Below are positions 1-64,000 of a stretch of 64,000 nt of DNA, piece by piece (positions within the stretch are counted from its first letter, which is position 1; the number at the start of each line of letters is the position of its first letter). This stretch comes from Natrialbaceae archaeon AArc-T1-2. GTDB lineage: Archaea; Halobacteriota; Halobacteria; Halobacteriales; Natrialbaceae. Made by a program: the position numbers and the translations under genes. Under the pieces are notes generated by a model that did not search any database, was not told where the DNA came from, and worked only from the letters and a program-made list of their open reading frames with translations. Where the stretch lies: the NCBI RefSeq assembly GCF_030273315.1, contig NZ_CP127174.1, positions 1,674,001 through 1,738,000 on the forward strand. Reading direction: 5' to 3'.

Positions 1-111
1 GCCGAAGCAGACGTTGCGGCTGACGACACAGCAGATACTCCCGAGACGGAGCTACACCCCGACGACGTGACGGTCAGCGCGAGCGTCACGGTCGAGTATA
101 CGATCGCGTGA
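1..111 (+). CDS. C-terminal fragment of a SIMPL-domain (DUF541) protein
   Basis: Only the last 36 codons lie in the window, open from base 1 and ending in TGA. The visible part is an acidic linker followed by an alternating beta-strand ending (VTVSASVTVEYTIA). Proteins of the SIMPL/DUF541 family end with such a V-x-V-x-V-x-Y strand, so this is most likely the tail of a secreted or membrane-anchored SIMPL protein. The family has no settled function. The 5' end is outside the window, so signal peptide and length cannot be judged. Confidence 0.55.
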   Translation, partial: AEADVAADDTADTPETELHPDDVTVSASVTVEYTIA

Positions 112-182
112 CGAGAGCGCGATTACCGGGCCTGCCGTTTCGGACGCCCGTTTTTTGCCCCGTCGTGTCGTACGGCGGCAGT

Positions 183-1721
183 ATGCACGACGAGTTTACC
201 CGCGGCTCCGGCAGCCTCCCCGGCGAGGCGACCTCGCCGTGGCTCGCGACGACCGCCGACGCGGGATACGATGCCCTCGAGGGCGATCTCGCGGTCGACG
301 TCGCCGTCGTCGGCGCGGGAATTGCGGGGCTCTCGACTGCAGCGGTCCTCGACGAGCGGGGGGCGTCGGTCGCCGTCCTCGAGCGCGACCGGATCGCGAC
401 GGGAATCACGGGCAAGACGACCGCGAAGGTGACGAGCCAACACGGGCTGATCTACGACCACGTTCGTCGTGAGTTCGGCCGAAAGCGAGCCCGTCAGTAC
501 GCCGAAGTGAACGAGGCGGCGATCGAGACGGTCGCCGACAGAATCGACGACCTCGAGGTCGACTGCGGGTTCCGTCGAGCACCGGCGTACGTCTACGGCG
601 ACGACCGCGACGCGATCGAACGCGAAGTCGACGCCGCCCAGGGTGCCGGCCTGCCCGCGTCCTTCGTCACCTCGGTGCCGCCGTTCGACCGAGCTACGTG
701 TGCGGTCCGGTTCGAGGACCAGGCCTGTTTTCACCCGCGAAAGTACCTCCTCGCACTCGCCGACGCGCTGTCGGAGTCGGGCGTCGAACTCTACGAACAC
801 ACCCGCGTCACCGACGTCGACCCCGGCTCTCCGTGTCGTCTCGAGACACCCGATGGGATGGTGACGGCCGACCACGTCGTCCTCGCGACCGGCTTTCCCG
901 TCCTCGACCGGGCGGGGTACTTCGCCCGGCTGCACCCGAAACGGTCCTACGTCCTCGGGCTCCGGACCGACGCCGATCCGCCGAGCGGGATGTACTACGA
1001 CGCCAGCGAGCCCTACCGGTCCGTCCGTACTCACCGCGACGCGGACGGCACGCTCGTGCTCGTCGGCGGCGAGAACCACAAGACCGGCCAGGGCGGTTCG
1101 GCGGTCGAGCGGTACCGTCGCCTCGAGCGCTGGGCACGCGATCGGTTCCCGGTCGAATCGATCGACTACCGCTGGTCGACCCAGGACTACGTGCCGGCCG
1201 ACAAGGTCCCCCTGATCGGCCGGGCCGGTCCGACCGCGTCGAACGTCTACGTCGCGACCGGCTTTCGCGGCTGGGGGATGACAAGCGGCGTGGCGGCCGG
1301 CCGGCTGCTCGCCGACGCGATCGACGGCGTCGACCGTCCGGCGCTCGACCTGTACGATCCGCTCAGGTTCACCCCGAAGACCTCCGTCGCCGATACGGTC
1401 ACCGAAAACGCCGACGCGGCGAGCCAGTTCGCCACCGACTGGGCCCGGACCCTCCTCTCTCCCGACCGCGAGTCGATCGGCCGCGGCGAGGGACGAGTGA
1501 TTCGCGAACGCTCGAAGCCGATCGCGGCTGCCCGCGACGACGACGGCGACCTCCACACCGTCTCCGCCGTCTGTACGCACATGTACTGTCTGCTCGAGTG
1601 GAACGACGCCGAAGCGAGCTGGGACTGTCCCTGCCACGGCTCGCGGTTTTCCCCCGACGGCGAGGTGCTCGAGGGACCGGCGACCGACGATCTCACGGAC
1701 GTCGACCCCGGTCTCGAGTGA
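183..1721 (+). CDS. FAD-dependent oxidoreductase with C-terminal Rieske [2Fe-2S] domain
   Basis: The 512-residue protein begins with a Rossmann FAD fold of the D-amino-acid-oxidase type (GAGIAG at 44-49). It ends with a complete Rieske cluster site: C464-T-H466 and C482-P-C-H485, i.e. C-x-H and C-x2-H separated by 15 residues. The arrangement matches the widespread bacterial/archaeal DAO-Rieske fusion family (YhfW-like), whose substrates are not established. It is probably cytoplasmic, since no signal peptide or membrane helix is visible. The ATG at 183 is preferred over an in-frame GTG at 108 because the FAD fold begins shortly after it and the 108 start would add 25 residues without similarity to the fold. 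The next gene is convergent. Confidence 0.85.
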   Translation: MHDEFTRGSGSLPGEATSPWLATTADAGYDALEGDLAVDVAVVGAGIAGLSTAAVLDERGASVAVLERDRIATGITGKTTAKVTSQHGLIYDHVRREFGRKRARQYAEVNEAAIETVADRIDDLEVDCGFRRAPAYVYGDDRDAIEREVDAAQGAGLPASFVTSVPPFDRATCAVRFEDQACFHPRKYLLALADALSESGVELYEHTRVTDVDPGSPCRLETPDGMVTADHVVLATGFPVLDRAGYFARLHPKRSYVLGLRTDADPPSGMYYDASEPYRSVRTHRDADGTLVLVGGENHKTGQGGSAVERYRRLERWARDRFPVESIDYRWSTQDYVPADKVPLIGRAGPTASNVYVATGFRGWGMTSGVAAGRLLADAIDGVDRPALDLYDPLRFTPKTSVADTVTENADAASQFATDWARTLLSPDRESIGRGEGRVIRERSKPIAAARDDDGDLHTVSAVCTHMYCLLEWNDAEASWDCPCHGSRFSPDGEVLEGPATDDLTDVDPGLE

Positions 1722-1805
1722 TGCGGGTTCCCAGAGAGTGACCGGTGCTCAGTTCGGTCGGCCAGCAGTCGACCGCCAGCGTCCTCGGTACGCCGTTTCT
1801 GGCAG

Positions 1806-2654
1806 CTATCGATGCGATCGATTCTCTCCCCGGTCGGCACTTTTTCCAAGCCCCGGGTAGTCCGCGATGATCCCGTCGACGCCCACACGGCGGAGTTCGT
1901 CGAACTGCACCCACGTCTCGACGGTCCAGACGTTGACGGTTCGTCCCTCCTCGTGAGCGACCTCGAGGACGTCGACCGACGGCTCGCTTGCCGGATAGCC
2001 GCCGTAGCGCTCGTCGACCGTCGCCGTCCCGGCGATCGCGTTCCGTGGCGGATGGATCGCCTCGCAGTCGTACCGACGGGCGATCGCGATCCCGTCCTCG
2101 AGCGAGTCCCAGACGAGCGCAGCCGTGGCGTACTCGGGGGAGACGTCACGAAGCGCTGCCAGAGCGCCTTCACAGAACGACGAGAACAGGATCTCGCCGC
2201 CGAAATCGTCGCAGTCGTCGACGACGCGCTCGACGAACGGTTCCCACAGATCGCGTCGACGACTCCGTTCGTCCTCGGGGAGCGACTCGCCGACTCGCAA
2301 GTCTTTCGTCCCCGGGTTCTTCAGCTCGACGTTGATGGCCATCGTTTCGGGGACGGCAGCAAATAACGCCGCGAGCGTCGGCACCGTCTCGCCGCTGTCG
2401 AGGACGTCGGCGGCACGGACGTCCTCGAGGGGCGTCTCCCACACCAGCCCTGCAGCGTCGGTGAGCGCTCGCCCGTCGCGGCGGCCGTCGAGTCGGGCGT
2501 CGTGAACGACCACGGGCGTCCCGCAGGCGGCGGGCTGGACGTCGATCTCGAGCGCCGTCGCCTCGCACTCGGCGGCGAACTTGGCGGCGGCGACGGTGTT
2601 TTCGGGGGCGACCCCGGCGAAACCCCGGTGGGCGATGACGGCAGGCTCGTCCAT
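1806..2654 (-). CDS. Glycerophosphodiester phosphodiesterase (GDPD family)
   Basis: A 282-residue TIM-barrel hydrolase that would cleave glycerophosphodiesters to glycerol phosphate and an alcohol. The GDPD signatures are all present: H9-R10-G, P17-E-N-T, E36-I-D38 (metal ligands) and H51-D52 (second catalytic His). There is no signal peptide, so it probably acts in the cytoplasm on phospholipid head-group breakdown products or on imported diesters. It follows the phasin-like gene on the same strand with a 47-base gap and may share its transcript. It converges with the FAD-Rieske gene. Confidence 0.88.
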   Translation of the reverse strand: MDEPAVIAHRGFAGVAPENTVAAAKFAAECEATALEIDVQPAACGTPVVVHDARLDGRRDGRALTDAAGLVWETPLEDVRAADVLDSGETVPTLAALFAAVPETMAINVELKNPGTKDLRVGESLPEDERSRRRDLWEPFVERVVDDCDDFGGEILFSSFCEGALAALRDVSPEYATAALVWDSLEDGIAIARRYDCEAIHPPRNAIAGTATVDERYGGYPASEPSVDVLEVAHEEGRTVNVWTVETWVQFDELRRVGVDGIIADYPGLGKSADRGENRSHR

Positions 2655-2701
2655 CGACGTACCGGTTGCACGCCGGCACAGAAGGAATTTGTCGCTCGTC
2701 G

Positions 2702-3178
2702 CTACGCCGAGACGTCGAACTCGGAGCCGACGTCATCGGCGGCGTCGGAGACGCTCGTCTCGAACCGTTCGTGGGCCTCGAGTGCGGCGTCGAAGCCCTC
2801 GTCGACGGCCTCGAGGTAGGACGCGGCGAGCTCGTCGTAGACCGCGTCGGACTCCTCGAGCGCGTCGGCGATCGCCTCGAACGACTGGCGCTGGCTCTCG
2901 GTCGCGGCGTCGAAACTCTCGTCGACGATCTCCCGAAGCGTTTCGACGTCGGCGGCGTCTTCGGGCGCGTTGGCCTCGAACGCGTCGACGGAGGCGTGGA
3001 CGGCGTCTCTCGTGAGCTCGGCGTTTTGCTCGAGAAGCGTCTCGGACGCCTGCAACGCGTCGGCGAACGCACCGAAGGAGGCCTCCTGGGCCTCGATCGC
3101 ATCGCGGGTCAGCTGCTGGGTCTGTTCGATCGCGGTACGCTGTGTCTCGAAGACTGCGGTGAACGGGTTCTGTGTCAT
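2702..3178 (-). CDS. Phasin-like (PhaP-type) helical protein, putative PHA granule protein
   Basis: A 158-residue, acidic, almost entirely alpha-helical protein without cysteine or enzymatic motifs. Its start (NPF-x3-F-x2-QR-x-AIEQ) and heptad-like A/E/Q-rich body resemble, from memory, the haloarchaeal phasins (PhaP) that coat polyhydroxyalkanoate granules. An alternative is a generic coiled-coil protein. It lies divergently next to the ACP/ketosynthase operon. That placement would make sense if the operon's ketoreductase supplies (R)-3-hydroxyacyl units, but this link is inference. The ATG at 3178 is chosen because upstream in-frame sequence is arginine-rich and unlike the rest. No PHA synthase (PhaC/PhaE) is in the window. 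Confidence 0.6.
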   Translation of the reverse strand: MTQNPFTAVFETQRTAIEQTQQLTRDAIEAQEASFGAFADALQASETLLEQNAELTRDAVHASVDAFEANAPEDAADVETLREIVDESFDAATESQRQSFEAIADALEESDAVYDELAASYLEAVDEGFDAALEAHERFETSVSDAADDVGSEFDVSA

Positions 3179-3413
3179 GGGTATCGAACGTCGATCCGAC
3201 CGGTTTCCGCTCGCCCGCGCTATCACGCGACGGCGGCGGTCGCGGTCGAAATCGACCGTCGTCACCCGTAACGACGTGCTCGAGGGCCATAAATGCTGCC
3301 ACTAGAAACCATCTAATGGCATAGAATGGAGAGACGTTCGGGCCGGTCGATTGTCGCTCGCGTTGCCGACTCGAGGAGTGACGTTTTTTACCGTGCGACG
3401 AACACGCTCCAGT
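3179..3413. promoter_or_regulatory. Divergent promoter region between phasin-like gene and ACP operon
   Basis: On the plus strand a T-run/TATA-like element (TTTTTTA, 3384-3390) lies about 25 bases before the ACP start codon, the spacing expected for a leaderless haloarchaeal transcript. On the minus strand CATTTATGG (around 3289-3297) could serve the phasin-like gene. That would leave a leader of roughly 85-90 bases. No clear operator palindrome was recognised. Confidence 0.45.
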
Positions 3414-3650
3414 ATGTCAACGACGACTGAATCTACGGTTGACGAGATCGTCGCCGAACGGCTCGGACTGGCGGAATCGGCCTTCGACGACGAGACGCGA
3501 TTCGAAGAGGACGTAGACGCGGAGTCGCTCGACCTCGTCGAACTCGCCGAGGCGGTCGAGGCCACCGTCGGCGTCCACGTGCCCGACGAGGATCTGGCCG
3601 ACCTCGAGACCGTCGGCGAGTTCAAAGCGTACGTCGCCGAGCGGGCCTGA
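3414..3650 (+). CDS. Acyl carrier protein
   Basis: A 78-residue, very acidic four-helix carrier protein. The phosphopantetheine site is D35-A-E-S38-L-D, matching the classical D-S-L signature with Ser38 as the attachment residue, followed by the helix-II pattern VELAEAVE seen in bacterial AcpP. It would tether acyl chains for the ketosynthase encoded next. Its TGA overlaps the ketosynthase ATG by one base (TGATG), so translation is coupled. The ATG at 3414 is chosen because it lies about 25 bases after a TATA element and gives the normal ACP length. A longer frame upstream to 3351 lacks similarity. ACPs are uncommon in archaea. Confidence 0.9.
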   Translation: MSTTTESTVDEIVAERLGLAESAFDDETRFEEDVDAESLDLVELAEAVEATVGVHVPDEDLADLETVGEFKAYVAERA

Positions 3651-4867
3651 TGAGTCGACGCGTCGCGATCACGGGCGTCGGGGCGGTGACCTCGATCGGG
3701 ACGACGGCGACCGAGACGTGGACGGCGCTGTGCAACGGTGAAAGCGGTGCCGACCGCATCGGACGGTTCGATCCCGACGTGGCTGACCTGCGTGCACAGA
3801 TCGCCTGCGAGGTCGACGCCACGCTCCCCGACCACGGAACCGACGACCGATCGACGGGTCGGGCCGCCGACTACGCCCTCGTGGCGGCTCGCGAGGCGAT
3901 CGCCGACGCCGGCTTCGACCCCGACGAGCCCGACTGGGTGCCCGAACGGGTCGGGACGAGCGTCGCCTGCGCGCTCGGCGGCGTCTCCGAGTGTGAAGAC
4001 GCCGCACGCGCTGACCGACGACCGTCACCGCGGTTTCTGTTGACGTACCTGCCGAGTCTGGTCTCGGGCCACCTGAGCATGGCGTTCGACGCGTGCGGTC
4101 CCGCACGCACGCAGGCCTCGGCCTGTGCCGCCGGTGCCTACGCTCTCGCCGACGCCGTAGACGACGTGCGAACCGGCCGGGCCGACGTCGTTCTCGCCGG
4201 CGGAGCCGAGGCCCCGATTTCACCCGTCGGCGTCGGCGGCTTCGACGCGATGCGGGCGCTGAGTACGCGCATCGACGAACCCGCCGCGGCGAGTCGGCCG
4301 TTCGACGCCGACCGCGACGGGTTCGTCCTCGGCGAGGGCAGCGGGATGCTCGTCCTCGAGGCCGCGTCCCACGCCCGCAGGCGAAACGCCCCGATCGACG
4401 CGTGGCTCTCCGGGACGGGCCTGACCGCCGACGCCCACCACCCCACCCGCCCCGCAGACGGCGGGACCGGCCTTCGGCGGAGTCTCGAGCGTGCGCTTGC
4501 CGACGCGGCCCTCTCACCCGACGCGATCGACGGCGTGCTCGCTCACGCTACGGGGACGCCGGCCGGCGACGCCGCGGAGGCGACCGCGCTGGGAGACGTC
4601 TTCGGCGACTGCCCTCCGACCACGAGCGTCAAGAGCCAGCTCGGTCACGCACTCGGCGCTGCGGCGGCGATCGAGGCCGTCGTCGCGACGACGAGTCTCG
4701 AGACGGGCGTCCTGGCGCCGACGATCAACTACGAGACGCCCGACCCCGACTGCGAACTGCCGGTCGTCACCGACCCGACTGACGCCGCCGTCGGGGCGAT
4801 CGCGAGCACCGCCGCCGGATTCGGCGGGACGAACGCCACGCTCGTGTTCGAATCATCCGAATCCTGA
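3650..4867 (+). CDS. Beta-ketoacyl-ACP synthase (FabF/KAS II-like)
   Basis: A 405-residue thiolase-fold condensing enzyme. The KAS II triad is intact: nucleophile Cys159 (ASACAAG), His299 in A-H-A-T-G-T-P, Lys328 and His333 in SVKSQLGH. The Cys-His-His pattern indicates decarboxylative condensation of malonyl-ACP, unlike the Cys-His-Cys thiolases that archaea usually employ. It overlaps the ACP gene by one base and is followed 18 bases later by the phosphopantetheinyl transferase gene. It could extend fatty acyl chains or act as a polyketide ketosynthase; sequence alone does not tell which. Confidence 0.92.
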   Translation: MSRRVAITGVGAVTSIGTTATETWTALCNGESGADRIGRFDPDVADLRAQIACEVDATLPDHGTDDRSTGRAADYALVAAREAIADAGFDPDEPDWVPERVGTSVACALGGVSECEDAARADRRPSPRFLLTYLPSLVSGHLSMAFDACGPARTQASACAAGAYALADAVDDVRTGRADVVLAGGAEAPISPVGVGGFDAMRALSTRIDEPAAASRPFDADRDGFVLGEGSGMLVLEAASHARRRNAPIDAWLSGTGLTADAHHPTRPADGGTGLRRSLERALADAALSPDAIDGVLAHATGTPAGDAAEATALGDVFGDCPPTTSVKSQLGHALGAAAAIEAVVATTSLETGVLAPTINYETPDPDCELPVVTDPTDAAVGAIASTAAGFGGTNATLVFESSES

Positions 4868-4885
4868 ACGACTGTACCACAACCC

Positions 4886-5386
4886 ATGACGACAAACGAC
4901 GTGGCCGAAATCGGACGAACAGCACGCGACCGACACGGGAACGCGACGGAAGACGCGCCGGGCGGTCCCTGGACCGCAAGCGGCGTCGACGTCGTCTCGA
5001 TCTCCCGGATCGCCGACCTGCTCGAGGAGTTCGACCCCTCGTTCGCCGAGCGAGCGTTCACCGCCGCCGAACGAGCCTACTGCGATCGGCGGGTCGATCC
5101 CTCCCAGCACTACGCCGCTCGCTGGGCAGCCAAGGAGGCGTTTTACAAGACGCTGGCCGACCCCTCGCCGTCGATCCCGGCCGCCGAGATCGAGGTTCGT
5201 CGAGAGCCGACCGGTCCCCGACTCGAGCTCGGTCCGTCGGCGGCGACCGCACTCGCCGACCGACTCGAGGCTGCCGGCGTCGACCCCGATCGGACGGATC
5301 GATCGGTGAGCCTCAGCCACGACCGCGACCGGGACGTCGCCGTGGCACAGGTCGTCGTCGTCGGCGAACTGGAGGGAAGTCGATGA
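4886..5386 (+). CDS. Holo-ACP synthase-like 4'-phosphopantetheinyl transferase (AcpS family)
   Basis: This 166-residue protein transfers phosphopantetheine from CoA to the ACP serine. AcpS-type signatures are visible: G-V-D-V-V-S-I-S-R-I (metal-binding Asp at the first strand), then F-x3-E-x2-Y-C, and the hallmark W-A-A-K-E-A-F-Y-K-T segment near residue 80, with a C-terminal S-L-S-H segment. A ~30-residue disordered N-terminal extension precedes the domain. Its place between ketosynthase and malonyl transferase, with ATGA overlap to the latter, shows that the locus carries its own ACP-activating enzyme. Confidence 0.85.
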   Translation: MTTNDVAEIGRTARDRHGNATEDAPGGPWTASGVDVVSISRIADLLEEFDPSFAERAFTAAERAYCDRRVDPSQHYAARWAAKEAFYKTLADPSPSIPAAEIEVRREPTGPRLELGPSAATALADRLEAAGVDPDRTDRSVSLSHDRDRDVAVAQVVVVGELEGSR

Positions 5387-6339
5387 CGACGACCGCGTTC
5401 GTCTTCCCCGGCCAGGGCAGCCAGCGACCGGGCATGGGAACCTCCTTTTACGACGCCTGGCCCGAGACCCGCGAGCGACTCGACGCGCTGTCGTCGTCAC
5501 TCGGCGAGGATCTCGCCGATCTGTGTTTCGACGGCGACGCCGCATCCCTTCGGGAAACCCGGAACACCCAGCCCGCGCTGTTTTCGGTCGGGCTCGCGAC
5601 CCTGGCCGGACTGCGTGCTCGCACCGACGGTCGGCCCGACTACGTCGCCGGCCACAGCCTCGGTCACTTCACCGCCCTCGCCGCGGCCGGCGCTCTCGAG
5701 CCCGCCGCGGGCGTCTCGCTCGTTCGCCAGCGGGGACGACTGCTCGCCGAAGCGGGCCGGCAGGCCGGACCCGGAACGATGCTCGCCGTCTTGCTCGCCG
5801 ATCCCGAGGAGGTGGCCGCGACCTGTGCCGACCGCGACGACGTCGGTGTCGGGCTGTACAACGGCCCACGTCAGACCGTGATCAGCGGTACCCGCGAGGG
5901 CGTCGACGCCGTTCGGGCCGACCTCGAGGCGACGACTTGTGCCCGGTTTCGCGAACTCGAGGTCGCTACTGCTTTCCACTCGCCGGTGATGGAACCCGCT
6001 CGCGAGGCAGTCGACGAGGTCATGGCCGACGTCGCCCTCGAACCCGCCGACGTACCGGTCGTCTCGGACGTCTCCGGGCGTATCTACACGGATCCCGACG
6101 TCGCCCGTCAGGACCTGGCCGAGCAGGTGACTGCGCCGGTCGACTGGCACGGCGTCGTCGAAACACTCCGAGAGCGGGACGTCGACCGCTACGTCGTCTT
6201 CCCGCCGGCTGGGGCCCTCGCGAGCCTGGTCGAACGGATCGCCCCCGACGCCGAGGTGCTCGCGCTCGCGGAGCCGGGGGACGTGGCTGCACTCGAGTCC
6301 GAGGGTACCGGCGTCGAGGTGCGAGGTGAGGATGGATGA
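5383..6339 (+). CDS. Malonyl-CoA:ACP transacylase (FabD-like)
   Basis: A 318-residue acyltransferase that would load malonyl units onto ACP. The family signatures are G10-Q-G-S-Q near the N terminus, the nucleophile elbow G-H91-S92-L-G-H (bacterial FabD has GHSLGE), Q-R117-G (the arginine that holds the malonyl carboxylate) and catalytic His199 in F-H-S-P-V. Retention of Arg117 supports malonyl or methylmalonyl rather than acetyl specificity. It overlaps both neighbours by four bases (ATGA). Confidence 0.92.
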   Translation: MTTTAFVFPGQGSQRPGMGTSFYDAWPETRERLDALSSSLGEDLADLCFDGDAASLRETRNTQPALFSVGLATLAGLRARTDGRPDYVAGHSLGHFTALAAAGALEPAAGVSLVRQRGRLLAEAGRQAGPGTMLAVLLADPEEVAATCADRDDVGVGLYNGPRQTVISGTREGVDAVRADLEATTCARFRELEVATAFHSPVMEPAREAVDEVMADVALEPADVPVVSDVSGRIYTDPDVARQDLAEQVTAPVDWHGVVETLRERDVDRYVVFPPAGALASLVERIAPDAEVLALAEPGDVAALESEGTGVEVRGEDG

Positions 6340-7097
6340 GTGAGCAGCCGGGACGGTTCGCGAACGAGGTCGCCGTCGTCACCGGCGGCACCCGTGGCAT
6401 CGGTCGTGCCGTCGCCGAGCGATTCGCCGCCGGCGGTGCGACGACGATCGCTACCTACCGCGAAGACGAGGAGTCAGCACGCGAGGCCGCAGACGCGCTG
6501 GCGGGATACGACGCGCCCACGACGGTCGAACGGTTCGACGTGGCCGACTTCGACGCCGTACACGCGGCGTTCGAGGCGATCGCCGAGGCCTACGGCCGGC
6601 CGACGATCCTCGTCAACAACGCTGGCGTGATGGACAACGGGCTGCTCGTCCGGATGGACCCCGACCAGTGGAGACGCGTCCTCGAGACGAACCTCACGGG
6701 CGCGTTCAACTGCACCCGGGAAGCCGCCCGGCTGATGCTTCGAGGCGAGGGCGGTCGGATCGTCAACGTCGCGAGCGTCGCCGGGGTACAGGGCTGGGCC
6801 GGCCAGGCCAACTACGCCGCGAGCAAGGCCGGCCTGATCGGGTTCACGAAAGCCGTCGCGCGAGAACTCGGCGATCGCTCGATCCGGGTCAACGCGGTCG
6901 CACCGGGGTTCGTGGACACGGCGTTGTACGACGACCACGTCACCGGCGGCGACGAAGAATCGATCGCCGATCGGACTGCGAGCGGCCGCGTCGCCGATCC
7001 AGCGGAGGTCGCCGACGTGATCGCGTTTCTGGCGAGCGAGGAGGCCGTGTACGTAAACGGCTCGGTCTATCGGGTCGACGACGGGCTGATCGGTTGA
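6336..7097 (+). CDS. 3-oxoacyl-ACP reductase (FabG/PhaB-like SDR)
   Basis: A 253-residue short-chain dehydrogenase. It has the nucleotide-binding T16-G-G-T-R-G-I-G motif, N-N-A-G at 94-97, and the Asn119/Ser147/Tyr160/Lys164 catalytic tetrad (Y-A-A-S-K). The TGGTRGIG form with Arg favours NADPH. It should reduce 3-oxoacyl-ACP (or acetoacetyl-CoA) to the (R)-3-hydroxyacyl form. It is the last gene of the five-gene operon and overlaps fabD-like by four bases. No dehydratase or enoyl reductase follows, so the visible pathway stops at the 3-hydroxy level. Confidence 0.9.
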   Translation: MSEQPGRFANEVAVVTGGTRGIGRAVAERFAAGGATTIATYREDEESAREAADALAGYDAPTTVERFDVADFDAVHAAFEAIAEAYGRPTILVNNAGVMDNGLLVRMDPDQWRRVLETNLTGAFNCTREAARLMLRGEGGRIVNVASVAGVQGWAGQANYAASKAGLIGFTKAVARELGDRSIRVNAVAPGFVDTALYDDHVTGGDEESIADRTASGRVADPAEVADVIAFLASEEAVYVNGSVYRVDDGLIG

Positions 7098-7167
7098 GCT
7101 CGCCGACGTCTGCGATCGAGAAGCGTTGGTATCGATCGAACGGCGGTGCCGTCGTCGGGGCCGGCCG

Positions 7168-7269
7168 CTACAGGACTCCCAGAATCTCGAGTATCGGATG
7201 AATGAGAAGTTCGCCGAGGACTGCGAGGAATACGATCACCATTATCGCCGCGATCAGTAGTTCGAACAC
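7168..7269 (-). CDS. 33-residue single-pass membrane protein
   Basis: A small ORF starting with GTG and ending TAG. It is almost wholly hydrophobic: after FELL there is one helix rich in I, V, A and L (residues 4-19), then a short amphipathic tail containing E, H and P. A GGTGA Shine-Dalgarno-like stretch lies about ten bases before the start. A TTATAT box near 7303-7309 is suitably placed for a promoter. No function can be assigned. The hydrophobic composition in a GC-rich genome, with its own promoter, argues that it is expressed, but comparative evidence is lacking here. Confidence 0.5.
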   Translation of the reverse strand: MFELLIAAIMVIVFLAVLGELLIHPILEILGVL

Positions 7270-7531
7270 GGTAGTTCACCCAGTTCGGGGGTAGCTATTC
7301 GAAACATATAACGCTTTCATAATCCCTCGAGAGCCGTCACTCTCTGGTGAAAGACGAGAGAAAACGGCGTGGAGAAGTCGGAAATCGGTTTCGGTGGTGT
7401 CTTCGAACCGCTCCTACATCGCCTTGGCCGAGGAAACCTCGGCCGTGCAATGAAGTTTCTCCTGACGTCGCAACTTCTGGCTCACGGCTTCGCCGTTCGC
7501 CTTATCGAGGTCTCGCGTTGCTCGACCTCGC
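7270..7531. terminator. Thermosome 3' region with perfect hairpin
   Basis: This 262-base gap holds a perfect 8-bp hairpin, GGCCGAGG-AAA-CCTCGGCC (7426-7444). Closer to the thermosome stop is an imperfect inverted repeat (CGAGGTC ... GACCTCG, about 7506-7531). Both are downstream of the minus-strand thermosome gene and could shape or end its transcript. No coding sequence is supported here apart from the promoter of the small membrane protein. Confidence 0.4.
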
Positions 7532-9220
7532 TTACATTGCGCCGCCCATGCCACCCATACCGCCCATGCCGCCCATGCCGCCGCCCATTCCGCCTGGGCC
7601 GCCAGCCGGCATGTCGTCGTCATCGTCGTCGTCGGTCTTGCCACCTTTGAGCTCGCCGGCCGCGATGACGTCGTCGATGCGAAGCAGCATGACGGCGGCT
7701 TCGGTGGCGGACTCGATGGCCTGGGTCTTCACGCGAAGCGGTTCGGAGACGCCCTCCGCTTCCATGTCGACGGTGTCGCCGGTGTAGGCGTCGAGTCCGG
7801 CACCCGTCTCGCCGGCGTCGTGGTCGGCACGCAGCTCCACGAGGGAGTCGATGGGATCCAGCCCGGCGTTCTCCGCGAGGGTACGCGGGATGATCTCGAG
7901 TGCGTCGGCGAAGGCCTCGACGGCGAGCTGTTCACGCCCGCCGACGGAGTCGGCGTAGTCACGCAGGGCAAGCGAGAGTTCGACTTCGGGTGCGCCGCCG
8001 CCGGACAGCACCTGCCCGTCCTCGACAGTCGTGCGAACGACGCCCAGCGAGTCCTCGACGGCGCGTTCGATCTCGTCGATGACGTGTTCGGTGCCGCCAC
8101 GAAGGATCATCGTGACGGCTTTGGCGTCTTCGACGTCCTCGATGAAGATGCGCTGGTCGCCGCCGACGTCCTGTTGGGCGACGTGTCCCGCGTAGCCGAG
8201 GTCGTCTTCGGTGATGTCCTCGACCGTCGAGACGGGGCGGGCACCGGTCGCACGCGCGATGCGGCCCGCGTCCGAGTCTTTGACGCGGCGTACTGCGAGG
8301 ATCCCCTCCTGGGCGAGGAAGTGCTGAGCCATGTCGTCGATACCGCCGTCGACGAAGACGACGTCTGTGCCGACGTCGACGAGCTGATCGACCATCTCCT
8401 CGAGCTGGGCCTCCTCCTGTTCGAGGAACTGCTGGAGCTGGTCGGGGTCGGTGACGTTGACCTCGGCGTCGATCTCCGTCTCCTTGACCTCGAGGGCGCC
8501 GTCGAGAATCGCCACGTTAGCGTCCTCGGCGAAGTACGGCATATTCTCGGAGACGCGCTCTTTGTCGACGATGACGCCCTCGACGAGTTCGGACTCGTCG
8601 ATCGAGCCGCCGACGACCTTCTCGATGGCGACGTTGTCCGTGTCGATGCTGTCCTCGTCGGCGACCGCGCGGACGGCGTCGACGACGAGCTCGGCAAGCA
8701 GGTCTTTAGCGTTTTCTGCGCCCTTGCCAGTCATCGCCGTCGCGGCGATCTGGGTGAGAATCTCCTCGTCGTCGGGCTCGACATCGATGGCGATCTCCTC
8801 GAGCTCCTCGCGGGCCTGTTCGGCGGCCTGGCGGTAGCCCTGTGCGAGCGTCGAGGCGTGGATATCCTGCTCGAGCAGTTCCTCGGCGCGTTTGAGCAGT
8901 TCGCCGGCGACGACGACGGCGGAGGTGGTGCCGTCACCGACCTCTTCTTCCTGCGTTTCCGAGACCTCGACGATCATGTTGGCCGCCGGGTGGTCGATGT
9001 CCATCTCGGTCAGCAGGGTGACGCCGTCGTTGGTGACGACGACGTTGCCCGTCGAGTCGACGAGCATCTTGTCCATACCCTTGGGACCGAGTGTGGTCCG
9101 GACGGCTTCGGAGACGGCCTTGCCGGCCGTGATGTTCATCGACTGAGCGTCCTCTCCGGAGGTTCGCTGGCTCTCCTCGGAAAGTACGATGAGGGGCTGG
9201 TTACCCATCTGTTGTGCCAT
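7532..9220 (-). CDS. Thermosome subunit (group II chaperonin)
   Basis: A 562-residue ATP-dependent chaperonin that assembles into the double-ring thermosome and folds cytoplasmic proteins. The ATP-site motifs T-L-G-P-K-G-M-D (43-50) and G-D-G-T-T-S (95-100) are present. The C terminus is the glycine/methionine repeat (GGM)n typical of haloarchaeal CCT subunits. ATG at 9220 is preferred to an in-frame GTG two codons upstream because a TATA box at 9247-9255 places the transcript start almost at the ATG. Haloarchaea usually have two or three paralogues; which one this is cannot be said from the window alone. Confidence 0.96.
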
Positions 9221-9246
9221 AGTCACTGGATGGATTGATTGCTATT

Positions 9247-9255
9247 CTATATAAA
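9247..9255 (-). promoter_or_regulatory. Thermosome TATA box
   Basis: On the minus strand the sequence reads TTTATATAG, a near-ideal archaeal TATA element. Its distance of about 27-35 bases from the ATG predicts a leaderless or very short-leader mRNA. Haloarchaeal thermosome genes are heat induced; no separate heat-shock operator was identified here. Confidence 0.7.
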
Positions 9256-9392
9256 TCATTCGCTACCGGGAGAGACAATCCGGACTCGCCTCCGTCGTCT
9301 CCTGGATTCGTCTCGACAGTAATCGGCGTATTTATATCTTCCATACGGACGGCCGCAGTTGGCGAGGTTCCGAGCGTGTGCGGGGCCGTCGA

Positions 9393-9950
9393 TCAGGATT
9401 TGCCGCCGGGGAAGCGGTGGTACTCGAGTCCCTGATGTTTCATCTCGTTGTGTCTCTCCTCGAGGAAGGCGTACACCGCCCCGTGTGGTGCGCCGTCTAA
9501 GATCATCTCGGCGGCGCTGCGGACGGCCTCGACTTGCTGAGGGGTGCCGATGACCCCGAGCGTCGTGCCGTAGATGACGACCGACGCTCCGGTCAACTCC
9601 TCCATCAGTTCGCGAGTGCGGCCGTCTTCGCCGATGAGTCGACCCTTCTGTCGTTGTAGGTCGTTTTTGTTCCGCGCGGCTGCGTCGATGTCGACGACGT
9701 CGAACATCATCATGTCGTCCTCGAGCAAGTCCATCGCGTCGCCGGGAGCGAATCCTCGTCCGATCGCACGGACGATCTCGGGGCCTTTGAGGCCACGGAC
9801 CGGATCGCCGACGGTTTCGATGGCGACCGAGCCGTTCTCGGAGTCGATGTCGAGTCGTACCTCCGCTCGCGCTTCGATCTCGCGCATCGTCTCGCCGCCC
9901 TCGCCGATGAGTGCGCCGATGCGGTCCTGCGGAATCTTCACGTGCTGCAT
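9393..9950 (-). CDS. KH-domain RNA-binding protein (Pno1/Dim2-like)
   Basis: A 185-residue protein with two KH domains. The first has the GxxG loop I15-G-E-G-G and the second, around residues 110-150, has L-I-G-E-D-G-R-T. Archaeal proteins of this architecture are homologues of the eukaryotic ribosome-assembly factor Pno1/Dim2, which works in 18S/16S rRNA maturation. In many archaea the gene sits beside rio1 and eIF1A, but neither is seen here: a decayed phosphoesterase lies upstream and the thermosome gene downstream. Confidence 0.85.
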   Translation of the reverse strand: MQHVKIPQDRIGALIGEGGETMREIEARAEVRLDIDSENGSVAIETVGDPVRGLKGPEIVRAIGRGFAPGDAMDLLEDDMMMFDVVDIDAAARNKNDLQRQKGRLIGEDGRTRELMEELTGASVVIYGTTLGVIGTPQQVEAVRSAAEMILDGAPHGAVYAFLEERHNEMKHQGLEYHRFPGGKS

Positions 9951-10047
9951 ACAATGTCGTACTCGCTCGGGCAGTTTAAGGGCTTGGACCGATCCCGTCG
10001 GGCGAACGCGGCGCTCGTGACGGCGACGATACGCGGCGTGGCTGTGA

Positions 10048-10240
10048 CTACTCGAGAACGGACCGAAACTGTACTGACTCCGACAGCGTATCGAGGATCG
10101 CGACGGTCCGGTGGTCGTCGGGCACCGTCGGGAAGTGCGCGCCGGGGTTGACGACCGCCGTCCGACCGGTCTCGGTGTGTTCGCGTTCGTGGTGGTGACC
10201 GTAACAGACGTAGCTCGAACCCGTCGAAGAACTCGACCGT
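10048..10240 (-). pseudogene. Decayed C-terminal remnant of a metallophosphoesterase (YfcE/MJ0936-like)
   Basis: Reading the minus strand, a frame ending at a TAG (10048-10050) encodes the hallmark end of this family: Y-G-H-H-H-E-R-E-H, a short turn, then V-N-P-G-A-H, a histidine metal site and its closing loop. Just upstream the family's V-E-F-F-D-G-F-E-L segment is found in a different frame, so a frameshift separates the two. Beyond that no N-terminal half (D-x-H, GDxxD, GNHD motifs) is present. No start codon serves the fragment. It is therefore a truncated, frameshifted pseudogene between the KH-protein gene and the Tat-exported protein gene. Confidence 0.7.
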
Positions 10241-10284
10241 CGGCGGCGTCGACCTCGAATCCCGAGAGGCGCCGGAGCCGAGCG

Positions 10285-11229
10285 TTATCCGCCGCCGCAG
10301 TCGTCGTCGCCCGTTTTCTTCTCGAGTGCCCGTTCCAACAGCTCCTCGCGGTCGACGTCGTCCGGATCGAGCTTTCGGTGATCGACGTCGTCGACGTCGA
10401 GATCGCGTTTTCTCAGCTCTTCGAGATCACGTTTCTCTATCTTCTCGAGGTCGATCGCCTCGAGCACGGTGTGGGGATCACACAACTCTTCGGGATCGCT
10501 CTCCGCGCGGGCGATCTCCTCGTCGGCGTCGACGAGTCGCATCGTCGCTTCCCCGTCGGGAGCGTGTGCGAGGACGTACTCGCTCCCTCCTGCGGGAACG
10601 GTGATCGCTCCGTCGGTCGGTGGGGTGTAGTTCTCGAGGGTCCAGTCGTCGTCCGACCCGTCCGGATCGCCGTCGCCCGACGTACCGAGTACCCGCCGCC
10701 GGCAACCCTCGACGTCCGGGTGGTCACGAACGTCACCGCCGCCCGGTGCGACCGGCGTCTCCTCGAACAGCTCGACGGCGGTGATGATCGGCCCGGCAGG
10801 GAACTCGCCGAACTCGGCTTCGGCGGTGATCGTCCGTCGATCTTCGACCGGCCCGACCGGCCTGACGAAGGTCCCGACGCCGCCGTCTTCGGCGATGAAC
10901 TCGGCGTAGAGGATCACGTCTGCGACGTCGCCCCGAATGACGACGGTTTCACAGTCGGGAAACGCGACGATCGGCTCTTCCGGTGGTCGCTTCCGGACGG
11001 TCCACTCGAGGTCGATTTGGCGGTCGGTGTCGTTGTCGATCCGGAAGATCGCGACGTCGACGGCTTTGACGGCGCACTCGAAGACGAGGTCGATCGCGTC
11101 GAGATCGACGTCTCTGCCGCCGTCGGACGCGACCGCCGAGATGCCGGCTGTCCCCGCACCGAAAAACGCACCCGCCGCCGCCAGGATCCGGATGCTGTCC
11201 CGCCGTGATGGCGGACCGTCGTCGGTCAT
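10285..11229 (-). CDS. Hypothetical protein with Tat-like signal peptide
   Basis: A 314-residue protein not matched to a known family. Residues 8-28 resemble a twin-arginine signal (SRRDSIRIL, then a hydrophobic AAAGAFFGAGTAGISAVA run), so it is probably exported folded. The mature part is acidic and looks beta-rich up to about residue 220. The C-terminal 90 residues are highly charged, with repeated D/E/R/K blocks (KIEKRDLEEL, KLDPDDVDREEL) that may form a helix. The ATG at 11229 gives a normal Tat n-region; an upstream ATG would add eight residues. It stands alone. Confidence 0.65.
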   Translation of the reverse strand: MTDDGPPSRRDSIRILAAAGAFFGAGTAGISAVASDGGRDVDLDAIDLVFECAVKAVDVAIFRIDNDTDRQIDLEWTVRKRPPEEPIVAFPDCETVVIRGDVADVILYAEFIAEDGGVGTFVRPVGPVEDRRTITAEAEFGEFPAGPIITAVELFEETPVAPGGGDVRDHPDVEGCRRRVLGTSGDGDPDGSDDDWTLENYTPPTDGAITVPAGGSEYVLAHAPDGEATMRLVDADEEIARAESDPEELCDPHTVLEAIDLEKIEKRDLEELRKRDLDVDDVDHRKLDPDDVDREELLERALEKKTGDDDCGGG

Positions 11230-11371
11230 GGTATGGCATCTGATCGGGCCCACCCTCTATTGTAATCGTTCCCGTACAAATGGAACACAACAGTCGGTGA
11301 ACGGTAACGACCCGGCGCTGACTGGACACGAACTGACGCCGGCACGATCGGTATCGACGCCGTACACCGCA

Positions 11372-13156
11372 CTAGCCGTCGGTTTCCCAGACGTCCGTCA
11401 GCGGGCTCGAACTCGACCCCGGGCTCTTCGATCGCCGCGACCGGCGACGCCGCGTCGTGTGATCGCTGTGGCTACTCGAGGCGCGTCTGTCGTTCTCGAG
11501 TGCTGTCTCGGGATCGAACGCCGGCAGCTCCGGTCGGCGCATGCGATCGACCTGGGCTGTGAACCAGTCTGGCATGTCCGTCCGGGCTCGTTCGAAGAGA
11601 TCGAGCAGACTTTCGTCGGCGAGGTAAGTCGCTCCCCGGTCGTCGGGCGAGCGAACGACGCGTCCGCAGGCCTGGATCACGGTCCGTAACGCGGTCCGGT
11701 AGTACCACGCCCACTGACCCTGCTCGAGGCGGTGGGCGACCCGGGAGTCGCCCGTGTTGAGGAAGGGAGCCTTACACAGCACCTGGAACCGACAGCGCTC
11801 GCCCTCGAGGTCGAGTGCCTCTTCCATCTTCACCGAGAGGAAGACGTCGGGGTCGTCGCTCGCCTTCCAGGCCTCGAGTTCGGCGTCGCGGCGCTCGCGA
11901 TTGTGTGTGCGGATCCGGTCGCCGACGCCGAAGTCACGAAGGAGCGAGGCGAGTCGCTCCTGGATGGCGTACGAGTGGGCGTGAACGAGCCCCTTCTCGT
12001 CGGGATGGCGTTGCATGATCCGGACGATCGTCCGGGCGACGTTGGGGAGCGTCTCCTCGCGGTGCTCGTAGGTCATCTTTCCCTGGGTGACGTCGTACAG
12101 CGGCCGGTGTTCGACGGGGAAGGTGTGGCCGACGTCGACTAAGGCGACGGTCGTGGGATCGAGCCCGACGCTCCGGCAGAACGCCGCCTTGTTCAGGATC
12201 GTCGCCGACAGCAGTGCGAACTTGTTCCCCCGGTCCCAGACCGTATGCTGGAGATAGCGGGCGGGGTCCATCGGCTTGATCGTGATCGGCCCCCCGCTGC
12301 CGTCGGCGTCGTCCCCGCTCGAGGACTCGGTCTGGTCGACCAGCCACGTCGTCGGACTCTCCGGATCCCGATAATCGGCGACGAACCACTCGAGGTCGCC
12401 GATCAGTTCCTGGAGGCGGTCGCGTTCGCGTGCGTCACCCGGGGTAAGCGTCTCCTGGGCGAGCAGGTCGTCCTTGCGACGGACACAGACCGATGCGAGG
12501 CTCTCGGCGTAGGAGACGGCACGCTCGACGTCGTCGATCTCGGGAATCCGCAACTCGTCCCAGATCGGAACGGTGCGGGGCCCGAGCTCGATCGTGGCGT
12601 ACATCTCCGCCCACTCGGCCAGCCCGTGGGCCTCGTCGATCACGACGACGTCGCGTTTCCGGAAGACCTCGCTGCCTGCGGTCTGCATGAAGTACGCGAG
12701 CGTCATCGCCGCGATTGCCCGGTTCGAGGCGATCGCCCGGTCGGAGAAGTACGGACAGCGGTGTTTGACCGAGCAGTCGTAGCCCCGTTCGCGCACACAC
12801 GGGGCCCGGTCGACCGGCGTCGCGCGCTCGTCGGGCAGGATGCAGGTGTAGTTCGACTTCCCCCGGACGACGTTGAGGTCGGCGAGCAGGTCGTCCTCGG
12901 CGACGTCGTCGAGCTGTGAAACCTGTGGCGTCGTGTAGTACGCCCCCGTCGCCTCGCTGGGGTCGGCCTCCTCGACCGTTCGGGCACAGCCGGCGATCGC
13001 TCGAGCCAGCAGCGACTTGCCGCTTCCGGTCGGTGCACGCACCAGTACGACGTCGTTTCCCGCACGGAAGGCGTCGCGAATGTCACGAAGCGCCCCCTTC
13101 TGGTTGCCACGATAACTCGGGGCGGGAAACGCCTCGAAGATGCGGTCCGGGTTCAC
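11372..13156 (-). CDS. XPD/DinG-family ATP-dependent DNA helicase with Fe-S cysteines
   Basis: A 594-residue superfamily 2 helicase. Walker A is A41-P-T-G-S-G-K-S and the DEAH box is at 174-177. Between them lie four cysteines (C105, C120, C128, C134) in the spacing of the XPD/Rad3 4Fe-4S domain. Motifs V/VI are represented by QACGRVVRSPDDRGA near the C terminus. It likely unwinds DNA 5'-3' in repair or replication. The last 45 residues are a Ser/Arg-rich low-complexity tail. Haloarchaea usually carry several XPD-like helicases; this need not be the main XPD orthologue. Confidence 0.9.
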   Translation of the reverse strand: MNPDRIFEAFPAPSYRGNQKGALRDIRDAFRAGNDVVLVRAPTGSGKSLLARAIAGCARTVEEADPSEATGAYYTTPQVSQLDDVAEDDLLADLNVVRGKSNYTCILPDERATPVDRAPCVRERGYDCSVKHRCPYFSDRAIASNRAIAAMTLAYFMQTAGSEVFRKRDVVVIDEAHGLAEWAEMYATIELGPRTVPIWDELRIPEIDDVERAVSYAESLASVCVRRKDDLLAQETLTPGDARERDRLQELIGDLEWFVADYRDPESPTTWLVDQTESSSGDDADGSGGPITIKPMDPARYLQHTVWDRGNKFALLSATILNKAAFCRSVGLDPTTVALVDVGHTFPVEHRPLYDVTQGKMTYEHREETLPNVARTIVRIMQRHPDEKGLVHAHSYAIQERLASLLRDFGVGDRIRTHNRERRDAELEAWKASDDPDVFLSVKMEEALDLEGERCRFQVLCKAPFLNTGDSRVAHRLEQGQWAWYYRTALRTVIQACGRVVRSPDDRGATYLADESLLDLFERARTDMPDWFTAQVDRMRRPELPAFDPETALENDRRASSSHSDHTTRRRRSRRSKSPGSSSSPLTDVWETDG

Positions 13157-13301
13157 CGTTCGATCTACGGGACGGCCGTCACCCTAAAGGCTACGAACCG
13201 TCTGTCAGATACACGAATCATCGTTACAGGCCAATTACGGTGCCGGGAGTAACGGCTATATACGATCGAATCCGTACGTACGACCACAGAAGGAACTCAT
13301 A

Positions 13302-13496
13302 ATGACTGGAACGTCAGAGTTACCGGAACGACAGGAGGCTGACGACGACACCCGGTTCGAGCACACGATCGTCGAGAACGACGACGGCGTCTCCGTGTGT
13401 ACGATGTATCCCCCGGGGTGTGACGACGACCTGATGGCCACCCACTGGATCACCGCCCGAGACGAGTCCTTCGTCGCACTCGAGGAACACCGATGA
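13302..13496 (+). CDS. Small conserved haloarchaeal protein (DUF7511-like)
   Basis: A 64-residue acidic protein with one recognisable block: a C-T-M-Y-P-P-G turn followed by W-I-T-A-R-D-E-S-F-V-A-L-E. This block recalls small haloarchaeal proteins grouped as DUF7511, an assignment made from memory. No function is known. A TATA box (GGCTATATAC, around 13252-13261) lies 40 bases upstream. An AAGGAA ribosome-site-like stretch precedes the ATG, supporting expression as a monocistron. Confidence 0.65.
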   Translation: MTGTSELPERQEADDDTRFEHTIVENDDGVSVCTMYPPGCDDDLMATHWITARDESFVALEEHR

Positions 13497-13590
13497 CGGC
13501 TCGAGCGATCCGCCACCGCGTCGGGACACGATGTTCGACGCCGCCATCCACGTCCGGCGATAATCGACGCCTTCCGTGAGTAGCCGTCGG

Positions 13591-13600
13591 ATTACTAATA
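13591..13600 (+). promoter_or_regulatory. TATA-like element of the tRNA-like gene
   Basis: The sequence ATTACTAATA lies about 25-34 bases before the first base of the tRNA-like gene. That is where haloarchaeal tRNA promoters are found, suggesting the gene is still transcribed. Confidence 0.4.
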
Positions 13601-13624
13601 CGAACGTCGCCTACCGAGAGGACA

Positions 13625-13712
13625 GGAAGGGTAGCTCAGCGGAAGAGCACCGCGGTGTCTTTGACACGCGGCGGCCAGCCGGCCACGTGGCGTTCGAATC
13701 CCACCCCTTCCG
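13625..13712 (+). tRNA. tRNA-like gene with abnormal anticodon arm (possible pseudo-tRNA)
   Basis: A cloverleaf can be drawn: a perfect 7-bp acceptor stem (GGAAGGG/CCCTTCC), T8-A9, a perfect D-arm (GCTC-AGCGGAA-GAGC), and a long variable arm (GGCC-AGCC-GGCC) as in class II tRNAs. There is a consensus T-loop TTCGAAT whose stem has one bulged C (13691). The anticodon arm is wrong: the 5-bp stem CCGCG/CGCGG encloses 12 bases instead of seven, and these can pair further (TGTC/GACA around TTT). If TTG after T33 were the anticodon it would read Gln codons, but the stem would then be imperfect. It is therefore either a decayed tRNA or a tRNA-shaped RNA. No CCA is encoded. Confidence 0.5.
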
Positions 13713-13876
13713 TTCGCCGGCCATTCGATCTTCCTCCTCCAACCGCCTCGTCGTTGCCGTAGTACGTACGCGTCCGGTCCAGAAACTCGGTCACGAGCAG
13801 TGGTTTTCCCTCACATACCACGACCACTACGGGTGTTTCAGTTATATCGACTCGCCGTCTCGACCGCTCCGTGAGG

Positions 13877-14530
13877 TCACTTCGGCCCGGCGGCGTACTC
13901 GTCGGCCGTGATCACGTACCGGTGGGCGTCGACGACCTCGTCGCCGTCAACCCGCCAGTTTCGGAGCCGACCGACGTACTCCCCGCCGTAGGCCTCGATG
14001 TACCGTTCGACCGCCCGGCGAGATCGCTCGTTCCCGTCCTGGTGAACGACTTCCACGATCTCGAGATCAAGTCGATCGAACGCCAGCGAAAGCAAGGCAC
14101 CCGCGCGTTCGCCGGAGTACCCTCGCCCCCAGAACCGCCTGCGCAACCAGATCCCGAGCGTCCCGACCGATCGCTCCCGGTCGACCTCGAGCTTGGTCAC
14201 CCCGGCCAGCTCGCCGGCGTCCGGTTCGGTCGTTCGTGGACGAACGACGTATCGAGCGACCGAACCCTCCGTCCACTCCCGTTCGAATCGGGCGAGCACG
14301 TCGGCAGTCTCCCGCGGCGTCTCGTCGGGTTCCCAGGGGAGATACTCGACGACGTCGTCGATACCGTCGCTCGAGCGGATGCGATGGAACTGGAGCGGAT
14401 CGACGTTCTCACAGCACGCGCGCTCGAGCAGGAGCCTGTCGGTCGTGAGTCTCTCCGGGAAGCCGGGTCCGCTCTCCCTCGAAGCGGTCTCGGGAGCGGT
14501 TCGACCGATCCTGCGGCGTTCGAGTACCAT
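13877..14530 (-). CDS. GNAT N-acetyltransferase (RimJ/RimL-like)
   Basis: A 217-residue acetyl-CoA-dependent acetyltransferase of the RimJ/RimL branch. It has an N-terminal L-T-T-D-R-L-L-L-E-R strand, the acetyl-CoA-binding R-R-R-F-W-G-R-G-Y-S-G-E-R loop in the middle, and a C-terminal N-E-R-S-R-R-A-V-E-R-Y helix. Such enzymes acetylate protein N termini or small amines; the substrate here is unknown. ATG at 14530 is preferred to a GTG one codon upstream. It lies downstream of atpB but with a 146-base gap, so it is probably a separate unit. Confidence 0.82.
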   Translation of the reverse strand: MVLERRRIGRTAPETASRESGPGFPERLTTDRLLLERACCENVDPLQFHRIRSSDGIDDVVEYLPWEPDETPRETADVLARFEREWTEGSVARYVVRPRTTEPDAGELAGVTKLEVDRERSVGTLGIWLRRRFWGRGYSGERAGALLSLAFDRLDLEIVEVVHQDGNERSRRAVERYIEAYGGEYVGRLRNWRVDGDEVVDAHRYVITADEYAAGPK

Positions 14531-14676
14531 CACCTCGCACGCGAACCGGCACCCACATACTTACTATGTGCTTAACCGGTTCCCAGAATCGAACGGTGTG
14601 CGAAGCGACCGTGTGAGCGTCGGTTACCGGCGAACGCACACGCGATCGAGCGTCGACACGAAAAGAATTGCCGGGA

Positions 14677-16095
14677 TTAGTCGGCCTGAACGGCTTCGGC
14701 TTCCTCGGCGTCCTCGCGGTAGTGTTCCTCGATGAGGTCCTCGTCGACGCGGTTGAGTTCCTCCTTCGGGAGCATCGAGAGGAGGTCCCAGCCGATCTCT
14801 AAGGTCTCCTCGATGGAACGGTTGGTGTCGTACCCCTGCTGGACGAACTCCGTCTCGAAGCGGTCGGCGAAGTCGAGGAACTTGTTGTCACGCTCGGACA
14901 GCGCCTCGCGGCCGACGATGTTCACGAGGTCACGGAGGTCTTCACCCTCCGCGTACGCGGCGTACATCTGGTCGGAGACGTCGGCGTGGTCGGCGCGGGT
15001 CAGCCCCTCACCGATACCGTCGTCCATCAGCCGCGAGAGACTCGGCAGGACGTTGACCGGCGGCTCGATACCCTGGCTGTTCAGGTCCCGGTCCATCACG
15101 ATCTGGCCCTCGGTAATGTAGCCGGTCAGGTCCGGGATCGGGTGCGTATCGTCGTCGCCGGGCATCGTGAGAATCGGAATCTGCGTGACCGATCCCTCAC
15201 GGTCCTTGAGCCGACCCGCACGCTCGTAGAGCTGGGCCAGGTCGGTGTACATGTAGCCGGGGTAGCCACGCCGGCCCGGAACCTCCTCGCGTGCTGCACC
15301 GATCTCACGAAGCGCCTCACAGTAGTTCGTGATGTCGGTGAGGATGACGAGCACGTGGTAGTCCTTCTCGAAGGCCAGATACTCTGCCGTGGTGAGCGCG
15401 AGTCGCGGTGTGACCGTCCGCTCGACTGCGGGGTCGTCTGCGAGGTTCATGAAGACGACCGAGCGCTCGAGTGCGCCGGTGCGCTCGAAGTCTTGCATGA
15501 ACTCGTTTGCCTCTTCCTGGGTGATCCCCATCGCGCCGAAGATGACTGCGAACTCAGAGCCTTCGCCCTCGTCTCCTTCTTCTTCTTCCGGCACCGTCGC
15601 CTGACGGGCGATCTGCAGGGCAAGCTCGTTGTGCGGCAGGCCGGAGCCGGAGAAGATCGGTAGCTTCTGGCCACGGACGAGGGTGTTCATGCCGTCGATG
15701 GCGCTCACGCCGGTCTGGATGAACTCCTCGGGGTACTCACGCGAGAAGGGATTGATCGCCTCGCCGACGATGTCCTGGCGGTCGTCCGGAACGATCTCCG
15801 GTCCACCGTCGATCGGGTTCCCCGACCCGTCGAGTACCCGCCCGAGCAGGTCCTCGGTGACGGGCATCTTCATCGTCTCGCCAAGGAACCGCACCGAGGC
15901 GTTTCGATCGATACCGCCGGTTCCCTCGAACACCTGGATCGAGACCAGGCCTTCCGAGGACTCCAGTACCTGTCCGCGTAGCGTCTCGCCGCCCGGCGTC
16001 TCGATCTCGACGATCTCGTCGTATCCGACCGGCTCGTCGACTTCGGCGAACACCAGCGGACCGCTGACTTCCGTAATCGTTTGGTATTCCTTCAT
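14677..16095 (-). CDS. atpB: A-type ATP synthase subunit B
   Basis: The 472-residue non-catalytic nucleotide-binding subunit that alternates with subunit A in the A1 head. It has the beta-barrel start ([12 protein letters not shown]), lacks a canonical Walker A (the region reads [15 protein letters not shown]), and carries the [11 protein letters not shown] motif, all as expected for AtpB. A short acidic E/D-rich stretch near residue 173 ([10 protein letters not shown]) is a halophilic insertion. It begins three bases after atpA and is the last gene of the operon. The usual next gene, atpD, is absent here. A T-rich tract follows the stop on the minus strand. Confidence 0.97.
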
Positions 16096-16098
16096 GGT

Positions 16099-17862
16099 TC
16101 AGTACAGCTCCCTGATCTGATCTTCGAGATCGGACTCGAGGTCGTCGATGAACTCGTTCCACTCCGCTGCGGTGCCCATCCGGTTGAGCCGCGGGGCGGC
16201 GTCGACGTCCTGGATCTCCTCGACCGGGACGCCGGCGTCGAGTGCGTCGAACGCCTCGTCGTTGAACGTCTTGATCGCCCGCAGCATCCGGTAGGTCTTC
16301 ATCGGCTCACAGTAGGTGTCGACGTCGTGGAACGCGTTCTGCTGGAGCCACGCCTCACGCAGGTAACGGGCGACCTCCAGCGTGAGCTGTTGGTCCTCCG
16401 GCAGGGCGTCCTTGCCGACGAGCTGGACGATCTCTTGGAGTTCGTCTTCCTCGTCGAGCACGTCGACTGCCCACTGGCGAACTTCCGGGAAGTCCTCGGT
16501 GACGTTCTCACGGAACCACGGATCCAGCTGCTGGCGATACAGCGAGTACGACTCGTTCCAGTTGATCGACGGGAAGTGTCGTCGCTCCGCGAGGTCGGCG
16601 TCGAGCGCCCAGAACGTCTTGACGATACGCAGGGTGTTCTGGGTGACCGGCTCGGAGAAGTCACCGCCTGGCGGGCTGACTGCACCGATGACCGACACCG
16701 ACCCCTGGGTGCCGTTTATGTTCTGGAACAGGCCGGCTCGCTCGTAGAACTCAGAGAGCGCCGCAGCGAGATAGGCCGGATAGCCCTCCTCGCCGGGCAT
16801 CTCCTCGAGTCGGCTCGAGATCTCTCGCATGGCCTCTGCCCACCGCGAGGTGGAGTCGGCCATCAGCGCGACGTCGTAGCCCATGTCCCGGAAGTACTCC
16901 GCGATCGTGATTCCCGTGTAGATACAGGACTCGCGGGCTGCGACGGGCATGTTCGAGGTGTTCGCGATGAGACACGTCCGGGACATGAGCGGCTTGCCGG
17001 TCTTCGGGTCCTCGAGTTCGGGGAAGTCCTCGATGACCTCGGTCATCTCGTTGCCACGCTCGCCACAGCCGACGTAGACGACGATGTCCGCGTCGGCCCA
17101 CTTCGCGAGCTGGTGTTGGGTGACCGTCTTGCCCGAGCCGAACGGACCGGGAATCGCCGCAGTACCGCCTTTGGCGATCGGAAACAGGCCGTCGAGAATT
17201 CGCTGGCCACTGACCAGCGGAATCGTCGGCGTCTCTTTCTCCTCGGCCGGGCGGGCCTGGCGAACCGGCCACTCCTGGTGCATGGTGATTTCCTCGCCCG
17301 AGTCGAGCGTCACGACCGGCTCATCGACCGTGAACGAACCCGACTCGACGGCGGTGACCTCGCCGCCCTCGTGCTCCGGCGGCACCATCACTCGATGGGT
17401 GATGCTCTCGGTTTCGGGGACTTCGCCGACCACGTCGCCGGGCTCGACATCGTCACCCTCCGAGACCGTCGGCTCGAACTCCCAGGTCTTCTCGAAGTCG
17501 ATCCCGGGAGCGTCGACCCCGCGGTCGAGAAACGCCGACCCCATCTTCTCTTCTAGCTCGTCGAGCGGACGCTGGACGCCGTCGTAGATGGCGTCGAGCA
17601 TCCCCGGCCCGAGGTCGACCGACAGCGGCTCGCCCGTGTTCTCGACGGGTTCGCCGGGACCGACGCCGGAGGTCTCTTCGTACACCTGAATCGTGGTCAG
17701 GTTCCCTTCGATCTCGATGACCTCGCCCATCAGTCCTTCGTCGCCGACGTAGACGACGTCGTTCATCCGGGCGTCGAGGTCCGTGGCGGTCACGACTGGA
17801 CCGCTCACGCTTTCGATAACACCGTCCTCCTGGACGGTTTCGGTGTCTTCTGCCTGACTCAT
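16099..17862 (-). CDS. atpA: A-type ATP synthase catalytic subunit A
   Basis: The 587-residue catalytic subunit of the A1 head, coupling ATP formation to the ion gradient. Walker A is G239-P-F-G-S-G-K-T. The non-homologous insertion of about 90 residues (roughly 115-205) typical of A/V-type A subunits is present, and the D-S-T-S-R-W-A-E segment follows. No intein interrupts the P-loop region, a site where several archaea carry one. It starts four bases after the atpF stop and is followed by atpB. Confidence 0.97.
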
Positions 17863-17866
17863 AGTT

Positions 17867-18196
17867 TTATTCGTTGTCTTCCTCCATCAGGTCGATACCG
17901 ATCGCGCGTTTGATCTGCTCGCGCAAGCCGCCGCCACCGGTGCCGCTTCCGATGGTGACGACGACCGGTTCGACGCTCGTCTCGACGTCTTGTCGAACGT
18001 TCCTCGAGAGGTGTTCCAGGTCGTCGTCGTGCATGACGACGATCCCGACGCCGTCGTCGTCGAGTACGTCCGTCACCGCGTCGTCTAACTCTTGTGCTTT
18101 CTCGTCGTCCGGGACGTTCTCGAACCGTCTAACGCCGGCGAGTCGGAATCCGGTCGTGAACTCCGGACTGCCGACGACTGCGATCTCCTGGCTCAT
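17867..18196 (-). CDS. atpF: A-type ATP synthase subunit F
   Basis: A 109-residue central-stalk regulatory subunit. It shows the Rossmann-like start [19 protein letters not shown] and a [11 protein letters not shown] strand, then a poorly conserved charged C-terminal helix, all typical of the F subunit. The ATG at 18196 overlaps the end of atpC by four bases. It stands between atpC and atpA in the usual haloarchaeal order. Confidence 0.94.
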
Positions 18197-19245
18197 AGGA
18201 TCACCAGTTCGTCCTCGATTTCGCTCTCGGTGAGGCCGACCTCGCGACCGCGTGCGATCGCACGGATGTTTTCGACCTCCCGCTCTTTCGCGAGGATGTA
18301 CGACAGCACCGCGGAGACGGAGACCGGATAGATGCTCGAGAGCCGATCGGCGTACTCGAGCAACGCGGCGTCGAGTGCGTGCTCGAACTGGATGAGGCTC
18401 TCGGCTTCTCGTAGCCTGGTCAGCGCCGACGACAGCCGGTCGCCGTATCGCTGGTTGTCTGCGATGTGGCTGACGAGTTCGTCGTAGTCGTTGACCAGCC
18501 GCGACAGCTCCGCCTCCGTAAAGAGGACGCCGCCTTCGATGTAAAACTCTGCGGGGTCGAGGTCTGCGCCGCTGCGGGCGAGTCGCAAGGCGTTGCGGGC
18601 GTTCCGGAAGTCGATCTCGGCCTCGAGGAACTCGACGTACAGCGCCTCTGGTCCCTCCTCGGACCGACCGAGGTCTTCGAGGAGGTTCTCGTAGAACTCG
18701 CGGTCCAAGGCGTTCTCGAGCGGGATCAACATCTCCGTCTGCTCGTACTCCTCGTAGGCCTCCTCGAGGGGGTCGTGGAAGATCGTCCCGTCGAGCACCT
18801 CGATGGCGTCGTCGATCGAGTCGACCTCGACGAGCCGGTCGAGGACGTTGTCCTCGAGTTCGCCGGCACGGATGAGGTCGGTCTTGATCTCTTCCGGCGG
18901 CGTCTCCGTATAGATGCCACGGATGATCGTCTTGACGTTCCAGACGTCGAACTTCCGGAGGTACCGTGCGATGAGGTCGTAGAGACGTCCCTCCGACCAC
19001 TCGAGCAGATCGTGGAAGTGTTTCGCGAGGTTGCGATTCAGCGCGTACTCGACCAGGTCGACTCCCGAAAAGCGGGTGCCGAGTGCGTTGATCTCGCGTT
19101 CGTACTCGGTCTCTTCCATGAACCGCGCGATCCCGCTTGGCCCCATCCGGATGAGTTTCCGATAGTCCTCGTCTGCGAACAGCGCTGCTCTGCGGGCCCT
19201 GACGCGGGCGTTTACGAACTCCGGATTCGAGGCTCTCGTGCTCAT
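18193..19245 (-). CDS. atpC: A-type ATP synthase subunit C
   Basis: The 350-residue V-type d/A-type C subunit, an all-helical funnel joining the central stalk to the K ring. Family features include the N-terminal N-A-R-V-R-A-R-R segment, the repeated three-helix units, and the L-R-x-A-R/N-A-R-N-A pattern near residue 215. It overlaps atpE and atpF by four bases each (ATGA), implying translational coupling. Confidence 0.95.
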   Translation of the reverse strand: MSTRASNPEFVNARVRARRAALFADEDYRKLIRMGPSGIARFMEETEYEREINALGTRFSGVDLVEYALNRNLAKHFHDLLEWSEGRLYDLIARYLRKFDVWNVKTIIRGIYTETPPEEIKTDLIRAGELEDNVLDRLVEVDSIDDAIEVLDGTIFHDPLEEAYEEYEQTEMLIPLENALDREFYENLLEDLGRSEEGPEALYVEFLEAEIDFRNARNALRLARSGADLDPAEFYIEGGVLFTEAELSRLVNDYDELVSHIADNQRYGDRLSSALTRLREAESLIQFEHALDAALLEYADRLSSIYPVSVSAVLSYILAKEREVENIRAIARGREVGLTESEIEDELVIL

Positions 19246-19823
19246 TGCTCGAAGAGTTGGTTACTGATTTCCCGGAGGTTCTCCTCCCAGACGTCCTCTA
19301 AGACCGAATCGAACGTGTTGTTCACGCGGACCCGGGACTGCTCGCTCTCGACGACGACGCCGCCGAGACAGTCGTACTCGCCGGCGTACTCGTAGCTGCC
19401 GTAGTCGGCGAGAATCGACTCGAGCAACTCCTGGTCGTCACCGTGACCGTAGACCGACACGTCGTCGCCCTCGTCGAACTCGACACGTGCAGCGTCGAGC
19501 AGGGCTCGAGTGAGCTCCTCTCTGGTCTCGCCTTCGAGGTCGGCGAGTTCGCGTTCGACCTCCTCGCGTACCTCACCGAGGACGTTACGACGAGCCTCCA
19601 GGCGCTTTTGTTTTGCCTCCAGTTTCGCACTGGAGCGTCGCTGTTCACGTAGCTGGTCGATTTCGCGTTCGACCTCCTGTTCTGCCGTTTCGAGGATCTC
19701 TTCTGCGTCGTCTTCGGCGGCCGATACGATCTCGTCTGCGCGTTCTTCGCCCTCCGTACGGATGCTCTCCGCACGCGCGTTGGCCTCGTCTCGAATGTCC
19801 TCAACGACTGTGTCCAAACTCAT
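19242..19823 (-). CDS. atpE: A-type ATP synthase subunit E
   Basis: A 193-residue peripheral-stalk subunit. The N-terminal half (to about residue 90) is a long alanine/glutamate-rich coiled coil that pairs with subunit H. The C-terminal half is the globular head with the conserved Y-D-C-L-G-G-V-V-V-E-S turn and a V-N-N-T-F-D-S segment near the end. It starts 18 bases after atpK and overlaps atpC by four bases. Confidence 0.95.
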   Translation of the reverse strand: MSLDTVVEDIRDEANARAESIRTEGEERADEIVSAAEDDAEEILETAEQEVEREIDQLREQRRSSAKLEAKQKRLEARRNVLGEVREEVERELADLEGETREELTRALLDAARVEFDEGDDVSVYGHGDDQELLESILADYGSYEYAGEYDCLGGVVVESEQSRVRVNNTFDSVLEDVWEENLREISNQLFEQ

Positions 19824-19841
19824 TGGTAAAGGAGTGGTCGT

Positions 19842-20117
19842 TTAGACCAGGAAAATGACGACGATCGCGAAAATGACGAGCGTTTCCGGAAGCACCGTCA
19901 TGACGATACCGGGAACGAACATCTCGTCGTCTTCGGCGATCGCGCCGACGGCTGCGGCACCGATACCGCGCTCTGCGTATCCGGCGGCGAGTGCGGCGAG
20001 ACCGACGCCGACGGCTGCGGCGGCGTCGGCGAAGTGGTCTGCAGCTTCGACGTCGAATTCGTTGGTTTCTGCGGCCTCCAGTGCGACGTTTGCGAGTTCG
20101 ACTTCGGGTCCAATCAT
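19842..20117 (-). CDS. atpK: A-type ATP synthase proteolipid subunit K
   Basis: A 91-residue c-ring subunit. After an acidic N-terminal segment there are two hydrophobic helices (about residues 32-60 and 68-91). The first contains the glycine-rich GVGLAALAAGYAERGIGAAAVGAIAE pattern in sections, and the second carries the ion-binding carboxylate in V-L-P-E-T-L-V-I-F. The Glu in the second helix would be the H+ (or Na+) site. Between it and atpI lies a decayed copy of the atpI tail, so the usual close atpI-atpK spacing is lost. Confidence 0.94.
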   Translation of the reverse strand: MIGPEVELANVALEAAETNEFDVEAADHFADAAAAVGVGLAALAAGYAERGIGAAAVGAIAEDDEMFVPGIVMTVLPETLVIFAIVVIFLV

Positions 20118-20123
20118 GGGTAA

Positions 20124-20273
20124 TTAAGTTCCGTTGGGTTCGACTGCTCCGAACAAGTCGTATCTGTCCGTGCACCCCTCATAAAACTCTCGAAAGAATT
20201 CGACATAGCTAAGCCGGATCAACTGATTCTGCGACCGCGTGTCACTACCTTCCAGTATCTCTACGTACCACAT
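20124..20273 (-). pseudogene. Duplicated, diverged C-terminal tail of atpI
   Basis: A frame ending at TAA (20124-20126) encodes Q-x-L-I-R-L-S-Y-V-E-F-F-R-E-F-Y-E-G followed by a Y-D-L-F-G ending. The atpI tail reads Q-M-L-R-L-E-Y-V-E-F-F-Q-K-F-Y-E-G and then Y-D-P-F-G, so the last ~35 residues are clearly homologous (20124 to about 20231). Upstream of that there is no transmembrane part; the frame can open at an ATG (20273) or a TTG (20312). The copy is more AT-rich than atpI. It is best seen as the residue of an ancient duplication of the 3' end of atpI, though a 49-residue peptide could still be made. A TATA-like ATATTTAATG lies just before that ATG. Confidence 0.7.
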
Positions 20274-20339
20274 TAAATATGTGTCCGAACGAGCACTTCT
20301 CGAATACGTCAAGACAGTGAGAGCGTTCCGACCGTCCGA

Positions 20340-22562
20340 TCAGTCGGCCTGCGTTCGAGCAGTGCCGTCGTGACCGAACGGATCGTACTCCTCGCCGCTG
20401 CCCTCGTAGAACTTCTGGAAGAACTCCACGTACTCCAGACGCAGCATCTGGATGCCTGCCGCGGTGATCCCGAGCAGGAGCACCAGGATGTGCCCGAGCA
20501 CGAACACGGCGATCGCGAGCGGGATCGTAACGATCAACGGATCGATGTGGACGAGTCCGGCGAAGCCGGGCTCGAGCATCTCGTACTCGTAGCCGGAGAT
20601 CTCCTCGATGCCCAGCCCGGGGTAGTTGAAGTAGGTGTACCCCTCAGGCGTGTCGTACGCACCGAAGACCAGCAGGTTCACCGCGAAGGCCATCCCACCC
20701 TTCGCGAGCAAGACGGCGACCATCCGCAGGTACGAGAGAACGTGTCCGAACGCCCAGGCGGGCGTCTCGAACACGCCGGCGATCCCCTCTCCGATGGCGA
20801 TCAGGACGACGCCGACGAGTAACATCGCGAGGCCGGCGAGTCCGGCGACCTCGGGCAGGGCAGTGAAACCGACGAATTCGTTGAGGATGCTCTCCTCTCC
20901 GACGAGGAACGCGGGTTTTCCGCCGAGAGCGTGGGCGCTGAAGATCCAGATGAACAGGCCGTTCATCGCGAGGATCCACGATGCTCGCTCGTAAATCGCC
21001 GCCTTCACGCCATGACCGAGCTCATTGATAAAGCCAAGCACCAGGCCGATGTTGAGGTGGACGATCCCGAACAGGATGCTCAGGATAACCCACAGCAGCG
21101 CCCACTGCTCGAGCTGGAGCCCCTTGCTCAACGCGCCGGCAAGCGGGAGGAACTCGAGGCCGACGTCGCCCATGTGGATGCCGAAGATGTCGTCGTAGAG
21201 GTAGCCGAAGATGACGGTGAACACGCCGGCCCAGATGCCGATCGTTCCCAGGGCCTTCCCGGCGTCGGAGTCGAAGATCTTCCAACAGCCCCAGCCCATC
21301 AGCATATAGAGGAGCCCGTAGCCGATGTCCCCGATCATGAACCCGAACGCGAACGGGTAGGTGAGGAAGACAAAGAGCGTGGGATCGAGTTCACTGTATT
21401 TGGGCTGGCCGACCATCTTGACGAGCAACTCGAAGGGCTTTGCCGGCGTGATGTTGTTGAGCACGACCGGCGGTTCCTCGTCCATCGTTACGGTCCCGTT
21501 CTGGGACCGGCCGCCGTCGGTGGCGGCTTTGGACGACTCCGTGCGCTCTGTCGTCGCTTTCGTGTCGCCCTCCTCGCCTTCGCCATCGCCCGACCCCGTG
21601 TGGGCCTGGGCACCGTGTGCGTGGTCCTCGTAGTCGGCGACCTCGAGCTGTTCGATCTCGACGCTGTCGCCGACAGCGTCACGCAGTGCCGAAGCGAACT
21701 CGTCGTACCGCTCCGCGGGGATCCATCCTTCGGCGATGAACGCACGTTTGGTCGTCGCGAACTGCAACGGTGCGTCGGCACGTTGGGCCTCGATCGACAG
21801 CTCCGCTTCGAGCCCGAGCAGAAAGCCGCCCTCGGCGCGTTTGAGCTGCCCGAGTTCGGCGTCTACCTCCTCGCGTTCGGTCTCGAGTTCGCGTCTTCTG
21901 TCCTCGAGCTGGCCGACGTACTGCTGTGGACTCTGTTCGGTCTCCGGAACCGCATACCGGTCGAACTCGATGCCCACGAGCGCGTCGTCGATGACGCCCT
22001 CGGCGTCGTCTTCGTCCTCGGCCGGTGCGGCCACGATGGCCACGACGTCGCCGCCGGTGAACGTCTCGTAGGCACGGATCGACTCCTCGGCTGTGAGTGC
22101 GTCTTCGACGGCCGAGTGCGGTCCTTCGCCGACGAGGACCTCGACGCTGTCATATCCCGACAGCAGGTCGAGGTCGATCCCGAGTTCGGCAAACGGCGCG
22201 ACGCGGTCGATCTCCTCGTCGACCTCCCGGAGTTCGGCTCGCAGCTCGTCTCGCTGGTCGTCGAGCCCGTTGATCCGGGTCCGGACGTTCTCGAGTCGGC
22301 TCTCCCAGTCCTCATCAGGCGTCTCGGGAGTGACGTCGTCTGCCTCGAGGCCGAGGGTGCTCTCGAGTGCCCGGACGGTCACGAGCTTCTCGGAGACGTC
22401 GTCGGCTCCCTCGATGGGGTTGCCGTTGTCGAACCCGTCCCAGGAGCCGTCGTAATCCGAGAGATGCACCAGGTTCAACTCGTGGACCGTCTCGATGACC
22501 TCGGGCATGACGCCCTTGGAGCCGGCCACCGAGACCTTGCTCATCCGCTTAGGTCTGAGCAT
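20340..22562 (-). CDS. atpI: A-type ATP synthase subunit I (a)
   Basis: A 740-residue membrane subunit. The N-terminal ~370 residues are a soluble arm of coiled coils and alpha/beta lobes. It includes an acidic low-complexity insertion (about 320-355, rich in G, D, E, T, S, K) that is a halophilic addition. The rest is a multi-helix membrane domain with the F-G-F-M-I-G-D-I-G-Y-G segment and the helix carrying the conserved arginine (L-S-Y-L-R-M-V-A-V) that faces the K ring. The MLRPKRMSKV start is preferred because it overlaps atpH by 14 bases and is typical of haloarchaeal AtpI. Confidence 0.95.
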   Translation of the reverse strand: MLRPKRMSKVSVAGSKGVMPEVIETVHELNLVHLSDYDGSWDGFDNGNPIEGADDVSEKLVTVRALESTLGLEADDVTPETPDEDWESRLENVRTRINGLDDQRDELRAELREVDEEIDRVAPFAELGIDLDLLSGYDSVEVLVGEGPHSAVEDALTAEESIRAYETFTGGDVVAIVAAPAEDEDDAEGVIDDALVGIEFDRYAVPETEQSPQQYVGQLEDRRRELETEREEVDAELGQLKRAEGGFLLGLEAELSIEAQRADAPLQFATTKRAFIAEGWIPAERYDEFASALRDAVGDSVEIEQLEVADYEDHAHGAQAHTGSGDGEGEEGDTKATTERTESSKAATDGGRSQNGTVTMDEEPPVVLNNITPAKPFELLVKMVGQPKYSELDPTLFVFLTYPFAFGFMIGDIGYGLLYMLMGWGCWKIFDSDAGKALGTIGIWAGVFTVIFGYLYDDIFGIHMGDVGLEFLPLAGALSKGLQLEQWALLWVILSILFGIVHLNIGLVLGFINELGHGVKAAIYERASWILAMNGLFIWIFSAHALGGKPAFLVGEESILNEFVGFTALPEVAGLAGLAMLLVGVVLIAIGEGIAGVFETPAWAFGHVLSYLRMVAVLLAKGGMAFAVNLLVFGAYDTPEGYTYFNYPGLGIEEISGYEYEMLEPGFAGLVHIDPLIVTIPLAIAVFVLGHILVLLLGITAAGIQMLRLEYVEFFQKFYEGSGEEYDPFGHDGTARTQAD

Positions 22563-22881
22563 GGACGTCCTCCTGGAACAGGGACACGACGTGTTCTGTC
22601 ACCTCGTCGATTCGCGTTTCGGCGCGTTCTTCGAGTTTCCTGCGTTCGTCTTCGCCCTCCGCGAGGAGCTGTTGACACTCCTCGTCGATCTCCTCGCGGG
22701 CCTTCTCGAGTCGCTGTTCTTTCAGTTCACGCGCTTCCTGCTCGGCTTCAGAGCGGATCTGTTCGGCGCGCTCCCGGGCCTGGGCTATTCGCTCGTCGCG
22801 ATCGGCCTCTGCCTGTGCGACGATGTCGTCGGCCTCCTCCTCCGCCGACTGGAGTCGTTCGAGAACCTCTGGCCTCGGCAT
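22549..22881 (-). CDS. atpH: A-type ATP synthase subunit H
   Basis: A 110-residue peripheral-stalk subunit, almost entirely one right-handed coiled coil with hendecad-like repeats (E-A-D-R-D-E-R-I-A-Q-A-R, E-Q-E-A-R-E-L-K-E-Q-R). It pairs with subunit E. It is the first gene of the operon: a TATA-like CTTATACG on the minus strand (about 22912-22919) lies 31-38 bases before the ATG. Confidence 0.92.
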   Translation of the reverse strand: MPRPEVLERLQSAEEEADDIVAQAEADRDERIAQARERAEQIRSEAEQEARELKEQRLEKAREEIDEECQQLLAEGEDERRKLEERAETRIDEVTEHVVSLFQEDVHAQT

Positions 22882-23005
22882 AGTCTAAGCGTGTGAACGT
22901 TTGCGACAACGCGTATAAGGTAGTTGCGGAACCGTTCGATACCGCCACGGCGGCTGCCCGAGGAGAACGGCAGACATATTGGTCCCGCTTCGAAACGCAC
23001 GACCG

Positions 23006-23638
23006 ATGGGAATCCTCGAGAACAAGGCCCGTGCCCGGCTGTTCTACAAGTACCTCTCGACGGTGTACGACCGGATCAACCCGTTCGTCTGGACCGAGGA
23101 GATGCGAACCGAGGCGCTCTCTCTCCTCGAGTTTCCCGATGACGCGACGGTACTCGACGTCGGCTGTGGCACCGGCTTCGCCACCGAGGGACTGCTCGAA
23201 CACGTCGACGAGGTCTACGCGCTCGACCAGAGCGAACACCAACTCGAGCAGGCCTACGCGAAGTTCGGCAAGCGGGGCTCGGTCAACTTCCACCGTGGCG
23301 ACGCCGAACGACTGCCGTTTGCGACCGACACGTTCGATGTCGTCTGGTCGTCGGGTTCGATCGAGTACTGGCCGAACCCGATCCTCGCGCTCAGGGAGTT
23401 TCGCCGCGTACTGAAACCCGGCGGCCAGGCACTCGTCGTCGGACCGAACACGCCCGACAACCCGGTCACGAAGCGACTCGCCGACGCGATCATGCTCTTT
23501 TACGACGAGTACGAGGCCGACCGGATGTTCAAGACTGCCGGGTTCGAAGACGTCAGGCACCTGTTTCAGGGGCCGTCGTACAACCCCGACGTCGCGATTA
23601 CGACGGTTGCTCGCGCACCGGAGACCGGACGGTCGTAG
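23006..23638 (+). CDS. Class I SAM methyltransferase (probable quinone-biosynthesis type)
   Basis: A 210-residue SAM-dependent methyltransferase with motif I V49-L-D-V-G-C-G-T-G-F, an acidic residue at the end of the second strand (LDQS), motif II D-T-F-D-V-V-W and motif III L-K-P-G-G. The haloarchaeal proteins of this type beginning M-G-x-L-E-N-K-A-R-A-R-L-F-Y-K-Y-L are related to MPBQ/MSBQ (quinone/tocopherol) methyltransferases, so a role in menaquinone methylation is plausible but not shown. The ATG at 23006 fits this conserved start; the frame opens nine codons earlier. Confidence 0.8.
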   Translation: MGILENKARARLFYKYLSTVYDRINPFVWTEEMRTEALSLLEFPDDATVLDVGCGTGFATEGLLEHVDEVYALDQSEHQLEQAYAKFGKRGSVNFHRGDAERLPFATDTFDVVWSSGSIEYWPNPILALREFRRVLKPGGQALVVGPNTPDNPVTKRLADAIMLFYDEYEADRMFKTAGFEDVRHLFQGPSYNPDVAITTVARAPETGRS

Positions 23639-23651
23639 TCGGTACCGGATA

Positions 23652-24140
23652 TCACGTCGCCGTCGCCTCGAGCGTCGCCACTGTCTGTCCGTCGACGGCG
23701 AGTCGGACGGTGACCTCGTCGCCGGCCTCGATCGTCGGTTCGTTCGTCGAGGCGACCACGAACGTCGCTCGTTCGCCGGTCGTCCACTGCGACTCCGTCG
23801 CCGCGTTGAACGGCCCACTCGGCGCGTTTTCAAAGCCCGTCGCTCCGACGAACGGAACCGGCGGTTGATGAGCGAGCGGTTCGCCGTCGACCTCGACCGT
23901 GACGGTGAGTTCTTCGACGTCGACGGGATCGCCGGCGACGTGCTCGATCGTTACCGTCCCGTCCGTCTCGACTGCGAGGGAAAACGCCGCGTTTGGGCCG
24001 GGCGACGGGAGCGACCACGCGCCGACGCTCGCAGCGACGACCCCTGCGATAACGACGGTGATCGCGACGAGCAACACGACGCCGACGGCGGGGCTTACGC
24101 TTCGGTTTCGGTCGGTGATCCCGATGTCACTCGGCGACAC
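23652..24140 (-). CDS. Type IV pilin-like protein
   Basis: A 162-residue protein with the archaeal type IV pilin N terminus. A basic leader (D-R-N-R-S) is followed by V-S-P-A-V-G-V-V-L-L-V-A-I-T-V-V-I-A-G, the pre-pilin peptidase cleavage region and hydrophobic assembly helix (DUF1628-type). The rest is a small beta-rich domain. It is probably an extracellular pilin or a membrane-anchored pilin-like protein used in adhesion. It follows the secreted-protein gene on the same strand with a 57-base gap, and the two may form one unit. Confidence 0.82.
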   Translation of the reverse strand: MSPSDIGITDRNRSVSPAVGVVLLVAITVVIAGVVAASVGAWSLPSPGPNAAFSLAVETDGTVTIEHVAGDPVDVEELTVTVEVDGEPLAHQPPVPFVGATGFENAPSGPFNAATESQWTTGERATFVVASTNEPTIEAGDEVTVRLAVDGQTVATLEATAT

Positions 24141-24197
24141 GGGGACGCTGGCTCTCCGCTCTTACTTGAACCTGCGGTCGCTTCCGTACTCCGTGGA

Positions 24198-25391
24198 TCA
24201 GGAATCCGGCAGCGTCGCCGTCACGTTCCCCTCTGCCGTCGCCGCCGTCAGCTCGAACTCGCTCGCTGGCGGTACCACCCACAACGTGCCGTCGTCCGTC
24301 TCGTCGACTTCGTAGTCGTCGACGACGATCGTCGCGTCGACCGGTTCGTCCGTCTCGCGGTCGGTGACGGTCACCTCGAGCGGGCCGTTAGCTGGCGTCT
24401 CGTTGACCGACAGCTCGAGCGAGTCGTTCGTCCACGTTCGATCGGCGGGCGTCGTGGGAAGCTCCTCGACGGCCAGTTCCTGAACTTCGCGGTGGACGTC
24501 GCCGGTCCCGCCGTCGAGATACACCGTGAGGTCGCCCTGGACGGTCGGGAGGCTGGTCCGGTAGAGATTCGCTGCCGGGAATCCGACGGTCCCTCTCGAG
24601 CCGTCGGCGAGGTTGTCGGCCGCCCACGGGTACTGCTGGAGGACGTACTCCTCTGCCGCTCCGGGCGTCTCGAACTGATCGGGCTCGGTAGCGTCGCGGT
24701 TGTCGAACCGCGTCGTCTCGCGGACGTACGTCCCGCCGTCGATCGCGCCGATCGTGTAGCCGTCCTCGGACGTATCGACGACGACGTCGACCGACGTCGG
24801 CCCGCCAAGGTTGTGACTCGCCGCGTCGAGTCGCGTCCGGGTGGCGCTCTCGTGGCGTTCGAGTCGTGCCTGATCGGAGTCGACCGAGATGGAGTAGCCG
24901 GGCACTCGGTCGGCACGGTCATCGAGCCGGTTCAGAGCGTCCTCGAGCGCGGCGGCCTCGTTCGTGTTGCGAACGAACGTCCGGATCAACTCCGCGTCCG
25001 AGAGCTCGCCCTCGGCGTGGCGGCGTATCGCCTCCCGTTCGCGATCCTCGAGGTCGTCGATCCGGTCGCGGATCCGTTCGTGTCCGGCGTCGACTGCCTC
25101 CTGTTGCTCTTCGAACGTACGATCCACGAACTCGTCCTCGGCGACGAAGAGGTCGTAGTCGACCCGGAGTTCGTCGTCCTGGGTCGCAAGCGCCGTCCCG
25201 AGGTCGGGACCGGTGCCGGCGTAACCGCTTTCGGCGTCCTCGTGGAGGGCGAGCCTGTTCGTCGTTTCCTCGGCCGTGGTGGGATCCGGCGACATCGCGT
25301 GACTGGCAAGCGGCGCGGCCGAGACGACGGTGATGGCTGGCAACGACAGGGCTAAAAGCAACGCGAGGAGGGCTGAAGCCGCGTTGGTCAT
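24198..25391 (-). CDS. Conserved secreted protein of unknown function
   Basis: A 397-residue protein with a classical Sec signal (residues 1-26, ALLALLLALSLPAITVVSA). The mature N-terminal half (about 60-170) is helical and highly charged (DRIDDLEDREREAIRRHAEG) and looks like a coiled coil. The C-terminal half is predicted beta and ends with an Ig-like segment (VNETPANGPLEVTVTDRETDEPVD). Similar haloarchaeal proteins are catalogued as DUF7094/DUF7096, a family identity I recall but cannot verify. Its position next to a pilin-like gene suggests a cell-surface role. The ATG at 25391 is chosen because the signal peptide starts there. Confidence 0.7.
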   Translation of the reverse strand: MTNAASALLALLLALSLPAITVVSAAPLASHAMSPDPTTAEETTNRLALHEDAESGYAGTGPDLGTALATQDDELRVDYDLFVAEDEFVDRTFEEQQEAVDAGHERIRDRIDDLEDREREAIRRHAEGELSDAELIRTFVRNTNEAAALEDALNRLDDRADRVPGYSISVDSDQARLERHESATRTRLDAASHNLGGPTSVDVVVDTSEDGYTIGAIDGGTYVRETTRFDNRDATEPDQFETPGAAEEYVLQQYPWAADNLADGSRGTVGFPAANLYRTSLPTVQGDLTVYLDGGTGDVHREVQELAVEELPTTPADRTWTNDSLELSVNETPANGPLEVTVTDRETDEPVDATIVVDDYEVDETDDGTLWVVPPASEFELTAATAEGNVTATLPDS

Positions 25392-25528
25392 CGACCCGAC
25401 AATCACACTCGAGGTACAAAAAGGAGTCGACACGTTCTATTGCGGTACGTTCGTCGCCACCGGGTGGTCGGCGACGGTGCTGGTACCGGGGCGTTTTTCC
25501 GGGTTGCTCTCTAAACGGTTGGTAGTAA

Positions 25529-26575
25529 ATGACGACGGGACAGACCGGGCGTGCAACCGACGCCGACATGGAGTGGTGTTACGAGGCGGTTCACGGCGTC
25601 TCGCGGACGTTCTCGATCACTGTCGACCGACTCGAGGAGCCGATGGCGAGACACATCTGTCTCGGGTATCTCCTCTGTCGAGTTGCCGACACGATCGAGG
25701 ACGCCGGTCACGTCCCGCCCGAGACACAGACCGAACTCCTCTCGACGTACGATCGGCTGCTCGACCCCGAGGACTCACTCGCGGTCGAGACGTTCATGGA
25801 CGACGTCGAGCCATGGATTCCCGAAGAGCGCACCGACGACTGGGACGTCGTCGCGAACACGCCCCGCGTGCTGGCGACCTTCGAGTCGCTCGAGGCAGAG
25901 CCCCGCGAGATCATGCGCGACCCCGTCCGAGAACTCGTCGACGGGATGGCGATGTTCACCGACCGCTACGCCGACGAGGGCGGGCTTCGCTTACAGACCG
26001 TCGAGGAACTCGAGGAGTACTGCTGGTACGCCGCCGGCACCGTCGGCACGCTCATCACGGGACTGGTCGCTCGCGGTACCTCGCCCGATCGGGCCAGAGA
26101 GCTGCGCGAGAACGCCCGCTCGTTCGCGCTCCTGTTACAGCTCGTCAACATCGCCAAAGACGTCGAGCCCGATTATCGCGAGGAGAACAACGTCTACCTC
26201 CCCGCGGAGTGGCTCGCCGAGGAGAACGTCGACGTCGACTGCGTCGTCGAAGCGGACAATCACGGCGGCGTGACAGACGTCGTCCGGCGCGTGACCGGTC
26301 GTGCCGAACGGTACCTCGACGACGCCCAGCGCTATCTCGAGGTGTTGCCCGAACACCGCGGCAACACCCTCTCGGCGTGGGCGATTCCCTACTTGCTCGC
26401 CGTCGGTACGCTCCGCGAACTTCGCGAGCGGCCGGAGGACGTCGTCCGCGAGGGTAACGTCAAAGTTTCGCGCGCGGAAGTGTATGCCCTGCTCCAGCAG
26501 TTCGAGGATGGCGTCACACACGCGAGCATCGGTGATCTCCGCGAGGAGATGGCAGAGAAACCGCTGCATCGCTGA
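25529..26575 (+). CDS. Phytoene/squalene synthase family, probable squalene synthase
   Basis: A 348-residue trans-isoprenyl diphosphate synthase. Both aspartate-rich Mg-binding motifs are intact: D54-T-I-E-D58 and D211-V-E-P-D215. The substrate-loop motif Y48-L-L-C-R and the conserved N-N-V-Y-L-P segment follow. The protein should join two farnesyl diphosphates head to head to squalene, abundant in haloarchaeal membranes. Phytoene synthase (crtB, C20+C20) is the alternative and cannot be excluded. No carotenoid genes flank it. A repeat element starts just after its stop. Confidence 0.82.
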   Translation: MTTGQTGRATDADMEWCYEAVHGVSRTFSITVDRLEEPMARHICLGYLLCRVADTIEDAGHVPPETQTELLSTYDRLLDPEDSLAVETFMDDVEPWIPEERTDDWDVVANTPRVLATFESLEAEPREIMRDPVRELVDGMAMFTDRYADEGGLRLQTVEELEEYCWYAAGTVGTLITGLVARGTSPDRARELRENARSFALLLQLVNIAKDVEPDYREENNVYLPAEWLAEENVDVDCVVEADNHGGVTDVVRRVTGRAERYLDDAQRYLEVLPEHRGNTLSAWAIPYLLAVGTLRELRERPEDVVREGNVKVSRAEVYALLQQFEDGVTHASIGDLREEMAEKPLHR

Positions 26576-26579
26576 TACG

Positions 26580-26652
26580 ATACGGTCTGCTGTACCGAGG
26601 TATCGGAGAACAGCGAGCCGCCCTGCGGTTGCTCCGTACGAAGTATCGCGAT
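26580..26652. repeat. Intergenic element related to the 30.1-kb inverted repeat
   Basis: The sequence begins ATACGGTCTGCTGTACCGAG and aligns over about 29 bases (roughly seven differences) with the left arm of the inverted-repeat element at 30082. It also has a central GCGGTTGC block as that element does, but no matching right arm. Both copies lie just after the stop of a plus-strand gene and between convergent genes. This suggests a decayed copy of a small dispersed repeat. Confidence 0.45.
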
Positions 26653-26705
26653 CCGACGTCGGCCTCGAGTCGACGCTCGCCCGTCGTATCTGGTTCCGGC
26701 CGAAC

Positions 26706-27560
26706 TCAGTCGTACTCGTAGAAGCCTTTCCCCGTCTTCTTGCCGAGTTCGCCGGCCTCGACCTTGCGTTTGAGGAGGTACGCCGGTTTGTAGCGATCGC
26801 CCAGCTCCTCGTGGAGGGTCTCGGAGGCGTGCAGACAGATATCCAGCCCGATCTGGTCGGCAAGCGTCAGCGGCCCCATCGGGACGTTCGTCCCCAGTTC
26901 CATCCCCGCGTCGATGTCCTCTTTCGTGGCGACACCTTCGTCGTAGGCGCGGATTCCCTCGTTGATCCAGGGCATCAGGATGCGGTTGGTGACGAAGCCG
27001 GGCTTGTCGTCGGACTCCCAGGTCGTCTTCCCCAGGTCCTCGGCGAGGTCGTGGGCTAACTCGACGGCCGCGTCGGCGCTTTTCTCGCCGACGACGATTT
27101 CGACCCCTTCCATTATCGGAACGGGGTTCATGAAGTGCAGACCGACGACCCGCCCGGGCGTCTCCGTGGCGGATGCGATCGACGTGACCGAGAGCGTGCT
27201 CGTGTTCGTTCCAAGCAGGACGTCCTCGTCGACGATCTCCTCGAGGTCGGCGAAGATGTCCTGTTTGACGTCCATCTCCTCGAGTGCCGCCTCGACGACG
27301 ACGTCACAGCCCGCGAGGTCGGCAAGCGACGTCGTCCCCTCGATACGTTCGACGATCGCCTCGGGCGATTCGTCGAGGTGGCCTTTCGAGTCGAACCGCT
27401 CGAGGCTCCCCTCGATCGAGTCGAACCCGTTTTCGACGAACGCTTCTTCGATGTCACGCATCACGACGTCGTAGCCGTTCGTGGCAGCGACCTGGGCGAT
27501 GCCGTTGCCCATCGTTCCTGCGCCGACGACGCCGATCCGGTCGATGGTATCACGCACCAT
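26706..27560 (-). CDS. 3-hydroxyacyl-CoA dehydrogenase
   Basis: A 284-residue NAD-dependent dehydrogenase acting on 3-hydroxyacyl- or 3-hydroxybutyryl-CoA. It has the Rossmann signature G13-A-G-T-M-G and then N-T-S-T-L-S, the catalytic-His segment G-L-H-F-M-N-P-V and a C-terminal helical dimerisation domain. The length equals the free-standing PaaH/Hbd type, with no fused crotonase. The ATG at 27560 is chosen because an upstream extension to 27674 is arginine/proline-rich and shares nothing with the family. It has no operon partner here. Confidence 0.9.
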   Translation of the reverse strand: MVRDTIDRIGVVGAGTMGNGIAQVAATNGYDVVMRDIEEAFVENGFDSIEGSLERFDSKGHLDESPEAIVERIEGTTSLADLAGCDVVVEAALEEMDVKQDIFADLEEIVDEDVLLGTNTSTLSVTSIASATETPGRVVGLHFMNPVPIMEGVEIVVGEKSADAAVELAHDLAEDLGKTTWESDDKPGFVTNRILMPWINEGIRAYDEGVATKEDIDAGMELGTNVPMGPLTLADQIGLDICLHASETLHEELGDRYKPAYLLKRKVEAGELGKKTGKGFYEYD

Positions 27561-27720
27561 ATCGGGCCGATTCGCCGGAGGGTTACGTAAGTCTGCCGAT
27601 GCAACTGGACCGGTGCAATATTTGACACGATCGCTGTGGATGGCCGCGCCGTTACGGGGTCGACTCGGTAACACGAGAAGATAACTTTCAAGGCGTGACG
27701 GTCCGAGTTACGGACGATCG

Positions 27721-28290
27721 GTGAATCGCGTGACAGAACACGTCGTCGACGACACGGAACCGACCGTCCGAACGCTCGACGCCGACGAGCGAGCGAGCCT
27801 CGAGGACGCAGGTATCGAGCCCGACGCCGTCCTCGAGAAGGAGTGTTCCTACCGGACCCTGCTCGATGCTGGCGTCGAGGAGGGGGTCGCAACGGCGCTC
27901 CGGCGGCGGCTCTCGCTGCCGTGGTCGTTCGAGTCCGACGGCGACCTCGACCGGCGTTCGAGCGAGATTCGCGGCCTCGGCGAGGAGGAACGGGCCTGGA
28001 TCGCCGCAAGCGCCGACGAGGAGTGGCAGGCGTTCGAGGCGGCGCGCTCGCGAGCCGAGGACGAACCGACGCCGTCGGACGAGGAGGAACGGCCGTACCC
28101 ACGACCGACGCCGGTGACCGCCGTCACGGCCGTCGGTCCCGACGATGCGTCTCGTCTCGCCGAGGCAGGCGTCGTCTCCGCCGAACGGCTCGCGACGATC
28201 GACGCCACCGCAGTGGCACGGGCACTCGAGTTGGACATCCTTCACGTCCGGACCTGGCGACACAACGCGCGAGAACTCGTCGCCGACTGA
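27721..28290 (+). CDS. Conserved haloarchaeal protein, helical (DUF7409-like)
   Basis: A 189-residue acidic protein. Two short helical repeats are visible, near residues 15-60 (LDADERASLEDAGI ... LLDAGVEEGVATALRRR) and 140-189 (VGPDDASRLAEAGVVSAERL). They resemble helix-hairpin-helix-type folds, with a charged linker between them. Proteins of this kind occur upstream of aldolase/FBPase genes in haloarchaea and are listed as DUF7409 as far as I recall. No function is known. Start is GTG, either 27721 or 27730. The aldolase gene follows after 113 bases with its own TATA box. Confidence 0.65.
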   Translation: MNRVTEHVVDDTEPTVRTLDADERASLEDAGIEPDAVLEKECSYRTLLDAGVEEGVATALRRRLSLPWSFESDGDLDRRSSEIRGLGEEERAWIAASADEEWQAFEAARSRAEDEPTPSDEEERPYPRPTPVTAVTAVGPDDASRLAEAGVVSAERLATIDATAVARALELDILHVRTWRHNARELVAD

Positions 28291-28373
28291 CGATCGAGAT
28301 CGCCCCGCTCGTCCGCCGACTCGGCTGTTAACTACGATCTGAAGTAAATTCATTGCACGACGACCATCAGAGA

Positions 28374-28379
28374 TTTATA
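28374..28379 (+). promoter_or_regulatory. TATA box of the aldolase-FBPase operon
   Basis: TTTATA lies 25-30 bases before the aldolase ATG (28404), predicting a leaderless mRNA. A loose dyad TAC-N8-GTA (about 28333-28346) is upstream and could be a regulator site. Confidence 0.55.
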
Positions 28380-28403
28380 CGGCCCTGTCGGAGCATTTAG
28401 CAG

Positions 28404-29198
28404 ATGATTCCGATCGACGACTCCCCGATCGTCCGTGACGGTAAGGTACTCATTCTGGCGATGGACCACGGTCTCGAGCACGGACCGGTAGATTTCGACG
28501 AGGTACCGGAGAAACTCGATCCGTCGACGGTGTTCGAGACGGCGACTCACGACGCCGTCACCGCGATGGCCGTCCAGAAAGGCGTCGCCGAGGGCTACTA
28601 CCCCAGCTACGAGGACGACGTCAACCTGCTGGCGAAGATAAACGGGACGTCTAACCTCTGGATGGGCGAGCCCGACTCGGCGGTCAACTGGTCGGTCGAC
28701 TACGCTGCCGAGCTCGGTGCCGACGCCGTCGGCTTTACGCTCTACGGCGGCTCGAACCACGAGGTCGAGATGGCAGAAGAGTTTCGCGACGTCCAGGAAG
28801 CCGCCCGCGAGCACGACCTGCCGGTCGTCATGTGGTCGTATCCGCGCGGCCAGGGGCTGAAAAACGACACCAAACCCTCGACGATCTCGTATGCGACCCG
28901 CATCGGCCTCGAGCTCGGTGCCGACGTCGCGAAGGTCAAATATCCCGGCAATAAGGAGGCGATGGCCCACGCCGTCGACTGCGCCGGCGACATGAAAGTC
29001 GTCATGAGCGGCGGCTCGAAGACCTCCGATTACGAGTTCCTCTCGACGGTCGAGGCCGTTATCGACGCCGGGGCAAGCGGCCTCGCGGTCGGCCGCAACG
29101 TCTGGCAGCGCGAGGACCCCACGCGGATCCTCGACGCCTTGGAGAAGGTCATCTACGAGGGCGAAACCGCAGACGCCGCCCTCGAGGCGACCGAGTAG
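28404..29198 (+). CDS. Archaeal class I fructose-1,6-bisphosphate aldolase
   Basis: A 264-residue TIM-barrel aldolase of the archaeal DeoC/FbaB-like type that makes or splits fructose 1,6-bisphosphate. The Schiff-base lysine lies in V-A-K177-V-K-Y and the catalytic tyrosine in W-S-Y146-P-R-G, at the same positions as in well-studied archaeal enzymes. The G-S-N-H-E and M-S-G-G-S phosphate loops are intact. The next gene is FBPase, one base after its stop, so the pair forms a gluconeogenic operon. A related enzyme makes aminodideoxyheptulosonate (ADH synthase), but the pairing with FBPase favours aldolase. Confidence 0.87.
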   Translation: MIPIDDSPIVRDGKVLILAMDHGLEHGPVDFDEVPEKLDPSTVFETATHDAVTAMAVQKGVAEGYYPSYEDDVNLLAKINGTSNLWMGEPDSAVNWSVDYAAELGADAVGFTLYGGSNHEVEMAEEFRDVQEAAREHDLPVVMWSYPRGQGLKNDTKPSTISYATRIGLELGADVAKVKYPGNKEAMAHAVDCAGDMKVVMSGGSKTSDYEFLSTVEAVIDAGASGLAVGRNVWQREDPTRILDALEKVIYEGETADAALEATE

Positions 29199-29199
29199 G

Positions 29200-30051
29200 A
29201 TGACTGATCCAGTCGACGACGTCGTCGCCACGATCGCCCGCTCGGCAGCCGAGATCCGCCAGGGACTGGTCGGTCGCCGGGGCAAAGCCGACGAGGAGAA
29301 CCCAAGCGGCGAGCTCCAGGCCGAGGCCGACGTCTGGGCCGACGACCTGCTCGCCGACCGGCTGTCGTCGATCGACGGCGTCGGCCAGTACGCAAGCGAG
29401 GAACGATCCGAGATCATCGACGGCGGGGACGAGAAGGTGTACGTCGCCGTCGACCCCCTCGACGGCTCGTCGAACCTGCAGTCGAACAACACGATGGGGA
29501 CCGTGTTCGGTATCTACGACGAACCGCTCCCCGCACCGGGGTCCGCACTCGTCGCCTCCGGCTGGATCCTCTACGGGCCGATCACGACGATGGCCTACGC
29601 CCGCGACGGGGTCGTCACGAAGTACGAACTCACCGGCGGCGAGCGAACCGTCGTCGAGGACGACGTCACGCTTCCCGACGACCCGCTCGTCTACGGCTTC
29701 GGCGGCCGCGTCCCCCACTGGACCGAGGGGTTCCGTGAGTTCGCCCGCGAGGTCGAGTCCGATCCGAGCCACAAGCTCCGCTACGGCGGTGCGATGATCG
29801 GCGACGTCAACCAGGTGCTGACCTACGGCGGCATCTTCGCCTATCCCGCCCTCGAGGACAGCCCCCGCGGAAAGCTCCGCCTCCAGTTCGAGTGCAATCC
29901 GATCGCGTACCTCATCGAGGCGGCTGACGGGCGCTCCTCCGACGGGACCCAGTCGATCCTCGAGGTCGAGCCAACCGACCTCCACGACAGGGTTCCCCTG
30001 CACGTCGGCAACGCCGCGTTGATCGATCGCCTCGAGGACGTACTCGAGTGA
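29200..30051 (+). CDS. fbp: Class I fructose-1,6-bisphosphatase
   Basis: A 283-residue phosphatase giving fructose 6-phosphate in gluconeogenesis. The metal/phosphate signature D85-P-L-D-G-S-S-N and the preceding E67-E68 pair are intact, and the C-terminal L-I-E-A-A-D-G-R segment is typical of class I enzymes. It starts one base after the aldolase stop codon, so the two are translated from one mRNA. Their products channel triose phosphates toward hexose phosphates used for glycans and, in this window, perhaps trehalose. Confidence 0.93.
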   Translation: MTDPVDDVVATIARSAAEIRQGLVGRRGKADEENPSGELQAEADVWADDLLADRLSSIDGVGQYASEERSEIIDGGDEKVYVAVDPLDGSSNLQSNNTMGTVFGIYDEPLPAPGSALVASGWILYGPITTMAYARDGVVTKYELTGGERTVVEDDVTLPDDPLVYGFGGRVPHWTEGFREFAREVESDPSHKLRYGGAMIGDVNQVLTYGGIFAYPALEDSPRGKLRLQFECNPIAYLIEAADGRSSDGTQSILEVEPTDLHDRVPLHVGNAALIDRLEDVLE

Positions 30052-30081
30052 GCCGAACCGGTCTCGTCCGGACTTTTCCTC

Positions 30082-30163
30082 ATACGGACTGCTGTAACGA
30101 TTTACCGGTGCAACCGCCGGACGTGTCGCGGTTGCGCCGGAACTGACTTACAGCAAACCGTAT
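30082..30163. repeat. 82-bp inverted-repeat element between convergent genes
   Basis: Two 35-base arms (30082-30116 and 30129-30163) match as inverted repeats at 26 of 35 positions, around a 12-base loop. Both ends are ATACGG/CCGTAT, and CTGCTGTAA/TTACAGCA and GCAACCG/CGGTTGC blocks are shared. The element fills the gap between fbp and the convergent ATP-grasp gene and its right end touches that gene's stop codon. It could act as a bidirectional terminator or be a small non-autonomous mobile repeat. A related sequence is at 26580. Confidence 0.6.
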
Positions 30164-31374
30164 CACTCCCCGAACGATTCGTCGCCTCGCTCGTCGAAGC
30201 GTCGGCCGACGTCGATTTGAAAGTCTCCCAGCACGTCGCGACCGAGCAGTAGCGGATACGCCGACGACGACCGATCCTCGACCGTCGCGTCGACGGTGCG
30301 TTCGGTGCCGGCGATCCCGACGACGACGTCGACGACCGGCTGGCGGCCGTTCGTTCTGCCCTTGCTCGCCGCGGGATCGCTGACCTGAATGGGACCGGCG
30401 CCGATCGCCGCCGCGAGTTGCAGGTCGATGCGCGTTCGCGAGCGCCCCGTATCGGCGCGGCCGACCACGGCTCTCGTGTCGGTCGTGCCGCTAACGACGA
30501 CGCGTTCGGTGAGGCCGACGGTCGCCGCGTCGCTCTCGGCCGACTGATCCGGCTTCGGAACGCAGGAGGGGACGGAGTCGTCCAGCGTCTCCCGGAGCGT
30601 CGCGACCCGGTCACCGTCGACCGATCCGCCGGCGCGTTCGATCGCAAGCGCCGCGATGTCGGGCGCCGGACTCCGGCGCGTCGCCCGTCTGGCGATTTCG
30701 TCGACGGTTTCTGGCAGCGATTCCGTGACGTCCTCGACGGTACCGCCGCGTGCGACGTTGGTTCGCCACTCCTCGTCGGCCGCGTAGCGGTACATCGCTC
30801 CCACGACGTCGTCGTCGACCACATAGACGCGAAGGTCCCGCGGTCGCTCGCCCGCTGTCCCGACCAGTTCCTGGAGGAACGCCCGGCGTGACCCGACGCT
30901 CCCGGTAAGCAGGTCCGTCCGGTCGACTTTCCAGGCGCCCCCGCCGTGAGTCCCGACGACCGTCTTGTAGACGTGTTCCTCGCCGAACTCGTGGCGAACG
31001 CGCGAGAGCGGTTCCGATCCGAGCGCGAGTGCCGTCTTGGGGACCGGAACGCCGTCTGCGACCAGCGCCGCGCCCGCCGCGATCTTGTGGGAGGCAAGCG
31101 CCGCGGTGTCGGGGTGGTTGACGATCGGGCGAAAGCGAGCGATCGCGTTCGCGAACCCGGCAGCTTCGGCCGGCTGTTGTGCAGTCGACAGCAACAGCCG
31201 GTTGATTATCACGTCCGCGTCCGGCTCCAGAACGAACCCCTCGTCCGTGAACCGGACGAGGACGTTCTTCTCGCGGAGCCAGACGGGTTCGTGGCCGAGG
31301 TCCTCGACGGCGTTGCAGATCGCTTTCGACTCCTTGCTATTGTGAAAGCTCAGGACGCCGACCCGGACGGTCAT
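30163..31374 (-). CDS. RimK-type ATP-grasp ligase fused to RimB-like aspartic peptidase domain
   Basis: A 403-residue two-domain protein. Residues 1 to about 265 form an ATP-grasp fold of the RimK family (E-H-V-Y-K-T-V-V-G-T-H-G-G-G nucleotide loop, D-L-R-V-Y-V-V-D strand), which adds amino acids to protein or peptide C termini. Residues from about 290 form the PF05618-type retropepsin-like domain (A-D-T-G-R-S-R-T-R-I-D, and L-L-L-G-R-D-V-L-G-D-F near the end), where D-T-G carries the catalytic Asp. In bacteria RimK and RimB are separate neighbours, while here ligase and protease are joined. ATG at 31374 is eight bases after ppsA's stop, so the two are co-transcribed. Confidence 0.8.
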   Translation of the reverse strand: MTVRVGVLSFHNSKESKAICNAVEDLGHEPVWLREKNVLVRFTDEGFVLEPDADVIINRLLLSTAQQPAEAAGFANAIARFRPIVNHPDTAALASHKIAAGAALVADGVPVPKTALALGSEPLSRVRHEFGEEHVYKTVVGTHGGGAWKVDRTDLLTGSVGSRRAFLQELVGTAGERPRDLRVYVVDDDVVGAMYRYAADEEWRTNVARGGTVEDVTESLPETVDEIARRATRRSPAPDIAALAIERAGGSVDGDRVATLRETLDDSVPSCVPKPDQSAESDAATVGLTERVVVSGTTDTRAVVGRADTGRSRTRIDLQLAAAIGAGPIQVSDPAASKGRTNGRQPVVDVVVGIAGTERTVDATVEDRSSSAYPLLLGRDVLGDFQIDVGRRFDERGDESFGE

Positions 31375-31381
31375 CGTTCGG

Positions 31382-33652
31382 TCACTCGAGTTCTGCCACC
31401 TCAAGCAGCGTCTCGATGGCGACGTCGGGCGAGACCGAGATCGAATCGATCTCTGCCTCGAGCAGGAACTCGGTGTATCCCGAGATCGTCGAGGGGGCGT
31501 CGCCACAGATGCCGACCGGCCGGTCGTGGTCGTGGGCCGTCTCGATCACCGACTCGATCGATCGCTTTACCGACTCGTCGGTCTCGTCGAACAGCGGGGC
31601 GAGTTTCTCCGAGTTGCGATCGACGCCGAGGGTCAGCTGGGTGAGGTCGTTCGAGCCGATCGAGAAACCGTCGAACAGCTCTGCGAACCGATCCGCGAGG
31701 ACGATGTTCGAGGGCAGTTCCGCCATCACGTAGACGTCCATCCCGTCTCCCGAGAGGCCGTACTCCGCCATCAGGTCGAGGACGCGCCTGCCTTCCTCGA
31801 CCGTGCGACAGAACGGGACCATCACGATCACGTTGTCGAGTCCGACGTCCTCGCGGACCTGCCGGAGCGCCTCGCACTCGAGGCGAAACGCCTCCTGGAA
31901 CGCCTCGTCGTAGTACCTGGACGCGCCGCGCCAGCCGAGCATCGGGTTATCCTCTTCGGGTTCGTACCGCCGGCCTCCTTCGAGGTTGCGGTACTCGTCG
32001 GTCTTGAAGTCGCTTAGTCTGAAGATGACCTCGTCGGGATAGAACGCGGCGCCGATCTTCGCGACGCCGGTTCGTAACGCGTCGACGAACCGTTCTTCTT
32101 CGCCACGCTCGAGCAGCGCAAGCGGGTGATAGCCGACGTGAGACGTCACGATGAACTCCTCGCGCGCCAGCCCGATGCCGTCGACCGGCAGGTCCGCGAG
32201 CGCGAACGCCCGGCCGGGATCGCCGAGGATCAGCCTGACGTCGGTGTCGGTCTCGGGGAGGTCGTCGACGACTTCCTCGTCGACCTCGTACTCGAGGTCG
32301 CCCTCGTAGACGCGGCCGGTGTCCGTCGAGCAGTCGACCGTCACGTCGGTTCCGTCCGACAGCGCGTCGGTCGCATCTCCGGTGCGAACGATCGCCGGGA
32401 TACCAAGCTCCCGGGAGACGATCGCGGCGTGGGAGGTCTTGCCGCCCCGGTCGGTGACGATCGCACTCGCGCGTTTCATGACGGGAACCCAGTCCGGATC
32501 GGTCATCTCCGTGACGAGGACGTCGCCCTCCTCGACCTGGTCCATCTCCCGGTGATCCGAGAGAACCCGGACCGTTCCGCTCGAGATCGCGTTGCCGATT
32601 GCGACGCCTTCGAGCAACTGCTCGCCCGTCTCATCGAGACTGTAGGTGCGGATGACGTTCGATTCGGTCGCCCCGTGGACTGTCTCGGGCCTGGTCTGGA
32701 CGACGAACAGCTCCTCGAGATCGCCGTCGACGAGCCACTCGATATCCTGTGGCGTCTCGAAGTGCTCCTCGATTCGGGTCGCGTACGTCGCCAGCTCCCG
32801 GATCCGATCGTCGTCGAGCGCGAACGCCTCTCGCTTGTCCTCCGGCACCGACTCGAGTTTGGTGCCGCCGTTTCGACGGACCATTCGCTGGGACTTGCCG
32901 CCGAGTTCTTTCTCGACGATTCCCGTCGTCGGCTTGAAGACGACGTATCTGTCGGGGTCGACCACACCCTGGACGATCGGTTCGCCGAAGCCGTAGGCCG
33001 CCTCGATCGTGACGACGTCGTCGAAGCCGGTGTCGGGATCGAGGGTAAAGAGCACGCCCGAGGACGCCAGGTCGGCCCGCCCCATCTTCTGGACCGCGAC
33101 GGCGAGTTTGACCTGGAAGTGATCGAAGCCCTTGTTCTCGCGGTAGGCGATCGCCCGATCGGTAAACAGCGACGCGAAGCAGTGTTTGATCGACTCGAGC
33201 AGTTCGGTCTCGCCGGCGACGTTCAGGAACGTCTCCTGCTGGCCAGCGAAGGAGGCATCGGGGAGGTCCTCCGCGGTCGCGGAGCTCCGGACGGCGACTT
33301 CGGGGTCGTCGATCTCGAGGCGTGACGCCAGCGCGTCGTAACGGTCGACGATCGCGGACGCGAGCTCTTCGGGCATCGTGGCCTCCGAGATCGTCCGCCT
33401 GATTCGCTCGCCCTGTTTCTGGAGATCGGCGACGTCCTCGACGTCGAGTCCCTCGAGTTCGTCGGCGATCGTCGCCTCGATCCCTGTCTCCTCGACGTAG
33501 TAGTCGTAGGCCGACGCGGTCGTCGTGAACCCCGGCAGGACCGGCACGTCGAGAGAGGCGAGTTCGCCGAGGTTCGCGCTCTTGCCACCGACCGCTGCCG
33601 TGTCCTCGCCGCTGCAGTCTTCCAGCCACTGGACGAATTCGGTCTCGGTCAT
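31382..33652 (-). CDS. ppsA: Phosphoenolpyruvate synthase
   Basis: A 756-residue enzyme converting pyruvate and ATP to PEP, AMP and phosphate. The domain order is complete: N-terminal ATP-grasp (G-G-K-S-A-N-L-G-E-L start, R-S-S-A-T-A-E-D), the mobile phosphohistidine domain with G-G-K-T-S-H-A-A-I-V-S-R, and the C-terminal PEP-binding barrel with G-S-N-D-L-T-Q. ATG at 33652 is chosen because earlier in-frame sequence is unrelated. It opens gluconeogenesis, matching the nearby aldolase/FBPase genes. A TTTATT box at 33682-33687 and a GTGGGG/CCCCAC palindrome at 33691-33710 precede it. Confidence 0.95.
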   Translation of the reverse strand: MTETEFVQWLEDCSGEDTAAVGGKSANLGELASLDVPVLPGFTTTASAYDYYVEETGIEATIADELEGLDVEDVADLQKQGERIRRTISEATMPEELASAIVDRYDALASRLEIDDPEVAVRSSATAEDLPDASFAGQQETFLNVAGETELLESIKHCFASLFTDRAIAYRENKGFDHFQVKLAVAVQKMGRADLASSGVLFTLDPDTGFDDVVTIEAAYGFGEPIVQGVVDPDRYVVFKPTTGIVEKELGGKSQRMVRRNGGTKLESVPEDKREAFALDDDRIRELATYATRIEEHFETPQDIEWLVDGDLEELFVVQTRPETVHGATESNVIRTYSLDETGEQLLEGVAIGNAISSGTVRVLSDHREMDQVEEGDVLVTEMTDPDWVPVMKRASAIVTDRGGKTSHAAIVSRELGIPAIVRTGDATDALSDGTDVTVDCSTDTGRVYEGDLEYEVDEEVVDDLPETDTDVRLILGDPGRAFALADLPVDGIGLAREEFIVTSHVGYHPLALLERGEEERFVDALRTGVAKIGAAFYPDEVIFRLSDFKTDEYRNLEGGRRYEPEEDNPMLGWRGASRYYDEAFQEAFRLECEALRQVREDVGLDNVIVMVPFCRTVEEGRRVLDLMAEYGLSGDGMDVYVMAELPSNIVLADRFAELFDGFSIGSNDLTQLTLGVDRNSEKLAPLFDETDESVKRSIESVIETAHDHDRPVGICGDAPSTISGYTEFLLEAEIDSISVSPDVAIETLLEVAELE

Positions 33653-33690
33653 CGATTTGGCGATCCGACTACGAGTACGGCAATAAAGCA

Positions 33691-33710
33691 GTGGGGAGAC
33701 TGTGCCCCAC
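33691..33710. promoter_or_regulatory. Palindrome between divergent ppsA and treT
   Basis: GTGGGG-N8-CCCCAC lies just upstream of the ppsA TATA box (minus strand, 33682-33687) and 41 bases before the treT start. The position, between two divergent carbon-metabolism genes, suits a regulator site, but the regulator is not known. It could also be a chance GC hairpin. Confidence 0.4.
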
Positions 33711-33750
33711 AACTGATACCAGTACCGTCGTGGTAGGACCGGTACCGACG

Positions 33751-34995
33751 ATGCACCCGCCCTCGCTCCCGGACCGATCGATCGAGGCGTACGCTGCCGT
33801 GACGGATGACGATCGGCTCGAGCGGCTCCGAGAACTCACAGCGACGCTCGAGGACGCCCGCATCCTCCATCTCAACTCGACGGCGACCGGCGGCGGCGTC
33901 GCGGAGTTGCTCCGGTCGATCGTTCCCCTCTGTCGTGACCTCGGTCTCGACGATAACTGGCTCGTGATGGACGCCGGCGACGACTTCTTCGAGGTGACGA
34001 AGGCGATCCACAACGGGCTCCAGGGCAGCGAATCGCCGCTGACCGAGGCGATGAAAGCGACCTATCGCGAGGTAAACGAGCGAAACGCCGCCGAACTCGA
34101 GAAGACCTACGACGTCGTCGTGATCCACGACCCACAGCCGCTGGGTGCGATCGAGTCGATACGCGAGACGATGCCGGAGGCAGCGATCGTCTGGCGCTGT
34201 CACATCGACCTCACCGATCCCGTCGAGGAGTACCTGACGTTCGTCACCGACTACGCCGAGCAGGTCGACTACGCGATCGTCAGCCGATCGGCCTACGGGG
34301 CGGCGATCGATGGCCCGGAGACGAGCGTCGTCCACCCCTCGATCGACCCGCTGACGGCGAAGAACCGGTCGCTGGACGAGGAGACGGCAACGGCAGAGTG
34401 TGACCGACTCGATCCCCTCTCGTTCGACGCGCCGCTCGTGACGCAGGTGTCGCGGTTCGATCCGTGGAAAGACCAGTTCGGTACCCTCGAAATCTACCGT
34501 CGCGCCCGCGAGTCGATTCCGGAGCTGCAACTGGCGCTGGTCGGCGGGATGGCCGGCGACGATCCGGAGGGGCTAGAGCTGTACGAACGGGTCGCCGAGG
34601 AGGCGGTCGACGATCCGAACGTGCACGTGCTGACAGACCTGCCGGATACGGCGGTGAACGTCCTGCAGCGTCGGTCCGACGTCGTCGTCCAGAAGTCTCT
34701 CCGCGAGGGGTTCGGCCTCGTCGTCTCGGAAGCACTCTGGAAGCGTACCCCGGTGGTCGGTTCGAACGTGGGCGGCATCCCGCTTCAGATCGAGGACGGC
34801 CACAACGGCTATCTCGTCGAGCCCGAGGACGTCGAGAGCGCCGCGGACCACGTCGCCGGCCTCCTCGAGGACGACGAACGTCGACGACGGTTCGGCGAAC
34901 ACGCTCGCGAGCACGTCCGCGATCGGTTCCTGTTGCCCCGCCAGCTCGAGGAGCTACTCGAGATCTTTCTCGAGGTGTGCGACCTCGAGTCGTGA
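33751..34995 (+). CDS. GT4 glycosyltransferase, probable trehalose synthase TreT
   Basis: A 414-residue GT-B enzyme. The N-terminal segment H-L-N-S-T-A-T-G-G-G-V-A-E-L-L is the acceptor-side loop characteristic of trehalose glycosyltransferring synthase. The GT4 donor site appears as Q-V-S-R-F-D-P-W-K-D and R-E-G-F-G-L-V-V-S-E-A-L. TreT joins NDP-glucose and glucose to trehalose reversibly. The context supports this: a sugar nucleotidyltransferase and an ADP-dependent sugar kinase lie within 4 kb. Trehalose is a compatible solute in haloarchaea. The ATG at 33751 aligns best with the family; the frame opens 20 codons earlier. Confidence 0.83.
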   Translation: MHPPSLPDRSIEAYAAVTDDDRLERLRELTATLEDARILHLNSTATGGGVAELLRSIVPLCRDLGLDDNWLVMDAGDDFFEVTKAIHNGLQGSESPLTEAMKATYREVNERNAAELEKTYDVVVIHDPQPLGAIESIRETMPEAAIVWRCHIDLTDPVEEYLTFVTDYAEQVDYAIVSRSAYGAAIDGPETSVVHPSIDPLTAKNRSLDEETATAECDRLDPLSFDAPLVTQVSRFDPWKDQFGTLEIYRRARESIPELQLALVGGMAGDDPEGLELYERVAEEAVDDPNVHVLTDLPDTAVNVLQRRSDVVVQKSLREGFGLVVSEALWKRTPVVGSNVGGIPLQIEDGHNGYLVEPEDVESAADHVAGLLEDDERRRRFGEHAREHVRDRFLLPRQLEELLEIFLEVCDLES

Positions 34996-35055
34996 TCGCT
35001 GTGAATCGTCTTTGCGAATGTCAGCACTCAGTTAGGCATAAATATCTCGACAAGT

Positions 35056-35078
35056 GAGCGTATATTGTAATATCGCTC
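35056..35078 (+). terminator. Hairpin downstream of treT
   Basis: GAGCG and CGCTC enclose a second 5-bp pairing (ATATT/AATAT) with one bulged T, giving a 10-bp stem, followed by a short T-run. A second, weaker hairpin (AGCC..TCGTT/AACGA..GGCT, about 35085-35109) comes next. The two lie in an AT-rich 180-base gap between treT and the universal stress gene and probably end the treT transcript. Confidence 0.5.
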
Positions 35079-35175
35079 GAGTTTAGCCCTCGTTCTGAAC
35101 GACGAGGCTGTGCTGGTGTGTCGGTCTGCTATCATTCCCTACACCATTATCTGACGAGACGGTGAGTGGCTACCC

Positions 35176-36063
35176 ATGAGTCGGCTCATCGAGCGGGTGC
35201 TGATACCGACCGACGACAGCGACGGAGCTCTTTCGGGGGCGAAACGCGGGATCGCGCTCGCATCGCGGACCGGTGCCGACGTCCACGTCCTCTCGGTCGT
35301 CGAGACTGGCAACGAGCCGCCAGAGTACGACGACGAACTGCTCGCCTCGCTCGAGGCGCAGGCGGAGGGGGCGGTCGAGACGGTCGAGCAAATGGCCCGT
35401 GACTACGACGAGGAGGTCGACGTGACGACTGTGGTCAGACGTGGCATTCCGTTCCAGTCGATCAGGGAGTACGCCAACCGACGCGAGATCGACGTCGTCG
35501 CTATGGGAACGACGGGACGGGCCGGGATCGACCGAATCCTGCTCGGCAGCGTCACCGAGAACGTCCTCCGGACCGCTCGAACGCCCGTGCTCGCGGTGCC
35601 CCCGAACGCGGACCAGCCCGCGATCGACGACGTGGCGTTCGATCGGCTCCTCCTGCCGACCGACGGCAGCGACGGCGCCGAGATCGCAGCCGAGTGGGGG
35701 ATTGCCCTTGCAGATCGGTTCGAGTCGACCGTTCACGCGCTGTACGCCATCGACACGAGTCCCTTCTCGGCGATCGGTGACGAGGTCCCGGAGGCGCTCG
35801 GACACCGAGGGGAAACGGCGGTCGAGTCCGTCCGGAAGCGTGCCGGCGACGCCGACGTCGACGCCACCGGATCGATCGCGACCGGGTCGCCGACGGACGT
35901 CATCCTCGAGTACGCGACCGACGAGGACGTCGATCTGATCGTCATAGGGACCCACGGCAGGACGGGAATCGGACAGTGGTTCCTGGGGAGTGTCACCGAG
36001 AACGTCGTTCGTCAGGCCGACGTCCCGGTGTTCTGTGTACCCGTCAGCGCCGACTCGCCGTGA
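35176..36063 (+). CDS. Tandem universal stress protein (two UspA domains)
   Basis: A 295-residue protein made of two UspA domains (about 5-140 and 152-290). Each starts with the strand V/L-L-I/L-P-T-D-D/G-S and ends with an ATP-binding G-x2-G-x-G-x8-G-S-V-T-E-N-V loop (GTTGRAG... and GTHGRTG...), so both halves look able to bind ATP. Haloarchaeal genomes carry many such proteins. The function is protective or regulatory and otherwise not defined. It has its own upstream gap and no obvious operon partner. Confidence 0.88.
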   Translation: MSRLIERVLIPTDDSDGALSGAKRGIALASRTGADVHVLSVVETGNEPPEYDDELLASLEAQAEGAVETVEQMARDYDEEVDVTTVVRRGIPFQSIREYANRREIDVVAMGTTGRAGIDRILLGSVTENVLRTARTPVLAVPPNADQPAIDDVAFDRLLLPTDGSDGAEIAAEWGIALADRFESTVHALYAIDTSPFSAIGDEVPEALGHRGETAVESVRKRAGDADVDATGSIATGSPTDVILEYATDEDVDLIVIGTHGRTGIGQWFLGSVTENVVRQADVPVFCVPVSADSP

Positions 36064-36096
36064 TGGTCGTCGTCGCGTTCGGCCACGGCCGATCCG

Positions 36097-37059
36097 TCAC
36101 TTCGGAATCCGCGTGTACTCGCCGATCATCGCCTCGACGAACTCGCGGTCGCCGAGCGTGGCTCCGTCGTCGACGATCGATCGCTGCAGGGTCGTTCCCT
36201 CGAGCGTCGCGTCCGGGAAGACCACCGCCCGCTCGAGGTCGGCGTCGACGACGGTCGCGTCTGCCATGACGTGGACGTTCGATCCGATCGTCGCGTTCTC
36301 GACAGTCGCCGAGTCGACGACCAGCGACTCGCCGTCCAGTTGCCAGGAAACGGCGTCTAAGTAGCTCTCCCGCGTACCGACGTCGAACCAGCTGCCGTCG
36401 AACGCGTAGGCGTAGGTCGGCTCCCGGGCCTGGAGCCAGGAGACGAACCAGCCGGGTTCGTCCGGGTCGTTGCCCTCTTCGAGGTACGTCTCGAGCAACG
36501 ACAGCGTCTCGCGGGGAAACGCGTAGCAACCGATCGAGACGCGCGTCCCCGGCGGGTCGTCGGGTTTTTCCTCGAAGTCGACGACGCGATCGTCCTCGAG
36601 ATCGACGACCCCGTAGGACCTGGCCCGTTCCCGGTCGCCGACGTCGTAGACGGCGATCGTCGGCCCTTCGCGTCGGTCGAAGTACTCGAGGAAGTCCGCG
36701 ATCGAAAAGTCGAAGACGTTGTCGCCGGCGATCACCAGCAGGTCGTCGTCGACTCCCTCGCGCTCGACCAGCTGGCCGAGTGCCCCGACGACGCCAAGTT
36801 TCTCGTCTTCAGCGTGCGTCTCCTCGATCGACAGCCGCGGTTTGTCGTAGTCGCCGTCGGCCAGGTGGGCCTCGAAGTCGGGAGCGAAGCGTTCGTTCGT
36901 GCTGACGTAGACCGTCTCGATCCGGTCGTCGGCCTCGAGTTTGGCGTACAGTCGATCGAGGACGGTGGCCCCCCCGAGCGGGAGGAACATCTTCGGGCGG
37001 TGTCTCGTGATCGGCCACAGCCGGGTCGCGTAGCCGCCGGCGAGGACGACGGCGTTCAT
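36097..37059 (-). CDS. Sugar-phosphate nucleotidyltransferase
   Basis: A 320-residue NDP-sugar pyrophosphorylase. The nucleotide loop G8-G-Y-A-T-R-L-W-P with R-P-K-M-F-L-P-L and the V-I-A-G-D-N-V-F-D metal site show an intact catalytic domain. The C-terminal 70 residues carry the hexapeptide-like repeats of a short left-handed beta-helix (A-T-I-G-S-N-V, A-V-V-F-P-D-A). It would make NDP-glucose or a similar donor, and lies near the TreT gene that needs such a donor. Which nucleotide it uses cannot be seen. ATG at 37059 is the only start that preserves the N-terminal strand. Confidence 0.87.
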   Translation of the reverse strand: MNAVVLAGGYATRLWPITRHRPKMFLPLGGATVLDRLYAKLEADDRIETVYVSTNERFAPDFEAHLADGDYDKPRLSIEETHAEDEKLGVVGALGQLVEREGVDDDLLVIAGDNVFDFSIADFLEYFDRREGPTIAVYDVGDRERARSYGVVDLEDDRVVDFEEKPDDPPGTRVSIGCYAFPRETLSLLETYLEEGNDPDEPGWFVSWLQAREPTYAYAFDGSWFDVGTRESYLDAVSWQLDGESLVVDSATVENATIGSNVHVMADATVVDADLERAVVFPDATLEGTTLQRSIVDDGATLGDREFVEAMIGEYTRIPK

Positions 37060-37336
37060 CGGCTCACCTCGCCGGTCGCTCCCGGCTGTCGACCCCGTCG
37101 TTTCGGCTCGGCCTGCGCGAATCGACTCGGTTCGCGTCCGTCGAACGGTCGCCTGTGTACACGCATACGTATCCGGGCGGTCCCCTCCGAACTCCCACGA
37201 CGTCAGGTATAACGTTTTCACCCCCGCGATCCCCGGCTGGACCGACCCACAATCGTGGCGACCGGTTCGACCCGATCGACGGCCGGTGCGTATCGGGCAC
37301 AGCATTAACCCGCTGGGTATGGGAGTAGCCGGCGAG

Positions 37337-38713
37337 ATGACCGACGCCCGCACCCAACTCGAGGCCGACGTCGACGCACTCGAGGGTTTACCGGTGTTCG
37401 TCGCCTACAACGCGAACGTCGACGCGATCGTCCGGGTCGACGAGGAACTCGAGTCGTTTCTCGAGCGGCCGTCCGATCCCGGAACGGCGCTTCCCTCGAG
37501 CCCGCTCGAGTCCAAACGCGAACTCGCGGCGGCGATCGCGCACACGATGGCGGCCGGCCGGGGCGACGAGATCGCGATGGCAGACGCGTTCGCGCGGACG
37601 CTCGAGGCGGAACTCGAGCCCGACAGCCAGCAGATGGGCGGTCAGGCGGGGATCATGACGAACCTGCTCACCGCGCTGGGGACGTCGCCGATCACGTACA
37701 CGTACCTGGTCTCCGAGCGACAGCTCTCGATGTTCGAACGCCCCGACGAGGTGGGGTATCCGACCGTCGAGGACGGACAGGTGCGCTACGTTCCCCTGCC
37801 CGACGCCGTCAACACGGATCGGACGAAGATCAACTGGGTGTTCGAGTTTCGGAAGGGTGACGACCTCTTCGGCGTGACTGCACGGGAAGATACCCGGTTC
37901 ATCGCCGCCTCGAGACCGCCGGAGTTCGACCTGAGCGCGGGCGAGCTCGACGAGCGAGTCGGCCAGGTCGGCGAGGTCGTCGACGGCGCGTTACTGGCGG
38001 GGTATCACAACCTCACGCCCGACCACGTCGAAGACGGCTACGAGGAGACACACCGCCACGCACGCGAGGTCATCCGCCGACTCCGGTCGGGAGGCGACGT
38101 CGACGTCCACATCGAGTACGCCGTCACCCACGACGACGACCTCAGAGAGAGCATGTACGAGTGGATCTTACCGGCGGCGAACGTCGTGGGCGCGGACACC
38201 CACGAGCTGACCATGCTCCACGACGACGCGGGGATCGACGCCGTCGCAGAGCCGCCGTCGGAGGCGACACCGTTCGAACCGGACGAGATTCTCGACCACT
38301 ACCGGATGCTCGAGGCGGTCCGCGAGGAACTCGGCGTCGACTGTCTCCAGTTGCACGCGATGGAGTACCACCTCGCCGTGATGGAATCGTATCACTCGCC
38401 GGAGGCGCTTCGCCGGGGGCTCGAGTTCTCCGCCGTCAACGCCGCAGCCAAGGCCGCGAAAGGTGAGATAACGTCACCCGCGGACCTGGAGACCGGACTC
38501 GAGTACGAGCCCTCGGCGATGGGGCGGGACGCAATCGAGTTGCTGGCAGATCATCTCGGCGAGACGGCCGAGGATGGGGTTCTCGTGACCCCCACAGTGG
38601 CTGCCTGTCCCAACCGCGTCGTCGACGACCCGGCGGGAACGGTCGGCATCGGCGACATCGTCTCGTCCTCGAGTTTCGTCCTCGAACTCGCCGTTGCCAA
38701 CGACCGCGGCTGA
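37337..38713 (+). CDS. ADP-dependent sugar kinase (ADP-glucokinase/phosphofructokinase family)
   Basis: A 458-residue ribokinase-like enzyme of the ADP-dependent family. It has the N-terminal Y-N-A-N-V-D-A-I strand, the G-G-Q-A-G-I-M loop near residue 98, and the C-terminal catalytic motif G-T-V-G-I-G-D-I-V-S-S-S-S-F with the G-x-G-D catalytic Asp. ADP-dependent glucokinase and phosphofructokinase are known mainly from Thermococcales and methanogens, where they run a modified EMP pathway. Here it stands beside a trehalose-type locus, so phosphorylation of glucose is attractive, but the substrate is unproven. Start could also be ATG 37319. Confidence 0.83.
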   Translation: MTDARTQLEADVDALEGLPVFVAYNANVDAIVRVDEELESFLERPSDPGTALPSSPLESKRELAAAIAHTMAAGRGDEIAMADAFARTLEAELEPDSQQMGGQAGIMTNLLTALGTSPITYTYLVSERQLSMFERPDEVGYPTVEDGQVRYVPLPDAVNTDRTKINWVFEFRKGDDLFGVTAREDTRFIAASRPPEFDLSAGELDERVGQVGEVVDGALLAGYHNLTPDHVEDGYEETHRHAREVIRRLRSGGDVDVHIEYAVTHDDDLRESMYEWILPAANVVGADTHELTMLHDDAGIDAVAEPPSEATPFEPDEILDHYRMLEAVREELGVDCLQLHAMEYHLAVMESYHSPEALRRGLEFSAVNAAAKAAKGEITSPADLETGLEYEPSAMGRDAIELLADHLGETAEDGVLVTPTVAACPNRVVDDPAGTVGIGDIVSSSSFVLELAVANDRG

Positions 38714-38733
38714 GACCCACTCATACGGATGGC

Positions 38734-38943
38734 TCAGTCCGATTCGAGACGCGCCCACGGCGAGGTCACCTGGACGTACGCGACGACGCCTACCAGAAGC
38801 AGGAGGTAGAACTGCCACCGCGTCCAGCTCCCCGAGAGCGCGAGCAACGTCACGAGCAACACCCACAGTGCAATCGCGAGGAGGTCCGCGAGGAGCCGCC
38901 AGCCGTTCGCAACGATCGTTCGCCAGCGACTCGTGCGTGTCAT
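38734..38943 (-). CDS. Small two-helix membrane protein
   Basis: A 69-residue protein with a basic N terminus (MTRTSRWR), two hydrophobic helices (about 18-38 and 43-60) and a short polar tail, so both ends probably face the cytoplasm. No family was recognised. It begins two bases after the stop of the trypsin-like protein gene and is likely co-translated with it. It might be a membrane partner or accessory of that exported protein. Confidence 0.6.
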   Translation of the reverse strand: MTRTSRWRTIVANGWRLLADLLAIALWVLLVTLLALSGSWTRWQFYLLLLVGVVAYVQVTSPWARLESD

Positions 38944-38945
38944 GT

Positions 38946-40118
38946 TCAGAAGTGATAGCCGTACTTCTCGGTCAGTCGGTAAGCGGCGGTGCCCCAGACG
39001 TAGTTCTGTCCCGGCCACCACGTCCGGGCGTTGTTGAATCCCGCGATGAGGACGCCGTCTTCGATCGCCTCCGGATCGGGATGGTAGCTCACCGAACCGC
39101 TGTCGCCGTCGGTCATGTCCATCTCTTCGCCCCACCGAATCTGGTCGCGCCGGCAGTACTCGTCGGTGAGACAGGTCACCGCGTCGATCCCCTGGATGTC
39201 GCCGGTCGTATGCCCCGTCATAGTGCCGACTTTCTCGAGCGGTTCGTCTTCGGCGACGAGAGTGGCTAACCCGAGCCGGGTGAACTGACCACGGACGCGT
39301 TCGGTGACTGCTCCGTCGAGTCTGCTATCGGGTTCGTAGCCGTCGACCGGGGCGGCGACGACGACGTCTTCGACGGGATGGTCGTGACGAATGCGTGCGA
39401 CCTCGACCTGATCTAGATCCTCGTTCTCCCGATCCAGGATCGGGACCTCGAGAGGCTCGTCACGCGGGTCGTCGATCGACGCGTAGGCGTGACTTGCCGT
39501 CGCGAAGCAGGGTCCCTCAGTCGGGTGATACAGCGCCGGCGCGAGCGTCGCTAAGTCGCCGTCGGTCTGGCAACCGATCCCGCCTGGAATGGGCTCGCTT
39601 ACGGTCTCGGCGAACGTGGGCGTGACGTCTTCGTGACCGTCCTCGAGTTCCTCGACCGTCTCGACCACCTCGACGTCGTGAGGGATCCCCTCGAGGAGCC
39701 GTCCGATGGTGTCGATCGCCCGATCGAACTCCTCGGCGACGATCTCGACCGAGATACGTGCGCTGCCGGAGTCGTAGCCGCCGGGTACGACCGTGCTGCC
39801 GAGATAGCCCGCGATCGGCGTCTGAGCGAGGAGATCGTTCAACTCGACGGCCTTCGTGACCGCAGCGTACCAGTCTTCGGGAACGGGTCGAGTCCGTTCG
39901 GTGATCGAGGTCGGATCCGACGGATCGTCCCTGACCAGCGCCGTCACGACGGGGATCGTCTCACTTCCGGCCGAGAGAAACTCCTCGGCACCGAGTGCGT
40001 GTGCCACTCCCAGCGCGTACGCGCCGGTCCCGACCGTCCGGAGGAACTCGCGCCTGCTCGCCCCCTCGAGTCGCTCACGAACCGTCGCGATTCGATCGTC
40101 GGAATCCTGTTCTGACAT
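38946..40118 (-). CDS. Tat-exported trypsin-like (S1) serine protease homologue
   Basis: A 390-residue protein with a twin-arginine signal (S21-R-R-E-F-L-R, then a hydrophobic TVGTGAYALGVAHALG stretch). The C-terminal half shows a chymotrypsin-fold triad: A-S-H210 after a cysteine (C204), D251 in V-E-D-V-V-V-A, and G-D-S340-G-S. This indicates a secreted endopeptidase, although the region between residues 60 and 180 is an unrelated acidic domain. ATG at 40118 begins the Tat n-region; an upstream in-frame extension does not. It shares a transcript with the following small membrane protein gene. Confidence 0.72.
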   Translation of the reverse strand: MSEQDSDDRIATVRERLEGASRREFLRTVGTGAYALGVAHALGAEEFLSAGSETIPVVTALVRDDPSDPTSITERTRPVPEDWYAAVTKAVELNDLLAQTPIAGYLGSTVVPGGYDSGSARISVEIVAEEFDRAIDTIGRLLEGIPHDVEVVETVEELEDGHEDVTPTFAETVSEPIPGGIGCQTDGDLATLAPALYHPTEGPCFATASHAYASIDDPRDEPLEVPILDRENEDLDQVEVARIRHDHPVEDVVVAAPVDGYEPDSRLDGAVTERVRGQFTRLGLATLVAEDEPLEKVGTMTGHTTGDIQGIDAVTCLTDEYCRRDQIRWGEEMDMTDGDSGSVSYHPDPEAIEDGVLIAGFNNARTWWPGQNYVWGTAAYRLTEKYGYHF

Positions 40119-40430
40119 GCTTCGATAGCCGCCTGGACGAGTCGTGAGCCGACAGTGACGGGTGGACACGCCGAGATCTCGAGACGAACTGTCGCCTTCG
40201 GCGAATCGGACGGTTTCGTGTCGACTCTCGTAAACGCCCACGTACCGGCTGATCGCGGTCTAGCGATACTCTCGGTGGTAGTACCGAAGGTCGTTATGCC
40301 TGCATTCTACGCTATTGATAACCGCTGTCGTGCGGTTGCGACACGACTCCCGCCGTCTTCGTCGGACGGCTACCGACCGACGCCACCAGCAGGTTTTTTC
40401 GCTCGGTCGTCCTACGTGTGGCTGTTTCAC
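40119..40430. other. Intergenic region with no supported gene
   Basis: This 312-base gap separates the divergent trypsin-like and flavin-protein genes. It must hold both promoters. No hairpin, repeat or ORF with family features was seen. Frames crossing it extend the flavin protein upstream but are serine/proline-rich and unlike the domain. Confidence 0.4.
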
Positions 40431-40886
40431 ATGCCACCGGAGTTTACCGAGTCGGAGACCGAACTGAGCCACGAGGCGTGCGAGGAGATCCTTCGGGACC
40501 GGGGAACCGGCGTTCTGTCGCTCGCCAGCGGAGACGAGGCGTACGCGGTGCCGATCTCGTTTGGCTACGCAGGAGAGACGGAGACGGTCTACGTGAGCTT
40601 TCTCGGCTACTCGGCCGACAGCGAAAAGGTCGCATTCGCCGAGGACACCAGCCGTGCGTCGCTCGTGACGTACGACGTCCGCGGGAAGTTCGACTGGACG
40701 AGCGTGGTGGTCCGTGGACCGATCCGCGAGATCGACGACGACGAGTGGGACGGTCTCGTCGATGCCATCGAGGACAATGCCTGGTATCCGAGCCTGTTCT
40801 CCACGTCAGACCCGCAAGGGAAACTGCGCGGGTTCGCACTTACGGTCGAAGAACTCAGCGGACTCGAAGACGACTCGGGCGCCTGA
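40431..40886 (+). CDS. Pyridoxamine 5'-phosphate oxidase-like flavin-binding protein
   Basis: A 151-residue FMN split-barrel protein. It starts with the L-x-R-x-x-x-G-V-L-S-L-A strand and then A-Y-A-V-P-I-S-F-G-Y. The FMN-phosphate region is S-E-K-V-A-F, and V-V-V-R-G-P-I-R-E-I is the later barrel strand. Members bind FMN, F420 or haem; the cofactor here is not evident. The ATG at 40431 gives the usual size for the family. Confidence 0.82.
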   Translation: MPPEFTESETELSHEACEEILRDRGTGVLSLASGDEAYAVPISFGYAGETETVYVSFLGYSADSEKVAFAEDTSRASLVTYDVRGKFDWTSVVVRGPIREIDDDEWDGLVDAIEDNAWYPSLFSTSDPQGKLRGFALTVEELSGLEDDSGA

Positions 40887-40985
40887 CATCCACCACACGG
40901 CTAAAGCCGATGGGCTTTCGCCTCGCTACCGCTGTAATCGGGCCGCTTTTTCGAGTGCTGACAGGCGACGCCACGACCGTCGACG

Positions 40986-41660
40986 TCACTCGCCCATGAC
41001 GGCGATCTCGTCTTCGAGCCACTCGCGGAACCAGCGGACGCGTTTGAGTCGCTGGTGGGCGATGCTCTCGGCGGTATCGCTTCGGACGCGGTTTGCAGCG
41101 TCGATACCCCGTTCCATCACCCGATCGACCATTTCGTCGGCGTCCATGTGAGACCGTGCCTCATAGCCCATCCGCAACAGAATCAACGCCGTCCCGTTCG
41201 CGCCGACTTTATCGAGCAGGTCGGCCTCGACGAGACACTGGGCCTCGAGCGTGAGGTCCTCGAGATCGCCCTGGTAGGAGTGGTTCTCGATGGCACGACA
41301 CACCTGCTCGACGAACGACTCTGGATACTCGCCACGAGACTCGAGGTACTCTCTGGCGACGCGTGCGCCGGCTTCGGCGTGCAGTTCCTGATCGGTCTCG
41401 AGTTTCGCCACGTCGTGAAAGAGGGCAGCGACGCGCGTGACGTCGACGTCTGCGCCTTCGCTGCGGGCGATCTCCTCGGCGAGGTCGACCACGTTGAGGA
41501 TGTGGTTGTGCCGGTACTCCGCCGAGTGCCAGGGGTACCAGCGCATCCGTCCGCCCTCGTCTTCTTTCTCGACGCTGGCAGCGAGATATTCGAAGACGAA
41601 CTCCTGCATCGCCTCGAACTCGGCGTCGCTTACCTTCGTTTCTCTTATTTCGACGCCCAC
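40986..41660 (-). CDS. HD-domain phosphohydrolase
   Basis: A 224-residue metal-dependent HD hydrolase. Metal ligands are H51/H53 (R-H-N-H), the H82-D83 doublet (F-H-D-V-A-K), and H in E-N-H-S-Y plus D in E-A-D-L-L-D-K further on. The substrate may be a nucleotide or phosphoester and is not known. The start is GTG at 41660: a GGAGGG Shine-Dalgarno stretch (41668-41673 on the minus strand) sits seven bases upstream, one of the few strong ribosome sites in the window, and GTATAATG (about 41693-41700) is a TATA element. Confidence 0.85.
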   Translation of the reverse strand: MGVEIRETKVSDAEFEAMQEFVFEYLAASVEKEDEGGRMRWYPWHSAEYRHNHILNVVDLAEEIARSEGADVDVTRVAALFHDVAKLETDQELHAEAGARVAREYLESRGEYPESFVEQVCRAIENHSYQGDLEDLTLEAQCLVEADLLDKVGANGTALILLRMGYEARSHMDADEMVDRVMERGIDAANRVRSDTAESIAHQRLKRVRWFREWLEDEIAVMGE

Positions 41661-41989
41661 GAGAGATCCCTCCGCAGCATACGAGCGGTAGTCATTATAC
41701 GAATGATAGGCCGATTCGCTCTTTAGCCTTTGGTTCGGTTGCTTCGCTGTGAAAGGCTCGGACAACGCCGCCCTCGGACGGCCAATCTCGTGACGTTCGT
41801 GCCAACCGATACGTCTGTCCGGGACGGTGTGCCCGGCCCTCTCGACGGCGTCGTCACGGCTCGCGGTCGGGAGTACAGCGGCTGTCGCGACAGGTACGAT
41901 CACTGCCACGAACGACGAGACGAGGAATGTCGAAACAATCCTTGGTATTTTCCGTTAAAGTCAAACGAGAGCGTCCGAAACACTGTAGC
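41661..41989. other. Divergent intergenic region, promoters only
   Basis: This 329-base gap lies between the HD hydrolase and the mutase subunit. It contains the ribosome site and TATA box of the HD gene at its left end. At the right end the A+T-rich GGTATTTTCCGTTAAAG (about 41944-41960) may be the promoter of the mutase subunit. No other feature was recognised. Confidence 0.4.
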
Positions 41990-42406
41990 ATGGGTAGCGA
42001 ACAAGAGCAGGAATCGATCCGGTGTCTGGTAGCCAAAGTCGGTCTCGACGGTCACGACCGTGGCGCACACGTCATCGCACGTGCGTTTCGCGACGCCGGA
42101 TTCGAAGTGATCTACTCCGGGTTGCACAAGGCTCCGGAGGAGATCGTGCAAGCGACGGTCCAAGAGGACGTCGACGTCTTGGGTATCTCCATCCTCTCGG
42201 GAGCACACAACACGCTCATTCCGAAGATCATGGACGGCTTAGAGGAGTACGACGCGGCAGCGGATACGCTCGTACTGGCCGGCGGCGTCATCCCGGACGA
42301 GGACAAGGAAGGATTGAAAGAAGAAGGCGTCTCGGCGGTGTTCGGTCCCGGCACCTCCATCGATGAGACGATCGAGTTCGTCCGCGAGAACGCCCCGGAG
42401 CGATGA
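41990..42406 (+). CDS. Methylmalonyl-CoA mutase, cobalamin-binding subunit
   Basis: A 138-residue B12-binding domain. The signature D20-G-H22-D-R-G25 supplies the His that coordinates cobalt, followed by the S-I-L-S-G and L-A-G-G-V-I-P loops that hold the nucleotide tail. As a free-standing subunit it must pair with a separate catalytic subunit, which is not in this window. It overlaps the meaB gene by four bases (ATGA). Together they serve conversion between methylmalonyl-CoA and succinyl-CoA. Confidence 0.93.
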   Translation: MGSEQEQESIRCLVAKVGLDGHDRGAHVIARAFRDAGFEVIYSGLHKAPEEIVQATVQEDVDVLGISILSGAHNTLIPKIMDGLEEYDAAADTLVLAGGVIPDEDKEGLKEEGVSAVFGPGTSIDETIEFVRENAPER

Positions 42407-43485
42407 ACGAAAACGACGAGCAACTGCTCGAGGAACTGCTTGCCGGCAAGCATCGGGCGCTCGCACGGACGATCTCGAAGATCGAGAACCGCTCGCCGGG
42501 ATATCGGGCCCTCGTCTCGGCGCTGTACAGCCATACGGGAAACGCCGACGTGGTCGGAATTACTGGCAGTCCAGGCGCGGGAAAGTCGACGCTCGTGGAT
42601 AAACTCGCCGAGACCTACCGCGATCGAGGTGAGACGGTCGGCGTGATCGCCATCGACCCCTCCTCGCCGTTTACCGGCGGCGCGGTGCTCGGTGACCGCA
42701 TCCGGATGGCCTCGACGGTCGGCGACATGGACGTCTTCGTCCGGTCGATGAGCGCACGCGGCACCCTCGGAGGGCTGTCGACGGCGACCGCAGATGCCGT
42801 CAAGGCGATGGACGCCTTCGGCAAGGACAAGATCATCATCGAGACCGTCGGTGCGGGCCAAAACGAGATCGACATCGTCCGCACCGCAGACAGCGTCGCC
42901 GTCCTCGTTCCGCCGGGCTCTGGCGATTCGATCCAGACGCTCAAAGCCGGCATCTTAGAGATCGCGGACGTCTTCGTCGTCAACAAGTCCGATCGACCCG
43001 GCGCGGACCGGACGGTACAGGAACTCTCGGAGATGATCGAACTCGGTGAGGGCACAAGTTTCGGCGGCACTGGCCATCACGGCGCGGACGCGATGGACGT
43101 CCACGGCGGCGACGCCGACGACGACGTAGACGAGACGGATACGGACGACTGGACGCCGTCGATCGTCGAGACCGTCGCCACGGAAGGCGACGGCGTCGAC
43201 ACGTTCATCGAGGCACTCGCCGACCACCGCGCGTACCTCGAGTCCTCGGGCGAACTCGCCGAGAAGGCCCGCCAGCGATACGCCGAGGAGATCCGAACCC
43301 TGCTTCGTGAGGACGTCCACGCCCTGCTCGAGGACGAACTCGAGCGAGCCGGCGGCATCGGCGAACTCGCAGAGGCCGTTCGGCAGGGCGAGACCGATCC
43401 GTACGCGATCGCCGGCGACGCGTTAGCGCCCGTCGAGGAGTGCATCGATACGCTCGAGCGCGAACCCCTCGAACCGATCGACTGA
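42403..43485 (+). CDS. meaB: Methylmalonyl-CoA mutase-associated GTPase MeaB/ArgK
   Basis: A 360-residue G3E GTPase that loads and protects adenosylcobalamin in the mutase. Walker A is G55-S-P-G-A-G-K-S-T; the E-T-V-G-A-G-Q-N-E switch and N-K-S-D guanine motif follow. A very acidic insertion (D-A-D-D-D-V-D-E-T-D-T-D-D near residue 240) is a halophilic addition. The four-base overlap with the B12-binding subunit fixes the functional pairing. The cobalamin genes at the end of the window belong to the same cofactor economy. Confidence 0.94.
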   Translation: MNENDEQLLEELLAGKHRALARTISKIENRSPGYRALVSALYSHTGNADVVGITGSPGAGKSTLVDKLAETYRDRGETVGVIAIDPSSPFTGGAVLGDRIRMASTVGDMDVFVRSMSARGTLGGLSTATADAVKAMDAFGKDKIIIETVGAGQNEIDIVRTADSVAVLVPPGSGDSIQTLKAGILEIADVFVVNKSDRPGADRTVQELSEMIELGEGTSFGGTGHHGADAMDVHGGDADDDVDETDTDDWTPSIVETVATEGDGVDTFIEALADHRAYLESSGELAEKARQRYAEEIRTLLREDVHALLEDELERAGGIGELAEAVRQGETDPYAIAGDALAPVEECIDTLEREPLEPID

Positions 43486-43529
43486 GTGTCGTCCCCAGAT
43501 CTAAGCCCGTTGCCGTCGAAACTGGCGGT

Positions 43530-44459
43530 ATGACGCTTCGAACGGCACTCGCCGCCACCACCGGTGCGGTTGGGGCGGCGGTCGTCGGGAATCGGTTGCT
43601 CGAGCGACGCGCTGGCGAACTCGAAAACCCGCTGTCTGGCGTCGAGCGCGAGTACCGCTGGCGCGGGATGACCGTCACCTACACGACGGCCGGCGATCCG
43701 TCGGATCCGGAACTTCTCCTGTTACACGGCGTTCACGCGGCGGCAAGTAGCTACGAGTTCGAGCCGATCTTCGAGATGCTGGCCGAGCACTTCCACGTGA
43801 TCGCGGTCGACCTCCCCGGATTCGGCCGGTCTGACCGGCCGCCGCTCGTCTACTCGCCGACGATCTATACGGCGTTCGTCCGTGCGTTCGTCGCCGACGT
43901 GACCGACGAGCCGATCGTCGTCGCCTCCTCGCTGGCCGGTTCGTTCGTCGTTGCCGCCGACGAGATCGAGACCGAGATCGATCGCCTCGTGTTGATCTGT
44001 CCGACCGCCGAGACGGCTCGCGAGCGTCCGTGGCTGCGAACGCTCCTCAGGACGCCGATCGTCGGATCGACGCTGTTCAACGCCCTCGCGAGCAAGCCGT
44101 CGATCCGGCGCTTTCTCGAGCGGGAGGGGTACTACGATCCGGCCAGCATCGACGCCGACGAACTCGAGTACGCCTGGCGAAGCGCCCACCAGCCCGGGGC
44201 GCGTTTCGCCCCGGCGTCGTTCGCTGCGGGCACGCTCGATCCCGACGTCGATCTCGAGGCCGACCTCGCCGCTCTCGACGTCCCCGTGACGCTCGTCTGG
44301 GGGCGAGACGCCGAACTCGTCCCGCTCCGGGAAGGCCGGGAGCTGGCCGAAGCCGCAGACCTCGAACTGGTCGTGATCGACTACGCGACGCTGTTACCCC
44401 ACGCCGAACACCCCGAGGCGTTTCTCGAGTACGTCGAGTCGGAGCTTCCTCGAGCGTAA
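43530..44459 (+). CDS. Alpha/beta-fold hydrolase
   Basis: A 309-residue hydrolase. The oxyanion strand L-L-L-H-G-V and the G-F-G-R-S-D loop are typical. The nucleophile elbow reads A-S-S-L-A-G rather than G-x-S-x-G, with Ser in the expected place. The acid follows in W-G-R-D-A-E and the His in L-L-P-H-A-E-H-P. The first 25 residues are hydrophobic (alanine-rich) and may anchor the protein in the membrane. The substrate is unknown. It follows meaB after 44 bases and could be in the same transcript. Confidence 0.85.
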   Translation: MTLRTALAATTGAVGAAVVGNRLLERRAGELENPLSGVEREYRWRGMTVTYTTAGDPSDPELLLLHGVHAAASSYEFEPIFEMLAEHFHVIAVDLPGFGRSDRPPLVYSPTIYTAFVRAFVADVTDEPIVVASSLAGSFVVAADEIETEIDRLVLICPTAETARERPWLRTLLRTPIVGSTLFNALASKPSIRRFLEREGYYDPASIDADELEYAWRSAHQPGARFAPASFAAGTLDPDVDLEADLAALDVPVTLVWGRDAELVPLREGRELAEAADLELVVIDYATLLPHAEHPEAFLEYVESELPRA

Positions 44460-44561
44460 CGGAGACGGCGTCGCTCGCGCCGATGTCGCTGTCGACGAGC
44501 TGATCGCCGCGGCACCTGCAGGCAACAGATACAGTCTCGTCTCTCCCGGATCGTCTACTGT

Positions 44562-44801
44562 ATGTCTCCGAACATAACCGGCGACGACGAAGGAAAACGT
44601 GTCGTCAACGCAAACGGCGAGAAGATCGGTCTCATCGAAGACGTCGAGGGCGGTACCGCCTACGTCGATCCCGACCCCGGCATCACCGACACTATCGCGT
44701 CGAAACTCGGCTGGGGCGACGCCGACGAGGAGACCTACGCCCTCGAGGAGTCAAACGTCGAATCGGTCACCGACGACGAGATTCGACTGCAACGCCTCTA
44801 G
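44562..44801 (+). CDS. PRC-barrel domain protein
   Basis: A 79-residue single-domain protein. The start G-K-R-V-V-N-A-N-G-E-K-I-G-L-I-E-D-V-E-G-G-T-A-Y-V is typical of the PRC-barrel beta-fold, given here with separators as one motif. The remainder closes the barrel. Haloarchaea carry several such small proteins of unknown role, perhaps in RNA or protein binding. It appears monocistronic. Confidence 0.8.
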   Translation: MSPNITGDDEGKRVVNANGEKIGLIEDVEGGTAYVDPDPGITDTIASKLGWGDADEETYALEESNVESVTDDEIRLQRL

Positions 44802-44879
44802 GCGGACCACCACACCGTCACGACGCTGTTTTTGACGACGGACGACGAATGCCAAATGCCGAACCGGGAGTCGCCGTCG

Positions 44880-45266
44880 TTATCGTGGCCGGAGCGTAAG
44901 CACCCGTTCGTCGGTCGTCTCGGAGATGCCGACTGCGGGTTCGACTGTGAGCCCGTTCTCGATCTCTTCGAGGTCGACGCCAGCGACCTGACCGGTCACG
45001 CGAACGGGGCCGAAGTCTGCGACCGCGGTCGCGTAGGGGGCGTCCTCTTCGAACGCCGGCGTCGGGACGTGCGTGATCGTGAACGTCTCGACCTCGCCGC
45101 CTGCCGGCAGCGGTCGTTGCTCGAGGTCGGTCGCGCCACAGTCCGGACAGACCCGGCGGGGCGGTAGGGAACCGTGTCCCTCGGGACACTCGAGGTAGTA
45201 CGGCTCGTCGTCCTCGAGGGCGTCGAGCCATTCGTCGAAGGCACCGTCTCGCGGTTCGTCGCTCAT
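44880..45266 (-). CDS. DUF35 OB-fold protein with zinc ribbon, thiolase partner
   Basis: A 128-residue protein of the DUF35/ChsH2 type: an N-terminal helix, a rubredoxin-like zinc ribbon (Y-L-E-C, then C-P-D-C-G-A) and an OB-fold (T-F-T-I-T-H-V-P, V-T-G-Q-V-A-G-V). In archaea these subunits bind acyl-CoA and bridge thiolase to HMG-CoA synthase. Its gene follows the thiolase gene. The normal ATGA overlap with thiolase is replaced by a chain of two 17-codon mini-ORFs caused by a 50-bp tandem repeat. Confidence 0.85.
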   Translation of the reverse strand: MSDEPRDGAFDEWLDALEDDEPYYLECPEGHGSLPPRRVCPDCGATDLEQRPLPAGGEVETFTITHVPTPAFEEDAPYATAVADFGPVRVTGQVAGVDLEEIENGLTVEPAVGISETTDERVLTLRPR

Positions 45267-45316
45267 GCGACCACCTCCAGAGCAAGCACTGGCGTAGTCG
45301 CTTTCACGTCGCTCAT
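45263..45316 (-). CDS. 17-codon mini-ORF, second copy
   Basis: Encodes MSDVKATTPVLALEVVA, identical to the preceding mini-ORF. Its ATG overlaps the stop of the first mini-ORF (ATGA) and its own stop overlaps the DUF35 start (ATGA). The end L-E-V-V-A is the thiolase C terminus and the start M-S-D is shared with DUF35. The peptide is therefore a by-product of the duplication rather than a family. Confidence 0.4.
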   Translation of the reverse strand: MSDVKATTPVLALEVVA

Positions 45317-45366
45317 GCGACCACCTCCAGAGCAAGCACTGGCGTAGTCGCTTTCACGTCGCTCAT
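45313..45366 (-). CDS. 17-codon mini-ORF, first copy
   Basis: Starts at the ATG that overlaps the thiolase stop (ATGA) and carries a GGAGGTGG ribosome site inside the thiolase end. Translation of the DUF35 gene by termination-reinitiation would have to pass through both mini-ORFs. Whether the peptide itself accumulates is unknown. Confidence 0.4.
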   Translation of the reverse strand: MSDVKATTPVLALEVVA

Positions 45367-46529
45367 GCGACCACCTCCAGTACGTGAACCGTCGCACTCG
45401 CGACCGTGCCACCCGCGTTGTGGGTGAGGCCGGTCGTCGCGTCGGACACGGCGTCGCTGTTGACGTGATCGCCACGCAGCAGCGACGCCATCTCGGCGAT
45501 CTGGGAGACGCCGGTCGCGCCGACGGGGTGGCCTTTCGCTTTGAGCCCGCCGGAGAGATTGACCGGCGTCTCGCCGTCGGCGGTCGTCCGCCCCGCTCGA
45601 GCCGCCGAGACCCCCTCGCCGACCGGCTCGAGCTCGAGCGCCTCGAGGGCGAGCACCTCGGCGATCGTAAAGCAGTCGTGGACCTCGGCGAGGTCGACGT
45701 CGCTCGCCTCGAGGCCGGCGTCTGCATAGGCCTCTTTACCTGCTTCGCGTGCAGCAGGCGAGCGGGCGAGGTGTTCGCGATCGTGCAAGGCGATATTGTC
45801 CCCGCCCTGGCCGGTACCGGTGATCGCGACCGGCGCGTCCAGGTCGTGGGCCTCGACGTAGGACTCGCTCGCGAGCACGACCGCCGCCGCCCCATCAGAG
45901 ATCGGACAGGAGTCGTACAGCCCGAGCGGCGAGGAGACCGGCGGCGCCTCGAGGACGTCTGCGACGTCGATCGCCTGCTGGTACTGGGCCTTCTCGTTCT
46001 CGAGGGCGTTCTCGTGATTCTTGACCGCGACGTGTGCGAGGTCCTCGCGGTCGCCGCCGAACCGTTCGAAGTACGCCTGAGCCATCAGCGCGTACGCGCC
46101 AGGGAAGGTCATCCCTGCGCGTACCTCCCAGAGATCGTCGGCGGCGATCGCGAGCGCCTCGGTCGCACCCGCGGTGCCGAGGTTCGTCATCCGTTCGGCA
46201 CCGCCGACGAGCAAGACGTCGTTCTCGCCGTTGCGGATGCGCATGGCCGCTTCACGGACGGCCGTCCCGCCGGAAGCACACGCCGACTCGTATCGCGTCG
46301 CCGGAGCCCGTACGCCTGCGGCTTCTGCCATCAGCGGCCCCTGGTGACCCTGGTGTTCGGACAGTTCGCCCATGAAGTTGCCGTAGAGAACGCCCTCGAC
46401 GTCCTCTCGGGGAACTCCGGAATCGTCGAACGCCTCGATGCTCGCCTCGCCGAAGAGGTCCCGGCCCGTCCGTTCGGCGAAACTGCCGAACGGCGTGAGA
46501 CCGACGCCGACGACTCGTACGTCACTCAT
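45363..46529 (-). CDS. Thiolase family protein (archaeal acetyl-CoA acetyltransferase type)
   Basis: A 388-residue thiolase. It has the acylated cysteine C84 in E-S-A-C-A-S-G-G, then the H-D-C-F-T loop with its catalytic His, and G-H-P-V-G-A-T-G. The active site is the Cys-His type with no malonyl-binding features. This SCP2-like branch pairs with DUF35 subunits in archaea and can condense two acetyl-CoA for the mevalonate route or act in acyl-CoA breakdown. No HMG-CoA synthase is next to it. ATG at 46529 gives M-S-D-V-R-V-V-G; an upstream start adds two residues. Confidence 0.9.
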   Translation of the reverse strand: MSDVRVVGVGLTPFGSFAERTGRDLFGEASIEAFDDSGVPREDVEGVLYGNFMGELSEHQGHQGPLMAEAAGVRAPATRYESACASGGTAVREAAMRIRNGENDVLLVGGAERMTNLGTAGATEALAIAADDLWEVRAGMTFPGAYALMAQAYFERFGGDREDLAHVAVKNHENALENEKAQYQQAIDVADVLEAPPVSSPLGLYDSCPISDGAAAVVLASESYVEAHDLDAPVAITGTGQGGDNIALHDREHLARSPAAREAGKEAYADAGLEASDVDLAEVHDCFTIAEVLALEALELEPVGEGVSAARAGRTTADGETPVNLSGGLKAKGHPVGATGVSQIAEMASLLRGDHVNSDAVSDATTGLTHNAGGTVASATVHVLEVVA

Positions 46530-46656
46530 ACACACCCACTATAGCGAACCGAGACGTTAATACCTCGCGGTTGGTACGCACGCCTTACGCGACGTTTCTC
46601 TCGGCCTACCATCTTCGTTCCCGGAGTTTATACGCCAAACGATCCCATTCGAGGAC

Positions 46657-47724
46657 ATGAGCGACGTCCCGTTCGATCTCGACCTGCTCGCGGAACTGAC
46701 CGAGACCTCCGGCGTGCCGGGCTACGAGGACCGCGTTCGTGACCTCGTCCGGCGCGAACTCGAAGACAGCGTCGACCGGCTCGAGACCGACGCGATGGGC
46801 AACGTCGTCGCCACGATAGCGGGCGAGACTGACTACGCCGTCGCCGTCGCGGCTCACATGGACGAGATCGGGTTCATGGTGCGACACGTCCGCGGCGACG
46901 ACGACGGCTACGGCTTTCTCGAGCTCGATCCGCTCGGCGGCTGGGACGCCCGCGTCCTCAAAGCCCAGCGGGTCACCGTCCACACCGAAGACGGCGACCT
47001 GCCGGGCGTGATCGGTTCGCCGCCGCCACACACGTTAGACGAGGACGAACGCGAGGAGACGCCCGACGTCGAGGACGTCTACGTCGACCTCGGGCTCCCG
47101 ACTGAGGTGGCCAAAGAGCGAGTCTCTCCCGGTGACCTCGTGACGATGGACGCCTCGACCGAGCGCGTCGGCGAGACGGTCACCGGGAAGGCACTCGACG
47201 ACCGGGTCTGTCTGTTCGCGATGCTCGAGGCCGCCCGCCGGATCGAGGAGCCGGAGGTGACGATCCACTTCGCCGCCACCGTCCAGGAGGAAGTCGGCCT
47301 TCGCGGCGCTCGCGCGCTCGGGGTCGACGTCGATCCCGACCTGGCGATCGCACTCGACGTCACCGTCGCCAACGACGTCCCCGGCTTCGAATCCGGCGAA
47401 CACGTCACCCGGCTGGGCGAGGGGACGGCGATCAAGCTCAAAGACTCGAGCGTCATCACCAACCCGAAGGTCCACCGACGGCTGCAGTCCGTCGCCGACG
47501 AGGCGGATATCGACTACCAGCTCGAGGTCCTACCAGCGGGCGGAACCGACACCGCGGGCTTTCAACACACATACGGCGCGAAACCCGTCGGCGCGATCTC
47601 GGTCCCGACGCGATATCTCCACACGACAACCGAGACCGCTCACGTCGACGACGTCGCCGCGACGATCGATCTGCTCGCGGCCTTCCTCGAGCGCGAGGAC
47701 GGCGAGACGGACTACACGCTCTAG
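46657..47724 (+). CDS. M42 family metallo-aminopeptidase
   Basis: A 355-residue peptidase of the TET/deblocking aminopeptidase family. Metal and catalytic residues are visible in order: A-A-H-M-D-E-I-G, the central A-L-D-D-R ligand Asp, Q-E-E-V-G (base plus ligand), A-L-D-V and R-Y-L-H-T-T-T-E. Such enzymes form large tetrahedral particles that finish peptide breakdown after the proteasome. It stands alone, divergent from the thiolase gene. Confidence 0.9.
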   Translation: MSDVPFDLDLLAELTETSGVPGYEDRVRDLVRRELEDSVDRLETDAMGNVVATIAGETDYAVAVAAHMDEIGFMVRHVRGDDDGYGFLELDPLGGWDARVLKAQRVTVHTEDGDLPGVIGSPPPHTLDEDEREETPDVEDVYVDLGLPTEVAKERVSPGDLVTMDASTERVGETVTGKALDDRVCLFAMLEAARRIEEPEVTIHFAATVQEEVGLRGARALGVDVDPDLAIALDVTVANDVPGFESGEHVTRLGEGTAIKLKDSSVITNPKVHRRLQSVADEADIDYQLEVLPAGGTDTAGFQHTYGAKPVGAISVPTRYLHTTTETAHVDDVAATIDLLAAFLEREDGETDYTL

Positions 47725-47846
47725 CTGGATCGCTCGCCGGGCCGGTTGGATCGACACGTCGGCTGTGAGTCGGTACCGCTGGGACCGCAAGACGGTTCGC
47801 GGTTGCATCCCGCTCCATTATGCCGCCGGTCGTCGACACGTGACGT

Positions 47847-48800
47847 ATGACGGATCTCGTCACGTTCGGCGAAACGATGCTCCGGCTGTCGCCGCCCCGG
47901 CACGAACGTCTCGAGACTGCGACCGCGCTCGATGTCCACCCGGGCGGTGCCGAGAGCAACGTCGCGGTCGCCGCCTCTCGTCTCGGCGTCGATGCCACGT
48001 GGCTCTCTAAGCTGCCGGACTCTCCGCTCGGTCGTCGGGTGGTCTCCGACCTGAACCGGTACGGACTCGAGGCCGACGTCGTCTGGTCCGACTCCGGCCG
48101 ACAGGGCACCTACTACCTCGAGATCGCAGGCGGTCCCCGGGGAACGAACGTCGTCTACGACCGGGCCGACGCCGCGGTGACGACCGCGACGGCGGACGAA
48201 CTGCCGACCGAGACGATTCGAGACGCGGAGCTGTTTCTCACGAGCGGCATCACGCCCGCGCTGTCTGCGACGCTCGAGCGAACGGTGACCGATCTGCTCG
48301 AGATCGCACGGGAGGCGGACACGCGAACCGCCTTCGACGTGAACTATCGAAGCAAACTGTGGTCCCCGTCGACGGCACGGGAGACGCTCGAGACGTACTT
48401 TCCGCTGGTGGACGTGCTCGTCACGCCAGCCCGCGACGCCCGCACCGTCCTGGGAGCGGCCGGCGACGCGGGTGAAATAGCCACGGCACTCGACGACGAG
48501 TGGGATTTCGAGACGGTGATCGTCACCCGCGGTGCAGACGGCGCAGTGGCGTCTCACGAGAACTCGCTCGTCGAGCGACCGGCGTTCGAAGCCGAGACGA
48601 TCGCACCGATCGGGACGGGAGACGCGTTCGTCGGTGGCTTTCTCGCGAGCCGACTGGCCGGCGACGACGTCGGGACGGCACTCGAGTATGGGACCGCCGT
48701 CGGCGCGCTCAAACGAACGATTCCGGGCGACGTCGCGATCGTCGACCGTGCGGAGGTCGAACGCATCGTGGCGGGAGCACACGCGACGATCTCGCGGTAA
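47847..48800 (+). CDS. kdgK: 2-keto-3-deoxygluconate kinase (PfkB family)
   Basis: A 317-residue ribokinase-fold sugar kinase. It starts with F-G-E-T-M-L-R-L-S-P and P-G-G-A-E-S-N-V-A-V-A, the substrate-side motifs of KDG kinase. It ends with the catalytic G-T-G-D-A-F. It should phosphorylate KDG in the semi-phosphorylative Entner-Doudoroff route, the standard haloarchaeal path of glucose use. GAPDH and PGK genes follow on the same strand and take over its downstream product. Other PfkB substrates (fructose) are less likely. Confidence 0.87.
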   Translation: MTDLVTFGETMLRLSPPRHERLETATALDVHPGGAESNVAVAASRLGVDATWLSKLPDSPLGRRVVSDLNRYGLEADVVWSDSGRQGTYYLEIAGGPRGTNVVYDRADAAVTTATADELPTETIRDAELFLTSGITPALSATLERTVTDLLEIAREADTRTAFDVNYRSKLWSPSTARETLETYFPLVDVLVTPARDARTVLGAAGDAGEIATALDDEWDFETVIVTRGADGAVASHENSLVERPAFEAETIAPIGTGDAFVGGFLASRLAGDDVGTALEYGTAVGALKRTIPGDVAIVDRAEVERIVAGAHATISR

Positions 48801-48860
48801 CGGTAGCCGTCAGGATTCTGCTCGGGCTGTATGTCGCGTTTACTAACGTGTTGGGGGAAC

Positions 48861-48868
48861 AAATTTAA
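48861..48868 (+). promoter_or_regulatory. TATA-like element before gap
   Basis: AAATTTAA lies 24-31 bases before the gap ATG (48892), suggesting that gap-pgk has its own promoter and a very short leader, although kdgK is only 91 bases upstream. Confidence 0.5.
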
Positions 48869-48891
48869 CGACAGAGGGTGGGATCTCAAAC

Positions 48892-49965
48892 ATGGCGAAC
48901 GATCCAAAAAGCGGGGGCGCGACCTCGAACGAGACGCTTCGAATCGGGCTCAACGGCTTCGGACGCGTCGGTCGGAGTGTCCTTCGCGCGTCGCTGACGT
49001 ACGACGACGTCGAGATCGTCGCCGTCAACGACGTGATGGACGACGACGACATGGAGTATCTGCTCCGGTACGACTCGGTCCACGGACGGCTCCGCGGGGT
49101 ATCCCGCGAGGGAAGCACCCTCTACGTCGGCGCAGAGGAGATTGAGCTGCTCTCCGAGCGCGACCCGTCGGCGCTTCCGTGGGACGACCTCGACGTCGAC
49201 GTCGCCCTGGAGGCGACGGGACTGTTCCGAACCCGCGAGGAAGCCGCCCACCACCTCGAGGCCGGCGCCGACAAGGTGATCATCTCGGCTCCGCCGAAAG
49301 GCGAGACGGCGGTCCCGATGTTCGTCTACGGCGTCAACCACGAGGAGTACGACGGTGCGGACGTCCTTTCGAACGCCTCCTGTACCACCAACTCCGTCGC
49401 ACCGGTGTTGCAGGTCCTCGAAGAGGAGTTCGGTATCGTCTCCGGCCTGCTCATGACCGTCCACGCCTACACCGGCAGCCAGGGCTTGGTCGACGGGCCG
49501 CTCGACAAGCGCCGTCGCGGCCGCGCGGCCGCCGAAAACATCGTGCCGACGACGACCGGTGCCGCGGTCGCCACCACCGAAGTTCTGCCCAGCCTCGAGG
49601 GGAAACTCGACGGGATGGCGATGCGCGTTCCGGTCCCGAACGGGTCGATCACCGATCTCACCGTCAACGTCGAGGCGGACGTCACCAGAGACGAGGTGCT
49701 CGAGGCCATCCGCGACGCGGCCGACGACGGACTCGCCGGCGTGCTCGGCTACACGGACGAGGAGATCGTCTCCCGGGACATCGTCGGACTGCCGGTCGCC
49801 TCGTTCGTCGATCTCGATTCCGTACTGGTCGTCGCGAACGACCTCGTGAAGGTGCTGGCCTGGTACGACAACGAGTACGGCTTCTCGACACAGATGCTGG
49901 ATCTCGCGGCGTACGTCGCGGCCGAAACCGAGACGATCGATACCGACAAAGCGGTCGCGCCCTGA
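48892..49965 (+). CDS. gap: Type I glyceraldehyde-3-phosphate dehydrogenase
   Basis: A 357-residue NAD-type GAPDH of the bacterial/eukaryotic class. It has the N21-G-F-G-R-V-G-R nucleotide loop, N46-D47 (favouring NAD), catalytic Cys164 in S-N-A-S-C-T-T-N and the W-Y-D-N-E-Y-G-F-S segment. Most archaea use the unrelated type II enzyme. Haloarchaea commonly have this bacterial-type catabolic form, often followed by pgk as here. An N-terminal extension of 16 residues precedes the domain. Confidence 0.96.
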   Translation: MANDPKSGGATSNETLRIGLNGFGRVGRSVLRASLTYDDVEIVAVNDVMDDDDMEYLLRYDSVHGRLRGVSREGSTLYVGAEEIELLSERDPSALPWDDLDVDVALEATGLFRTREEAAHHLEAGADKVIISAPPKGETAVPMFVYGVNHEEYDGADVLSNASCTTNSVAPVLQVLEEEFGIVSGLLMTVHAYTGSQGLVDGPLDKRRRGRAAAENIVPTTTGAAVATTEVLPSLEGKLDGMAMRVPVPNGSITDLTVNVEADVTRDEVLEAIRDAADDGLAGVLGYTDEEIVSRDIVGLPVASFVDLDSVLVVANDLVKVLAWYDNEYGFSTQMLDLAAYVAAETETIDTDKAVAP

Positions 49966-50019
49966 CGCCGTTTTCCAGTTCATCGAGACGACTGCAACGA
50001 ACCCATCGACTTCCCCTCT

Positions 50020-51228
50020 ATGACCACGTTTCGAACCATCGACGACCTCGACAGCGGACAGCGACTGTTGGTACGCATCGACGTCAACGTGCCCGTCGAG
50101 GACGGCGTCGTCCAGGACAGCCGCCGGTTCGCCCGCCACGCCGAGACGATCCGGGAACTGCTCGCAGACGACCACGCGATCGCGTTGCTCGCTCATCAGG
50201 GACGGCCGGGCCGGACGACGTTCGTCTCGCTCGCACAACACGCCGACCTCCTCGCCGACCACCTCGGACGCGAGGTCGGGTTCGTCGACGACACGTACGG
50301 CGAGGACGCCCTCGCGGCGGTCGGCGACCTCGAGTCGGGCGAGGTGCTCCTGCTCGAGAACGTTCGGATGTGCGAGGACGAGCTCCCGGAAGAGTCTCCG
50401 GAGGCCAAAGCCGAGACCGAGTTCGTCCGGACGCTCGCGCCGAAATTCGACGCCTACGTCGACGACGCCTACTCGGCCGCCCACCGTTCGCACGCCTCGA
50501 TCGTCGGCTTTCCGCGCGTGATGGACGCCTACGCGGGTCGCGTGATGGTCGACGAGTACACGGCGACGACTGCGATCCGAGACCGGGCGTTCGACGGCCC
50601 CATCACGCTGGTACTGGGCGGCACGAAAGCCGAGGACACTATCCCGGTCGTCGAACGACTCGCCGACACCGTCGATCGGTTCTGTCTCGGCGGCGTCGTC
50701 GGCGAACTCTTCTTGCGAGCCGACGGCTACGATGTCGGCTACGACGTCACGGGAACCGACCTGTTCGACCACCAGTGGGACGCCCACCAGGAGACCATCG
50801 AACGCACACTCGAGTCCTCCGGCGACTGCATCGCCCTTCCGACCGACCTCGCCTACGAGGGCGACGACGACGAGCGCGCGGAGACGACCGTCGAGGGCGT
50901 GACGAAGGACCGACCCTTCCTCGACGTCGGCTCCGGGACGGCCGAACGCTACGCCGACGCCGTCGCCGACTCCGCGGCCGTCTTCGTCAAGGGCGCTCTC
51001 GGCGTCTTCGAGGACGACCGGTTCGCCGACGGCACCGTGACGGTCCTCTCGGCGATCGCCGACGCCGACTGCTACTCGGTCGTCGGCGGCGGCGACACCG
51101 CTCGCTCGCTCGAGTTGTACGAGCTCGAAGAGGACGACTTCTCGCGCGTCTCGCTCGCCGGCGGGGCGTACGTCCGCGCGCTCACCGGCGAACCCCTCGT
51201 CGGAATCGACGTCCTCGAGCGAGGGTGA
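50020..51228 (+). CDS. pgk: Phosphoglycerate kinase
   Basis: A 402-residue two-lobed kinase making ATP from 1,3-bisphosphoglycerate. N-terminal R-I-D-V-N-V-P-V-E-D-G binds substrate, A-H-Q-G-R-P-G follows, and the C-terminal G-G-G-D-T loop binds nucleotide. A stretch A-S-I-V-G-F-P in mid-protein is also conserved. The gene begins 54 bases after gap and likely shares its transcript; together with kdgK this gives lower glycolysis. Confidence 0.96.
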   Translation: MTTFRTIDDLDSGQRLLVRIDVNVPVEDGVVQDSRRFARHAETIRELLADDHAIALLAHQGRPGRTTFVSLAQHADLLADHLGREVGFVDDTYGEDALAAVGDLESGEVLLLENVRMCEDELPEESPEAKAETEFVRTLAPKFDAYVDDAYSAAHRSHASIVGFPRVMDAYAGRVMVDEYTATTAIRDRAFDGPITLVLGGTKAEDTIPVVERLADTVDRFCLGGVVGELFLRADGYDVGYDVTGTDLFDHQWDAHQETIERTLESSGDCIALPTDLAYEGDDDERAETTVEGVTKDRPFLDVGSGTAERYADAVADSAAVFVKGALGVFEDDRFADGTVTVLSAIADADCYSVVGGGDTARSLELYELEEDDFSRVSLAGGAYVRALTGEPLVGIDVLERG

Positions 51229-51294
51229 GTTCGACCCGTACCCGACCCATATCCGGCCACTCGACTCGGCGACGTAAAAAAACCGGCCGCCGGA

Positions 51295-51861
51295 TTACGG
51301 CATCTCGTGGACGTCGAATTCGACCGACCGTGGTTCGCCCTCGACGTCAGCGACGAGTCGGTTTACCACCCGTTCGGCCTCCGAGAGCAGCCGCGGCCTG
51401 ATCTTGTCGATCACCCACCCCATCGAGACGAACCGCGGTAGCGAGACGGCCTCTTCGTTCGCGGAGTGGGGATCGTAGCTCGCGTCGAAGTAGACTCGAC
51501 TCGCCGTCTTCGCGTGTTCCGGTGCCGACTCGGGTTCGGGTTCGACGCGCCACTCGCCGCGGGCGTCGAGGTCTTTCACCAGTCGCCACTCGAGCGACGT
51601 CGGTTCGTCGACGTCGACGATCTCGGATCGGGCGGTGTAGGAGAGCTTCCACCAGGACAACTGGAGGTCGTACCGCGCGCCGACGAGTTCGTCCGTCGGG
51701 TCCACGACGTCGCCGTCTGCACGCACCTGGCGGCCGTCGTCGCGTCTGCTGACGGCTTCGAGGTGGTCTGCGTATCGCGGATAGTCGGTGAACGACTCGA
51801 GGTAGGGAAACACCGTCTCGGGAGGGCGATAGACGACCGTGCTGACGAGGATCCGATCCAC
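51295..51861 (-). CDS. SRPBCC/START-like lipid-binding family protein
   Basis: A 188-residue helix-grip protein of the SRPBCC superfamily (coenzyme-Q-binding COQ10 or polyketide-cyclase type). V-Y-R-P-P-E-T-V-F-P-Y-L is the first helix, followed by D-Y-P-R-Y-A-D-H-L and later W-W-K-L-S-Y-T-A-R and L-E-W-R-L-V-K-D strands. It probably binds a hydrophobic ligand; the ligand is unknown. GTG at 51861 (M-D-R-I-L-V-S-T-V-V-Y) is the start, because the longer open frame runs under the divergent flavoprotein gene and is non-specific. Confidence 0.75.
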   Translation of the reverse strand: MDRILVSTVVYRPPETVFPYLESFTDYPRYADHLEAVSRRDDGRQVRADGDVVDPTDELVGARYDLQLSWWKLSYTARSEIVDVDEPTSLEWRLVKDLDARGEWRVEPEPESAPEHAKTASRVYFDASYDPHSANEEAVSLPRFVSMGWVIDKIRPRLLSEAERVVNRLVADVEGEPRSVEFDVHEMP

Positions 51862-51954
51862 GAGCGTCGGTACGTCGCTGTCGAACCTAAGCGTTGTGTC
51901 GGCACGGGCACGCCAGCCGTCAGGTTGTATAGCCGTCGACTCGAACGCCTGCCC

Positions 51955-52692
51955 ATGCGAGACGTCTGCATCGTCGGCGGCGGCGTCGCCGGACTCGCCG
52001 CCTCGATCTTCACCGCCCGTGCCGGACTCGAGACGCTCGTCCTCGACGGCGGCGAGTCGATCCTCGCGCGCAACGCCAGCCTCGAGAACTACCCCGGCTT
52101 TCCCGACGGGATCGATGCCAGACTCTACCTGCGGATGGTCCGCGAACAGGCCGGCGAGGCGGGTGTGACGTTCGAACTCGGTCGCGCCACGAGCGTCGAG
52201 CCGCTCGAAGACGACGACCTCGCGGCCGGCTTTCGCGTCGCGACCGAGGGCGGCGAACCGCTCGAGGCAGGGCGCGTGATCGCCGCCTCCTGGCCCGACA
52301 GCGAGTATCTTACTCCGCTCGACGTCGGGCGAAAACAGCGTGGTAGCAAGCACGTCGTGGCTGTCGACGAGGCAGGCCGGACGGCCGTCGACGGCGTCTA
52401 CGCCGCGGGACGGGTCGCCGGCGAGCCCCACCAGGCGATCGTCGCAGCCGGCCACGGCGCGAAAGTCGCCCTCGCGGTCGTCGCAGACGCCGACGTCCCC
52501 TTCTACCACGACTGGGTGGCCCCCGAGGGCTACTTCACGGGTCGCGACCGGGAAGTACCACCCGCCTGCGAGGAGATCGACGACGCAGAGCGGAGACGGC
52601 GCGACGAACGCGCCCGCGAGACGCTCAAGGAGTTCGTTGCCGAACCCCTCGAGGAGACGCCGACGATGCATCCGAGCGTTGACGACTCGTGA
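51955..52692 (+). CDS. Thioredoxin-reductase-like flavoprotein lacking the NADPH/CxxC domain
   Basis: A 245-residue FAD protein. The N-terminal G-G-G-V-A-G-L-A-A fold and the E-N-Y-P-G-F-P-D-G-I-D segment are those of thioredoxin reductase, and the closing FAD motif V-D-G-V-Y-A-A-G-R-V-A-G-E-P-H-Q is intact. The inserted NADPH-binding domain with the redox C-x-x-C is missing, so it cannot reduce thioredoxin in the usual way. The C-terminal 70 residues are charged and helical. A role as an electron-transfer or lipid-modifying flavoprotein is possible but unproven. Confidence 0.8.
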   Translation: MRDVCIVGGGVAGLAASIFTARAGLETLVLDGGESILARNASLENYPGFPDGIDARLYLRMVREQAGEAGVTFELGRATSVEPLEDDDLAAGFRVATEGGEPLEAGRVIAASWPDSEYLTPLDVGRKQRGSKHVVAVDEAGRTAVDGVYAAGRVAGEPHQAIVAAGHGAKVALAVVADADVPFYHDWVAPEGYFTGRDREVPPACEEIDDAERRRRDERARETLKEFVAEPLEETPTMHPSVDDS

Positions 52693-52708
52693 TCCCGGCC
52701 CGGTTTCC

Positions 52709-53371
52709 CTACAACGCTTCGGGATCCGGATACACGGTGTGTTCGATCAGCGTCCGGACGCCGCGACGAAACCGCTCGGAGGTGGCGTTTGCCGACACGT
52801 CGAGACGTTCGCCGAGTTCGGCGAGGGTACACGACCGGGGAACGTCCAGGTAGCCGGTCTCGACCGCGGCGACGAGCGTCTCTCGTTGTCGGTCGGTCAA
52901 CCCGAACTGGCGGCGTCCGTCCGGCTCGCGTTTCTCGTACAGGTGGCGTAACTCGCCGAGCATCCCACGTTCGGTACAGAACCTGTGAAACCGTTCGAGC
53001 GACTCTTCGTCCGGAAACGCCACGCGCAGCTCCCACCCGCCGTGGCTGGCGGTGACGTGTTCGAGGACGACCCCGTCATCGATGACGATCGGGTAGACGC
53101 TCGCGTCTTTCCCCTCCGCGGTCAGCTCGAGCTGGTAGAGACGGCGGCCGTCGATTTCGACGATCCGTAACGGTGGCTCGACCGTGGGATCGCGTTCGAG
53201 GCCGTCCTCGAACGCCTCGAAGTCACGCTCGTCCCCGTCGGCCCAGACGAGCAGTTTGTGCTCGCCCGCTTCGGTCCTGTCCGACTGGATCCACGTCAGC
53301 GTCAGACCGGGAGCGGCTGAAAGCGCCTCGCGCAGGATTGGATACTCGAGCACGAAGGTGGCGATGAGCAT
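52709..53371 (-). CDS. Bat-type helix-turn-helix transcriptional regulator (HTH_10)
   Basis: A 220-residue regulator. The C-terminal 55 residues hold the HTH of the bacterio-opsin activator family: L-T-D-R-Q-R-E-T-L-V-A-A-V-E-T-G-Y-L, V-P-R, then L-A-E-L-G-E-R-L-D-V-S-A-N-A. The N-terminal ~150 residues form the associated sensor-like beta domain without obvious ligand motif. Haloarchaea have dozens of such regulators. It lies divergent to the next small HTH gene, which could be its target. Confidence 0.87.
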   Translation of the reverse strand: MLIATFVLEYPILREALSAAPGLTLTWIQSDRTEAGEHKLLVWADGDERDFEAFEDGLERDPTVEPPLRIVEIDGRRLYQLELTAEGKDASVYPIVIDDGVVLEHVTASHGGWELRVAFPDEESLERFHRFCTERGMLGELRHLYEKREPDGRRQFGLTDRQRETLVAAVETGYLDVPRSCTLAELGERLDVSANATSERFRRGVRTLIEHTVYPDPEAL

Positions 53372-53464
53372 GGCCGAACACTAGGCGTACCATCCATGCA
53401 GTTATAAAACCCGGGAATATTTCGCCCGGTCGAATAAGGACGACAGTGACGTCCACACTGGCCA

Positions 53465-53812
53465 ATGAGCGAGTGGCCCGAAGACGTGGACCCGGCGGTG
53501 GTGGATACGCTGTTCGAACTGCTATCGGATCGATACAGACGCTGGATCTGTCTGTATCTGCAATCATCGGACCGAGCGGTCGTGACGTACGACCGCCTCC
53601 TCGATGAGCTCTCGCCCCGAGCGGGCGAACCGGTCGATCGCGACCGCCTCCGGGTACGGCTCCGACACGTTCACCTGCCGAAGCTCGCGGAGATCGGCGT
53701 CGTCGCCCACGACGAGCGTCGCCACGCGGTTCGCGTGGCGGATCCGTCGCTGCTCGAGTGTTGTGTCGCCGTTCAGAACGTCGTCGAGGACTGCGAGTCG
53801 ACCGAGCGGTGA
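53465..53812 (+). CDS. Winged-helix regulator (DUF7344-like)
   Basis: A 115-residue protein with one winged helix: F-E-L-L-S-D-R-Y-R-R-W-I-C-L-Y-L as first helix, a V-T-Y-D-R-L-L-D-E-L helix, then R-V-R-L-R-H-V-H-L-P-K-L-A-E-I-G-V-V recognition helix and wing. Such haloarchaeal proteins are listed as DUF7344. The targets are unknown. It starts 93 bases from the divergent Bat-type regulator. Confidence 0.8.
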   Translation: MSEWPEDVDPAVVDTLFELLSDRYRRWICLYLQSSDRAVVTYDRLLDELSPRAGEPVDRDRLRVRLRHVHLPKLAEIGVVAHDERRHAVRVADPSLLECCVAVQNVVEDCESTER

Positions 53813-53817
53813 CGGCG

Positions 53818-54471
53818 TCAGACGACGTCTCCCCGGACCGTCACGCCCTCCTGATCGTCTCGCCAGGCGTGGACCTCCTGTGCCGCCGTCTCGGCTTCCG
53901 TTTCGTCCATGCCTAGCATCTCGAGAGCCGCAGACAGCGTCGGCAAGGCGAGTTCGCCCGCCCGGAGTTTCGCAAACGCCGTCTCGCTCGTCGTGCCGTC
54001 GACCCACAGGCAGACGCCACGCGGATCGAGCAACTGGGTGTAGTCCTCGCGCAGCTGTGCGCCGCGCAGACGCTGGGTGACGTTGTCCTCGAAGGCGGCG
54101 TTACAGACCTCGAGGTGGATCGGCTCGTCTTCGGAGAGGAGCTGTGCCGCGAGACACTGCTCGGGGGCGGCGTGGCCGGCAGCGTTAGCCCGGAGGTACT
54201 CGGGGTACTCGGCTGCCCAGTCGGCACGGACGGACTCGCCGACGCCCTCGATACCGTAGGCGTCGACCGCCTCGGTCGCGTCGCCCCCGTCGTCGCCCAG
54301 TAAGACGTCTTTCGTCAGGTAGACGTCGAGCCGATCGACGGGATCGAGCCCGAGTGCGACGTCGCCGTAGGCCCACACCTCGCGGACGGGGACCGGCATC
54401 CGCTCGGTCGCAACCGTCTCGACGAGTTCCTCGAGTCTGGAGACGGCCGCTTCGCGATCGAGTTCGCTCAT
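53818..54471 (-). CDS. Conserved haloarchaeal protein (DUF7095-like)
   Basis: A 217-residue acidic protein with no recognised enzymatic motif. Blocks such as V-W-A-Y-G-D-V-A-L-G-L-D-P-V-D-R-L-D-V-Y and L-R-E-D-Y-T-Q-L-L-D-P-R-G-V-C-L-W-V-D-G are the kind conserved across haloarchaea; I recall the family as DUF7095. The strand-like G-D-V-A-L-G-L-D-P-x-D-x-L-D-V-Y might suggest a nucleotidyltransferase-like fold, but this is speculative. The ATG at 54471 removes an arginine-rich unrelated extension. It is divergent to the next gene. Confidence 0.7.
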   Translation of the reverse strand: MSELDREAAVSRLEELVETVATERMPVPVREVWAYGDVALGLDPVDRLDVYLTKDVLLGDDGGDATEAVDAYGIEGVGESVRADWAAEYPEYLRANAAGHAAPEQCLAAQLLSEDEPIHLEVCNAAFEDNVTQRLRGAQLREDYTQLLDPRGVCLWVDGTTSETAFAKLRAGELALPTLSAALEMLGMDETEAETAAQEVHAWRDDQEGVTVRGDVV

Positions 54472-54559
54472 CGGCGGCGTTTTGGACCGGCGCGGGCAAA
54501 ACGGTTCTGTTGAACGCGCCGGGCGAACGACTAACTCGCCCACCGTCGTACCCGGTTCC

Positions 54560-54910
54560 GTGACCGACCGGACCGCTTCGATCCCCTCGCTTTCCGTCCT
54601 CGACGACCTCGCCGAGCGGATCCTCGAGTACGCCGCAGACGAACTCGACCCCGAACGGACCACTCTCGAGGTAACCGGCTACGCCGACGGGGATTACCGG
54701 ATCGAGGCCTTCGAGACGATCTCGATCCGGATCGATCCTGACCGCGACGAGGAGATCACCGAACGCGTCGCGATCGAGTACGACAGGCAAACGGAGTGGA
54801 TTCGACGACGCCACTATCACGAGTCGCCGTCCGGCCGGGCCACGGAGGAGGTCGTCGACCTCGAGGCCTATCCCGATCCAGTGGCGCTTGCGGCGGTCGA
54901 CGAGGAGTGA
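54560..54910 (+). CDS. Conserved haloarchaeal protein of unknown function
   Basis: A 116-residue acidic protein starting at GTG (M-T-D-R-T-A-S-I-P). It has a helical start (S-V-L-D-D-L-A-E-R-I-L-E-Y-A-A-D-E-L) then four strands with alternating charges (Y-R-I-E-A-F-E-T-I-S-I-R-I-D). No family with a function is recognised. The gap to the divergent DUF7095-like gene is 88 bases, so they may share a regulatory region. Confidence 0.6.
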   Translation: MTDRTASIPSLSVLDDLAERILEYAADELDPERTTLEVTGYADGDYRIEAFETISIRIDPDRDEEITERVAIEYDRQTEWIRRRHYHESPSGRATEEVVDLEAYPDPVALAAVDEE

Positions 54911-55002
54911 CGGCCCGGTAGCTGAGACGCGATCTGACAGCGACCCTCACTCACGCGCAGCCATCTGCCAGGTTTTTGTCGTCTCACGCTGAACGTACAC
55001 GT

Positions 55003-55722
55003 ATGAGACATCGCATCTTCAACGAGGACGGCGAGGATGACCTCGTCTTCGTCATGGGCTGGGGCAACCGCTGGACCCACGAGAACGTCAGCTGGCTGAT
55101 CGGCAACCTCGGCGACGCTGGCTATCGGGTCCACGCGTTCGAGTTACCCACGAACATCGACGATTTCAAAGCCGACTGGCTCGAGCCGATCGCGGAGTAC
55201 GTCCTCGACCTCGACTCGTACCAGCTGCTCGGCCACAGTGCGGGTGCGCTGGTCGGTCAGGCCCTAGACGGTGCGGAAAACCACGTCTACCTGAGCCCGT
55301 GGTGGGGCTACAGCGAGACCTACCCCGAGTTCGCACTCGAGCTACTCGCCGAGATCCCCACCGACTTCCCGTTTCTCCCGGTGCCCGGGATGGACGCCGA
55401 CGCCCTCGGCGAGCGCGCGACCGACCACCAGGTCGCGACGATCCCGCGGTGGATCTCACCCGCGTTCGTCCGCGAAACCCGACGCGCACAACAGGAGCTG
55501 CTGGCGATCGATCACGACGCCGTCGTCTTCTGCTCGCTTCGGGATCCGGTGATCAGCCATCGCGCAATCGGCGAGCGCGTCCCGTCCGAACACGTCGTCC
55601 TCTACGACGGCGGCCACGAGCTGTTCTCCTCACCACTCCGTGAGGAGTACGTCGACCTCGTACTCGAGTGTCTCGAAGACGGCGCCGCCGTCGTCGAGGA
55701 CCGAGCGTCGGTTACCGCCTGA
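55003..55722 (+). CDS. Alpha/beta-fold hydrolase
   Basis: A 239-residue hydrolase. The oxyanion loop reads V-M-G-W-G-N-R-W rather than H-G, and the nucleophile elbow is G-H-S-A-G. The acid follows in S-L-R-D-P-V and the His in Y-D-G-G-H-E-L-F. The variant oxyanion loop separates it from classical esterases. The substrate is unknown. ATG at 55003 fits the domain start; upstream codons extend only with a short serine/arginine tail. Confidence 0.82.
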   Translation: MRHRIFNEDGEDDLVFVMGWGNRWTHENVSWLIGNLGDAGYRVHAFELPTNIDDFKADWLEPIAEYVLDLDSYQLLGHSAGALVGQALDGAENHVYLSPWWGYSETYPEFALELLAEIPTDFPFLPVPGMDADALGERATDHQVATIPRWISPAFVRETRRAQQELLAIDHDAVVFCSLRDPVISHRAIGERVPSEHVVLYDGGHELFSSPLREEYVDLVLECLEDGAAVVEDRASVTA

Positions 55723-55779
55723 TCGTCGTCGACGTCCGGAGCGAAACCGGTTTCCACCCGAGGCCGTTACGGTCCCGTG

Positions 55780-56751
55780 ATGGAGTGTGATCGATGCGGC
55801 GGGGACGCGGTCATGCACGCCGCCTACTCCGGGGCCCACCTCTGTGAACGTCACTTCCGCGAGTCGGTCGAAAAGCGGGTTCGACGACGCATCCGCCGGG
55901 ACGATCTCGTCCCGGGAGACGCCTCACCTGAGGATCCGGAGACGTGGGTGATCGGTCTCTCGGGCGGGAAAGACAGCGTCGTCCTCACGCAGATCTTACA
56001 CGACACCTTCGCCGAAGATCCACGGATCGAACTCGTCGGCCTGACGATCCACGAGGGGATCGAGGGCTACCGCGACGAGTCCGTCGCGGCCTGTCTCGAG
56101 CTCGCAGACGACCTCGGCATCCGTCACGAGCTCGCAAGCTACGAGGAGGAGTTCGGCATCCGGATGGACGACGTCGTCGAGGACGACCCCGAGAACATGG
56201 CCGCCTGCGCCTACTGTGGCGTCTTCCGGCGGGATCTGCTCTCCCGCTACGCCGCAGAGCTCGAGGCCGACCTCCTGCTGACGGGGCACAACCTGGACGA
56301 CGAGGCCCAGACGGCGCTGATGAACTTCCTCGAGGGCGATCTCGGCCAGATTGCCAAACACTTCGACGCAAGTCTGGGTCCGCTCTCCGAACGCAACGAG
56401 CAAGACGAGTTCGTCCCGCGTGCGAAGCCCTTGCGGGACGTGCCCGAGAAGGAGGTCGCCCTCTATGCTCACCTCGCCGACCTGCCCGCCCACATCACCG
56501 AGTGTCCCCACGCGAGCGAGGCCTACCGCGGCGAGATTCAACAGCTGCTGTACGACCTCGAGGAGAACCACCCCGGCACCCGGCACTCGATTCTCTCGGG
56601 CTACGAGGAACTCGCCGCGATGGTTGCCGACCAGTACGGCGACGACGGCGACGAGAGCCGCGAACTCCGGGAGTGTGCCGAGTGTGGCGCGACCACGACG
56701 CGGGAGATCTGCCGGAAGTGCTCGCTGCTCGAGTCCCTCGAGGCCGTGTAA
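55780..56751 (+). CDS. ncsA: tRNA 2-thiolation enzyme NcsA (TtuA/Ncs6 family)
   Basis: A 323-residue PP-loop ATPase that activates tRNA U34 for sulfur insertion, working with the ubiquitin-like SAMP2 in haloarchaea. Features include an N-terminal zinc site (C-D-R-C-G ... C-E-R-H), PP-loop S61-G-G-K-D-S, the catalytic C-A-Y-C-G pair, T-G-H-N-L-D-D-E, a second Cys in E-C-P-H-A, and a C-terminal zinc ribbon (C-A-E-C-G and C-R-K-C). The neighbour order ncsA-ftsZ2-cdrS is the one known from Haloferax, which supports the identity. Confidence 0.9.
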   Translation: MECDRCGGDAVMHAAYSGAHLCERHFRESVEKRVRRRIRRDDLVPGDASPEDPETWVIGLSGGKDSVVLTQILHDTFAEDPRIELVGLTIHEGIEGYRDESVAACLELADDLGIRHELASYEEEFGIRMDDVVEDDPENMAACAYCGVFRRDLLSRYAAELEADLLLTGHNLDDEAQTALMNFLEGDLGQIAKHFDASLGPLSERNEQDEFVPRAKPLRDVPEKEVALYAHLADLPAHITECPHASEAYRGEIQQLLYDLEENHPGTRHSILSGYEELAAMVADQYGDDGDESRELRECAECGATTTREICRKCSLLESLEAV

Positions 56752-56784
56752 ACGCCGCCATCGGCGCGTTTACGTCCCATTTTT
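56748..56784 (+). terminator. Terminator of ncsA, between convergent genes
   Basis: GTAAACGC (overlapping the ncsA stop) pairs perfectly with GCGTTTAC (56766-56773), and a TTTTT run follows at 56780-56784. This is a typical hairpin-plus-T-run arrangement, placed between ncsA and the convergent ftsZ2. Confidence 0.65.
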
Positions 56785-56882
56785 GCCTACGGAGACGTAC
56801 GTCTCGACTCGAGTGAACCCCTGACAGCCGATGGTGCCACGGCTCCGGAACGCTGTGGGCTGCAAAAACGGCTGTGGACGGC

Positions 56883-58070
56883 CTACCGGATGACGTCGAC
56901 GCCGTTTTTCTTCTCGCGTTCGCTCCGGCCGCCGTCGCTCTGGGCACCGAAGCTATCGGGCGCGTTCTCGACGTTGTTGCTGGCGTCGAAGTCGCTCTCG
57001 GAGACGCCTTCGATGCTCGCCCGGGACTTGTCGGCCTGTTTCTGTGTCGTCGGTCCGAGCACCTGGGCGCTCTGGACACCGGTCATGATCGCCATGACCC
57101 GGACCTTGCCCTTGTAGCTCTCTTGGATGCGAGCGCCCCAGATGACGTTCGCCGAGGCCTCGAGACGCTCGGTGATGTTGTCCGCGATGCCTTCTGCCTC
57201 TTTCAGCGTGAGGTCGGGACCACCGGTGATGTGGACGAGACCACCCGAGGCACCGCGGTAGTCGACGTCGAGTAACGGATGGTTCATCGCGTCGTTGACG
57301 ACCTCCTGTGTCTTGTTCTTGTCCTGGGTCTCACCGACCAGCATCACGGCGACGCCGCCCTGGTTCATGATCGTCGACATGTCGGCGTAGTCCAGGTTGA
57401 TCAGCGACGGCTGGGTGATCGTCTCCGAGATTCCCTTGACGGTCTCGGCGATGATCTGGTCCATCACCGAGAACGCCTTGCCGATCGGGAGGTTCGGGAC
57501 GTAATCGAGCAACCGGTTGTTGTCGAGTACGATGATCGAGTCGGCCTGTTCACGAAGCTTCTCTAAGCCTTCCTCGGCTTTCACCGTGCGGGCACGCTCG
57601 ACGTTAAAGGGCGTCGAGACCATCCCGACGACGATCGCGCCCTGTTCTTTCGCAATTTTGGAGACGACGGGGGCGGCACCCGTGCCGGTACCACCGCCCA
57701 TGCCCGCGGTCACGAACACGAGGTCTGCATCGCCGAGGACCTCCTTGATCGTCCCCTGGGCCATCTCGGTCGCGCGTTCGCCCATCGACGGATCGCCGCC
57801 GGCACCGAGGCCGTTCGTGAGCGACTTGCCGACGAGAATCTTCGTGTCGGCCTCGATCATCTTCAGGTGCTGTTTGTCCGTATTGATCGCGATCGTGTCG
57901 GCTCCTTCGACGCCGATGTTGTACAGGCGGTTTATGGTGTTGTTCCCTGCACCGCCACAGCCGACGATGACGATGCGCGGATCGCCGAACTCGTCGTCGT
58001 CCATCGACGCATCCATCTCGCGGGCCTCCTCTTCTGCGTTCTCGAGTGCATCCTGAACGATGTCCTGCAT
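56883..58070 (-). CDS. ftsZ2: Cell division protein FtsZ2
   Basis: A 395-residue tubulin-like GTPase that forms the division ring. The GTP-binding tubulin signature G-G-G-T-G-T-G lies near residue 125, the N-terminal G-C-G-G-A-G-N-N nucleotide loop is complete, and the T7 synergy region N-L-D-Y-A-D is present for hydrolysis. The starts [11 protein letters not shown] and the coupling with cdrS identify it as FtsZ2 (constriction), not FtsZ1 (assembly). The C-terminal tail after residue 345 is variable and ends in a basic-acidic stretch. It begins three bases after cdrS. Confidence 0.94.
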
Positions 58071-58073
58071 CGT

Positions 58074-58253
58074 TTACACCTTGGCCCAGTTGCGTTTCTC
58101 CGACCGCTCGTTGCGACCGTCGTCCTGTTCGTTGATCATCTCGCGGACGGCCGACCGGATCGCCTCGCTCCGGTTCGGGAACTCGCCCGAGTCGACCAGC
58201 TGCTCGACCTCCTCGATCTGCTGTTTCGGGATTCGCAGTGTCACACGCTCCAT
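58074..58253 (-). CDS. cdrS: Cell division regulator CdrS (short ribbon-helix-helix protein)
   Basis: A 59-residue ribbon-helix-helix DNA-binding protein: [10 protein letters not shown] is the DNA-contacting strand, and the helices [12 protein letters not shown] and [14 protein letters not shown] follow, with a basic tail. CdrS is known from Halobacterium and Haloferax as a regulator of division genes, co-transcribed with ftsZ2 exactly as here (three-base gap). It controls division-related genes, and its own transcription is set by CdrL. Confidence 0.92.
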
Positions 58254-58272
58254 GGTTGTATTCCCCTGTTTG

Positions 58273-58380
58273 GTAAGACGGTGCGCGCCCCTGTCAGACG
58301 CAGTGTGTCTTACACGAAAACCGCGTTACGGGAGCGGGATTTCCCGTCACGAGGCGGGTGTGTAAGACAATCCGTCTTAC
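58273..58380. promoter_or_regulatory. Repeated GTAAGAC/GTCTTAC operators in the cdrS-ftsZ2 leader
   Basis: The 7-base motif GTAAGAC occurs four times, in alternating orientation: 58273-58279 (+), 58307-58313 (-), 58362-58368 (+) and 58374-58380 (-). The last two form a perfect inverted repeat with a five-base spacer. The TATA-like TTTATT (58407-58412, minus strand) is just upstream, so the palindrome sits at or just after the expected transcription start. Ribbon-helix-helix proteins bind such short inverted repeats, so CdrL (or CdrS) is the obvious candidate ligand. This is inference from placement. Confidence 0.65.
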
Positions 58381-58406
58381 GCGATTGTGGCAACTCCGTC
58401 GGACAC

Positions 58407-58412
58407 AATAAA
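58407..58412 (-). promoter_or_regulatory. TATA-like element of cdrS-ftsZ2
   Basis: TTTATT on the minus strand. It would place the transcript start near 58384, leaving a leader of about 130 bases before cdrS. A long leader is unusual for haloarchaea and holds all four GTAAGAC motifs. Confidence 0.45.
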
Positions 58413-58463
58413 CCTTTCGCAAAACAGTATAGTATTCTACGAGTGAGTGTTTGTATTTACTAC

Positions 58464-59135
58464 CTATCCGGATTCTAGAACGTCGGCCGCTGGCGTCCGA
58501 CGACCACAGCCGGGACAGAACGCCCAGTCCGATCGGATCTCGTCGCCACACTCACAGAACAGTCGTCTCGATGCCTTCTCCCCGCAGTTCGGGCAGTAGA
58601 CGTGATCGATGTCGACGGCTTCACCACACTGGCTACACCGGTGTCGGTCGGCCGCGTCCGCGTCAGACGACGCTGCGGTCCGCGTGCTGTCTGACGCCAC
58701 GTCGGTGTCTGACGCCCCGTCCGTTCGCGGCGTGTCGGACGCGACCGATCGCCGTCTGTCGGACGGCTGATCGTCCCCGGCCGTCTCGACGGCCGCCGTT
58801 TGTGCGCTCTCGATACCCTCGAGCGACACCGTAACGTCGACGTCGGGGCGTCGCTCGCGTCGATCGTGCAGGCGACGCTCGAAGTCGTCGAGCCGTTGCT
58901 CGAGTCGCTCGTCGACGCACTCGCGGACGAGATCGTCGATGCTGGTGCTCGTGTCGGTCGTCCCAGCCCCGGTGTGGCGGCCATCTCGCGACCGGTCAGC
59001 GTCGGCCGGTCCGATCCGGTCGCTGGTTCCGAGATACGCCCGAAGCGCCTCGCGGAGCACCTCGCTTTTCGACGCGTCGAACGCCTCGAGTTCCTCGAGG
59101 AGGTCGTCGTCCGCACGGAAGGTGATCTTTCCCAT
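58464..59135 (-). CDS. cdrL: Cell division regulator CdrL (ribbon-helix-helix plus zinc ribbons)
   Basis: A 223-residue protein. The N terminus is a ribbon-helix-helix domain (M-G-K-I-T-F-R-A-D-D-D-L then S-K-S-E-V-L-R-E-A-L-R-A-Y-L). The middle, about 60-165, is charged and disordered with a coiled segment. The C terminus has a double zinc ribbon (C-S-Q-C-G ... C-P-N-C-G, then C-x-C-G ... C-P-G-C-G). This architecture and position immediately upstream of cdrS match CdrL, reported to control the cdrS-ftsZ2 operon. ATG at 59135 starts the ribbon strand. Confidence 0.88.
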   Translation of the reverse strand: MGKITFRADDDLLEELEAFDASKSEVLREALRAYLGTSDRIGPADADRSRDGRHTGAGTTDTSTSIDDLVRECVDERLEQRLDDFERRLHDRRERRPDVDVTVSLEGIESAQTAAVETAGDDQPSDRRRSVASDTPRTDGASDTDVASDSTRTAASSDADAADRHRCSQCGEAVDIDHVYCPNCGEKASRRLFCECGDEIRSDWAFCPGCGRRTPAADVLESG

Positions 59136-59268
59136 GACCGACTCGTCGCTGACAGTGTTTCGCCTCCTCATACATTAATCGCTCGCCAGGTCAGACGTCT
59201 GTCACACACGCTCCCTCGCCGGGAATGATAACCCTTATGTCTCCCTCGAGCGCTACGTACAGGTGCGC

Positions 59269-59342
59269 CCGCCCTTAGCTCAGACTGGTAGAGCAGTCGA
59301 CTGTAGATCGACTTGTCCCCCGTTCAAATCGGGGAGGGCGGA
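59269..59342 (+). tRNA. tRNA-Tyr (anticodon GTA)
   Basis: A complete 74-base cloverleaf: acceptor CCGCCCT/AGGGCGG with discriminator A, D-arm GCTC...GAGC, and anticodon loop CTGTAGA with GTA at 59303-59305. The T-arm is CCCCG-TTCAAAT-CGGGG. No intron and no encoded CCA. A TATA-like CTTATG lies near 59234. The last 21 bases recur downstream (59454-59474), marking the gene as an integration target. Confidence 0.96.
59322..59342 (+). repeat. attachment-site-like repeat, tRNA copy
   Basis: The 3' end of tRNA-Tyr (from GTTCAAAT to the discriminator base), identical to 59454-59474. Archaeal tyrosine integrases use such tRNA 3' ends as att cores. Confidence 0.65.
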
Positions 59343-59453
59343 CTTCTCCTGCGAACAACGTGAGCAGTGAGAAGTCTCTCCCGAACCGATTTGAACACGA
59401 GAGTCGCAGCCCGGGAGCGCAGCGAAGCGAGCACCCCGGAACGTCTCTCACCT

Positions 59454-59474
59454 GTTCAAATCGGGGAGGGCGGA
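59454..59474 (+). repeat. attachment-site-like repeat, distal copy
   Basis: An exact 21-base copy of the tRNA-Tyr 3' end, 132 bases downstream. The DNA between (59343-59453) has no gene. It includes an inverted partial copy of the core (CCGATTTGAAC, 59386-59396) and a hairpin GACTTCTC/GAGAAGTC (59341-59376). It looks like what remains after an integrated element was lost. Confidence 0.65.
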
Positions 59475-60146
59475 TCTGACTTCGTCGGTAAACGGTGATA
59501 CTGTCGGTCATGGACCGTCCACGTCACCGACCGGTTCGGTCGCATCGTTGAGTCAGACGATGTGCTCGGTGTAAGACAACCGTCGCCATCGACCGACGGC
59601 TCTGCTCGAAGTGCACTCGAGACGTCCCTCGAGCGCGGGGTGGTTCTCTGTGAACGTCGCGGCCAATGCCGACTGGGGACGGACCGTCGATCACCGAGGA
59701 GGAACACCAAACCCTTCGAATCGTGTACAGCCACACGTGCAACTGCGTCTGCTCCCTGCGGCGATCACTCGGCCGTCCGGAAGTCTCGTCACGGCGTACA
59801 ACGCTCCACACTCTGTACACACGCCGACCATCCGCATTTCGCTCGATGAATTCATGCGCTGTCTAGTACGCCACGTGTGGTGTTAACTGATCTCGTGGGT
59901 CGGCAGGAATATGCCTCGAGCCAACGATTGTCGAACGAAACCGAGGTTGTGACCGCCGAATCCCCGGGAGAGGGAAAGGGGTACATGCAGAGGTGCCGCG
60001 GTGGTGATGGTGGATACGTGTCCCTCTCCCACCCACAGCCATCGGCCGAACCGAGTTATAGATGTGGGTCACCAGCGAGCGCTGCCGACGGCCAGGGGCG
60101 CGTTTGCCGGCCGGTCGCTTTTGCCGACGGTTCCGGTAACGCCGGT
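59475..60146. other. Gene-poor region downstream of the tRNA-Tyr repeat
   Basis: About 670 bases without a convincing gene. Several ORFs of 60-100 codons cross it on both strands, but none shows family features or the acidic composition of the surrounding proteins. One isolated TGTAAGACAA (59568-59577) repeats the operator sequence of the cdrS leader. A TATA-like AGTTATAG (about 60053-60060) may serve the next gene. Local composition is less GC-rich, consistent with remnants of a lost insertion. Confidence 0.5.
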
Positions 60147-60515
60147 ATGGATCGCGAACCGAACCGCGACCGCGCGCAAGACCACGCCGAAACGCGCGCG
60201 TCGAACCGAGCCGAGACGACCGAGTCGATCCTCGAGGACGTCGAACGCCACCTCGGCGAAATCGAGTATCCCGTCAGAAGCGAAGAGCTCGCCTCGGAGT
60301 ACGCGACGACGCCGATCGACATGCCGAACGAGACGGAGTCGCTGGGCAGCGTTTTCGATCGCCTCGTAGACGAGAAGTTCGAGTCCCCGGAAGAGGTCCG
60401 CGAGGCGGTCTACGGCGAGATAACGGGCAACGCGGGTGACCGAAACGAAGCGAACCCGGAGCGGGACCTCGAGTCGCTCGACGAGGGGGACGAACCGTCC
60501 GGCGATCGTCCGTGA
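60147..60515 (+). CDS. DUF5789 family protein
   Basis: A 122-residue acidic protein. The core V-E-R-H-L-G-E-I-E-Y-P-V-R-S-E-E-L, then I-D-M-P-N-E-T-E-S-L-G-S-V-F-D-R-L, and the helix F-E-S-P-E-E-V-R-E-A-V-Y-G-E matches the small haloarchaeal DUF5789 proteins. The ends are disordered and charged. No function is known. The start ATG is after a long leader; an upstream open frame is not of this family. The gene is followed 74 bases later by aIF2-beta. Confidence 0.75.
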   Translation: MDREPNRDRAQDHAETRASNRAETTESILEDVERHLGEIEYPVRSEELASEYATTPIDMPNETESLGSVFDRLVDEKFESPEEVREAVYGEITGNAGDRNEANPERDLESLDEGDEPSGDRP

Positions 60516-60589
60516 CACGCGCTAAGCGGTCTTCTGACCCGACAGACGATAGCAGAACCGATTTACGTTGCGGGGACCTGGTTTCGTGT

Positions 60590-61204
60590 ATGGATTACGA
60601 GTCTAGTCTCGACCGTGCGATGGAGAGCGTTCCGGATATCGGTGGCGACGAAGAACGACTCTCGATTCCGGACGCCCAGGCACAGAAAGACGGTGCATTC
60701 ACCCGATTTACCAACCTCGGTGAGATCGCCGACGTCCTCTCGCGAGAGCCCGAACACCTCCACCGGTTCGTCCAGCGCGAGCTGGGGACGAGCGGCAAAC
60801 TCGACGGCGGCCGAGCCAGGTACAACGGCTCGTTCTCCGGCCAGGACTTCGACGCCGCCGTCGACGCCTACCTCGAGGAGTACGTCCGCTGTTCGGAGTG
60901 TGGTCTGCCCGATACCCGCCTCGTCCGCGAGGACCGGACGCCGATGTTGCGCTGTGACGCCTGTGGGGCGTTCCGGCCGGTGACGAAAGGCAGCTCCGGC
61001 AGCCAGCAACAACAACAGCAACGCGAGGCGGTCGAGGAGGGCAAGACCTACACGGTCGAGATCACCGGTACGGGCCGGAAGGGCGACGGCGTCGCCGAGA
61101 AAGGCGAGTACACGATCTTCGTCCCCGGTGCCGACGAGGGTGACGTCGTCGAGATCTACATCGAGAACATCTCCGGCAATCTCGCGTTCGCCCGACTCGA
61201 CTGA
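60590..61204 (+). CDS. Translation initiation factor aIF2 subunit beta with C-terminal TRAM domain
   Basis: A 204-residue subunit of the initiator-tRNA-binding factor aIF2. The N-terminal helix binds the gamma subunit, a central domain carries R-F-V-Q-R-E-L-G-T-S-G-K-L, and a zinc ribbon has C-S-E-C-G and C-D-A-C-G. After a Q-run (about 141-146) a TRAM RNA-binding domain follows (V-E-E-G-K-T-Y-T-V-E-I to the end). This fusion is common in haloarchaea. ATG at 60590 fits the conserved start and a TATA-like ATTTACG about 25 bases upstream. Confidence 0.9.
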   Translation: MDYESSLDRAMESVPDIGGDEERLSIPDAQAQKDGAFTRFTNLGEIADVLSREPEHLHRFVQRELGTSGKLDGGRARYNGSFSGQDFDAAVDAYLEEYVRCSECGLPDTRLVREDRTPMLRCDACGAFRPVTKGSSGSQQQQQQREAVEEGKTYTVEITGTGRKGDGVAEKGEYTIFVPGADEGDVVEIYIENISGNLAFARLD

Positions 61205-61264
61205 TCGCAGTCGTCGTTGCGTCGTCGCGTTCGGATCGCCGTTTCTCCGTCGAAAATCGGCCGC

Positions 61265-61543
61265 TCAGCTATCGATCGGCGTCCACCGACGATAGCCGTA
61301 AGACCAGCCGCGGAGCCAGCACCCGAGAAGGACGCCAGCGAGCCGTTTCGTCGATCGAAACGGCGCTGGGCGCTCGTCGTACGAACGCCGGACCGTGATC
61401 GTGTGACCACAGTCGGGACAGCGGTAGTGTCGACCGTCGACGCGGCGGCGAACGAGCCAGTCGCCGTCGGGTGGGCTCTCGTGCTCGCAGGACTGACAGA
61501 ACAACGTCGTCTTGGGTCGCGACGATGGATCTGGGACGGTCAC
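61265..61543 (-). CDS. Zinc-ribbon protein (DUF8106-like)
   Basis: A 92-residue protein. T-T-L-F-C-Q-S-C then C-P-D-C-G gives one four-cysteine zinc ribbon (first 45 residues). The rest is arginine- and tryptophan-rich without clear fold. Small haloarchaeal proteins starting T-T-L-F-C-x-x-C-x-H-x-S-P are listed as DUF8106, recalled rather than verified. GTG at 61543 gives the normal short N terminus; a longer frame to 61585 is also open. Confidence 0.6.
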   Translation of the reverse strand: MTVPDPSSRPKTTLFCQSCEHESPPDGDWLVRRRVDGRHYRCPDCGHTITVRRSYDERPAPFRSTKRLAGVLLGCWLRGWSYGYRRWTPIDS

Positions 61544-61671
61544 GTTCGTTCGACGGGCCGGGTCGGGATATCCGTGACGTTGCACTCGAAAGTATCCGAG
61601 GGAGTCTCACGCGTTCGCGGTCGGTTCGGGATTTCGGCAGTGTAAAGTCAGTTTGTGCTAGTCCCACGAAC

Positions 61672-62298
61672 GTGGGAGTATCGTTCGACCTCTTCGGAAC
61701 GCTCGTGAGCGCAGATCGGTCGGCCGATCCGGCCAGCGCCGTCGCTGCCGAGCTTCTAGCGCGTGACGTCTCGGTTCCCGACGACTGGGACGACGCCTAC
61801 GCGAGACCACACCTCGAGGTCGCCGCGGGACGCGAACTCCCGTTGCCCGACCACGTCGTGGCAGCCCTCGAGAGCCGCGGCGTCGAGGCCGACCCGACGA
61901 CGGTCCGACAGGCGGTGCAAGCGGCGTTCGACCGTGCGGTCACGACCCGGCCCGGCGCGTGCGAGGCGGTCGCGGCCGCCAGCGAGTGCGGCCCCGTCGC
62001 GATCTGTTCGAACTGTAGCGTCCCCGGCCTCGTCGAGCGGACGCTCGAGCGCTCGCGGCTCGATTCCGGGGCCTTCGACGCGGTCGTAACGAGCGTCGAC
62101 TGCGGCTGGCGAAAGCCCGCACCGGAGATCTTCGAGACGACGGCGGCGAGACTCGGCGTCGAGTCCCGAGATCTCGTTCACGTGGGTGACGACCCCCGCG
62201 CCGACGGCGGTGTCGAGGCCCTCGGTGGGACGTACGTCTCGCTCGAGGACGTCACGCTCGCGTCCGTCCCAGTCGAACTGGAGGCGATCGACGGATGA
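61672..62298 (+). CDS. HAD-superfamily hydrolase
   Basis: A 208-residue HAD phosphatase-like protein. Motif I is S-F-D-L-F-G-T-L-V, motif II I-C-S-N-C-S, the motif-III lysine W-R-K-P-A-P and motif IV V-G-D-D-P-R-A-D, so all four are present. Motif I has F-G-T with Leu in place of the usual second Asp, a common haloacid-dehalogenase/phosphatase variant. GTG at 61672 lies directly before the first strand. It stands upstream of cbiB and cobS, so a role as a phosphatase in late cobalamin assembly is possible but unproven. Confidence 0.82.
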   Translation: MGVSFDLFGTLVSADRSADPASAVAAELLARDVSVPDDWDDAYARPHLEVAAGRELPLPDHVVAALESRGVEADPTTVRQAVQAAFDRAVTTRPGACEAVAAASECGPVAICSNCSVPGLVERTLERSRLDSGAFDAVVTSVDCGWRKPAPEIFETTAARLGVESRDLVHVGDDPRADGGVEALGGTYVSLEDVTLASVPVELEAIDG

Positions 62299-62338
62299 CG
62301 ACGGCCCAGGCTCGGACGCGGCGTCGACGGGTACTGAT

Positions 62339-62344
62339 GGAGGT
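62339..62344 (+). promoter_or_regulatory. Strong ribosome-binding site that sets the cbiB start
   Basis: GGAGGT, complementary to the 16S rRNA 3' end, lies six bases before GTG 62351. It favours that start over the next GTG (62357) and over longer in-frame openings upstream. Confidence 0.6.
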
Positions 62345-62350
62345 GTCGCG

Positions 62351-63325
62351 GTGTCAGTGACGATACTCGCGATCGTCGCGTTCGCGTTCGTGCTCGATCT
62401 CGCAGTTGGCGAACCGCCAACCGCGGTCCATCCCGTCGCCTGGTTCGGCCGACTCGTCGGGACGATCGATCGCGAGTGGGTCGACGGTGAGCGTGGCCAG
62501 CGACTCGCCGGCGTCGCGATCGCCGTCCTCGCGCCGGTACTCGCCGCGACGATCGCAGGGGTTGTCGTCGTCGCCGCTGGCACTGTCCACTCGATCGCGG
62601 GTGTGCTCGTGGCAACGCTTGTCCTCTACGCGACGACGAGTTTACGGATGTTGCTCGAGCTCGCCCGGACGGTGATCGAGGAGAGCGAGGCCGACCTCGA
62701 GACGGCTCGAGAACGGATCCGCGGGCTCGTTGGACGCGACGCGAGCGAGCTCTCGCCGGCCCAGCTTCGCAGCGCCGCCGTCGAGAGCGCGGGCGAGAAC
62801 CTGGCCGACGGGCTGGTCGCGCCGCTTCTGGCGTTCGCGATCCTCGCGCCGGTCTCGCTGCCGGCGGCTGCGGCCGCCGCAGCGTGGGTCAAGGCCGTCA
62901 ACACGCTCGATTCGATGCTTGGCTACCCCTCGAAACCGGTCGGGACCGCGAGCGCCCGGCTCGACGACCTGGTGATGTGGCTGCCGGCCCGCGTCGCCGC
63001 CGTTGCCGTCGCGCTCGCGGCCACCGATCCGCGCTCGCTCGTGCGGGCCCGGCGGGACGCCCGCGTCCCCGATTCGCCCAACAGCGGCTGGCCGATGGCG
63101 ACGCTTTCGGTCGCGCTCGAGGTTCGACTCGAGAAGCCGGGCGCGTACGTCCTGAACGAAGACGGCGAGTTGCCGACGCTCGCGGACGGCCAGCGTGCGG
63201 TCCGGCTCGTCGGGGTGGCCGGCGGGCTCGCGGTCGGTCTGTGCGGTGCGCTCGCAGTCGGCGTGGCGACGGTCGTCGCCGCCGAGAGCGCCGTCGTTCT
63301 CGCGACCGCGGGGGTGAGCCCGTGA
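62351..63325 (+). CDS. cbiB: Adenosylcobinamide-phosphate synthase CbiB
   Basis: A 324-residue membrane enzyme of the late cobalamin pathway that attaches aminopropanol(-phosphate) to adenosylcobyric acid. It starts with A-F-V-L-D-L-A-V-G-E-P-P and has H-P-V-A-W-F-G-R, A-V-E-S-A-G-E-N-L-A-D-G (the E-N-x-x-D signature), K-A-V-N-T-L-D-S-M-L-G-Y and S-P-N-S-G-W-P-M. Four or five membrane helices are evident. It overlaps cobS by four bases (GTGA). Confidence 0.92.
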   Translation: MSVTILAIVAFAFVLDLAVGEPPTAVHPVAWFGRLVGTIDREWVDGERGQRLAGVAIAVLAPVLAATIAGVVVVAAGTVHSIAGVLVATLVLYATTSLRMLLELARTVIEESEADLETARERIRGLVGRDASELSPAQLRSAAVESAGENLADGLVAPLLAFAILAPVSLPAAAAAAAWVKAVNTLDSMLGYPSKPVGTASARLDDLVMWLPARVAAVAVALAATDPRSLVRARRDARVPDSPNSGWPMATLSVALEVRLEKPGAYVLNEDGELPTLADGQRAVRLVGVAGGLAVGLCGALAVGVATVVAAESAVVLATAGVSP

Positions 63326-64000
63326 GCCGCCTCGCCGCGCTCCGGGGCGCACTCGCGTTCCTCACGCGGCTGCCGGCCGGGAGTCGCGAGGGCGATTGGG
63401 CGGCGTTCCGGACGACGCCGGCGGCGTTTCCGGTCGTCGGCTACGTCGTCGGCGCGCTCGCAGCGGTCCCGCTGCTCGCGGCAGGATCGGTACCGGCCCC
63501 GACGGTCGCGCTCGGATACCTGCTCGCGGTGTATCTCGTCACCGGGATCCACCACCTCGACGGGGTCGCGGACGTCGGCGACGCCGTCGTCGTCCACGGC
63601 GACGCCGACCGGCGACGCGAGGTCCTGAAGGACACGACGACCGGCGTCGGGGCCCTGCTCGCGGTGACGGCGACGGTCGCGGGCGTGGCGCTGGCGGGGC
63701 TCGGACTGGCCGGCCTGCCAATCGCCGTCGCCGTCGGCGTCGCCGTCGCCGCGGAAGTCGGCGCGAAAGTCGGCATGGCCGCGATGGCCTGTCTCGCGAG
63801 CGCGGGCTACGAGGGGATGGGCTCGAGCGTTACCGGTGCTGTCGGTCCCGTCGCGTTCGTCCCGGCTGCCGCGGTCGCCGTCCCGGCGGCCGCACTCACC
63901 TGGCCGTCGCCCGTCGGGGCCGTCGCTCTCGCCGGCGCGCTCGGCGGCGCGGCGATTCCGTGGCTGTGGGCGCGACGGCGACTCGGCGGCGTCACCGGCG
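63322..64000 (+). CDS. cobS: Cobalamin synthase CobS (adenosylcobinamide-GDP ribazoletransferase), 3' end missing
   Basis: The frame stays open to the end of the window (226 codons). It starts at GTG overlapping the cbiB stop by four bases. The protein is strongly hydrophobic. A-F-L-T-R-L-P, P-V-V-G-Y-V-V-G and the metal-binding H-H-L-D-G-V-A-D-V-G-D-A identify CobS, which joins the lower ligand ribazole to adenosylcobinamide-GDP. The usual length of about 250 residues means most of the gene is present, but the tail is outside the window. Confidence 0.9.
   Translation, partial: MSRLAALRGALAFLTRLPAGSREGDWAAFRTTPAAFPVVGYVVGALAAVPLLAAGSVPAPTVALGYLLAVYLVTGIHHLDGVADVGDAVVVHGDADRRREVLKDTTTGVGALLAVTATVAGVALAGLGLAGLPIAVAVGVAVAAEVGAKVGMAAMACLASAGYEGMGSSVTGAVGPVAFVPAAAVAVPAAALTWPSPVGAVALAGALGGAAIPWLWARRRLGGVTG

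Follow-up and report, generated by a model that had tools for sequence, protein, structure and literature searches.

Between a thiolase gene and a DUF35 gene on the minus strand of AArc-T1-2 lies a tandem repeat that contains a chain of short open reading frames (mini-ORFs), each overlapping the next by a stop-start codon pair. The question raised by this locus is what the repeated unit is and how the two genes stay coupled across it. The array probably consists of a small dispersed palindromic element, present in two head-to-tail copies, that would restore translational coupling at the site of its insertion. In this study, we set out the anatomy of the array, its counterparts in related genomes, and the alternatives to this reading.

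Anatomy of the thiolase/DUF35 junction

The window, i.e., the whole stretch of 64 kb that was analysed, was searched with Tandem Repeats Finder. The array at 45257-45380 (period 50, 2.5 copies, 100% matches, score 248) was the top-scoring one by a wide margin. These perfect matches, together with the recurrence of the repeat in other genomes, bear out the original prediction of a perfect tandem 50-bp duplication. The array consists of two identical 50-nt units and a remainder of 24 nt (CTGGAGGTGGTCGCATGAGCGACG), not the partial copy of 20 bases that had been described. Its total length of 124 bp is below ordinary read length.

The upstream gene is a thiolase (45363..46535, minus strand; Pfam Thiolase_N/Thiolase_C_1, NCBIfam NF004720). 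Its protein ends in ..VHVLEVVA, and its TGA stop codon (45365-45363) lies within an ATGA (45366-45363). The 3' end of the gene in the window is GGAGGTGGTCGCATGA, followed by the two identical 50-nt units. The native Shine-Dalgarno (SD) motif, GGAGGTG, is located in this 3' end (45372..45378, minus strand) and marks the insertion point, as judged from the sequence and from empty and filled leuC/leuD sites (see below). Unit 1 (GTCGCATGAGCGACGTGAAAGCGACTACGCCAGTGCTTGCTCTGGAGGTG; 45322..45371, minus strand), with 81.9 bits per unit in the covariance model R1, supplies the stop codon of thiolase, the start codon of a mini-ORF, two hairpins, and a new SD motif at its right end. Unit 2 (45272..45321, minus strand) is identical, by sequence and by Tandem Repeats Finder. 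Hairpin 1 of unit 1 (45347..45371, minus strand), assigned from covariation across species, pairs GUCGC of the thiolase end with GCGAC. Hairpin 2 (CCAG..CTGG; 45327..45342, minus strand), assigned from covariation in helices 3-4, is immediately 5' of the new SD motif.

Mini-ORF 1 (45313..45366) and mini-ORF 2 (45263..45316), both read from the ORF chain on the minus strand, encode the same 17 codons, MSDVKATTPVLALEVVA, and each has an ATGA overlap at either end. The SD motif that now stands 5' of the DUF35 start is at 45272..45278 (minus strand). The downstream gene (44880..45266, minus strand; Pfam PF01796) encodes a DUF35/Zn-ribbon OB-fold protein of 128 aa and starts with the ATG at 45266. 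On the minus strand, the order is hence thiolase-ATGA-17 codons-ATGA-17 codons-ATGA-DUF35, and the coupled chain had been read correctly from the sequence. The accompanying arithmetic (54 - 4 = 50) is also correct; whole units preserve the stop-start overlaps.

The AArc-T1-2 assembly comprises three contigs, and three thiolase-DUF35 operons were found in it. On contig C2, one copy of the window unit is present between thiolase and DUF35 (100% over 74 nt). This second operon, near 111238 of the 191-kb contig, has approximately 99% DNA identity to that of the window. The third operon carries a diverged 59-nt unit (80%); thus, the three paralogs have 1, 1, and 2 units. The C2 and window genes for thiolase and DUF35 differ at approximately 1% of sites, so the difference between one and two units arose after the two copies parted, by gain or loss. 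A recent change, as had been proposed for the duplication, is consistent with a single unit in this paralog and two identical units in the window.

Dispersal, insertion sites, and copy number

Most thiolase-DUF35 pairs in the family genomes overlap directly or nearly so and have no unit. The zero-unit state with one overlap, for which the original prediction had proposed a comparison with relatives, therefore exists. Among the family genomes, we examined 36 distinct unit-bearing thiolase-DUF35 junctions. In all 36, the mini-ORF chain that links the thiolase stop codon with the DUF35 start codon is intact and overlaps both neighbours, and every link is a stop-start overlap (-4 or -1) of the kind seen in termination-reinitiation. 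The links are ATGA or GTGA (4 nt) in 35 junctions; the remaining one has a final TGATG. These junctions contain 1, 2, or 5 units, some of which are fused into mini-ORFs that are 37 to 51 codons long.

A covariance model based on 29 units gave 66 matches of at least 59 bits in 37 of 125 family genomes, with 1-6 strong matches per genome; every inspected match was at a gene junction. Matches below approximately 50 bits were rejected as members; most of them were chance matches, the 3' ends of thiolase genes, or two-hairpin intergenic repeats of another kind. A pattern scan of 391 class genomes found 53 places in 33 genomes of several families, and the reversed pattern gave 0. The element is 50 or 59 nt long, with a stop/start at the left end, two hairpins, and GGAGGTG at the right end. 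The three class-wide matches that were first read after the frame rule (see below) had been formed all obey it and follow the same plan. An Rfam search of the array region yielded no family near threshold. In viral contigs, no true element was found; the two pattern matches were both unrelated coding sequence.

The same sequence occurs at approximately ten kinds of gene pair, as expected of a miniature inverted-repeat transposable element (MITE) or REP-like element. The junctions include thiolase/DUF35, etfB/etfA, leuC/leuD, HAD hydrolase/class II aldolase, a GFO/IDH/MocA pair, ABC ATPase/ABC-2 permease, and DUF58/transglutaminase (assigned with Pfam), as well as phnL/phnM (NCBIfam, with PhnL just under its cut-off). 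The unit is thus an inserted, dispersed element that is also present at unrelated operons, and not merely a duplicated local junction as originally supposed.

Clean empty sites were found at two of these junctions. At leuC/leuD within one genus, the empty site of G032 reads CTTCCGGAGGTG-ACGGTATGA and the filled site of G030 reads CTTCCGGAGGTG-[59 nt]-ACGGTATGA. The flanks are identical at 172/189 and 196/209 positions, the difference is exactly 59 nt, and the insertion point is directly 3' of the SD motif. At etfB/etfA, G030 and G032 carry the unit, and G029 and G033 have the empty site. With its left end, GTCGCATGA, the unit exchanges the C-terminal residues of the upstream protein for V-A (or V-E); among 103 empty thiolase genes, just 3 end in VVA. 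At the right end, GGAGGTG is present even at sites where the target SD motif is GGGGGTG, so this motif belongs to the unit. As a result, the insertion shows no simple target-site duplication that would prove transposition.

Across species and paralogs, 0, 1, 2, 3, or 5 units were counted, and repeat number varies at that level only. The Natribaculum plasmid paralog has one unit in N. luteum and two in N. longum and N. breve; G037 has 5 units, and G049 has 3 at another thiolase pair. The copy-number differences that had been foreseen are therefore real between species and between paralogs. They favour, as does the contrast between the window and its C2 paralog, a local duplication that serves as a copy-number rheostat, in which each additional mini-ORF would cost a fraction of the ribosomes and thereby lower DUF35 relative to thiolase. 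However, the unit is an insertion at unrelated operons, so its copy number need not be under selection, and reinitiation may be so efficient that one added step matters little. We regard a rheostat as unlikely, although it is compatible with a bridging element, as a side effect. The original likening of the array to a contingency locus is speculation, and the array can be explained with no appeal to tuning.

Several other repeats and bridging ORFs were observed. Two-hairpin, intergenic-looking repeats of a similar plan (a stem, a GAGCGAA..GAGCGA loop, a second hairpin, and GGTGG) occur approximately ten times per genome in genus g2; the two-hairpin repeats recorded are L199 1533-1612 (+), L201 1525-1604 (+), L202-L204, L197, L198, L304, L307-L310, and L312. 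They possibly represent a wider haloarchaeal family that includes the junction element. In scans of whole genomes, the hairpin-1 loop motif, GAGCGAACGNAGTGAGCG, is dispersed in many haloarchaea, with as many as 28 occurrences in a genome and none for the reversed control; in AArc-T1-2 it occurs once, in the third thiolase-DUF35 operon. At etfB/etfA of G031 (L270, minus strand, just 5' of etfA), an unrelated short ORF, ATGACTACC..CGATGA, overlaps at both ends and is a second, independent bridging mini-ORF. At leuC/leuD of G008 (L320, minus strand), a 36-codon bridging mini-ORF (MRSETPRVSDM..LEVRA) is formed by other palindromic sequence and has ATGA at both ends. The leuC/leuD loci L248 and L253 have palindrome-rich in-frame insertions at the LeuD N-terminus, recalling Rickettsia palindromic elements.

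Hairpins, reading frame, and a model for bridging

Hairpin 1 is formed by the end of the upstream gene and the inner strand of the unit, and hairpin 2 adjoins the new SD motif. Over both hairpins, 90% of cells are paired and 11 pairs have double changes; 54 cells are changed on both sides, compared with 16.5 in shuffles, in related sequences whose changes are not independent events. In helix 1 of hairpin 1, 5 pairs are changed on both sides. The hairpins may function at the RNA level, or in single-stranded DNA while the element moves.

The inner strand can also pair with the downstream SD motif and start codon, which raises the possibility of a cis-regulatory RNA attenuator in which translation of the mini-ORF gates DUF35. 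The two pairings are mutually exclusive and both covary above shuffles, and the minimum-free-energy folds differ from locus to locus. Nevertheless, the downstream pairing is clearly less well kept (69.7% of cells vs 87.1% for the upstream helix), and its surplus over shuffles may just reflect the near-identical sequence at the two ends of the unit. In addition, the element is patchily present within one genus, the functions of its junctions are unrelated, and hairpins would suit a mobile palindrome equally well. An attenuator is hence improbable.

In these related sequences, in which events are not independent, 45 of 46 distinct units are 2 mod 3 in length (50, 53, 59, or 65 nt). The sole exception, a 51-nt unit, adjoins a 59-nt unit, and 51+59 keeps the frame. 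Within the units, two phase classes were distinguished (34+20 and 35+19), in which a +1 shift left of ACGCC is offset by a -1 shift in the loop of hairpin 2. Depending on the species, the same DNA is thereby read as RVRQS or as TPxLA, with no change in total length. Judged from the sequences, these compensated shifts point to selection on an open bridge and not on the peptide. The spacing between SD motif and stop codon was considered as a further frame test and rejected as uninformative, because the thiolase ends at empty junctions keep the frame in any case (71 at 6 nt, 24 at 9 nt).

A genuine small protein gene between thiolase and DUF35 would account for an ORF that is always open and has a start codon and an SD motif. 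Yet the DNA is read in two frames according to species (RVRQSxALEV vs xxTPxxALEV) with compensating shifts, and it is therefore not the peptide that is conserved. Neither tandem copies nor an occurrence at unrelated operons would be expected of such a gene, and the frame has no annotation in N. luteum. A functional peptide is thus very improbable. An assembly artefact or chance can practically be dismissed, given an array of just 124 bp and a unit that recurs in many independent genomes in 1-5 copies.

The bridging element is proposed to work as follows. It lies directly behind a GGAGGTG in the 3' end of a gene whose stop codon overlaps the next start codon. At its left end, GTCGCATGA, the upstream gene gains a new stop, overlapped by a start codon (ATG or GTG) that is likewise new; an open mini-ORF, usually of 17 or 20 codons, then runs through the two hairpins; and a fresh GGAGGTG at the right end precedes the former gene tail with its native overlap of stop and start. 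A ribosome that ends thiolase could then restart on the mini-ORF, end there, and restart on DUF35, so that termination-reinitiation would survive an insertion otherwise fatal to coupling. More units can be added with the chain intact, since each one finishes with the insertion motif and is 2 mod 3 in length. We infer translation of the mini-ORFs, preserved coupling, and movement of the element by a transposition-like process.

In Haloferax, overlapping genes are strictly coupled, and an SD motif located in a 5'-UTR does not initiate translation de novo (PMC6728339). Reinitiation there is lost when the gap is 22 nt (PMC10666635), and coupling does not extend beyond approximately 20 nt; in E. 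coli, reinitiation needs no more than 15 nt of the upstream gene. By analogy with the gap sensitivity in Haloferax, a 50-nt insert with no bridging ORF should silence the downstream gene at the present loci, and the bridging ORF would be what makes such an insertion tolerable. In its stronger form, the proposal is of a mobile element with translational coupling as its niche, which targets the SD motif at overlapping genes, carries a stop-start-SD cassette whose length restores coupling, and enters and multiplies in essential operons almost free of cost. We consider the case for this stronger form evenly balanced. Against the bridging element in general stand its few copies per genome (1-6), and gene conversion or horizontal transfer of junctions may have spread it at individual sites.

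Significance and relation to known systems

If the bridging element is as proposed, it shows small selfish palindromes living inside tightly coupled operons. It would offer a natural series of 0 to 5 units for measuring archaeal reinitiation stepwise and a ready test of whether ribosomes really reach the next gene by way of mini-ORFs. It would also mean that annotation overlooks a class of translated mini-ORFs, e.g., the thiolase-DUF35 one in N. luteum. In a literature search confined to open-licence papers, no earlier description of such an element was found. Its parts are of known kinds; what we did not find described is their combination, an insert by which one gene is terminated, a mini-ORF begins, and both the SD motif and the overlap are re-established.

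The nearest functional parallel is termination-reinitiation in haloarchaea (PMC6728339, PMC10666635; Huber et al., 2019, 2023), which shares the ATGA/GTGA overlaps and the SD motif inside the upstream gene. In the Haloferax pairs, the downstream gene strictly depends on the upstream one (PMC6728339); at the present loci, such dependence is predicted from the sequence. Known cases link one native gene straight to another, whereas the inserted unit interposes one or more mini-ORFs between them.

Rickettsia palindromic elements (RPEs; Ogata et al., 2000, 2002), as far as they are described in PMC10969869, are likewise small dispersed palindromes within coding sequence, in frame. According to the same description, RPEs are approximately 150 bp and lengthen one protein, whereas the 50/59-nt element at a stop-start overlap ends a protein and opens a separate mini-ORF. 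The unit introduces both a stop codon and a new start codon, and no single longer protein results from its insertion.

With REP/REPIN sequences and other MITEs, the element shares the form of a short, hairpin-bearing, dispersed sequence with no gene of its own (PMC3733652, PMC10969869). REPs are mostly intergenic, usually of high copy number, and marked by GTAG or CGTC tags (PMC3733652, PMC10969869); in contrast, the present element is specific to gene junctions, has only 1-6 strong matches per genome, and ends in GGAGGTG.
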